From Thermoplasmatota archaeon (GTDB taxonomy: Archaea > Thermoplasmatota > Penumbrarchaeia > Penumbrarchaeales > Penumbrarchaeaceae): a stretch of DNA of 35,945 bases. The translations under genes were made by a program, and so were the position numbers. The notes below the pieces were generated by a model that saw nothing but the letters and a program-made list of their open reading frames with translations, ran no database searches and was not told the DNA's origin. Positions 1 to 35,945 of the stretch are shown in pieces. The DNA is taken from the NCBI GenBank assembly GCA_016928095.1, contig JAFGLL010000012.1, positions 1 to 35,945 on the forward strand, written 5' to 3'. Position 1 is the first letter of the stretch, and the number at the start of each line of letters is the position of its first letter.

Positions 1-12
1 AAGAAATGGACT

Positions 13-127
13 TGGCGGGTCCGAGGGGATTCGAACCCCTGGCCATCTGGTTAAAAGCCAGACGCTCTTTCTAGGGAAGAAGGCGGAAAGTACCACCTAG
101 CATCCTACCTAGCTGAGCTACGGACCC
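13..127 (-). tRNA. tRNA-Lys(UUU) with an insertion/intron in the D-arm
   Basis: Read on the minus strand, the acceptor arms GGGTCCG and CGGACCC pair perfectly and are followed by discriminator G and an encoded CCA (13-15). The T-arm is AGGGG-TTCGAAT-CCCCT. The anticodon arm is TCTGG-CTTTTAA-CCAGA, so the anticodon is UUU (Lys). The D-stem GCTC/GAGC is present, but 47 bases lie between its arms where about 9 are expected. The surplus, about 38 bases (roughly forward 69-106), fits an intron after about position 20-22. The D-loop AGCTAGGTA with G18G19 is intact before it. The insert can fold through GGTGG/CCGCC and CTAGG/CCTAG. I could not draw a canonical bulge-helix-bulge, so exact splice sites are uncertain. 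Identity is firm; the intron is inferred. Confidence 0.93.
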
Positions 128-186
128 TGAAATTACCATTCCCACTACCCGATGCGGTCAAGACTGTGCCGTGCATAATACCTTTC

Positions 187-196
187 CTATATATAG
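187..196 (-). promoter_or_regulatory. TATA box for the tRNA-Lys gene
   Basis: CTATATATAG, minus strand, centred about 64 bases before the mature tRNA 5' end. A start about 26 bases downstream (near 165) would leave a leader of about 38 bases for RNase P to remove. Position and sequence fit an archaeal TATA box; no transcript data support it. Confidence 0.6.
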
Positions 197-311
197 ATTT
201 CCATAAACATCCTGTTTATTTCCACGTTACCCCCCCCGGGTTCCAGGAGGTCATATGACATACCTGTCCCAACATGTGAGCCTGGGGAGCATAGATGAAC
301 AAAAGCCTTAT

Positions 312-438
312 AATATCCCGAAGTGCATATACTACTGCACATCCGATGCGGTTCGTTTATTGAGGGGACGCTGGTTATTTTTTCTATTGTACATAATGTT
401 CAATGGTAGGACATTGGACAGTTCATCTTCGGGATATT
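312..438. other. Gene-free interval with a 12-bp long-range inverted repeat enclosing hairpins
   Basis: The 327 bases between the tRNA and purM (128-454) hold no convincing gene. Within them AATATCCCGAAG (312-323) is perfectly complementary to CTTCGGGATATT (427-438). The 103 bases between contain a small TGCA/TGCA hairpin (324-327 with 336-339) and GTTCAATG (398-405) pairing with CATTGGAC (412-419) around a 6-base loop. The last stem is complete on the plus strand with one G-U pair, but has an A-C mismatch on the minus strand. It could be a small RNA read on the plus strand or a 3' structure of purM mRNA. No matching RNA family is recognised. Confidence 0.35.
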
Positions 439-454
439 TCAACGGCATTCATCA

Positions 455-1588
455 TCAGACATAACCATCATAATGTATCATCTGAGGTTCGATGATGACC
501 CCCTTTCCCGGGAGCACGTGACCGATCCTCCTTGCCCCGGTCCCTGATAGGTGCTCCAGGGCGGTTTCCTCGACCTCAGGTGCCAGGATGATAACGAAGC
601 CGAGCCCCATGTTAAGTGTCTGATACATCTCGGTCTCATCGATCGATCCCAGGACCTGGACCATCCTGAAAACTGGCGGGACCTCGAAGGGCTCATCTAT
701 CTTGTATAGAACGTCTGACCTTATTCGGGATATGTTCCGAAAACCCCCTCCGGTGATATTTGCCATACCATGGACACAACCCGACGGAAGACCTTTGAGA
801 AGTCCCAGAACGTCTTTGACATATATCCTCGTAGGGGTCAGGAGGATATCACCCACTACGGAGGCGCCATTCGATGCTGCCCATCTCTCGACCTCCTCCT
901 TGTAAGCAGGATACCTTTTCCGGTTCTTCCATTCATTCCTGGCTACAACCTCCTCAAGCGGGCTGATGTAGGATATATCATTGTCCATCATCACCTTTCT
1001 CACCAGGGAGAATCCGTTAGAATGCAGTCCGCTCGAAGGAAATCCTATGATCAGATCCCCCGGCGAGGTCCTGTCCCCCTTTATCAGTTCGCTCTTTTTC
1101 ACGAAACCCAGACAGGTACCTGCAAGGTCCAAACCACGGACCATCTCCGGCAGAGAAGCGGTCTCTCCACCGATTATGGTCAGATTCGCCTGCCTGGCAC
1201 CTTCGTTGAGACCTATTCCAACCATCTCCAGCGTTTCGGGATCAGGGTTCGTTGTTGCGATATAATCCACGAAGGCCAGAGGCTCTGCCCCGATGCAGAT
1301 GACATCGTTGACGTTCATGGCCATACAATCAATGCCGACGGTATCCCACTTGCCGAGTTCTTCGGCTATCATCAATTTGGATCCGACGCCGTCGGTGCAA
1401 AGGGACAGGTAGTGCTCGCCGAAATCCACTATGCCGGTGAAATGACCACCAAGGTCCGCCAGCGCTCCGAAACCCTCTCGCCTGAACTTCAAAGCCGATA
1501 TCAATCCCCTTATTGCCTTGCCTTCCTCGACTATATCAACGCCGGATCCCGCATATGTAACGGGATTTTCTCCTTCTGGTCCTGCCAT
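455..1588 (-). CDS. purM: Phosphoribosylformylglycinamidine cyclo-ligase (AIR synthetase)
   Basis: PurM closes the imidazole ring of 5-aminoimidazole ribonucleotide from FGAM with ATP, the fifth step of purine synthesis in the cytoplasm. Visible family signatures are the N-terminal TYAGSGVDI, the DGVGSK nucleotide-binding motif, AMNVNDVICIGAEPL, GGETASLPEM and the C-terminal GHVLPGKGVIIE. The frame is open to a TTG at 1597, but the ATG at 1588 (MAGPEGENPVTYAG, 377 aa) is preferred because it lies next to the conserved N-terminus; neither start has a strong Shine-Dalgarno. It follows map by only 19 bases, so it is probably co-transcribed with map and the TsaC gene. Length is slightly above the usual 330-350 aa. 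Other purine genes are not adjacent. Confidence 0.95.
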   Translation of the reverse strand: MAGPEGENPVTYAGSGVDIVEEGKAIRGLISALKFRREGFGALADLGGHFTGIVDFGEHYLSLCTDGVGSKLMIAEELGKWDTVGIDCMAMNVNDVICIGAEPLAFVDYIATTNPDPETLEMVGIGLNEGARQANLTIIGGETASLPEMVRGLDLAGTCLGFVKKSELIKGDRTSPGDLIIGFPSSGLHSNGFSLVRKVMMDNDISYISPLEEVVARNEWKNRKRYPAYKEEVERWAASNGASVVGDILLTPTRIYVKDVLGLLKGLPSGCVHGMANITGGGFRNISRIRSDVLYKIDEPFEVPPVFRMVQVLGSIDETEMYQTLNMGLGFVIILAPEVEETALEHLSGTGARRIGHVLPGKGVIIEPQMIHYDGYV

Positions 1589-1607
1589 ATCGATCAACTT
1601 CCAGACC

Positions 1608-2498
1608 TTAATAGGTCAAGATCTTGCAACCTTTATCGGTAACGTAAAGGGTATGCTCCCACTGGGACACCATTCCGCCTCCGGCCTCCTTCAGTATCGG
1701 GTAAGAATATAGGGATCCTGCTCTCACGAGGCCTTTCAAGGCCTTCTCCGACCTGGGTAACCCCTTTTCCAGCCATCGCTCGGAGAACGGCAGATGGGGC
1801 ATATCTGTCTGGACCAGGTCCAGGGCCTGCTGCTGATCGGGTTTGAGCTTTCCCTTCGGCCTGACCATTCTGTAAATGTTCGACCTTTTCCAGGATTTGA
1901 CCTCACCGATACCTGTGGTGGCAAAAGGCTCAACGGCCACGATCGTCCCTTCCGGCATGAACTCCCGGCCCCGGTCGTCGTAGTTGGGTACGGAAATTCC
2001 CGCATGAAGTTCGTACCTTTCAATGGCATGTCCTGTCAGGTTGACTATTGGTCTGAACCCCATCGAGTTCATGGTCCTCTCCACGATCGATCCGATAGTG
2101 GAGAGGGATATACCCCCCCTGATCACCTCTATCGCGGATTCCAACGCCCTTTTGGATGCCAGTATGAGTTGGCTGTACGTTGTCGTCCCGACCTCCACCG
2201 TCTTGGCGGTATCTCCTATACAACCATCTATATGGGCGCCCACATCTATCTTGACAATATCCCCGTACCTGAAACGCGTCTTCTCTCCCGGCCTTGGTGT
2301 GTAATGAGCGGCTACATCGTTCACCGCTATGTTTGCCGGGAAAGCCACCTCGGCCCCCTGCTCCACTATAAAGGCCTCCACGGTCTCTGCGACCTCCAGG
2401 TAGGTGACTCCTTCCGTTACCATACCGGACCCTAGCTCCCGTGCTTTTGAGGCTATAGAGCCAGCGTCCTTCCATTTCTGGAGATCATCATCCTTCAT
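1608..2498 (-). CDS. map: Methionine aminopeptidase, type II
   Basis: This cytoplasmic metalloenzyme removes the initiator methionine from nascent proteins. The type II signature FPANIAVNDVAAHYTP is present. All metal and catalytic residues are visible (numbered from the 2498 start): His65 in AAHYTP, Asp85 in KIDVGAH, Asp96 in GDTAKT, His157 in LTGHAIERYELH, Glu190 in VAVEPF, and a C-terminal Glu in SQWEHTLYV. The frame also has an ATG at 2504. I chose 2498 because a GAGGG sits about 6 bases before it, whereas it abuts the 2504 codon. At 296 aa the length is normal for archaea. The start lies inside the last codons of the upstream TsaC-like gene, which suggests translational coupling. Confidence 0.95.
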   Translation of the reverse strand: MKDDDLQKWKDAGSIASKARELGSGMVTEGVTYLEVAETVEAFIVEQGAEVAFPANIAVNDVAAHYTPRPGEKTRFRYGDIVKIDVGAHIDGCIGDTAKTVEVGTTTYSQLILASKRALESAIEVIRGGISLSTIGSIVERTMNSMGFRPIVNLTGHAIERYELHAGISVPNYDDRGREFMPEGTIVAVEPFATTGIGEVKSWKRSNIYRMVRPKGKLKPDQQQALDLVQTDMPHLPFSERWLEKGLPRSEKALKGLVRAGSLYSYPILKEAGGGMVSQWEHTLYVTDKGCKILTY

Positions 2499-3108
2499 GT
2501 GCATCCCTCATGAACTCTTCCATATTTAGATTTCCGTCCCTGACAACGGTCACTGCCCCATGCATCAGATCGATCATGGCCGAGGCTTTCCCTGTCACCG
2601 ATGTATCGTCCTCGATGATAAGAAGTTCCCCTCGGAACTGCCGGTCGATCCCCTCCGCGGTCAGGAGGTTTTCCGACCCGTGCAGGTTCGCACTGGTCAG
2701 AGCGAGGGGGCCATGTCGAGCGGTGAGGAACGGGAATATTGGATGGTCCGGAACACGAACCGCGACACTCGCATTCTTCGAGACGAGCTCGCTCATGTAC
2801 CCTCTCGCTTCAAGAATGAACGTGACAGGTCCCGGCAGTTTTCTGTCCATTAGCTTCTCCTGCCACTCATCCACCAGGGCGATATCATTTATCTGTGCAA
2901 TGTCTCCAAGAGCTATCGGAAGGGTCCGGTCGACAGGCCTTCTTTTTATCCGGTATATCTCTTTCAGAGCATCGAGGGAACTGACAGGTGCCGACAGACC
3001 GTAAAGTGTATCTGTCGGCAGGACCACGGGCAGGCCACGGGCAAACTCGTCCTGGACCCTCTTCATTACCACCTTATGGTCCTCTTTATCCCATTTCAGA
3101 ACGCTCAT
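2488..3108 (-). CDS. L-threonylcarbamoyladenylate synthase (TsaC/Sua5/YrdC family)
   Basis: The enzyme makes threonylcarbamoyl-AMP from threonine, bicarbonate and ATP, the first step of t6A37 modification of ANN-decoding tRNAs. The YrdC fold is recognised by PTDTLYGL near residue 32, the KRRP segment with basic active-site residues, LPGPVTFILEA, SVAVRVPDHP and the LTSAN motif. At 206 aa it is a single YrdC domain of the short TsaC type, without the Sua5 C-terminal domain. It overlaps the start of map by about 11 bases, and purM follows map. Only a weak TATA-like run is seen in the 52-base gap before it, so its own promoter is uncertain. Confidence 0.92.
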   Translation of the reverse strand: MSVLKWDKEDHKVVMKRVQDEFARGLPVVLPTDTLYGLSAPVSSLDALKEIYRIKRRPVDRTLPIALGDIAQINDIALVDEWQEKLMDRKLPGPVTFILEARGYMSELVSKNASVAVRVPDHPIFPFLTARHGPLALTSANLHGSENLLTAEGIDRQFRGELLIIEDDTSVTGKASAMIDLMHGAVTVVRDGNLNMEEFMRDAHEG

Positions 3109-3160
3109 CCGAAGATCCCTTCTTATTGTTGTTCATTGGATATGCAACGGTCCTGCAAGT

Positions 3161-4171
3161 TCATTTACTCTTCAAGCAAAGGAGCCGGTCTCCTTTCCTG
3201 AGCTTCAAACTATCCAGCTCTCCCATCGTGTATACTTTTCCCTGCCGAGCGACACCGATCATCGAAATTCCTTTAAGCTTCTTCGGCAGGACACCGACCT
3301 CGTCGCTCTGGACCACTCTCTCACAGATGAAGAGGCCTTTCCCGGCGGTCATCATGTCCTCAAGAAGATGTACCACGTTCGGCTGGGTCGTGGCCGTCGC
3401 CATCAGGTTACCGGAAGTGACCGCCGGAGCGATCATCACATCGACCCCGCTTTTCTCAAGGAGTTTGGCATTCTCAAGGTCCATGACCTTTGATATGATC
3501 CGTATTTCCGGGTTGAGATACCTTGCCGTTAGTGCGACCAGGACATTGGTTGCGTCCTTGCTGGTGGTTATTATGATGGATGATGCCTTGGAGATGACCG
3601 CTTTCTCCAGGTCCTTCTCCCTCGTGGCATCTCCTATCATCGATACATAACCGGACTCGGCTGCCTCCTGGGCTTCTTCCTTGTCTATCGTTATCACCAT
3701 GATATGTTTCTTCTTCCTTCCCTGGGCCATCAGTTCTTTGGCAGCAGACCTGCCGGTGTCGGAATAACCCGCGATGATCACATGGCCCGAGAGACTCTTT
3801 TGGATCGCTTTCATCAGATATGCCTCCCTGTACCTGTCGAAAATGAACTGGTATGCCGTCCCAACGATGACGAACCACATGGCTGCCCTTCCAAGGGTAA
3901 TGAACACCGTATCTATCAGACGAGCGACCGTGCTGACCGGGGTAATGTCCCCGTATCCGGTCGTTGTTATGGATACGACAGTGAAGTATATCGCATCTAA
4001 AAGGGAAATCCTATCGTCCGTGGAATCACTGTAGCCATTGCGGTCCAGATACACTATTGAAGAGATGATGATGATCATTAATATGAGAGCCGAGATCCTT
4101 ACAAGAACGGTCCTGAGGGTGGCCCTACGCTTCCTGTAAACGAAGTTCGACATCTCATCGGCCGTACCCAT
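3161..4171 (-). CDS. Two-TM potassium channel with cytoplasmic RCK (TrkA) domain
   Basis: The 336-aa protein has a short cytoplasmic N-terminus, TM1 at about 21-42, a pore loop with the potassium selectivity filter TTGYGD (70-75), and TM2 at about 86-110. An RCK/TrkA-N Rossmann domain follows from about 128, and a TrkA-C-like domain ends the protein (KLRKGDRLLCLKSK). This is the MthK-type layout, in which the RCK domain gates a plasma-membrane potassium channel. The usual GxGxxG of TrkA-N reads GYSDTG (135-140), so nucleotide preference cannot be assumed. A good AAGGAGATCG Shine-Dalgarno precedes the ATG, and a TATA box lies about 50 bases upstream. It is probably transcribed apart from the C25 gene. 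Confidence 0.9.
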   Translation of the reverse strand: MGTADEMSNFVYRKRRATLRTVLVRISALILMIIIISSIVYLDRNGYSDSTDDRISLLDAIYFTVVSITTTGYGDITPVSTVARLIDTVFITLGRAAMWFVIVGTAYQFIFDRYREAYLMKAIQKSLSGHVIIAGYSDTGRSAAKELMAQGRKKKHIMVITIDKEEAQEAAESGYVSMIGDATREKDLEKAVISKASSIIITTSKDATNVLVALTARYLNPEIRIISKVMDLENAKLLEKSGVDVMIAPAVTSGNLMATATTQPNVVHLLEDMMTAGKGLFICERVVQSDEVGVLPKKLKGISMIGVARQGKVYTMGELDSLKLRKGDRLLCLKSK

Positions 4172-4216
4172 TGGATCGATCTCCTTGGATGTTCATTACC
4201 GAAGCAGGGTCAACCG

Positions 4217-4224
4217 ATTTAAAA
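4217..4224 (-). promoter_or_regulatory. TATA box for the potassium channel gene
   Basis: TTTTAAAT on the minus strand, immediately 3' of the C25 peptidase stop (4227). Start of transcription would fall near 4195, giving a leader of about 24 bases that contains GGAGATCG 8 bases before the ATG at 4171. Confidence 0.5.
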
Positions 4225-4226
4225 GA

Positions 4227-6224
4227 TTACATGTCATCGGACCCGTTGTGCCAGGGGTCAAAGTCTCCTTGACCGCCGGATGGATCTATTGCCGGTCTGA
4301 ATGCTGGATCACCATATAACGAAAAGAATGTTACCTCGTACCAATCGACCTCTCCATCGGGGTTGAAAGGGGAAGGTTGATCGTTTGGAGGATAATTCAT
4401 GTATCGGTTCTCCGACCATTGGACCGCTTTTCCTGCCGTCCCGTGTTCTCCTGGATGGTCCAGGATACCGTCCCATACGAATGCATACCATGCGTCGTTG
4501 TTGTCCCACTGGTGATCATCGATGAAAGGCAGGTACTCGGCCGGTATGGAATGAAGGTCCTGTCCGATATTGGAAAAGCTGACCTCGGTGGCACCAATGA
4601 GCACTGCAGGTCCTGCGGACAGGTAGTTCAGGGTGAAGAGGTTCTCGAAGGCAACGTCTGAAGAGGGATCGGTCCCGGGTCCGTGTCCATATATTTTACC
4701 GTTCAGGCAGCTGACGAAGAAGGCCAATTGAGGGGGTACGTCCATTTCCTGACAGTCCGTATATCTCAATGAATACTCCTCGCCGTTGGGGCCATAGACC
4801 CTGATCCCGTAGAGCGAGCCAGTATCCGATCCGTGGCCTCTATAGGCTACATAGCCCGAGGCCTCGCATATCTCCGATAGGTCGTTCTCCATCGAATTGA
4901 TGACACCATCGAAGAACTTGTTCCCGGTATTGAAGGGGCCGATATAATCATAGGTGAAACCTGCATCATCGAGGTCGTTGCATATCCACCTTCCCGGTGT
5001 TGCCTGCATCCTCTCGTAGGTGATCTCGAAGCCGGAGAACGAAGCTCCGTGTGTTCTCCATTCCTTTTCATGGGTACCTCCGGCAACATCGCGGTAATCG
5101 ACAGTGACCGTTTCCGAGAACTCATCAAAGAGATAGGTCTTTAGAAGTTGGTTGGATGCAAGAGAGACATCATACTGGATGATCCGGCCAACGGCGGTTT
5201 CCATACTAGAATGATCGGCGTCGATGAACCCGTATATGACATCAGAGTTCACTATATCCCCCTCCGTCCCTCCCGATCTGACAAGGAATTGAGGCACGGC
5301 AGGTGCGGATGCGGTTATGGCGATATATTCCGGAGTACCGTACTCCCCGCTTACCTTCCTTATCTCGTCCAGAACGCCCGCGGCTCTCCTGTTCGGAGAC
5401 AGCTCCATGTCCAGCTCCCAATCGACGCTGGACAGTGGTGTTGTGTTCGTGATAACATAAGCGTCATGGTATGCGGCCATCTGTGCGGTCATGAGGGACA
5501 TTGCCGGAGTGAAGAAAGTATCATCATAGGTATCGTAATCGGGGGTTCCATGGAGGGTTCCCAGGTCCAGGTCTCGATGGTTCGTCACCATGATATAATT
5601 GCAGGATATTCCCTGGGACCTCAAGGCCTCATACACGGATCCCTGGTCCCTGAACGTCTCATCACCCTTGATGATGCCCAGGTCGTTGTTCTTGGCGTAG
5701 GTCGTCGCCCACAGAGCTTCCTCGTACGAGGAGACCGTCATCAGGTCCTTGAACCCGATGAACCATGACGGGGCATCCGATGTCAGAGGGTAAACGTTCT
5801 CCTCTGCCACGGCAGAGGCTCCTATATCCCCGAGTTGGGTGTTGATCCGGGTAAGAGAATTATCCTTGTTCGTGAACAGAAGCTTGACCCTGTCATTTTC
5901 AAGATGGTCCAAGGTATAGAGCAACTGCCGGGATAGACCCCCTTCGGGAGAACATACGACCAGAGGGCGATATTTTCCATCCTTGAACTGAACGCTCGTC
6001 AGGGCGGCGATCGAAAGCATATCCTCCTCTGACCGTGGGTAATCCACGATCAAGAGAAAATCATCCGGAAGCTCTATGTGTGGATCATAGACGATCTCAT
6101 GTTCCTTCTCTTTTCTGAGAAGAACGACGCCAAGACCACCTGCAAGGAGCAGGGCGATAACGACCATCGCCCCTATTCTGATCGCTGCGGGTCTCGTTAT
6201 CCCTTTTCTTTCACCCCTTGACAC
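4227..6224 (-). CDS. Membrane-anchored gingipain-like cysteine peptidase (C25/caspase fold)
   Basis: The 665-aa protein has a basic N-terminus (about 1-17), one TM segment at about 18-37, and a large extracytoplasmic part. The C-terminal half has C25 hallmarks: YRGHGSDTGSLYG with candidate catalytic His464, FFVSCLNG with candidate nucleophile Cys506, an IGATEVSFSNIG segment, and SLYGDPAFRP near the end. Clan CD peptidases of this type use such a His/Cys pair after a beta-strand. The N-terminal half (about 50-350) is not recognised; it may be a regulatory or pro-domain. The GTG start at 6224 is supported by GGAGGTCGAT about 5 bases upstream. It lies 13 bases after the COG1340-like gene and is likely the last gene of that operon. 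Fold and dyad are inferred from motifs. Confidence 0.78.
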   Translation of the reverse strand: MSRGERKGITRPAAIRIGAMVVIALLLAGGLGVVLLRKEKEHEIVYDPHIELPDDFLLIVDYPRSEEDMLSIAALTSVQFKDGKYRPLVVCSPEGGLSRQLLYTLDHLENDRVKLLFTNKDNSLTRINTQLGDIGASAVAEENVYPLTSDAPSWFIGFKDLMTVSSYEEALWATTYAKNNDLGIIKGDETFRDQGSVYEALRSQGISCNYIMVTNHRDLDLGTLHGTPDYDTYDDTFFTPAMSLMTAQMAAYHDAYVITNTTPLSSVDWELDMELSPNRRAAGVLDEIRKVSGEYGTPEYIAITASAPAVPQFLVRSGGTEGDIVNSDVIYGFIDADHSSMETAVGRIIQYDVSLASNQLLKTYLFDEFSETVTVDYRDVAGGTHEKEWRTHGASFSGFEITYERMQATPGRWICNDLDDAGFTYDYIGPFNTGNKFFDGVINSMENDLSEICEASGYVAYRGHGSDTGSLYGIRVYGPNGEEYSLRYTDCQEMDVPPQLAFFVSCLNGKIYGHGPGTDPSSDVAFENLFTLNYLSAGPAVLIGATEVSFSNIGQDLHSIPAEYLPFIDDHQWDNNDAWYAFVWDGILDHPGEHGTAGKAVQWSENRYMNYPPNDQPSPFNPDGEVDWYEVTFFSLYGDPAFRPAIDPSGGQGDFDPWHNGSDDM

Positions 6225-6237
6225 GGGTATCGACCTC

Positions 6238-7137
6238 CTATTTCATCTCACCGGATTCCATCACCAGACTGAGCTCATCCAGTGATAGTTTTTCCCCCCT
6301 CTTGTATTTTGCGACGGCCTCGGTCTGCTTCCTGCCGCGGTCCGCCCTCTTCCTCTCGTCTGGAGATTTCTTGAACTCCATCCTCCATTCGTCGATCTGT
6401 CTGTAGAGCTGCTGCATCTTCTTGCGTTTCTCCCAGATCTGCTTTTTAAGGTTTCTCAGCTGGTTCATTCCATCAAGGAAGGCTTTATGCTCCTTCTGTG
6501 CATTCTCCCGGATCTCGTCCCTTCGGGCCCACAGGCTCTTGGCGGTCTCCAGACCGTCGTGGGATCGTGATTTCAACTCCCCTATCTGCTCTTCCATCTG
6601 GTTCAGTTGCTCGTTGTACTGGGCAAGGTCCATCTCCTTGATCCTCACGATCCTGCTATGAAAGGTATCCGCTTCCCTCTTGACCAGAAGCCTGTCGCGA
6701 AGTTCGAAAAGATACTGGTACATGAAGAGCTCGTTCTTGAGACTGATATCGGAAGATAGCAGGTTCTCCCGGGTGGATATGTAGTTCTCCTTCAATCTAT
6801 CAAGAGTACCCCGGGATGCTTCGTTGAAGTCATCCCTTACCTTCCTCAGCTCTCCGATCCTCTGGAGGAAAGGCTGCATCTCCCTGAATATCTTCTTCTT
6901 TTCCTCGTTCGTCTCGGAAATGTTTCCCCATACATCCTTCCTTCCCTCGAGTATCTCCCTGGGTTTCTGGGAAAGCTCCTTCACCTGCTGGTTCAGGGCA
7001 TCCCTCTTCTCCCTGAAGGATTCCACCTCGGTGTTCCTGTTGTGATATCGAAGGTCGAGGATCTCTATCTCTTCCTTTATCTCCCCGATCCTGTCGCGGA
7101 GCTCTTTGATCTTTCCCACGATCTCGAAGTTCTGCAT
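6238..7137 (-). CDS. Archaeal coiled-coil protein, COG1340-like
   Basis: A 299-aa soluble protein that is nearly all alpha-helical heptads rich in Glu, Lys, Arg and Leu, with no Cys and no membrane segment. The pattern and the C-terminal motif KYKRGEKLSLDELSLVM resemble the uncharacterised archaeal coiled-coil family COG1340. No enzymatic motif is present, and molecular function is unknown. Its ATG shares one base with the stop of the upstream coiled-coil gene (TGATG at 7139-7135), so the two are probably translated together and may pair. It sits between the Lon-like ATPase pair and the C25 peptidase in one strand-wise run. Confidence 0.82.
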   Translation of the reverse strand: MQNFEIVGKIKELRDRIGEIKEEIEILDLRYHNRNTEVESFREKRDALNQQVKELSQKPREILEGRKDVWGNISETNEEKKKIFREMQPFLQRIGELRKVRDDFNEASRGTLDRLKENYISTRENLLSSDISLKNELFMYQYLFELRDRLLVKREADTFHSRIVRIKEMDLAQYNEQLNQMEEQIGELKSRSHDGLETAKSLWARRDEIRENAQKEHKAFLDGMNQLRNLKKQIWEKRKKMQQLYRQIDEWRMEFKKSPDERKRADRGRKQTEAVAKYKRGEKLSLDELSLVMESGEMK

Positions 7138-8444
7138 CAGGCTTCCCCCCCTTCGATCGATCGGGAACTTCCATTTACTTCCCCCACGGTCTTGTCCTCA
7201 TCATGGGACGGCATCGGTTCCTCTTTTGCATCGTCCGATGGCGTGGATGGTCCTTTCGCATCATTGGTTCTGCTTGGTCTGTCCCTGTGCTCCCTTCTCC
7301 TTCCCTTTCTGACCTGCGGCCTCTCTACCTTGTCAGCTTCGGCATGCTCTTCCCGGTCCTCATTTTCCCTTTTCTGAAAGGTCTCGATGAGCAAATTCCT
7401 AATATCCTCCAGTGTCCTGGTTGATTCCTCTGCATCCAGTTTGTCCGCCTGGTCCATCTGCGTCTTCCAGAAGGTCTCCATCTCCGCATGAAGCTCTATC
7501 CTTCGCTTAAGCCATCCGCGTCGGGATTCCCTCTCCCTGATCTGCTTGTTGGCTCCCATGTATCTTTCATGATGCAGGTTGCTCTCCTCCACTTTCTCCA
7601 AAAGTGCATTGTGGAGCTCCTCTATCATCATCAGATTGGAACCAATCTCCTCCTGGATCTCGGTCAACCTGGCCTTGATCTCGTCGGGAGTATAGCCTTC
7701 CGTTATGGCCCTCATCTTGTCAAGGGTTCCCCGAAGCTCGTCCAGGAGCCTCCTCTCGGTCTCGATCGTGATGGCCTCCGTCTCGAGCTTCCACTCGAGG
7801 TCCCTTGAGAAGTTCGAATACATCTCGACCTCTTTTCTGTGGTCCTTCAACCGCTCCTCCTTCTCCAGGAGAGCAAAGAACTCCGACCTAAGCTCCTTGT
7901 TCGTTCTTCTTAGGTCACCTCTCTTTGTTTTCAAGGCCTGTACATCTTCGTTGATGACATCACGGATAGACCTCTCGCCTTCCTTGAGGTCGATGATCTC
8001 CGGAGGTTTGATGTCCAGTTCATCCATCTCCTTGGTGTATTTCAACTTGAGATCGGAATGCTTCAAGGTCAGTTTCTCGACCATCTGCCTTCTGGAGAAC
8101 ATCTCCAGGTCTTTCAGAGGGTCCGGATGATCGTCTGGAGGAGGTGCTTCACCCTCTCGGGGGATCTCTTTTCCATCGCCCTTTTCGAGGTCAACGTTCT
8201 GTTCCCCTACCGGAGTATCCGTCATCGGATCAGGTGATGGAACATCCTTTACCTCCACGATCTCCGCCTGGATGGTGGTATTCTCTTTCCCGGTCGGGAC
8301 CGCCTCGAAATGGGGCCCATCCTGGTTTGCATCATCCTTTGGGTCCGATGGGACGGGGACCGATCGGGATGACATGTTGTGATCCTCCTCACCATTTGTC
8401 TGCTTCTCGATCTCTGTACCACGATCGTTCTCTTTATCGGTCAT
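7137..8444 (-). CDS. Coiled-coil protein with long charged disordered ends
   Basis: A 435-aa protein in three parts. Residues about 1-115 are acidic and Pro/Asp/Glu-rich, apparently disordered. Residues about 115-350 are a long coiled coil. The C-terminal 85 residues are mixed-charge and disordered, including an Arg-rich stretch (RKGRRREHRDRPSR). The helical core, with EELHNALLEKVEESNLHHER, is reminiscent of COG1340 proteins, so it may be a diverged paralogue of its downstream neighbour (inference). The frame is open to 8486, inside the end of the Lon-like gene. I prefer the ATG at 8444, but the longer form with 14 extra residues is possible and would couple it to the ATPase. Function is unknown. 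Confidence 0.78.
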   Translation of the reverse strand: MTDKENDRGTEIEKQTNGEEDHNMSSRSVPVPSDPKDDANQDGPHFEAVPTGKENTTIQAEIVEVKDVPSPDPMTDTPVGEQNVDLEKGDGKEIPREGEAPPPDDHPDPLKDLEMFSRRQMVEKLTLKHSDLKLKYTKEMDELDIKPPEIIDLKEGERSIRDVINEDVQALKTKRGDLRRTNKELRSEFFALLEKEERLKDHRKEVEMYSNFSRDLEWKLETEAITIETERRLLDELRGTLDKMRAITEGYTPDEIKARLTEIQEEIGSNLMMIEELHNALLEKVEESNLHHERYMGANKQIRERESRRGWLKRRIELHAEMETFWKTQMDQADKLDAEESTRTLEDIRNLLIETFQKRENEDREEHAEADKVERPQVRKGRRREHRDRPSRTNDAKGPSTPSDDAKEEPMPSHDEDKTVGEVNGSSRSIEGGEA

Positions 8445-8463
8445 GAAGGGTCCCGTCCTTTGT

Positions 8464-10062
8464 TCATTCGTAGCCCAACAGGTCATCGTTGTTCTCGTTC
8501 CAGTAGTTGTAAGGTGAATACTGCATCCTGGTCGATTCAGACATCTCCTTCATCACTCCGCCCTGATAATGACCGAACTTTTCCTTGATCTGGTCCTCTG
8601 CGGAGCGGTTCCTGAGGATCGCCCGGTCAACATGGTCCTTGGTTATCAGTTCCGCTTCCTCCGAAACAGCGATGTCCCCGGCTGCGCGGATCAAACCACC
8701 CATATCACGGAGCCTGAGTGTGAGAGAGCTCTTTTTGCCGTCATATCTGAGAGCCCTTTTCCTTGCTTCCTTCATTACGACCTTTACACCTGATGGGTCC
8801 AAATGGGGGATCCTACCATCCATGCGGACCTCCTGTGCAATGAACTGAACGAACCTGTTCCTGGTCCAATCGTTGTCGGGCATCGTGGTCTCCACCAGGA
8901 CCTCATATCCGGACCCTGTCACTCTTGACCGGAGGGGGGATATGATGTGGGGGAGGTCCTGTATATTGCATGCTCCCACGAAAACGAAATCGCATGGTAC
9001 ATTATCGACCTTTACGCTTGCCCCTGCACTCTGTGGGTTCCTTCCGGAAATAGGGAAGTTCTTCTCCTGCATCGCGGTCAGGATGAACCTCTGCAGATGA
9101 CCCAGATGCGGGAGCTCGTCGATAAAGAGTACACCTTCGTGAGCTTCGTGGATCGCACCGGGGACCACGCGCTCGTAAGGGGGGGTCCCCAGACCTTTAT
9201 GACCACCATAAGGATCGTGCCTCACGTCCCCGAGAAGCTCTGTCTCGGAAGCACCTGTGGCCATTATAAAATTGTTCCTTTTCAGGGATATCAGGACCTT
9301 TTTGGGTGATGCTTTTTCCTTCTCCCTTCTCGCCTCGAGCGCCTTCTGGTCCAGAACGCGTATCTTGGATCCAGCCGTCTCGTAGACCACTACCTCTTCC
9401 TTCCCGTTCACCAACCGCGTTGTCTGGACCCTGTTCTTATCCCCACCCAGTGTGTTCAATGTGGCCTTGAGCATATCTTCGAGTCCCTGCATGAAATTGT
9501 TCATGTTGGTGTTGACATCGATAGTGGCGACCCGAGGAGTGTTCTTCTGTACCTTGATATCATTGCAGTTGGGACATACCGTCTGGTTCCTGGGGGAATA
9601 GGTACCGCACTTCGGACATCTGAACCCCAGTGATTCCGCCACATCGACTGGCGCTTCCACTGGTGATATCAGCTTTTCCCTTGATATCATGGAGGCTTTC
9701 TCATCTCCCTCCACCTCCTCTGCGGTCCTTTTTTGGATAAATGGTCTTTCGGGGTACTCCGGGTTCGAGACAACGTATACCTGGGTTCGGGGTCTCGGTA
9801 GATGAGCCGCCATGGCCTGGGCGATCATTGACTTTCCGGTTCCTGGCGGACCTACCAGAAGTAGATGCCTTCTCTGCTTCGCTGCCACCTTTGCTAGTCT
9901 TATTGCTTCTTCCTGCCCGATCACCCTCTCAAGGGGATCCGGAGGTATCATCACCTGGGAGGTGTCCTCAATTTCCTGAAACGATCTCCCGGGAGCATTA
10001 CCCCCCGTACTTGCGGGTCTGTTCAGAACCCTTTTTTCTTTCGAATGGCCTCTGGGTGTCAT
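8464..10062 (-). CDS. Lon-like (LonB-type) AAA+ ATPase lacking the protease domain, with zinc ribbon
   Basis: A 532-aa protein whose AAA+ module resembles archaeal LonB: Walker A GPPGTGKS (71-78), GDVRHDPYGG (277-286), Walker B LFIDE (311-315), TAMQEKNFPISGRNPQS, VGACN sensor 1, PLRSRVTGSGYEV, and LTLRLRDMGGLIRAAGDIAV. LonB normally continues into an S16 Ser-Lys protease domain and carries membrane segments between Walker A and B. Here the protein ends soon after the AAA+ lid (tail rich in Asn/Tyr). The insert instead contains a zinc-ribbon-like CPKC-x10-CPNC (Cys148, 151, 162, 165) and no hydrophobic span. It is therefore predicted to be a soluble remodelling ATPase rather than a protease. 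SD GGTGA lies 4 bases before the ATG. Two coiled-coil genes follow directly. Confidence 0.85.
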   Translation of the reverse strand: MTPRGHSKEKRVLNRPASTGGNAPGRSFQEIEDTSQVMIPPDPLERVIGQEEAIRLAKVAAKQRRHLLLVGPPGTGKSMIAQAMAAHLPRPRTQVYVVSNPEYPERPFIQKRTAEEVEGDEKASMISREKLISPVEAPVDVAESLGFRCPKCGTYSPRNQTVCPNCNDIKVQKNTPRVATIDVNTNMNNFMQGLEDMLKATLNTLGGDKNRVQTTRLVNGKEEVVVYETAGSKIRVLDQKALEARREKEKASPKKVLISLKRNNFIMATGASETELLGDVRHDPYGGHKGLGTPPYERVVPGAIHEAHEGVLFIDELPHLGHLQRFILTAMQEKNFPISGRNPQSAGASVKVDNVPCDFVFVGACNIQDLPHIISPLRSRVTGSGYEVLVETTMPDNDWTRNRFVQFIAQEVRMDGRIPHLDPSGVKVVMKEARKRALRYDGKKSSLTLRLRDMGGLIRAAGDIAVSEEAELITKDHVDRAILRNRSAEDQIKEKFGHYQGGVMKEMSESTRMQYSPYNYWNENNDDLLGYE

Positions 10063-10092
10063 CCTTTCACCGGTCTTTCATGTAAGTGTTCC

Positions 10093-10102
10093 ATTTTATT
10101 TA
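10093..10102 (-). promoter_or_regulatory. Possible TATA box for the Lon-like ATPase operon
   Basis: TAAATAAAAT on the minus strand in the 56-base gap after dnaG. A start near 10072 would place the GGTGA Shine-Dalgarno at the very 5' end of the message. It could let the ATPase and coiled-coil genes be transcribed apart from dnaG. Confidence 0.4.
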
Positions 10103-10118
10103 CAAATGGGCCTTGGTC

Positions 10119-11450
10119 TCACTGGTTGAGATCGTCCTTGGAGAGGACGAGCACTCCCTCGGGCTCCTTTGTAAGGTTTCCCTTCTTCGATCCGACCAGG
10201 TATCTGATCTTCTGCTCGGATGCGATATCAAGCAGTCTCTGGGAGATTATTCCGTCGAAAACGACGGCATGGATTCCCGCGGATGGGGATTTCAATGTGT
10301 CGGCAAGCTGCCTTACGGCTATCTCCTGCACGACCTCACCGTTATCGTTCATCAACATCGCCTTCAAGGTCCCGGAGAGGGTCTTCAGGATATCCCTGTA
10401 TCTTGTTATCTCCACCGGTACCTGATCGACCTCCTTCTTGGGTTTGATTGGGGGCTGCTGGGGAGCAGGCTCCGGCGGTATTTCCTTGGGTGCCTCTCGC
10501 GGCTGGGGTTGAGGCTTCACGATCGTGGGTTCCCTCTTCTCCTGCTTGTTCCGATTCTGTATATCCTTTCTATCCTCGAACCTCTTCCCGTTCGTCTCCT
10601 TCCTGGGGAATTCGTCCATCAGATCGTTCATCTCAAGGTACTGCTCTATGGGCATCTTGTTCCTCAGGGATTTGATTATCTGCTTCTGAGTGAGCTCCTC
10701 CACCTCGAGTGATTTTGGTGCCCTTGCGACGAAGTCTATTTCTGCCACCTGGAACAGCTCCTTGAGGATCAGCTCTCCGCCCCGGTCCCCGTCGACGAAT
10801 GCTGTAACGACCTTCTCGTTGCTGAGCTTCTGGACCGTTGTCGGTATGTTCGTTCCGCCCACTGCGATGGCGTTCTTGATCCCGTATTTCAGAAGGTTTA
10901 TCACATCTGATCTGCCTTCCACGACTATCACGGCATCGGAGGTCTCGATATTGGGTCCTGCAGGACATTTATCCTCCCCGAAGAGGGCAACCTCGTCTAT
11001 CTGAACAGCCTGGCGTACGGTGTCTGTAAGGTCCAGACCAGCCGTCTTCCCCTGTTCCATGAGTTCACTCAGCAGTTCCTTCGCTCTCTCCACGATCTTC
11101 TGCTTCTTCTGGATCCTCACATCCTCTATCTTCACAGCATTGATCCTTGCCCTGCAAGGACCGATCCTATCGATGGTCTCAAGAGCGGCAGCAAGTATGG
11201 CGGTCTCCACCTGATCTAGGCTGGATGGGATCAATACGGTTCCCTCTGACTTTCCCTTCTTGGAGGTAATATCAACCTCTATCCTCCCCATTCTGCCAGT
11301 CTTCTGGAGGTCGCGAAGGTCCAATTCATCCCCGAGCAGTCCCTCGGTCTGTCCGAAGATCGCTCCAACGACGTCTGGTTTCTCAACCACACCATCTGCA
11401 ACGAGCTTCGCTTCGATAAGGTATTTTGTTGTAGCTGGATCAAGGTTCAT
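10119..11450 (-). CDS. dnaG: Archaeal DnaG (Toprim-domain) protein
   Basis: Archaeal DnaG carries a Toprim catalytic domain. In archaea it is found with the exosome, where it helps recruit poly(A) RNA, and it also has primase activity in some species. The N-terminus MNLDPATTKYLIEA is typical. The Toprim domain (about 165-245) shows VIVVEGRSDV with the conserved Glu and FVDGDRGG with the acidic DxD. A Pro/Gln/Lys-rich linker (about 300-350) leads to a C-terminal domain ending LVLSKDDLNQ. The frame is open to 11471, but AAGGTGA lies 4 bases before the ATG at 11450, so I use that start (443 aa). It is divergent from the ArsR-type regulator and precedes the Lon-like ATPase by 56 bases. Confidence 0.95.
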   Translation of the reverse strand: MNLDPATTKYLIEAKLVADGVVEKPDVVGAIFGQTEGLLGDELDLRDLQKTGRMGRIEVDITSKKGKSEGTVLIPSSLDQVETAILAAALETIDRIGPCRARINAVKIEDVRIQKKQKIVERAKELLSELMEQGKTAGLDLTDTVRQAVQIDEVALFGEDKCPAGPNIETSDAVIVVEGRSDVINLLKYGIKNAIAVGGTNIPTTVQKLSNEKVVTAFVDGDRGGELILKELFQVAEIDFVARAPKSLEVEELTQKQIIKSLRNKMPIEQYLEMNDLMDEFPRKETNGKRFEDRKDIQNRNKQEKREPTIVKPQPQPREAPKEIPPEPAPQQPPIKPKKEVDQVPVEITRYRDILKTLSGTLKAMLMNDNGEVVQEIAVRQLADTLKSPSAGIHAVVFDGIISQRLLDIASEQKIRYLVGSKKGNLTKEPEGVLVLSKDDLNQ

Positions 11451-11796
11451 TCTTTCACCTTCTTGTTTCATATGCGTTCAACTTCGCTTTCCTGAAAGGG
11501 TTTTCCAAACACAACGCAATCTGGGCCCAGGACGAGGTCGCATAAGCATCTCGGCCGATCCTTCCACCAAATCCTATCCCGATCTTGGGATGCACCTTGA
11601 GTGATCGTAATATTGTGATGTGAGGTCCTATCCATTACACCTGGATAACCCTTTTCACCGAGTTGATGAAGGAATTCGTATAAAAAGGTTTGCCATGTGT
11701 CCACTGAATTACAGGTATTTTCGGAGTTTTTGGTTTCCATTACAAGAAATATTGTGAATATGGTCATTTTACCAGGATTTTTTCCAGAGTAAATGA
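11451..11796. other. Intergenic region between divergent dnaG and regulator
   Basis: About 345 bases with no convincing gene; one 99-codon minus frame here lacks a ribosome site and family features. Visible elements are a perfect 10-base palindrome CTGGGCCCAG (11521-11530), a hairpin TATCCA/TGGATA with 7-base loop (11629-11647), and an A/T-rich tract with TATA-like sequence at 11679-11686. If that TATA drives dnaG, the dnaG message has a leader of about 200 bases. No riboswitch class is recognised. Confidence 0.4.
11679..11686 (-). promoter_or_regulatory. Candidate dnaG TATA box
   Basis: TTTTTATA on the minus strand. It is the best TATA-like element on this strand upstream of dnaG, predicting a start near 11657. 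The same bases read TATAAAAA on the plus strand, so direction is ambiguous. Confidence 0.3.
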
Positions 11797-11804
11797 TTTA
11801 TAAT
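11797..11804 (+). promoter_or_regulatory. TATA box for the ArsR-type regulator
   Basis: TTTATAAT, centred about 31 bases before the ATG at 11832. The expected start (about 11825-11832) coincides with that ATG, which implies a leaderless or nearly leaderless mRNA and argues against the upstream in-frame ATGs at 11793 and 11811. Confidence 0.65.
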
Positions 11805-11831
11805 CGAACAATGGATAACCTACAGTCCTCA

Positions 11832-12335
11832 ATGAAGCGTATAAAAGTAATTAACGAACCGACAGACCTTGTTGCTCTGCTACGGGCAATGGATTCACCC
11901 ACCAAGAAGGACATATTCCAGGAATGTGTCAATGGCTGGGTGACCATGAAGTCAGTGGAGGAGAGATACGGTCAGACCGGGGTCGAGGCCCTCCTGTTCT
12001 TCGAGAAAATGAAGCTGGTGGAAACCTCCTGGCAGATCGACTCCCAGTTCAACAAGGAGAAGATCTACCACACCTACTATGTCTCGGTACACATCAATAC
12101 CTCTGCAGAGATCACGGAGATATCGGATGTCCTCTACATCACTGCCATGGACGAAGAGGAGTTCATGAGGAAAGAGAAGATGGTCTATGACAAGGTTGGT
12201 TCGGAGGGGACCTTTTCAGGGGAGTTCGTCAAGGACCTCGAACTTACTCCAACCATGCTAAAGAGCCTTGTCAAGAGATCGGGAAGACTTGCCTACAAGG
12301 GTCACAGGATCGAGAGGATAGTGTCGGAGGATTGA
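11832..12335 (+). CDS. ArsR-family winged-helix transcriptional regulator
   Basis: A 167-aa protein starting MKRIKVINEPTDLV. Its first 80 residues, including LLRAMDSPTKKDIFQEC, WVTMKSVEERYGQTGVEAL and FFEKMKLVET, match the archaeal ArsR-like winged-helix family as I recall it. The middle has the KIYHTYYVSVHINTSAEI segment typical of these proteins, and a second helical region ends it. It probably binds DNA; ligand and targets are unknown, and no metal-binding Cys pair of classical ArsR is seen. The frame extends to 11793, but the TATA box position favours the ATG at 11832. It heads a plus-strand run with the Trm56-HD gene 3 bases behind. Confidence 0.8.
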   Translation: MKRIKVINEPTDLVALLRAMDSPTKKDIFQECVNGWVTMKSVEERYGQTGVEALLFFEKMKLVETSWQIDSQFNKEKIYHTYYVSVHINTSAEITEISDVLYITAMDEEEFMRKEKMVYDKVGSEGTFSGEFVKDLELTPTMLKSLVKRSGRLAYKGHRIERIVSED

Positions 12336-12338
12336 GGG

Positions 12339-13490
12339 ATGGATACGGAAGAAGTTCCGTGTTTCCCACATATAGAGGTCCTGAGGATCGGCCACAGACC
12401 CGACAGGGATAAACGCATCACCACACATGTTTCACTTGTAGCAAGAGCATTCGGGGCTCGAGGGATACATATCGATACCAGGGACCCCGTCATGGAGGAT
12501 ACCATTGACAAAGTGAAAAGGCAGTTCGGAGGGGATTTCTTCATACGCTCCGGTGTCTCGATGAGGGGTATCATGGGGCACTGGATGGGGACGATCGTTC
12601 ATCTGACCATGTACGGTATGCCTCTTGACGAGGCAGTGAAGAATATATGCCCACGAGAAAAGATCCTTGTGGTGGTTGGTGCCGAGAAGGTGCCGAGGGA
12701 GGTATACGATCTTGCACATTTCAATGTCAGTGTGGGGAACCAACCACATTCCGAGGTCTCTGCCCTGGCCCTTTTCCTTGACAGGATGCTCGGTGGGAGG
12801 GAACTCGACATGAAAATGCCAGGGGGGGAGCTTCTTATAGAACCAAACAGGAGAGGAAAGACCGTGGTCACCAACGGAAACAACCTCACCGGCTCAAGAG
12901 ACCCCGTCTCCCAAGAATGGCCCCCTGTCCCGGACCCAAAAATGTGTCTGGAGCTGTTGAAGGAGGTGGGATGCTCGAGACCGGTGATAATACATGTAAA
13001 AGCGGTCCGCGACCTTGGCATTCAGATGTTGGACCGATCCAGGAAGCTACACCCTGAAAGGGATCTGGATATCGATCCCGGTCTATTGGAGGCGGGTCTT
13101 CTCCTCCATGATATCGGAAGGTCCCAGACACATTCGATATCACATATCACCCATGGGGTCATAATTGCCCGAAGGCTCGGGCTCGACGAGCGTCTGATCG
13201 GGATGATACATGATCATCTGGGTGCGGGAGTGACCGCGACCGAAGCAACTGCACTCGGGCTCCCGCCGGAGGACCATATCCCCTCCACCCTCATGGAAAA
13301 GATAGTTTGCCATGCTGACAACCTTGTAGGGAACCGGGGACGCAGGACGTTGAAGGAAGCCGTTGAGAAGTTGAGGGAGAAGGGCGCCGATGCTGGAGCT
13401 GACCGGATGATGGAACTCCACAAAGAACTCGAGGACGCGCTCGGGATCGATATAGATGAGCTTGTTGGTACCTCACCTAAAGATTATTAA
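12339..13490 (+). CDS. tRNA (cytidine(56)-2'-O)-methyltransferase aTrm56 fused to an HD domain
   Basis: Residues about 11-175 match archaeal Trm56, a SPOUT enzyme that 2'-O-methylates C56 in the tRNA T-loop: EVLRIGHRPDRDKRITTHVS at the start, then the AdoMet knot motifs VVVGAEKVPREVYDLAHFNV and VGNQPHSEVSALALFLDR. From about 200 a second module is an HD-type metal phosphohydrolase: His219, the pair HDIG (His257-Asp258), HGVIIARRLGL, and His291 in HDHLGAG. Trm56 alone is about 180 aa; this protein has 383. The HD substrate is unknown; a phosphodiesterase or nucleotidase role on RNA ends or nucleotides is possible. The ATG lies 3 bases after the regulator stop, with GGAGG inside the preceding gene. 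Confidence 0.9.
   Translation: MDTEEVPCFPHIEVLRIGHRPDRDKRITTHVSLVARAFGARGIHIDTRDPVMEDTIDKVKRQFGGDFFIRSGVSMRGIMGHWMGTIVHLTMYGMPLDEAVKNICPREKILVVVGAEKVPREVYDLAHFNVSVGNQPHSEVSALALFLDRMLGGRELDMKMPGGELLIEPNRRGKTVVTNGNNLTGSRDPVSQEWPPVPDPKMCLELLKEVGCSRPVIIHVKAVRDLGIQMLDRSRKLHPERDLDIDPGLLEAGLLLHDIGRSQTHSISHITHGVIIARRLGLDERLIGMIHDHLGAGVTATEATALGLPPEDHIPSTLMEKIVCHADNLVGNRGRRTLKEAVEKLREKGADAGADRMMELHKELEDALGIDIDELVGTSPKDY
13483..13490 (+). promoter_or_regulatory. Possible TATA box for the small CxxC protein and glyS
   Basis: ATTATTAA at the very end of the Trm56-HD gene. A start near 13512 would leave about 11 bases before the ATG at 13523. Modest match; position is what makes it credible. Confidence 0.4.
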
Positions 13491-13522
13491 TGGGAAGCAA
13501 CCTTCCAGTGTGTGGTGTACCA

Positions 13523-13717
13523 ATGGTGAAGCGCAGCAAGGAAAGCCTGAAAGCGGAAAAAAGCAGGGTCAACCAGCTCATCGATGAGGAGAACAGGACC
13601 TGCAACAAATGCAGGGACAAGAAGGATATTGGTTGTGACGGCTGTTTCCATGATAAAAGGAAGAAAGCGCTTCAGAAAATGAAGGATGACGTACAGCAGG
13701 CTATGGCTGCCCAGTAA
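13523..13717 (+). CDS. Small CxxC/CxxC protein of unknown function
   Basis: A 64-aa protein starting MVKRSKESLKAEK. It has a charged helix, then CNKCRDKKDIGCDGCFHDKR with two CxxC-like pairs that could bind one zinc ion, then a second basic helix (KKALQKMKDDVQQAM). The frame is open to 13490, but that codon overlaps the previous stop and the TATA-like element; GGTG about 8 bases before 13523 supports the later start. It precedes glyS by 21 bases on the same strand, so co-transcription is likely. I do not recognise the family. The clean small frame, the paired cysteines and the tight spacing argue that it is real. Confidence 0.65.
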   Translation: MVKRSKESLKAEKSRVNQLIDEENRTCNKCRDKKDIGCDGCFHDKRKKALQKMKDDVQQAMAAQ

Positions 13718-13738
13718 GGTCACGATGAGAGGTTTGGC

Positions 13739-15508
13739 ATGCCCTCCTTCGAATTGGGAAAAGATCCCGCATTGACGGACGGTCTCTATTCGTTACTGAA
13801 GAGAAGAGGTTTCTTCTGGCCATCATACGAGATATATGGCGGGATCGCAGGATTCTATGACCTTGGACCGATGGGGTCCCTGCTCAGGGAGAACATCGAG
13901 AAGGTCTGGAAGGATATCTTCATAGTATCTGAGGACTACCTTCTTGTGGACTGTCCTTCGATAACCCCGGAGATCGCATTCCGGTCCTCGGGACACCTTG
14001 AGAAATTCTCGGACCAGCTAACACGATGCATTGATTGCCACACACCTTTCAGGGCTGACCATCTGCTGGAGGGTTATGTGGATGCTCCAGATTTATTTTC
14101 CCCACAGGAACTTGAAACCGCATTGAGGGAGAACGGGATTAAATGTCCATCATGCGGAAGCGAACTCGGACCACTGGAGGAGTTCAACCTTATGTTCAGG
14201 ACCAGTATCGGTCCCGGCGGGGAAAAAACGGCCTATCTTCGACCGGAGACCGCGCAGTCCATATTCATGGACTTTTCCCTTCTCTACCGAATGAACAGGG
14301 AAAGGATGCCGTTCGGGGTCGCCCAGATAGGCAAGGGGTTCCGCAACGAGATCTCCCCACGCCAGGGGATCCTCAGGCTCCGTGAGTTCCATATGGCAGA
14401 GGGGGAGTTCTTCTTCGATCCCGAAGTTCCCGATTTTCCTCCTTTCGAGAGGTTCAAAGATTCCAATGTCCGACTGATACCCAATAACGACCCATCATCC
14501 ACGAAGGAGATGACCCTGGGAGATGCCGTCGAGAGGGGGTTGATCTGCTCCGAGGTCCTTGCTTATCATATGGGATTGACACGATCGTTCGCCTGCGAGA
14601 TCGGCATCCCGATAGAGCATATGAGGTTTCGTCAGCACCTTGCATCGGAGATGGCCCATTATGCCAGGGACTGCTGGGACCTTGAGGTCGAACTATCCAG
14701 CGGTTGGATCGAAATGGTCGGTATCGCCGACAGGTCCGCATACGACCTGAACCAGCATTCAACGGGTTCCGGAGAGGAAATGACAGCCAAGAGGCTGCTC
14801 TCCGAACCGGTCCAAAGAAGTGTCACCAGGATAGAGGCGGACCTGAAGGTGCTGGGGCCGATCTTCCGCGGAAATGCGGGGAAGATCGCTCGGGAATTGA
14901 TTTGTATGGACGCTTCCGGGATCAGAAGCATCAAGGATAAAGGTGAGCCCGTGATCGTCGAACTGCCAGATGGGAGTGTTCATAAGGTCCCGACAGAAGC
15001 GGTCATTATCTCGGAGGTCGAGGAAAAGGTATCTATCGAGAAGTATACCCCGCATGTCGTGGAACCTTCCTTTGGCATAGACAGGCTGATGGCGGCCGTG
15101 ATAGAACATGCATACACAGAAATGGAAAAGAGCCCTCTGAAAGGATCTGACGAGGAAGAGATGGGGCCCTACAGGGTCCTTCGTTTCGATCCCAGAATAT
15201 CTCCCATCAAATGTGGTGTGTTCCCGCTGATGAACAGGGATGGTCTCCCCGAGATCGCAAAAACCCTACTATCCGACCTGAAGAAGATAGGGCTCATCAC
15301 ATACTATGACCATTCCGGGTCCATAGGTCGGAGATACGCCAGAATGGACGAGATAGGGACCCCATTTTCCATAACCATAGACTACGAGAGCAAAGAGGAC
15401 CATGCGGCAACCATCCGTTCTCGTGATACCGCGGAGCAGATAAGGGTGCCGATAATTGATGTTCCATCAAAGGTTTTGGAACTGATGGACAGATACAAAA
15501 AAGAATGA
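13739..15508 (+). CDS. glyS: Glycyl-tRNA synthetase (alpha2 type)
   Basis: Class II synthetase that charges tRNA-Gly. The 589-aa length fits the archaeal/eukaryotic homodimer form. Landmarks are GFFWPSYEIYGGIAGFYDLGP at the N-terminus, a zinc-binding insertion with Cys97/Cys100 and Cys136/Cys139, TAYLRPETAQ, motif 2 FRNEISPR (201-208), the glycine-pocket segment RLREFHMAEGEFFF, motif 3 PSFGIDRLMAAV, and a C-terminal anticodon-binding domain (KCGVFPLMN onward). GAGGT lies 6 bases before the ATG. The gene ends 2 bases before the stop of the convergent membrane protein, so any transcript read-through is antisense to that gene. Confidence 0.97.
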   Translation: MPSFELGKDPALTDGLYSLLKRRGFFWPSYEIYGGIAGFYDLGPMGSLLRENIEKVWKDIFIVSEDYLLVDCPSITPEIAFRSSGHLEKFSDQLTRCIDCHTPFRADHLLEGYVDAPDLFSPQELETALRENGIKCPSCGSELGPLEEFNLMFRTSIGPGGEKTAYLRPETAQSIFMDFSLLYRMNRERMPFGVAQIGKGFRNEISPRQGILRLREFHMAEGEFFFDPEVPDFPPFERFKDSNVRLIPNNDPSSTKEMTLGDAVERGLICSEVLAYHMGLTRSFACEIGIPIEHMRFRQHLASEMAHYARDCWDLEVELSSGWIEMVGIADRSAYDLNQHSTGSGEEMTAKRLLSEPVQRSVTRIEADLKVLGPIFRGNAGKIARELICMDASGIRSIKDKGEPVIVELPDGSVHKVPTEAVIISEVEEKVSIEKYTPHVVEPSFGIDRLMAAVIEHAYTEMEKSPLKGSDEEEMGPYRVLRFDPRISPIKCGVFPLMNRDGLPEIAKTLLSDLKKIGLITYYDHSGSIGRRYARMDEIGTPFSITIDYESKEDHAATIRSRDTAEQIRVPIIDVPSKVLELMDRYKKE

Positions 15509-15510
15509 CC

Positions 15511-16464
15511 TCAGATATCATCCTCGGGATTCGTGGAAATGGTATCGTCCTCCATCTCCCTTTCCGACATTTCGATCTTTTTCCTCTGTTTCTCGATCTC
15601 ATTGGCCCTCTTCTTCTCATCCCTCCGCTCCCGATCCCTGTCCTTCTTCTCATCTTCCTTCTGTTTTTTCCTTCTTACCTTTTCCTTTTTCTTCTCTTTC
15701 TTTCTTTGTTTTTCATAGGCCTTCTGCCATTGATAGACCTTCTTGATCAACAGGAAGGGGAGACCGATGAGGAGGCCGAAGATCGACATTACAAGTCCAA
15801 CCGCTACCACCCAGCTGAACAGGTCCACCAGGAAGGTGGCGACCGGTGCTTCCCAGCTCTCAAGCACCAGGTCCAGGACCAAAGCCCAACCGCCTAATAT
15901 CAGTATTATGACGATGAGACCGACAAATGCATTGATGAAGTCCTGTTTCGATGGTGCAAGGGATGCCGTCAAGGACGCTGCCAGATACAGATAGAGCAGG
16001 AACCATGGGGAACCATTGTCCCAGAGATTTATATGGATGAGGTCCCAGGCCGAGCTCAAGGTCCCGATGATCATCTGGCCCATGTTACCTGAAAGGTCAG
16101 GGGTCATCCTCAGGTCGCAGTTGAAGAAAGACACAGCATCAAAAAGTATTGCAAAGAGTATAAGCACCACGGGGATACCGATAAAAGGGGCCATCGAAAT
16201 TAACACCTGTCCGAACACCCCCCCTTTGGGCGGACCATGGGTCACGGAACCTCCGCTCTTTGATATCAGCTTCACCCTAATTACCTCGGTGAAGGTTATC
16301 TTGCAGGCCAGGTAATGACTGAGTTCGTGTACCACTATTCCCGGAGCGGCAAAGATGATGTACACCCATCTCCAGAGCGAGTAAGCCCACAACATATCCA
16401 GGAGATAGCTTATCAGGACGAGGGCCGCGAACCAGAAGAATATATTCAATACTTCCGCGAACAT
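15511..16464 (-). CDS. Polytopic membrane metalloprotease-like protein (HELSH) with basic tail
   Basis: A 317-aa protein with about six membrane spans. The second span carries HELSHYLAC, an HExxH zinc motif (His, Glu, His) embedded in the membrane as in M50/S2P-type proteases. A later PSKQD, before the fifth span, could supply the third ligand (Asp). The last 80 residues are a Lys/Glu/Arg coiled-coil-like cytoplasmic tail. Intramembrane cleavage of membrane proteins is a plausible role, not shown. The frame is open to 16518, but a TATA box at 16486-16493 puts transcription start at the ATG at 16464 (MFAEVLN), implying a leaderless mRNA. It is convergent with glyS. The substrate might be among the adjacent single-pass surface proteins (speculative). 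Confidence 0.72.
   Translation of the reverse strand: MFAEVLNIFFWFAALVLISYLLDMLWAYSLWRWVYIIFAAPGIVVHELSHYLACKITFTEVIRVKLISKSGGSVTHGPPKGGVFGQVLISMAPFIGIPVVLILFAILFDAVSFFNCDLRMTPDLSGNMGQMIIGTLSSAWDLIHINLWDNGSPWFLLYLYLAASLTASLAPSKQDFINAFVGLIVIILILGGWALVLDLVLESWEAPVATFLVDLFSWVVAVGLVMSIFGLLIGLPFLLIKKVYQWQKAYEKQRKKEKKKEKVRRKKQKEDEKKDRDRERRDEKKRANEIEKQRKKIEMSEREMEDDTISTNPEDDI
15664..15714 (+). terminator. T-rich tracts, likely glyS terminator
   Basis: About 155 bases after the glyS stop the plus strand has a run of T tracts: T6 at 15664, T5 at 15686, and TTTGTTTTTC ending at 15714. Archaeal RNA polymerase stops at such U tracts. They are the complement of the Lys codons in the tail of the opposing gene. 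Function is inferred. Confidence 0.35.
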
Positions 16465-16485
16465 TGATACTTGAATTGCATATGT

Positions 16486-16493
16486 CATATAAA
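16486..16493 (-). promoter_or_regulatory. TATA box for the HELSH membrane protein
   Basis: TTTATATG on the minus strand, inside a longer ATATTTATATGAC, centred about 26 bases before the ATG at 16464. Predicts a leaderless message and decides the start. Confidence 0.65.
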
Positions 16494-16597
16494 TATCCTG
16501 ACGAAGGATAAGCTCCAAACAGTAATATGAACCAATAAAATACCATTATACCTTCATTTTTTGCTAATCTCCAACCTATCCACCTAAAATGTACAAT

Positions 16598-16625
16598 AAA
16601 AAAGGGAGGGGCGGTCCCCCTCCCT
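16598..16625 (-). terminator. Hairpin-plus-U-tract terminator of the TSP3-repeat gene
   Basis: On the minus strand AGGGAGGGG-GACCG-CCCCTCCCT forms a perfect 9-bp stem with a 5-base loop (16603-16625), followed by T6 (overlapping the last stem base). It lies 21 bases after the stop at 16647. This has the form of a bacterial intrinsic terminator and is unusually clean for an archaeon. Confidence 0.85.
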
Positions 16626-16646
16626 GTGCTCCGAACCGGGAATACC

Positions 16647-19600
16647 TCATTCTTCCTTTCCAACATGGAAGATGACAATATCCTCTCGGGAGAGCTTCTG
16701 GAGCCCGATCCTCTCGAGAACAAGGTTGATCTGGTCTATGGTGGTGTCGATATCCTGGATGGTGTCTGCTATTGTAAGGGTCATCCGAGGCTGAGGTCCC
16801 TGTTCAGGTGCCTCTCTCGACGGGCCGGTCTTCACATTCGGTATATTTGCCCTTCCGGGGAAGGAATCCTTATCTGTGGCATCCGTATGACCGCGATACT
16901 CCGCGAAATTGTTCTTTCCATCGGAGTCGTCATCCTCTTCACGGTCATAAACACCATCCATATCGGTATCCCTCCGATCGGAATAGAGCCTACCCTGGAA
17001 GTAATCCTTGTTTGTGGCTATACCTGCAGGTTGGAACACCTTTCTCCCAACGGTCTGCGAGTTCGCCCATGGGTCCCAGGTAGCGTTGTTCTCTTCATAG
17101 ATGAAACATTCAGGTCTGTTCCACATGGATCCATTGAACAGCTCCTCCCATCCCTTGGGAAGAGAATCATTGTCCTCGAAGGAGTTCGGCGAGGAAGCGT
17201 TTCCGATATAATCCGTCACCCAGACCTCCCAGCCGTCTGGCATGCCATCGCTATCAGAATCCTTTCCACCCTCGACACCGTTTTCCGGGATCCTCGGTGC
17301 CGGTGAGGTTGTGATCTCGTTTATCCCGTCATGATCAGGGTCCAGACCATACTGGTATTCGTAAAGGTTGATCCACGGGAAATAATAGTTCACCAGCTCG
17401 AACTCGGATTTCTGGGAGTTCAGCGGGGTCCATATGGCATAAACGAAACCATCATGATCGGCGTCCAGACACCAATCTTCTCCGTTCAAGGGGTCCAGTA
17501 TCCATGCATGTTTCCTTTTTTCAGGATTATATAGTGGTGATCCTCTGTTCTCGTCCTGGAGCTCCCAACCGTCAGGCATCCCATCACCATCCGTGTCCCA
17601 CATCAATGGATGGGTTCCGTTCTGATATTCCTGCCAGTTCGTGAGACCATCGTTATCCGGATCGTCGAAAACATCCGCGGCTATAAGTGGATTGACCATC
17701 CAGAAGGATCCACCAACAGGAAGGTCCTGCCAGTAGTTGGTCCTGTAGATACGGTCATACCACAAGATCATGGACTTGGTCTTATCGCTCTTGACCACCT
17801 TGCCGAACCTGTATTCCCAACCGTCCGGGAGCCTGTCTCCGTCCGTATCTATCTTTGTGGGATTGGTACGATCATCGGTGGACCAGATGTCTCCAAGCTC
17901 GGTATCGGAATAATCACCGTCATCGTTGGCATCGTGATTATCGTTCTTCTCCCAGTCTATCAGAGGGAAGAAGTCCACGGTATTCTCCAGACCGTCCTCC
18001 ATCCCATCGTTGTCTGTATCGGGATCATTTGGATCGGTTATCCATTCCCTGTAATTGGGGATCCATTTCAGTTCATCGTAATCCGACATCTGGTCGTTGT
18101 CAGTATCCTTCTTGTTCGGATCGGTCCTCACGACACCGTACTTCGACTGGTCCCAGAGCAATCTTGAGTCTATGCCGAAAAGTTCGTCAACATCCATCCA
18201 ACCGTCAAGGTCCGTATCGGGGTTGGTAGCGTTGGTCGGGCTGAAGAGAAGGTATTCTCCCCCCTCCTCGTCTATCCAGCCATCTCCATCATCGTCGAAC
18301 CCGTTCGAATAAGTGATCTTAACACTCGTCCTTCCTCTCGTCTCTTCCCAGTCATTGAGCGTACGGGATACGTTCCCGACCTGTTTTATCTCATCCGACC
18401 CCCCGAAGTCATTGTCCGAATCGGCCATGGTGGCGTTCGTGAAATATTTGGCTGCAAACTCGGGGTCGGTGAAATAGTTATCACCTATCAGCTCTCCGTA
18501 GAAACCCTGCTTCAGCTCCTCACCGTCCATCAATCCGTCGAAATCGGAATCCGGTTCATTTGGGTTGGTGGAGACCCTGTACATGGGTGTTCCCTGGAAC
18601 TCTTCCAGATTGGTCATGCCGTCCGGTATCCTTGTGTAGATGACATCTCCACTGTCAGTTATGTTCCACCACCCATCGTTATCTTCCTCCGAATCGGGGA
18701 TCATGGGGGTCACCGTGAAGACGGTGCGGTACGTGTCGGCGATCTTGTCCTCCAGATCATCTCTGGTACTTGTTGCAGGGGTCTGGGATATAATCTTGGC
18801 ATTGTAAGCTTCCCAACCATCCAGCATACCGTCTCCGTCAGTATCGGGGTTCTTTGGGTCCGTCTGGAACCATAGGTTCTCCTTGTTGGGGAATGCATTC
18901 TCGAGATAGTTGGGCAACCCGTCATTGTCCAGGTCCTTGAACCTGTCAGTGGAATTCAACGGGTTCAGACCGGTCTCGAGTTCCCATCCGTCCCACATTC
19001 CGTCCCCATCGCTGTCCGATTTGTAAGGACATGTCTTGTAATCGATGATCCCGTCACCGTTCCAGTCAACGGATGATTCGGTATAGTTGACGCTCAGTTC
19101 TATGAAATCGTTCAGAAGATACAGGACACCCTTGAGTGCGTTGAAATGGGAATCCCCATCCGTATCCCACAGGAGCGGGCTCGTGTGGTTCTGGTACTCC
19201 TGGAGATTGGTCAGATCATCCTTGGTGTATATCATGACAGAGGTCCTCTGACCCGCTGTGATGGACACACCGTAACGGATGTCAAGATCATACTTTGCGT
19301 CGCTGGGGTTGAGGGGATCTATCATTGTGGTGTCCCATGGTACGGATTGAGACGAGGTTACCTGCAGTAACTGCTTCTGGGCTACAACAGTGGCCTCCTG
19401 ATACTGGTTTATGGAACCCTCGTAAACTATGGTCTCTCCCTGGTCGAAGAACATGTTCTTGAGCTCCCTCGCATAATTGGTCTCCCAACCGTCATCGATA
19501 CCGTCCAGGTCAGTGTCCCAAAGGGAGGGGTTCGTTGTTACCGGTTTGTAGATCGAGGGAATATAAGGATTGTAACTCAGGTAATCATCGAAATTATCGT

Positions 19601-20249
19601 TATCTATGTTCGTCGGGTCACCCACTATCCCGTCGTCCGGGTTATCATACAGGTGGAAACCACCCTTCATCCCGATCTCCTGCCAGTCCACCTCGGGATC
19701 GAGCTCACCGAAGGTCGGGTCGCCCTTCTCGAAGGTGTTCGTTGTCCAGTTGAACTCGACACCTCCGACATATTCCCTGAGGTTGAAGAGCTCTTCCTGT
19801 TTGTCGATGACTCCGTTGTTGTTCAGATCGAAGCCATCACCATCTGGATTGCCGTCCCAATCCTTTTCGTTCGGATCGATGGTCAATCTCTCGGTGATGG
19901 GATTTGGCCTGCTGTACAGTGCCTCCCAGCCATCCTCGATACCATCATGATCGGAATCGGGCTGCCTCCAATCAGTACCGTAAATGTAATTCTCCTCAAT
20001 ATCGGACAGCTTGTCAGGCCAGTTGATATATTCGTTGTTGATAAGCCTGGTATCCGAGTCAGATTTCGGTACTCCGCCCTCCGTAGGTATAACATCCTTC
20101 CAGGGGGAATCATCCTCCAGACTGCTTACTTCCTTTCCGGTCAGGAAATATATCGCAACAAGCCCCCATACAGTGGCGTTGACCAGAATTACGAAAATAA
20201 TTACAGCCTTCACAATATCCAACCTTTCAAAGAAATTGCTCGATGCCAT
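16647..20249 (-). CDS. Membrane-anchored surface protein with many TSP3-type Ca-binding repeats
   Basis: A 1200-aa protein with an N-terminal membrane anchor (about 14-36) and no signal cleavage site seen. Almost all the rest is about 20 Asp-rich motifs of the DTDGDGMPDGWE type, often followed by NP(L/N) and a Trp-Glu pair, like thrombospondin type 3 and related extracellular calcium repeats. Asn-x-Ser/Thr sites are frequent. The last 60 residues differ: a Pro-rich link, then an amphipathic helical region (TIADTIQDIDTTIDQINLVL). The protein is probably displayed outside the membrane as a calcium-stiffened rod, in the envelope or S-layer. GGAGGCG lies 7 bases before the ATG. A strong hairpin terminator follows, so it appears to be transcribed singly or as the end of a unit. 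Confidence 0.85.
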   Translation of the reverse strand: MASSNFFERLDIVKAVIIFVILVNATVWGLVAIYFLTGKEVSSLEDDSPWKDVIPTEGGVPKSDSDTRLINNEYINWPDKLSDIEENYIYGTDWRQPDSDHDGIEDGWEALYSRPNPITERLTIDPNEKDWDGNPDGDGFDLNNNGVIDKQEELFNLREYVGGVEFNWTTNTFEKGDPTFGELDPEVDWQEIGMKGGFHLYDNPDDGIVGDPTNIDNDNFDDYLSYNPYIPSIYKPVTTNPSLWDTDLDGIDDGWETNYARELKNMFFDQGETIVYEGSINQYQEATVVAQKQLLQVTSSQSVPWDTTMIDPLNPSDAKYDLDIRYGVSITAGQRTSVMIYTKDDLTNLQEYQNHTSPLLWDTDGDSHFNALKGVLYLLNDFIELSVNYTESSVDWNGDGIIDYKTCPYKSDSDGDGMWDGWELETGLNPLNSTDRFKDLDNDGLPNYLENAFPNKENLWFQTDPKNPDTDGDGMLDGWEAYNAKIISQTPATSTRDDLEDKIADTYRTVFTVTPMIPDSEEDNDGWWNITDSGDVIYTRIPDGMTNLEEFQGTPMYRVSTNPNEPDSDFDGLMDGEELKQGFYGELIGDNYFTDPEFAAKYFTNATMADSDNDFGGSDEIKQVGNVSRTLNDWEETRGRTSVKITYSNGFDDDGDGWIDEEGGEYLLFSPTNATNPDTDLDGWMDVDELFGIDSRLLWDQSKYGVVRTDPNKKDTDNDQMSDYDELKWIPNYREWITDPNDPDTDNDGMEDGLENTVDFFPLIDWEKNDNHDANDDGDYSDTELGDIWSTDDRTNPTKIDTDGDRLPDGWEYRFGKVVKSDKTKSMILWYDRIYRTNYWQDLPVGGSFWMVNPLIAADVFDDPDNDGLTNWQEYQNGTHPLMWDTDGDGMPDGWELQDENRGSPLYNPEKRKHAWILDPLNGEDWCLDADHDGFVYAIWTPLNSQKSEFELVNYYFPWINLYEYQYGLDPDHDGINEITTSPAPRIPENGVEGGKDSDSDGMPDGWEVWVTDYIGNASSPNSFEDNDSLPKGWEELFNGSMWNRPECFIYEENNATWDPWANSQTVGRKVFQPAGIATNKDYFQGRLYSDRRDTDMDGVYDREEDDDSDGKNNFAEYRGHTDATDKDSFPGRANIPNVKTGPSREAPEQGPQPRMTLTIADTIQDIDTTIDQINLVLERIGLQKLSREDIVIFHVGKEE

Positions 20250-20308
20250 TTATTCGCCTCCATGCTGAAATGGGTTGGCCCGGTGTCACCCGTTGAATGC
20301 CCATTTCT

Positions 20309-20316
20309 TTATTAAA
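20309..20316 (-). promoter_or_regulatory. Possible TATA box for the TSP3-repeat gene
   Basis: TTTAATAA on the minus strand, predicting a start near 20286 and a leader of about 37 bases with the GGAGG site. A second candidate, TTAAATATC at 20403-20411, would give a leader of about 130 bases. The 203-base gap (20250-20452) shows no gene. Confidence 0.4.
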
Positions 20317-20452
20317 CCTTTTGGACCCTGGACATACCCGAACCCCCTTCATTTGAAGGAGTTTCAGGTCCTCCATTCTCACATGTCGGAGTCGTCTTTT
20401 CAGATATTTAACTATAATCCCCACATGAACAATAGGGCTGACCATATGGATG

Positions 20453-23400
20453 TCATATCTGAGGGATGTCTGGAGGAGACGGGAGCTCTTCATCTTCCAA
20501 CTTCTTTACAAGAGAACCGCCTTCGACCGATGGTTCCTGAAGGTCCGGTCCCGGCAGTTTGTTTCCTTCAGGGTCCTGCATGGGTTCGGAAGGTTCCATG
20601 TCAAAGGGTATCTCTTTCGGAGATTCCACTGAAAAATCCTGATCAGGAACCGAGCTGTCAAGTACACCGGAGGGTACATCTTGGTCAGGCATCCGGTCCT
20701 GACCCGGACCTTCGATATGATCTCCCGCCGGTTGTGATGTCAGGGCACCTTCTTCATGTGGTCCTTCCGGAAGATACTCTGGATCGGACTGCCAATATTG
20801 GTTCTGCTCCTCCGTCGGCCATTGAGCTGTCGGTAAAGATATCTGGTCACCAGGTCCGGGCGGAAGCTGCTGAAAGGAAGCTGCTGGTATCTGTTCATAA
20901 TAGCCCCCATCCGTGATCTCAGAATATGTCTGGACCGGGGGAACCATCGGAACGGCATATGCTTTTGGCCTGTTCCTGAGCTTCAATACCATGAAAGTCA
21001 CAGCAGCCAGGACCATCAATGATATCACCACGACCACTCCTAACCACAGGAGGAACGAAATATCCTTATTGGGATCCTCGGGGTAATGGTCGGCATCCGT
21101 CGGATCATAGTTCTTCCTGACCTCCTCTCCATCATCATACCCGTCACCGTCAGTGTCCGGATTCCACGGGTTGATGAAAACCTCCTTCTCTTGATAATAC
21201 TCGAACTCCTGGAGGTTGGTCAATCCATCCCCATCGTAGTCCATCTCGGCGTCTGACGGATCGTGGGGGTCCAGCCCGAACTTCGTTTCCCATTCCGTGG
21301 TCATACCATCCACGTCGGGATCGGGATCGATCGGAGGGGCAGTGACGGTCACTATCACCTCCTTGACCTCCGAGTGTGATTCACCATCGAAAACGGTCAA
21401 GGTCACGGTATACGCACCAGCACCCGGGAATGTGTGGGTCACATCCCTTATGTTCTCGCCCTCTTCCCCATCGCTCCCATCCCCGAAATCCCAGATGTAT
21501 GTGTGGATATCATCCTTATCCTCATCCTGGACTGCAAGTGTGTGGAAAATTACCGTCAGATCCTCATCGAATTGTTCATAGTTGATAGGGTAAGCCACAG
21601 GCGGGTCGTTGACATTGTCTATGATGATCCGGCATATCCCCCAATCGGCCAAGCCATAAAGGTCCACCACCGTGATATTGACCTCCCATTCCCCGTTCAT
21701 CTCGTCGGAAACGGCCTTAAGGACCAGACGACCGGTGGTCTGGGAGAAATCGATAGCGGTGGAAGGGGTGACCCTTTCAAGCTCTCCCATGGAATATGTG
21801 AAACTGATGATATCCCCCGAATCAATGTCCGGATCACCGTAGGTCGGATTGATATAGAGGTATTCGCCCTCGATCGTGGACTTGAACGCAGGTACCTTGA
21901 TGGTCGGCGGATCGTTGATATTCTCTATCTCGAAGGTTACCAGGACCGAATCCGAACCTCCCTTTCCATCGGAGACAGTGACGATCGTATCGAATCCGGG
22001 AACATCCCCATCGGTGGTCGTGAACCATATATCGCCCTTGGACTGGTTCCAGTCATAATCCTTCCCTCTCCGGGCGGATGACAATACCTCACCGATGTTC
22101 CATGTGAACTTCAGTATGTCGCCGCCATCGATGTCCTCCGCTATAATGGACAGCTCCTCCATCTCTCCCTGCTCCAGGTTGTAGAACTCGGCGGTCTTGA
22201 ACTTGGTCGTATCCACCGAACCCACCCTCTTGATGACGGGGGGGTCGTTCACTGGCCTGATGTCAAGTACGAAGGTCACCTCCGCCGAACGCGAGAACAC
22301 GGCATTGTCCGTTGCATTGACGACCACCTCTATCTGACCGTTCACGTTCTCGGCGGGTTCCACAACCAGCCTCCATTCGGGGGCCAGCTCTGTCCCGTTA
22401 TTGATAAGCTCGGCTTCGAAACCCTCCCCTTCCAACGTATATTGATAACCCTTGTATATCCCATCCCCATGGAGCATCGAGTATGTGAGGAGGGGGTCCA
22501 TATCCGGATCTGTGAACACATTGTCCAGAACTATCCAGACAGGAGCGGAATCCTCCGTGGTCCTGACTGCAAAGCGTTCTCCGAAGTTCGACTGCGGGGG
22601 AAGGTTGTTGTCTATCCTGACATTGAAAATACCGATACCGCTCAAAAGGTCCAGTGCGATGTCCTTTCCATCTGATGCCGATATATTGAAATGATAGTCG
22701 CCATCGGATCCTATCTGCGATCCGAGGACCTCGGTCTCGTATCTCACACCAGTTACATAGTTCTCACCGCTTTCGGCGTCGGGTGCGAGCATCTTGAAGG
22801 GGGCACCGTTCTTCCAGAGCTCAACGAACCTTGCACTCTCGTTCTGGATATCCCTGTAGATCACCGAGAAACCGAAGATATCCGAGGACTTTCCTATGGT
22901 CCTGTCCACCGCGGCATCCATAAGCTGAGGTCTCTTGTTCGGTATATTGGCACTGATATCGTAATTCATTGCATAGCTGGTCATTCCCTCTGTCATTAGC
23001 AGGTAGCTCCTACCTGCCGGGCTGCTTGGATTTATACCATAGGACCTTATCACTATTCCAATATACATCTCCGTGCAGTTCTTCTCCAGAGATATCTTCT
23101 TGGGGGAAGGGGCGCAACCAACGATATCTTGAAAGACCTTTCCAACGGATATTCGATGAAGTTCCGTCTGGAACGATCCAGGATTGGACCGGGTGTTGTA
23201 TTTGATGAAAACGTCCAATTCAACACCGTAATAGATCCCCTGCAAAGTTTGGTCGGGATTTGGACTGTTCAAGGAAACCTGGAGGTCCAATCTTGTTGGA
23301 TGAAGTGGATCCGGAGCTGATATCTTATACCAATCCATCATATCTCTGGCCACATAAACATCCGTGCTTATCGTACCAGTTCCGGCCGATAGCTGTTGCG

Positions 23401-24019
23401 AACTACCCTCATCGTTTGTATTATCCCTTGGGTTCTGGGACGATATGCTGATCGTGAAATTATATTCCATGTTCCCCTTGATGCCGTTGGTCCCTGTGGT
23501 ATAATTATATGGTTCGAACTTGAATCCGTACATTCCCGAATATGAGGCATAAAAGGACATATCCCTCCAGAAAATGTATGATTGGTCTTCATCATAGAAA
23601 TTGACCAGTATGATGTTCTCGCTGTTCGTATCCGGATAGAAAGCTGAGATCCAAACCACCACAAAATCGGTTCCGCTCGTCATTTTGAACCAGTTAGGTG
23701 ATATCGTGAACATATCCACCGGCCCGCCCCCACCGATGAGGTTTATCTTGAAATAATCAAAATCGGAAGGACCCGAGATGTTGCCATGGAGCTCGTATCT
23801 TGAATTTGAGGTCCCGGGTATCTGGTTTGCGGATGTCCAGGCTCCGTTGTTCTCCTTTTCCTTAACGATCAGTCGGGATGGAGGGGACGGATCATCGGGA
23901 TCCGTCGAGAGGTCCTGACCGGAAGCAGCGTATTGGAAACTGGTTCCCATTACAAGGAAAGAGGAGGTAATGAGGGAGAGGAGGACAACTATCGAGAGAA
24001 CAGATCGGGAATATCTCAT
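20453..24019 (-). CDS. Type I surface protein with cadherin-like, PKD and TSP3 domains
   Basis: The 1188-aa protein has a signal peptide (about 1-32). Two N-terminal beta domains follow, with DFDYFKINL and MDWYKISAPD motifs like pre-peptidase C-terminal (PPC) domains. Next comes a series of cadherin/Ig-like repeats marked by VNDPP, INDPP and VNDPP, a PKD domain at about 820-905 (WDFGDGSDGEEG, HTFPGAGAYTVTLTV), and Ca-binding TSP3 motifs at about 913-980. A single TM at about 988-1012 ends in RNRPKAY, and a roughly 175-aa cytoplasmic tail is rich in Pro, Gln, Glu and Asp. Such domains mediate adhesion or build the cell envelope; no enzyme motif is seen. It is followed by the TSP3-repeat gene on the same strand. 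Confidence 0.87.
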   Translation of the reverse strand: MRYSRSVLSIVVLLSLITSSFLVMGTSFQYAASGQDLSTDPDDPSPPSRLIVKEKENNGAWTSANQIPGTSNSRYELHGNISGPSDFDYFKINLIGGGGPVDMFTISPNWFKMTSGTDFVVVWISAFYPDTNSENIILVNFYDEDQSYIFWRDMSFYASYSGMYGFKFEPYNYTTGTNGIKGNMEYNFTISISSQNPRDNTNDEGSSQQLSAGTGTISTDVYVARDMMDWYKISAPDPLHPTRLDLQVSLNSPNPDQTLQGIYYGVELDVFIKYNTRSNPGSFQTELHRISVGKVFQDIVGCAPSPKKISLEKNCTEMYIGIVIRSYGINPSSPAGRSYLLMTEGMTSYAMNYDISANIPNKRPQLMDAAVDRTIGKSSDIFGFSVIYRDIQNESARFVELWKNGAPFKMLAPDAESGENYVTGVRYETEVLGSQIGSDGDYHFNISASDGKDIALDLLSGIGIFNVRIDNNLPPQSNFGERFAVRTTEDSAPVWIVLDNVFTDPDMDPLLTYSMLHGDGIYKGYQYTLEGEGFEAELINNGTELAPEWRLVVEPAENVNGQIEVVVNATDNAVFSRSAEVTFVLDIRPVNDPPVIKRVGSVDTTKFKTAEFYNLEQGEMEELSIIAEDIDGGDILKFTWNIGEVLSSARRGKDYDWNQSKGDIWFTTTDGDVPGFDTIVTVSDGKGGSDSVLVTFEIENINDPPTIKVPAFKSTIEGEYLYINPTYGDPDIDSGDIISFTYSMGELERVTPSTAIDFSQTTGRLVLKAVSDEMNGEWEVNITVVDLYGLADWGICRIIIDNVNDPPVAYPINYEQFDEDLTVIFHTLAVQDEDKDDIHTYIWDFGDGSDGEEGENIRDVTHTFPGAGAYTVTLTVFDGESHSEVKEVIVTVTAPPIDPDPDVDGMTTEWETKFGLDPHDPSDAEMDYDGDGLTNLQEFEYYQEKEVFINPWNPDTDGDGYDDGEEVRKNYDPTDADHYPEDPNKDISFLLWLGVVVVISLMVLAAVTFMVLKLRNRPKAYAVPMVPPVQTYSEITDGGYYEQIPAASFQQLPPGPGDQISLPTAQWPTEEQNQYWQSDPEYLPEGPHEEGALTSQPAGDHIEGPGQDRMPDQDVPSGVLDSSVPDQDFSVESPKEIPFDMEPSEPMQDPEGNKLPGPDLQEPSVEGGSLVKKLEDEELPSPPDIPQI

Positions 24020-24037
24020 ATCGGTACGCCCCAGGCT

Positions 24038-24045
24038 AAAAAAAA
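24038..24045 (-). terminator. U8 tract after asnS / in the leader of the PKD gene
   Basis: T8 on the minus strand, 67 bases after the asnS stop and 18 bases before the PKD-gene ATG. It could end asnS transcripts. If the TATA at 24075-24086 is used, it also lies inside the leader of the PKD gene, where it could act as an attenuator (inference). Confidence 0.4.
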
Positions 24046-24074
24046 CCTTTCATCCCCCAATAACCTTTTCATCC

Positions 24075-24086
24075 TTTTATTTATTA
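24075..24086 (-). promoter_or_regulatory. TATA box for the PKD surface protein gene
   Basis: TAATAAATAAAA on the minus strand between asnS and the PKD gene. A start near 24055 gives a leader of about 36 bases. Confidence 0.5.
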
Positions 24087-24111
24087 CCGCTAGAAGGTAA
24101 AACATTTGGTT

Positions 24112-25425
24112 TCACGGGGTCACCCTCGTAAGTGTCCTGGGGAAAGGTATGGCATCTTTGATATTCTCGAGCTTGCATATCCATGCGATCAGTCTTTCCA
24201 CACCGACACCATAACCGGAATGCTGGACTGACCCGTATCTCCTGAGATCGAGATACCAGTCGTAGTTCTCCACCTTCTCTCCCTCCTTCTCGAGCGCTTT
24301 CGAGATCGAGGAGATGTCGGTGTCCCTTTCGGATCCCCCGATGATCTCACCGTAACCCTCTGGTGCCAGCATATCGAAGCATTTTGCGACCGGCCCAGGG
24401 GCGTTCGCATTCTCCTCCACCGGCTTGTAGAATGCCATGGCCTCCTTCGGATACTGTATAACAGTGACCGGGGTATCGAAGTTCTCCATCAAGGCCTCTT
24501 CCTCTATGGTCCTCAGGTCCTTGCCCCATGTCACCTCCATTTTTTTCTCCTTCAGTATCTCCAGGGCTTCCGTATAAGTGATAACTGGCCATTCCCTGCT
24601 AAGCAGAGGCTCGAGCCTTGAGGCATCGGCCTCGAGGATCTCCAGTTCGCTCCTGTTCCTCTCAAGCACTCTGGCGATGATGAACTTGATCTCCTGATTG
24701 GCGACCTCGATGGCCTCACGATAACCCATCCATGCGGCCTCCATCTCCGCCATCCAGAACTCGCTGAGATGCCGTGACGTCTTGGACTTCTCGGCTCTGA
24801 ACGTTGGCGAAACATCGTAGATCCTCTCAAGCGAGAATATCGCGGCCTCCGCATAAAGTTGCCATGTCTGGGTCATGTAGATCTTGCGATCATAGTATTT
24901 GACCTCGAAAAGGGTGGAGCCACCCTCTGCGGCATTGGGAGTGAGGATCGGGGGTGTGAATTCGTAATAGCCTCGGGACCTGAAGAAATCGTGGATGGCC
25001 CCCGTGACCGTTGACCTGACCTTCAGGACCGCGTTCATCTTCCTTGACCTGAGCCAAAGATGTCTGTTATCGCGCAGGAACTCCTCCGATTGGTCCTTGG
25101 TAATGGGGAACCTTTCCGCGGGGGAGACCGGTTCCACCGCTGAGAGATGAAGCTCATATCCCCCCGGTGCCCTGCTATCCTGGTTGAGTTTCCCGTGTAC
25201 GGAGATCGAGGATTCGATGTTCAGCGCCCTTGCAGTATCGAAAACAACCTCTCCCAGATCGTCCCTGGAACCGACACATTGGATAATGTCCGTGGAATCC
25301 CGAAGGACGATGAAGAGCATCCTATTGCTCCCTCTGGTCCGGTATATCCATCCCCTCAATCTCACTTCCTTGCCCTGGTTCCCGGGCAGTTTCACGTCCG
25401 CGATACTTGTATGGTCATTATCCAT
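24112..25425 (-). CDS. asnS: Asparaginyl-tRNA synthetase
   Basis: Class IIb synthetase of 437 aa. The N-terminal OB-fold binds the anticodon (LRGWIYRTRGSNRMLFIVLRD). The catalytic core shows GGSTLFEVKYYDRKIYMTQ, motif 2 region SPTFRAEKSKTSRHLSEFWM, the FYKPVEENANAPGPVAKCFDML insert, GEIIGGSERD, and motif 3 GYGVGVERLIAWI followed by AIPFPRTLTRVTP. DLRRYGSVQHSGYG and the final FPRT point to AsnRS rather than archaeal AspRS, though the two are close relatives. The frame reaches 25476, but GGTGATC just before the ATG at 25425 and a TATA box at 25463-25472 select the shorter form. It lies between surface-protein genes with its own promoter, so the neighbourhood is probably not functional. Confidence 0.93.
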   Translation of the reverse strand: MDNDHTSIADVKLPGNQGKEVRLRGWIYRTRGSNRMLFIVLRDSTDIIQCVGSRDDLGEVVFDTARALNIESSISVHGKLNQDSRAPGGYELHLSAVEPVSPAERFPITKDQSEEFLRDNRHLWLRSRKMNAVLKVRSTVTGAIHDFFRSRGYYEFTPPILTPNAAEGGSTLFEVKYYDRKIYMTQTWQLYAEAAIFSLERIYDVSPTFRAEKSKTSRHLSEFWMAEMEAAWMGYREAIEVANQEIKFIIARVLERNRSELEILEADASRLEPLLSREWPVITYTEALEILKEKKMEVTWGKDLRTIEEEALMENFDTPVTVIQYPKEAMAFYKPVEENANAPGPVAKCFDMLAPEGYGEIIGGSERDTDISSISKALEKEGEKVENYDWYLDLRRYGSVQHSGYGVGVERLIAWICKLENIKDAIPFPRTLTRVTP

Positions 25426-25462
25426 CAGGATCACCGCCAGCGTTGGCCGAATGGTCGCTCGT

Positions 25463-25472
25463 GTATTTATTT
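25463..25472 (-). promoter_or_regulatory. TATA box for asnS
   Basis: AAATAAATAC on the minus strand. The predicted start near 25441 leaves about 16 bases, including GGTGATC, before the ATG at 25425. Confidence 0.55.
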
Positions 25473-25495
25473 GCACTGTGAACAGGGATCACAGC

Positions 25496-28400
25496 CTATA
25501 TCTTACCACGAGCCCTCCCATCTCTTCGATCATCCATTCCGGAACACGAAGGGCTATCGGAGAGTGGAGAAGGTTTCTGCTTCAGATCATTGGATATGGG
25601 TCCGTTCCTTCCCTGACGACCTCCCGGAGCAGATCTTCTTGCCACCTTCAACTTCCGTTGGCTGTTCTCCTCCCTGGTCTTTTCAAGCTGCTGTCTAAGG
25701 TTCTGATTCCTTAACATGAGCAGATACCCGAACACGATCGCAATGAGGAGGATCATTATCCCAGCGATAAAAATGATCATGGTACCGGAGGATACACTCC
25801 CCTTCTCGTCATCATCTCCGGACCGATCGACTATAACGGTCACCCATACCCGGAAGATATCCTCGTTGTCGGATGCGTCCATAGCCCTTGCCTCTATGAG
25901 ATATATCTTGCCCACAGGGAATTCCACCTCGATGTTCCAGTTGTTCGACCCGTTGACCTCCATCCATTCGCCGCCATTGATCCGGACATGGACACCTGCA
26001 AGTTCTCTGTTGTCCATTGCCCAGCCTTCGATCGTGAACCTGCCCGTGATCAAAGTGGTGTTCGACAGGGGAGAGGTCACCACGATGGTCGGAGCTTGAT
26101 GATCTTCATCATCGACCTTTGACCTGTAGGTGTAGGAAAGCTGGAGGAAGGCCGTATTCCCCGCCCTGTCCTCTGCCTCCATATCGATCACGTTCGGGCC
26201 ATTTACCAGACTGGTTATCCACGAGAATTCCTCCTCTCGTGAGATCTCAACGTAGATCCCGTCATTGATCTTCGCCCTGATCGAACGTATCCCCATCTCA
26301 TCGAACGCGCTCCCTTTTATTTCGATTATGGGATTTGTCAACTCCGATCCGTTCGACGGCGTGATCGTTCCGAACATCGGGGCCACCGTATCCAATGTGA
26401 TATACCGGTACACCGATCTCCTGTTACCGAGATCATCGCTCGCTGATATGGTGATGTTGTTGCTACCATCAAGGAGTTCTACCAGAGATGTGAACAGACC
26501 TTCCTTGACCTCTGCCAATTTCCCGTTCACCATCACAATGGCCCCCGGGTCCGTCCTCCCTTTGATGATCACGCTGGACCGATCGGTTAGCGATGGGGCT
26601 TCGGTTATGATAAGAGAAGGGGGTTGGGTATCCACTATCACCACCAGATCCCTGGTGCCTATCGATCCCGTCAGGTCCTGGGCCTGGATCTTAATATGGT
26701 TGATACCTTCGGATAGACCGGATACAAGGACCTCGAACTCTCCGTTGACCAGCTCGATCTCATGACCGTTCACCCACAGGTGCTGGGTGTCTGGGTCCGT
26801 GACTCCTCTCAGCATGATCTCCCTTATGTTCGTCCTGGTTCCGTTCGGGGGAGAGAACACCAGGATGTACGGAGGATCTGGATCATAGTTGACAATAAGC
26901 GTTTCGGATGCGGTATTACCCGCTCTGTCCAGAGCTCTTATAAGTATATCGTTCCTACCCTCGGACAGGAGGACCATTGTTGTAAAGGACCCTTCCTTAT
27001 GCGGGACCTTCTCTCCGGCAATGAAAAGGTCAGCATCCTCCGAGCAGCTCCCGAGTATCCATACATTGGAACGATTGGTGAAGTATGGGGAGGAAGGTGA
27101 GTTCACAATGATCTCCGGGGCGATTGTGTCCACCCCGAATGATACAGACCTGTTGCCATAGAGCCCGTCATCGTTCTTTGCCACTATACGAACAGTATGA
27201 GGACCGTCCGGAAGCACGAGTGGGATAGCGAACGGGGTGGAGCGGGGCACCTGGAACTCTTGACTACCATCGAGGGACATCCAGATGTCCGTTACAGGTC
27301 TTGGGTCGTTCACTTCCCCGACAATATCGAAGCTCCCGACATTGATCCATTGATCGTCGCGGGGGTATTCAACGATCACCTCCGGGTGGGACCTGATGAC
27401 CGAAAAAAGGATGAAATGATAACTGGAAACGTCCACCGTACCGTACCTCGTTGCCCCCTCGTACATGACCGATATATTGTGGGGTGAGAGAGGGAAACCG
27501 CCGGAAACATTGTATACTCTGGTGGCGACCGGGATATCATTGATGCACCCCTCCGGCCCTGTCAGGCCTTGAAAGACCATTTTCCCGGTGACATCCTTTA
27601 TCTCGACATCGCATTTCTCTGCTGGCATGAGTTTGTTCGTCATTACCTTGACATCGAACCGATATCCTTCTTTTACATCCCCGTGAGGGTCTGCATTGGT
27701 CACACCCATGAAAGTACTGTTCAACAGAAGCAACCTGGAGCTTGCGCCGGCCGGTCTGGAAATGAAAAGACGATCACCCCCCATCGGAAAAGGAGCTGAA
27801 TCCTGGATCGTACCTGTGGTCGAATTGAACCGACAGCAGTAAGGTCCGAAACCGGAGAGCGTGGAGTTACGAACATCGACAGAGGAATTCAGAGTGTCGA
27901 GGGATAGTTCAAGTTCGGTGAATGTGGACCTTTCGATCATGAGGAAGGACCCTTCGGAAAGTATACCCTTCCCGGGGGACTGATAGGCCCTCATGAGGGT
28001 CGCATTGAGGACCGTACCGTTCAGTGCTATCAGGCTGAACTCGCTCATCCTTGTTACGTTGGAGTTGTAGATGGTGACCCGAGCTCCATCCGAGAGGATA
28101 CCACCCTCACAATCCCTGATCTCGCTATCGATGAGCTTGAATGTGTTCGACCGGGTGAATATCCCTTTGCTATGAATCGATTGCGACGGTAAGCCGCAGT
28201 TCTCGATCACGGAAGAATCTATGGTGACCGAGGAACCGGTATCAGCTGATATGCTGTAGCTACGTGAATCGGCCGTTATCATCGAACCGTTCCTGACAAT
28301 GAGGCCGCCCCCCGGTCCGATCTCCAGGAACCTTGGGTAAAATGGATGGGATGTATTGAAAATGAGCTCGCAGTTGTCAAGGGTAAGGTTCCCCGTTACG

Positions 28401-28615
28401 GTGAGGTTCCCCTCCATGTAGATCCTTTCATCCGTATATACCTCGGTCGTTGAAACGGTCCAGTCACCTCTCTGATAGATATCCAAGATGGACCCACCCA
28501 TCGGACCTTCTGACCTATCCGCAAGTATGTTGAAATTCCCAAAAAAGGCTCCGGAACAGACCATCATCACCATGAACACTGCTTTTAAGGGAAGGAGACC
28601 CCGAAGGTTGTTCAT
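25496..28615 (-). CDS. Type I surface protein with beta-helix and Ig-like repeats
   Basis: The 1039-aa protein has a signal peptide (about 1-33) and then a right-handed parallel beta-helix at about 45-300, seen as repeated short strands with alternating Asn/Ser turns (SSVDVRNSTLSGFG, GGILSDGARVTIYNSNV). A carboxypeptidase-regulatory-like segment and at least five Ig-like/Big domains follow, each with a VNSPSSP or LDTVAP opening and an N-x-I-x-A-D-x-x-G-N core. A single TM lies at about 943-967. The 72-residue cytoplasmic tail is strongly basic (QRKLKVARRSAPGGRQGR) and starts with a short coiled coil. The ATG at 28615 is chosen because a TATA box 26 bases upstream predicts a leaderless mRNA; the frame itself reaches 28636. 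No enzyme residues are identified; the beta-helix may bind polysaccharide. Confidence 0.84.
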   Translation of the reverse strand: MNNLRGLLPLKAVFMVMMVCSGAFFGNFNILADRSEGPMGGSILDIYQRGDWTVSTTEVYTDERIYMEGNLTVTGNLTLDNCELIFNTSHPFYPRFLEIGPGGGLIVRNGSMITADSRSYSISADTGSSVTIDSSVIENCGLPSQSIHSKGIFTRSNTFKLIDSEIRDCEGGILSDGARVTIYNSNVTRMSEFSLIALNGTVLNATLMRAYQSPGKGILSEGSFLMIERSTFTELELSLDTLNSSVDVRNSTLSGFGPYCCRFNSTTGTIQDSAPFPMGGDRLFISRPAGASSRLLLLNSTFMGVTNADPHGDVKEGYRFDVKVMTNKLMPAEKCDVEIKDVTGKMVFQGLTGPEGCINDIPVATRVYNVSGGFPLSPHNISVMYEGATRYGTVDVSSYHFILFSVIRSHPEVIVEYPRDDQWINVGSFDIVGEVNDPRPVTDIWMSLDGSQEFQVPRSTPFAIPLVLPDGPHTVRIVAKNDDGLYGNRSVSFGVDTIAPEIIVNSPSSPYFTNRSNVWILGSCSEDADLFIAGEKVPHKEGSFTTMVLLSEGRNDILIRALDRAGNTASETLIVNYDPDPPYILVFSPPNGTRTNIREIMLRGVTDPDTQHLWVNGHEIELVNGEFEVLVSGLSEGINHIKIQAQDLTGSIGTRDLVVIVDTQPPSLIITEAPSLTDRSSVIIKGRTDPGAIVMVNGKLAEVKEGLFTSLVELLDGSNNITISASDDLGNRRSVYRYITLDTVAPMFGTITPSNGSELTNPIIEIKGSAFDEMGIRSIRAKINDGIYVEISREEEFSWITSLVNGPNVIDMEAEDRAGNTAFLQLSYTYRSKVDDEDHQAPTIVVTSPLSNTTLITGRFTIEGWAMDNRELAGVHVRINGGEWMEVNGSNNWNIEVEFPVGKIYLIEARAMDASDNEDIFRVWVTVIVDRSGDDDEKGSVSSGTMIIFIAGIMILLIAIVFGYLLMLRNQNLRQQLEKTREENSQRKLKVARRSAPGGRQGRNGPISNDLKQKPSPLSDSPSCSGMDDRRDGRARGKI

Positions 28616-28637
28616 ACGGGTTAAGAGGAAGGTCACG

Positions 28638-28645
28638 ATTTATAA
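28638..28645 (-). promoter_or_regulatory. TATA box for the beta-helix surface protein
   Basis: TTATAAAT on the minus strand, centred 26 bases before the ATG at 28615, so transcription should start at the initiation codon itself. Confidence 0.65.
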
Positions 28646-28675
28646 CTTTTCAAAGGGTACGACGGTCAGGGAAGT

Positions 28676-29815
28676 TCATGTTCCGTCCCGGTCGGGACCT
28701 TCCAGCCTCAATATCATCTCTTCCTCACTGGCTTCTTCGGTAATGGTCGAGGCACTAGAAACCAGTTCGTCAAGAACGCCGCCTGATCCGTCATCCTGTG
28801 TGGCGGTCTCTGCGGGTCCCTCTTCAGACAATTGCTCGGTCGGACCAACCCCATCCTGCGATGTCCGGGCACCAGCTGACTCATCCTGGTTGTAAATTTC
28901 CATCCCTTGAACGGAGGTCTCTTGACCAGATCTCGGACCCTGTACCTGCCCGGCTGGTAATTGCTGTGACATATCGGAGTTCAAAGGGACAGGTACTTGC
29001 GGTGTTTCGAATATCGGTGCTATCCCTTCGGCATACATTCCCTGCTCTTCGACCGGGGTCATGATCGGGCCACCCTTCTTCATTGCCTGACCAAGATATT
29101 CATAGGTCACCAGCGCATTCTGGTTATACATCTGTGTATACTGCTCTTCACTGAAATACAGGATGCTCCCATCGATATCCCTGAACACGTAATAGAGTCC
29201 TGCTTCCGGATTGAAGAAGGTCCTTGTATCCCTTACCCGTTTCTTGATCATGTAATAAGTAAGGGCGATCATCACTGCTATTATGATGATCACCAGGAGG
29301 ATAAGGACCAATGTCAGGACCAGATCGCTCTCTTCCTTGACCGTGTTCACAACGGAATAATCCACCCTTATCTTGACCGTGGCCTCATCCCAGTTCTCAA
29401 GGTCCCCTTCCTGTTGTTCGTTGTAGAACAATATCGACATCCTGGAATTCTTGGGATTCACGATACTGTCATCCCCGGTCAATTCCAATCTGGTCTCCAC
29501 GTTCTCCCTGATGAATATCGCATCAGACCTTGCTCGCTCTATAGAAGGGTTCCTCTTGGCCAGATAACTCTCCAGTATCAGAATGTCCACGGGTCTTTCC
29601 TGGAACGACCCGTTCGAGGTCTTTTTAAAGACTATGGTCAATTCGAGGAGGTCCCCCTTTTCATCGAAATCCTCCAGGTCGAACCATCGGGGGGCACCGG
29701 GAGGTATCTCATATGGATCGAAGGAGATCGCCTCCGAAGGAGATGGAAGGGATAAAGAAGAAAGAACGGTCAGAAATAAAAACAGGAGCGCGACTGTGAA
29801 GACCTTCAAGCGCAT
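28676..29815 (-). CDS. Single-pass membrane protein with long acidic cytoplasmic tail
   Basis: A 379-aa protein with a signal peptide (about 1-29, cut near PSEA), an extracytoplasmic domain of about 135 residues rich in beta-strand-like sequence, a TM segment at 164-190 and a basic stop-transfer KKRVRDTR. A short conserved-looking cytoplasmic element follows (FFNPEAGLYYVFRDIDGSIL), then about 150 residues of Gln/Pro/Glu/Ser-rich, acidic, apparently disordered tail. I do not recognise the family. It has the same plan as the PKD protein at 20453-24019: outside domain, one span, long acidic tail. A TATA box and GGGGTG precede the ATG. It lies directly downstream of secY on the same strand and is separated from it by a U8 tract. 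Confidence 0.8.
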   Translation of the reverse strand: MRLKVFTVALLFLFLTVLSSLSLPSPSEAISFDPYEIPPGAPRWFDLEDFDEKGDLLELTIVFKKTSNGSFQERPVDILILESYLAKRNPSIERARSDAIFIRENVETRLELTGDDSIVNPKNSRMSILFYNEQQEGDLENWDEATVKIRVDYSVVNTVKEESDLVLTLVLILLVIIIIAVMIALTYYMIKKRVRDTRTFFNPEAGLYYVFRDIDGSILYFSEEQYTQMYNQNALVTYEYLGQAMKKGGPIMTPVEEQGMYAEGIAPIFETPQVPVPLNSDMSQQLPAGQVQGPRSGQETSVQGMEIYNQDESAGARTSQDGVGPTEQLSEEGPAETATQDDGSGGVLDELVSSASTITEEASEEEMILRLEGPDRDGT

Positions 29816-29863
29816 GGCGTGAACACCCCTGAGGCGGATCCCCCGTATTAATCCGGGTATTAG

Positions 29864-29874
29864 TATAAAAAAAA
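29864..29874 (-). promoter_or_regulatory. U8 terminator of the secY operon merged with the TATA box of the next gene
   Basis: TTTTTTTTATA on the minus strand, 35 bases after the secY stop. The T8 run (29874-29867) can terminate the ribosomal/secY transcript, while TTTTTATA (29871-29864) is placed to start the next mRNA near 29841. Confidence 0.5.
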
Positions 29875-29908
29875 TTGCATTGGAGGTGGTCCTTCTCCCC
29901 GTTCATGC

Positions 29909-31666
29909 TCATTCGCGACCGAAGAAACCCCTGAGGACCGGGTGCATTTCCATCATCTGCTCCTTCCCGATCTCCTCGTAGAGCCTGATGATGATACCTA
30001 CGGCCAACAGGACACCAGTACCCGATGTCGACCCGACGGTTCCTATCATGTCAGCCGTGGCTGCCAGAAGCCCGACGAATGCACCTGATATCACGGTAAC
30101 AGTGGGTATGTACCGGTTTAGTACTTTCTTTAAAACCCTGGGGTCCCGTCTGAAACCTGGTATCCTCATCCCCGAGTCCTGTATCTGTTTTGCCACGGCC
30201 TCCGGGCCCATGTTCGTGGTCTCGATCCAGAACTTGGCGAAAAGGACGGAACCGAAGACCATCAATCCCACATATACCAGTACATGGATCAGGACCTGAT
30301 AGTATTCATGGTCCCCAACGTACCCGCTGTATGTGTCCCAGTTGATTATCGGTAAAAGCCAGCTCTGCAGACCGTCCACCCTGGATACATACCAGGCGAT
30401 ACCCCCCACCGGAGAAGTGGAGCCGGCATCGTAGAAACCGAGCCTCCAGTTATGACCGATTATGGGGATCGTCGAGATCTTGTCATGGTTCCACAGCAGT
30501 AGGCTGAACATGTTCACGTTCGCAAGAAGGGCCGACATAAGGATGACAGGGATGTTCGATGCGTAGATCAGCCTTATCGGATATCTTCCTCTTGCACCCC
30601 TTGCCTTTGCGTGGGACAGAGGTAGCTCTATCTGCGAACTTTCCGCATAGGAAACAACGAACAATATCACAATGGTCGATATCAGTGCCACGATCGGGTT
30701 TGGCGGGGAAAGGAACAAGGTCTCGAAACCTCCCGATGTCAGGTCACGCAAACCACCCGAAAGGTTCTCGAGTATGTACCAGGTCTTTGGCAGGGTCCCG
30801 GCAGGGACCATGCCTGGATCGGCAACAGGAAAATTATAACGTGATGCTATTTGGTCCCCCAGAGGGAGCCATGACAGGGTCCCCTGGAATATCGATTGCG
30901 ATACCCCTGCAGCTATGAACATCGAGATCCCTGATCCAATACCCCACTTGGAGATCACCTCGTCCATCAGGAACACCAGATAGGAACCGAATACAAGTTG
31001 GACTATGATTACCATCTTTGCCCATCCGGACCCGATGTCGCCCATCCATCCGTTGGCGGAAGGTTCCAGGTAGCCGTATACCTGAGGTATTGCCTCGACG
31101 AATATCATGATCAGGACAAGGACCTTCTGCACACCCTGGTATATGGCCTTGTCCTCGGCCTTGGTCAGGTCCAGGTTGATGATCTTCGCACCGGAGAAGA
31201 GCTGCATGATGATCGAACCGGTCACTATCGGTCCGATCCCCAGATGCATCAGGGAGCCGTTTGCGCCGGCCAGGATCGCCCTGAACTCCGAGAAGATATC
31301 CAGGCTGCCGGGGGACAGACCGTACATTGAAACGTTGCTCAGGAAGAAATACAGAATAAGGATCCCGAAGGTCCACAGCATCTTTGTCCTGAACTTTACA
31401 TGCCCTTCCGGTTTCTTGACAGCGGGCCATTTGTCGGAAATGGGCTTCAGGCCGTAAAGCTTGGATCCCTCGCCGGCATATGTGATCATCATACCGATGA
31501 GCAAGAAGCATATTGCCAAACCCGCTCCGATCAGGATGAAAAGTGATAGCTCGGATGCTTTGGTCAGATCGGCATCCTGCCATTGCCAGAAGTAGATGGC
31601 CACCATGACCACCGCATAGGCTATCACCACCCAGATGGCCTTTTTGTAGTCTCTTTCTATAGCCAT
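29909..31666 (-). CDS. secY: Preprotein translocase subunit SecY
   Basis: Core pore of the Sec translocon, which moves secreted and membrane proteins across or into the cytoplasmic membrane. The recognisable SecY core begins near residue 92 (RTKMLWTFGILILYFF) with NVSMYGLSPGSL, GIGPIVTGSIIMQL, GSGISMFIAAGV, SYAESSQIELPL, and the C-terminal GFRRDPRVLKKVLNRYIPTVTV and GTGVLLAVGIIIRLYEEIGKEQ. Ahead of the core sit about 85 extra residues with two further TM segments (about 11-29 and 42-62). Total length is 585 aa against about 430-500 for most archaeal SecY; part of the excess is also in external loops (about 250-300 and 385-430). It is the last gene of the ribosomal run, 86 bases after uL15 with a hairpin between. 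Confidence 0.96.
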   Translation of the reverse strand: MAIERDYKKAIWVVIAYAVVMVAIYFWQWQDADLTKASELSLFILIGAGLAICFLLIGMMITYAGEGSKLYGLKPISDKWPAVKKPEGHVKFRTKMLWTFGILILYFFLSNVSMYGLSPGSLDIFSEFRAILAGANGSLMHLGIGPIVTGSIIMQLFSGAKIINLDLTKAEDKAIYQGVQKVLVLIMIFVEAIPQVYGYLEPSANGWMGDIGSGWAKMVIIVQLVFGSYLVFLMDEVISKWGIGSGISMFIAAGVSQSIFQGTLSWLPLGDQIASRYNFPVADPGMVPAGTLPKTWYILENLSGGLRDLTSGGFETLFLSPPNPIVALISTIVILFVVSYAESSQIELPLSHAKARGARGRYPIRLIYASNIPVILMSALLANVNMFSLLLWNHDKISTIPIIGHNWRLGFYDAGSTSPVGGIAWYVSRVDGLQSWLLPIINWDTYSGYVGDHEYYQVLIHVLVYVGLMVFGSVLFAKFWIETTNMGPEAVAKQIQDSGMRIPGFRRDPRVLKKVLNRYIPTVTVISGAFVGLLAATADMIGTVGSTSGTGVLLAVGIIIRLYEEIGKEQMMEMHPVLRGFFGRE

Positions 31667-31694
31667 GTTTCCAACACCGGCCCGAGTTCTGGAC

Positions 31695-31753
31695 AGGTTC
31701 CACCAAATACCGTTCTTCTATTAAAAGTTAAAGAGAACGGACAGGTGGAACCT
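31695..31753 (-). promoter_or_regulatory. Two-stem inverted repeat between uL15 and secY
   Basis: AGGTTCCACC (31695-31704) pairs perfectly with GGTGGAACCT (31744-31753). Inside, CCGTTCT (31710-31716) pairs with AGAACGG (31734-31740) around a 17-base A/T-rich loop. The right arm touches the uL15 stop codon. In a read-through mRNA it would form a strong stem right after uL15; it may mark a processing or attenuation site. Confidence 0.55.
31719..31726 (-). promoter_or_regulatory. Possible internal TATA box for secY
   Basis: TTTTAATA on the minus strand, in the loop of the inverted repeat. A start near 31697 would give a leader of about 31 bases with GGTG before the ATG and would leave out nearly all of the hairpin. 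Confidence 0.4.
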
Positions 31754-32190
31754 CATTTCTCACTTATGGTCACCGATCCTCCGGAGGCTTCGATCTTCTC
31801 CACAGCTCTCTGCGAGGCTGACCTCGTGAGCACATGGACGTTCAGTTCTCCGATAGAGCCGCCTCCCAGGAGCTTGGTTATTCCGAACTTCTCGAGGTCT
31901 ATGTCATATCCTTCTCCCTTCTTCTTTGCGACCCCGTCCCTCGTCATTGAATCTATGTTCTCCCTTATCGTTGACAGGTTGATGGTGATATCCGCGCTCA
32001 CAACTGATTGAGGTCTCTTGAAGCCGTGCCTTCCAAAATATTCCTTTCCATAGTACTTGATGATATGCATGTAGCGGTGCTTGTGGTTGCCTGCCATACC
32101 TCGGCCGCCCCTTTTTCCGGCCCCCCTTCTGGCTTTGATACCGTGGCCATGGGTCTTCTTTCCCCTCATCTTCTCATTTTTTGTGGACAT
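31753..32190 (-). CDS. rpl15: 50S ribosomal protein uL15
   Basis: Large-subunit protein with the Gly/Lys/Arg-rich N-terminus typical of uL15 (KMRGKKTHGHGIKARRGAGKRGGRGMAGNHKH), here about residues 7-38, followed by the KYYGKEYFGRHGFKRPQ segment of archaeal members and the C-terminal RSASQRAVEKIEASGGSV. GTG at 32199 and ATG at 32196 are also in frame. I use the ATG at 32190 because AGGTGA is best spaced for it (145 aa). It follows uL30 in standard archaeal spc order, with secY next. Confidence 0.95.
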   Translation of the reverse strand: MSTKNEKMRGKKTHGHGIKARRGAGKRGGRGMAGNHKHRYMHIIKYYGKEYFGRHGFKRPQSVVSADITINLSTIRENIDSMTRDGVAKKKGEGYDIDLEKFGITKLLGGGSIGELNVHVLTRSASQRAVEKIEASGGSVTISEK

Positions 32191-32200
32191 GGTCATCACC

Positions 32201-32668
32201 TCAGATCATCCTCTCAAGGAGCTTGTTGATCTCCTTTCCCCGGTATCCCAGAGCTCCACCGACACTGTAGGCCCGCTTGATACCCTCGTATCCGCCTTTC
32301 CTGGGCGGGTTCAGTCTGAACACAGGGTTCAACCCATCGATGCTCCTGTGATCGAAGGCTCCCTCCGACACAGCCGCAGCAAGTCCCTTGAGGTCCTTGA
32401 ATTCCGTGTTCTTCTTCACTATCTGGTCGGAAAGTCTGCTGCTGCCGTTATATTCGGACCTCTCATGGAATAGTCTCTCAAGGGTATCGGCCTCTACCTC
32501 CCCCCATGTGATATAGTCCTTGGCCTTCAACAGCATCCCCTTGAACTCAACCGTTTCAGGTATCACTATGCAGTGATTGACCCTGTTCAGCCTGAGAAGC
32601 CTCAGTGTTTCCTTTATCCGGGGTTCGACCTTTATCGTACCCCTTACCCTTACAACCGCCAGGGTCAT
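32201..32668 (-). CDS. rpl30: 50S ribosomal protein uL30
   Basis: A 155-aa uL30 of the long archaeal/eukaryotic type. The N-terminal [20 protein letters not shown] is the conserved core strand and helix, followed by [20 protein letters not shown]. The C-terminal extension ends [16 protein letters not shown] plus a short helix, as in eukaryotic L7. Its ATG overlaps the uS5 stop (ATGA), which indicates translational coupling. Confidence 0.96.
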
Positions 32669-33552
32669 TGGTCCCCACCCCCTATATCTGTGGCCACCTG
32701 ATCAACAACAATGGGTCCGGAAAGGTGTTTGAGCTCGATCCTTTTGGACCTCTGCACCTTCACCAGGTTAGTTCCTTTCAATGCATCGATCACTGCCCTG
32801 GCATTGTTCACGGTGGTCTTTGTCTGCCCTCTCGAGAATCCCCACACGTCATTTATACCAGCAAGTTTGAGTATCTTTTTAGCCACATCACCAACGGCAA
32901 GACCCACACCCCTGGGCGCTGGTCTGAGAGTAACCTCTGTAGACCCCGATTTCCCGATGACCTTGAAAGGCAAACTGTGAGGGTTCATACACCCGCACTC
33001 CCATGACCCGCAACCCCTTACGAGTTCGATCATGTTCAGCTTGGCATTATCGATGGCCTTCTTGATGGTCGGGCCGACCTCCTTCCCTCTGGCAGATCCC
33101 AGACCGACGTATCCATTGACGTTCCCTACGACCACCGTGATGGAGAACCTGGTCCTTCTCCCGGAATCGGTCATCCTCTGGACCATGTTAACTTTGAGGA
33201 CCTCATCGACCAGGGTATCCCCCATCAAGGTATCCACTATCTGTGACTCTCTCAAGGGAAGGCCGCAGTTGAGGGCTTCGCTCAAGGTCCTTATATGACC
33301 TCCTTTCACCATCATTCCCAGCTGCGTCCTGGGAACCCATTCACCCTCATCCCTTCTATCTCTCATGGATTTCTGAATGATGTTCTTCTTGAGTATGAAA
33401 GGTTTTTTACCCCTTTCAGTCTCCTCCTCCGCGGTAGTGGCCTCATCGTCCTCGGGATCCTCCGGGATATCGACCAGGGGAACAACCTCTTCATCCACCT
33501 CTGAAGTATTTCCTTCCAAAGTGGCCACGCTCTTTTTCTCTTCCTCGGTCAT
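32665..33552 (-). CDS. rps5: 30S ribosomal protein uS5 with acidic N-terminal extension
   Basis: Small-subunit protein important for decoding accuracy. The core from about residue 69 contains [65 protein letters not shown] and [16 protein letters not shown], all typical of archaeal uS5. The first 50 residues are very acidic and low-complexity ([20 protein letters not shown]), followed by a basic linker. At 295 aa it is longer than the usual 210-235. GGAGATG inside the end of uL18 supports the ATG at 33552, so the acidic part is probably translated. Confidence 0.96.
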
Positions 33553-33556
33553 ATGC

Positions 33557-34060
33557 TCACATCTCCAGGATCTTGCTTTTCATCTTACCGAAATCATCGG
33601 AGAAACCTTTCTCCTCTCTATGCTCCCCGGCCAACCTACCCTCATCCGGAAATATTCCCTCCCCATGGGGTATGTCCATTCCACCGTCGATGAGCCCCTT
33701 CAAGGCTGCGAAGACCCTGTTTCCGACGGTCGGTTCGTGGAGTCCTATATCAAGGACCGCTTCCGATATGTCGGCCTTCTGTGCCTTCACGGCCGCGAGG
33801 AGTCCAACCAGGTATGATGCTGACGTATCCTTCAAGGAATGCTGCCAGCCCAATTTCTTCAGGTCGGTGAAGCTCGCCTGGATAAGTACCCTGTCGCCAA
33901 CTTCATGGAATGAAACCAGTTGCACCGTGGTTCCCGATAAACTTCTTCTGACCACTGCCCGGGGTTTTCCAGACCGTACCAAGGCCAGCCTGGCCCTGTA
34001 ATCTGTCTTTCCTTCCCTTCTCCTTCGGAAGGGAACATGATATCTTGGTCCCTGTGCCAT
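33557..34060 (-). CDS. rpl18: 50S ribosomal protein uL18
   Basis: A 167-aa uL18, which binds 5S rRNA. The N-terminus [34 protein letters not shown] is characteristic of archaeal members, here residues 1-34, with [32 protein letters not shown] and [19 protein letters not shown] further on. A strong GGAGGTGA Shine-Dalgarno precedes the start, which is the clearest ribosome site in this operon. It lies 1 base after eL19. Confidence 0.96.
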
Positions 34061-34061
34061 A

Positions 34062-34535
34062 TCACTTCACCTCCTTATCTTGAGGAAGCTTCAGGAATAC
34101 CTTTTCCGTCTGCATGTGGGACCTCATATGTCCCACTGACCTGAAGATCCCCCCGGAAGCATGCTTGTAGTAGTACCTGTAGGTCACGGGGGAGATCACA
34201 CCTTCAGATCTGTATTCCCTCAATGTCCTTCTGATAGGTCGTATCGTCCGGATCCATCTCCTCTTCCTGGGTGCCCTGGCATATTTGCTGCCTTTCCTCG
34301 ATCCATGCCCCTTACGCTTCCCTGCTTCCTTCTGTTTCAACCTATCTCTCTTCCTGCCCGAGGAGACGCCTCTTTCCTGACGCGCCTTGATGACATCCTC
34401 CTTTATCAGTTTCCTGACATCACCCCTCGTCACAGCCTCGGAGATATCCTCAAGATTGTTAGGGTTCATATAGACCCGGTTCTGACCACATTTGAGGATC
34501 TCTGATGCCATCCTTCTCTGGTTGGACAGGTTCAT
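34062..34535 (-). CDS. rpl19e: 50S ribosomal protein eL19
   Basis: A 157-aa basic protein found in archaea and eukaryotes. Its start MNLSNQRRMASEILKCGQNR and the RKRDRLKQKEAGKRKGHGSR, TIRPIRRTLREY and YRYYYKHASGGIFRS segments match the family. A GTG at 34538 is also in frame, but the ATG at 34535 gives the conserved N-terminus and overlaps the eL32 stop by one base (TGATG). Confidence 0.96.
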   Translation of the reverse strand: MNLSNQRRMASEILKCGQNRVYMNPNNLEDISEAVTRGDVRKLIKEDVIKARQERGVSSGRKRDRLKQKEAGKRKGHGSRKGSKYARAPRKRRWIRTIRPIRRTLREYRSEGVISPVTYRYYYKHASGGIFRSVGHMRSHMQTEKVFLKLPQDKEVK

Positions 34536-35026
34536 CACAAAGCCCCCCTGTTGAGTATCCTGATGCCCTTTGCATCTGCCGCTTCGACAATGGAGCGCCT
34601 CTTCCTCGTCCCGACGGTGGCTCCTATCCTCCCAGCCTGAACCCTGGGATCAAGTCCCTCAAGGTCCTCCACCCTGTGGACCGATACCTCGATGAAACCG
34701 GAGGGATGGAGACCCCTCACGTTCGACGGTTTGCCGAACCCGATCCGGACCTTTGAAGGTCTGTACTTGAGGTTCTTCCTCTGCTTGTTGGTGACAGCGC
34801 GCGGCCTTTTCCAGTTCATACCCAGCTTCTTGTACCTGAACCATTCACCCCTCTTGAAATGGGGCTGGACGTCGTAACGCTCCTTTCTCTTTTCCAGGGA
34901 CGCACGGGTATCCTCATCGAGCTGTGGCTTGATCTTCTTCCTTTTGGAAGTTGTGGGGGGAATGACCTCCTCTTTCTCTTCGACCTTTTCATTGGCCTCT
35001 TTGGCTACCTTCTTTTCAGTGGCCAT
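34535..35026 (-). CDS. rpl32e: 50S ribosomal protein eL32
   Basis: A 163-aa archaeal/eukaryotic large-subunit protein. The core has FKRGEWFRYKKLGMNWKRPR, KYRPSKVRIGFGKPSNVRGLHPSG and GATVGTRKRRSIVEAADAKGIRILN. About 50 residues of Glu/Lys-rich N-terminal sequence precede it (ATEKKVAKEANEKVEEKEE). The frame opens at a GTG at 35035; GGGGTGA before the ATG at 35026 favours the shorter start. The Shine-Dalgarno lies inside the last codons of uL6, so the two are coupled. Confidence 0.95.
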   Translation of the reverse strand: MATEKKVAKEANEKVEEKEEVIPPTTSKRKKIKPQLDEDTRASLEKRKERYDVQPHFKRGEWFRYKKLGMNWKRPRAVTNKQRKNLKYRPSKVRIGFGKPSNVRGLHPSGFIEVSVHRVEDLEGLDPRVQAGRIGATVGTRKRRSIVEAADAKGIRILNRGAL

Positions 35027-35027
35027 T

Positions 35028-35567
35028 TCACTCACCCCTGCTAACGAGATAGATCCCGTCCTGAAAAACCCTGGGATCGTATCCTTTGACCACGGTTGAT
35101 TTTTCTATGTTCGCTGCGGTCTGGCCGATCTTTTCCTTATCCATTCCTTCAAGGGTGATCGTATCTCCCGATATCTTCGTGGTCACACCGTCTTGGATAA
35201 TTGCTGTCCTTGGATACCTCTCCCCCAGGAAGTTCTCTATCACGAGCTCCTTCCCCTTGACGGAGGTCTTTATGGGAAAGTGGGAATAGATTATCCTCAT
35301 TTTATACTGGAAGCCATCGGTAACGCCACGCACCATGTTCTTGACATGGGCCACCCATGTGCCCGAGAGACCCATCTCGGACCTTTTGGGTTTATCACAG
35401 TGGACCACTACTTTACCTCCTTCGACCTTAATGGTGACAATGGGGTGAACGAAGCTCCTCTTGAGCTCACCCTTAGGGCCCTTGACCGTCAGCAGATCAC
35501 CTGACAGCTTCATGCTGACGTTCGAGGGTATCTTTATTTCCTTGGTGATAGTATCTACCTTTGTCAT
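35028..35567 (-). CDS. rpl6: 50S ribosomal protein uL6
   Basis: A 179-aa uL6 with two similar alpha/beta domains. Signatures are VSMKLSGDLLTVKGPKGELKR near the N-terminus, SGTWVAHVKNMVRGVTDGF, RIIYSHFPI, and the second domain with VIENFLGERYPR, TLEGMDKEKIGQTAANIE and VFQDGIYL. GAGGTGATATT precedes the ATG. It follows uS8 by 9 bases. Confidence 0.96.
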   Translation of the reverse strand: MTKVDTITKEIKIPSNVSMKLSGDLLTVKGPKGELKRSFVHPIVTIKVEGGKVVVHCDKPKRSEMGLSGTWVAHVKNMVRGVTDGFQYKMRIIYSHFPIKTSVKGKELVIENFLGERYPRTAIIQDGVTTKISGDTITLEGMDKEKIGQTAANIEKSTVVKGYDPRVFQDGIYLVSRGE

Positions 35568-35576
35568 AATATCACC

Positions 35577-35945
35577 TCAATACACGAAGGCCAGCAGCCT
35601 CCCGCCCGTGTGAAGGTCCTTCGCTTTCTCGTTCGTTATTACACCTTTGGTGGTCGTAAGGATAAGAACGCCGAAGTTCTGTGCTGGAAGGAACCTCGAT
35701 TCATAGCCCTCCATTTCCGCTCTCTTCACTCTGAACCGGGGTTTGATGACACCGCAATCGTTGATACTCCCGTTCAGGGTCACCTTGAACCAGCCTGCTC
35801 TGCCGTCCTCGTTGTATTCGAACTGTCTTATGTAACCGTTCTCCTGTATGACCTTCAGGACACGCCCGATGAGTTTAGAGGCCGGTTTGACCTTGCATTC
35901 TCCCTTTCCCGCCCTTTCTGCATTCTTCATGACGGACAAGGCGTC
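35577..35945 (-). CDS. rps8: 30S ribosomal protein uS8 (5' end outside the window)
   Basis: The frame runs off the right edge: the first visible codons read [19 protein letters not shown], which is internal to uS8, so only about 7-10 N-terminal residues are missing. The C-terminal part has [22 protein letters not shown] and ends [11 protein letters not shown]. uS8 binds the central domain of 16S rRNA. It is the most upstream gene seen of this spc operon. Confidence 0.95.

Follow-up and report, generated by a model that had tools for sequence, protein, structure and literature searches.

The tRNA-Lys(UUU) gene is interrupted in the D-arm

On the minus strand at positions 13–127 of the window (the whole 35,945-nt stretch of Thermoplasmatota DNA analysed here) lies a tRNA-Lys(UUU) gene in which the D-stem halves GCTC and GAGC are separated by 47 nt instead of 9, raising the question of whether the additional nucleotides stay in the tRNA, mark a defective gene or are spliced out. 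In minus-strand order the gene reads GGGTCCG-TA-GCTC-(47 nt)-GAGC-G-TCTGG-CTTTTAA-CCAGA-TGGCC-AGGGG-TTCGAAT-CCCCT-CGGACCC-G-CCA, its exons and stems are intact, and its body spans 16–127 (13–127 counting CCA). The insert is very probably a real, spliced and long-kept intron rather than an artefact, and we are highly confident in the prediction of a pre-tRNA-Lys(UUU) with a 38-nt intron of the bulge-helix-bulge (BHB) family at position 20/21, cut by EndA and joined by RtcB. The features of the locus are:

107–127, minus strand: 5' exon, tRNA positions 1–20 (GGGTCCGTAGCTCAGCTAGGT); D-arm identical in intronless relatives
69–106, minus strand: predicted intron, 38 nt, at 20/21 (AGGATGCTAGGTGGTACTTTCCGCCTTCTTCCCTAGAA); same-site introns across class and phylum
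16–68, minus strand: 3' exon, tRNA positions 21–73; anticodon TTT at 53–55
13–15, minus strand: CCA 3' of the discriminator base; some relatives have CTA instead
109–112, minus strand: BHB central helix, exon strand CUAG (positions 16–18); covaries with 71–74
71–74, minus strand: BHB central helix, intron strand CUAG; covaries with 109–112
106–108, minus strand: 5' bulge GU/A, predicted cut 107/106; GUA or GUU in 52 of 55 unique relatives
68–70, minus strand: 3' bulge AA/A facing unpaired A14-G15, predicted cut 69/68; AAA or ANA in 51 of 55 unique relatives
103–105, minus strand: inner helix h', 5' strand GGA; pairs with 75–77, inner helix covaries
75–77, minus strand: inner helix h', 3' strand UCC; pairs with 103–105
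81–98, minus strand: intron terminal hairpin AGGUGG-UACUUU-CCGCCU, 6 bp; seen in the predicted fold

The CCA at 13–15, which is not conserved in all relatives, is perhaps fortuitous. The insert does not occupy the canonical 37/38 position, lying at 20/21, and its 38 nt compare with a core of about 200 nt or more for a group I intron; the Rfam match was to tRNA alone. That match, to the Rfam tRNA model, was only partial (24–73, 29.6 bits), and ARAGORN reported no tRNA in the window. After removal of the 38 nt (69–106), ARAGORN found a complete 77-nt tRNA-Lys(ttt); in the same mode it found nothing in the unspliced gene sequence. With introns allowed, it proposed a tRNA-Ala(agc) with a 28-nt intron in this gene sequence, which we rejected as a false call. 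A D-loop intron thus explains how a tRNA-Lys(UUU) gene can escape detection, missed by ARAGORN and only partly matched by the Rfam model. An earlier note on this DNA had described a tRNA-Lys(UUU) with an insert of about 38 bases in the D-arm (47 bases where about 9 are expected), and this description is confirmed by the complete tRNA obtained on excision and by the shared site in relatives.

No further tRNA-Lys(UUU), and hence none of the second intact copies whose possibility the earlier note had raised, was found in the source genome (2.8 Mb, 96% complete), where tRNA-Lys(CUU) is encoded by a separate, uninterrupted gene. Since AAA makes up 150 of the 493 lysine codons in the main genes of the window, tRNA-Lys(UUU) is needed. 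Two other tRNA genes of this genome (G000), for tRNA-Met (L029:1501–1617) and tRNA-Tyr (L035:201–310), seem to carry an interruption as well, which would lie close to the canonical 37/38 position. A search of the whole genome with the tRNA model did not find tRNA-Trp, Val(UAC), Ser(GCU), Ser(GGA) or Thr(GGU), which may reflect assembly gaps or more disrupted tRNA genes.

The insert carries a covarying, partly relaxed splice motif

In BHB geometry the 3' end of the intron pairs with the 5' exon, and the precursor contains such an arrangement, GCUC-AG-(CUAG)-GU/A-(GGA...UCC)-(CUAG)-AA/A-GAGC, in which a 4-bp central helix (4 of 4 pairs) is flanked by 3-nt bulges and an inner helix (GGA/UCC) adjoins the 5' bulge; taking out exactly this intron leaves a normal tRNA. 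At the 5' site the bulge is clean and 3 nt long. Because A14-G15 are unpaired, the 3' side forms a 3x2 internal loop with AG opposite AAA, and the outer helix (the D-stem) is not stacked directly on the central helix as a strict hBHBh' motif demands. With an internal loop on one side and a clean bulge on the other, the motif is of the relaxed HBh' or BHL-like kind and departs from strict hBHBh' in the outer helix alone. The D-arm intron with a relaxed motif suggested earlier is therefore supported in substance, with only the outer helix non-standard, whereas the accompanying statement that no standard BHB is present was too strong, as the central helix and 3-nt bulges are there and covary. The motif had been overlooked because the wrong strands were paired: insert AUGC with exon GCGU, giving a 6-base bulge, in place of CUAG/CUAG with bulges GUA and AAA, which covaries throughout the phylum.

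Two points count against BHB splicing. The lowest-energy fold predicted for the precursor (−51.6 kcal/mol) contains the central helix with one extra pair and has the inner pairing displaced (AGGA/UCUU); the BHB fold is about 3–4.6 kcal/mol weaker. Moreover, an internal loop takes the place of a strict bulge on the outer side, and some reviews limit α'2 enzymes to canonical BHB motifs; with this outer-helix defect the precursor is not a textbook substrate for an α'2 enzyme.

Covariation was assessed in phylum sequences picked by the flanking exon pattern alone (55 unique). The central helix formed 211 of 220 pairs, against a mean of 175 with shuffled intron strands (0 of 5000 shuffles as high), and sliding the central pairing by 1–3 bases left at most 98; for the inner helix, 255 of 275 pairs formed where 187 were expected. 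The central-helix types include CUAG/CUAG, GUAG/CUAC, AUAG/CUAU, CCAG/CUGG, CUGG/CCAG, CCCG/CGGG and CUCG/CGAG. A separate count on 49 distinct trimmed rows, with the middle of the intron omitted, gave 95.9% pairing, 87 double-change cells (23.5 in shuffles) and a covariation of 0.406 (0.138 in shuffles), with no slid version close; the inner helix was paired in 93% of cells in relatives. Nine of the phylum rows have a mismatched first central pair. Kinship inflates these tests somewhat, but the changes are spread over many families and the slid controls retain the kinship. Conservation of A14-G15 is not independent evidence, because the search pattern itself required these two bases.

Covariation also bears on the possibility, named in the earlier note, that the insert is retained in the mature tRNA as a stable D-arm extension. 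Such an extension would agree with a predicted fold that preserves the tRNA arms and displays the insert as a long stem, and would have to be reconciled with covariation that follows splice-motif geometry with fixed 3-nt bulges, with an insert that ranges from 17 to 147 nt and is unconserved in sequence outside the motif, and with its precise absence from most of the phylum (cleanly so in 279 relatives). We therefore regard retention as very unlikely.

The predicted intron recurs across Thermoplasmatota

Wherever tRNA-Lys(UUU) was found in the class, it had an insert at the identical site, as in 5 of 5 intron-carrying relatives of the family and 3 of 3 others of the order or class found by pattern; no tRNA-Lys(UUU) was seen in the remaining two genomes of the class, which are 79% and 69% complete. 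In G009, also of this class, the intron at this site is 147 nt long and has an 8-bp inner helix (L212:1343–1489). This intron is long enough to house another RNA, and a check for nested RNA returned no Rfam family match. Among 390 sampled Thermoplasmatota genomes, the gene carried the short insert in 59 and was uninterrupted in 279, no genome having both (by inspection of both tables); 60 in all carried the intron. The short insert occurred in 16 of 54 sampled families, besides the family of G009 with the long form. Although the insert pattern also accepted a CUU anticodon, all its matches in the phylum had UUU. In the uninterrupted copies listed, the D-arm equals the predicted spliced product, commonly TAGCTCAGCTAGGTAGAGC. 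Comparison with tRNA-Lys genes of related genomes, a check that the earlier note had proposed, revealed intronless relatives encoding the exact spliced sequence, and because the insert is also present in every class member with a findable tRNA-Lys(UUU), it is not due to chance.

These data leave hardly any room for a decayed pseudogene or an assembly error, which would account for general tRNA finders missing the gene or calling part of it: the insert recurs in independent assemblies of related species, the only tRNA-Lys(UUU) gene found in the genome has intact exons and stems, and recurrence under covariation refutes the idea.

In a scan of named records, 89 of the 90 well-fitting matches listed (at least three of the four central pairs formed; counts are minimum values) bore the label Thermoplasmatota, 'Euryarchaeota' or similar and one was without lineage; Methanomassiliicoccus species and Candidatus Sysuiplasma were among them. 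The EndA tree, with its long branches and weak support, requires at least four changes of intron state, which makes any count of gains and losses provisional. Within family f54, G366 and G362 differ, one having the intron and the other not, and form a useful pair for dating gain or loss.

EndA and RtcB are the candidate splicing enzymes

The only EndA found in the source genome (L043:1267–2283) is a single chain of 338 aa with one N-terminal domain and two tRNA_int_endo domains, the second of which retains the Tyr, His and Lys triad positions; by this domain layout it is classed as a two-domain, fused α'2-like enzyme. An RtcB ligase is also encoded. Wherever an EndA was detected in an intron-bearing relative, it likewise holds both domains within a single open frame. 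In family f8 (G015, G047, G153, G185, G259, G271 and others) the EndA frames are 370–617 aa, many far beyond the usual two-domain length. The closest solved structure by sequence is 5x89, presumably the EndA of Methanopyrus kandleri. A title cited in PMC6379350 describes the M. kandleri enzyme as having constrained specificity.

The relaxed 3' side of the motif would suit a broad-specificity endonuclease, which the earlier note had suggested; enzymes of this kind are the (αβ)2 or ε2 type with a CSL/ASL-like loop. This proposal gained no support: judged by sequence alone, the lysine-bearing inserted loop near the active site is absent, with no insertion in the source EndA, relative to those of Thermoplasma and Methanocaldococcus, at the site that holds the loop in crenarchaeal and ARMAN enzymes, and none there in an alignment of 41 EndA (source plus 40 relatives). 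As the sole EndA found is a two-domain chain and every intron-bearing relative with a detected EndA shares its fused layout, we give cutting by a broad-specificity enzyme very little credence.

BHB-type splicing is favoured because excision restores a full tRNA whose D-arm is identical to that of intronless relatives, because the central and inner helices covary, and because genomes with the insert and with an intact copy (59 and 279) do not overlap and both EndA and RtcB are encoded. We infer that the gene would be transcribed as a pre-tRNA-Lys(UUU) with the 38-nt intron at 20/21, in which the D-loop CUAG (16–18) would pair with the CUAG near the intron 3' end and leave 3-nt bulges, GU/A at the 5' site and AA/A at the 3' site. 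As with other archaeal tRNA introns, EndA would cleave after the second base of each bulge, and RtcB would ligate GGU to AGAGC, giving the normal D-loop AGCUAGGUA. With moderate confidence we further propose that one non-canonical intron, already present in an ancestor, has persisted in Thermoplasmatota with repeated losses, and that its relaxed D-loop motif is a natural substrate of a fused α'2 EndA without CSL/ASL.

Relation to known archaeal tRNA introns

Other archaea are well known to have non-canonical tRNA introns, some of them in the D-arm (PMC6379350, PMC3293823, PMC8450103). The BHB, HBh' and hBH introns of Thermoproteota, Nitrososphaerota, Caldiarchaeum, Nanoarchaeum and ARMAN resemble the present one in their BHB-family motif, D-arm site, short length and excision by EndA, which is predicted here (PMC6379350, PMC3293823, PMC12397907); they differ in being served by (αβ)2 or ε2 enzymes, often in intron-rich genomes, whereas the Thermoplasmatota intron occupies one site in one isoacceptor and recurs across the phylum with a fused α'2-like EndA. 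Canonical euryarchaeal 37/38 introns share the 4-bp central helix, the 3-nt bulges and the enzyme family; here the position is 20/21, and two unpaired exon bases separate the D-stem from the central helix. The BHL-like motif, in which a 4-bp helix lies between a 3-nt bulge and an internal loop, matches this layout, with the clean bulge at the 5' site and the loop at the 3' site; the difference is that ours would be a natural substrate, conserved across the phylum, where the EndA is α'2-like. Woesearchaeota and Nanoarchaeia have D-loop introns in the same tRNA at a neighbouring position, but as their motif fits 19/20 (GCCU/AGGC), they are probably separate insertions. Among the matches listed, such 19/20 introns were seen in L075, L080, L090, L094, L096, L103, L106, L109 and L157, with GCCU, GCUU or GUCC pairing with AGGC, GGGC, GGGU, GAGC or GGAC.

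Our search of open-licence papers found no report of the Thermoplasmatota tRNA-Lys D-loop intron. By default tRNAscan-SE 2.0 looks for non-canonical introns, so databases may already list it. The kind of intron is thus already known, and what is unusual is the retention of a D-loop intron across a euryarchaeal lineage with enzymes that reviews call canonical-only. Euryarchaeota with α4 or α'2 enzymes are described as confined to single introns in the canonical position (PMC4090602), with Methanopyrus and Methanothermobacter as exceptions with multiple introns (PMC4033280), and these enzymes are classed as narrow, cutting canonical BHB only (PMC4033280, PMC6379350), whereas another source describes homodimeric enzymes as able to cut a BHL-like motif with a 3-nt bulge and an internal loop as well (PMC8707768). 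The conserved intron, if spliced, favours the latter view of homodimeric-enzyme specificity, and it supplies many predicted natural substrates with which to settle the dispute over α'2 specificity. If true, relaxed-motif cleavage by a fused α'2 EndA would overturn the rule that α'2 lineages have introns at 37/38 only.
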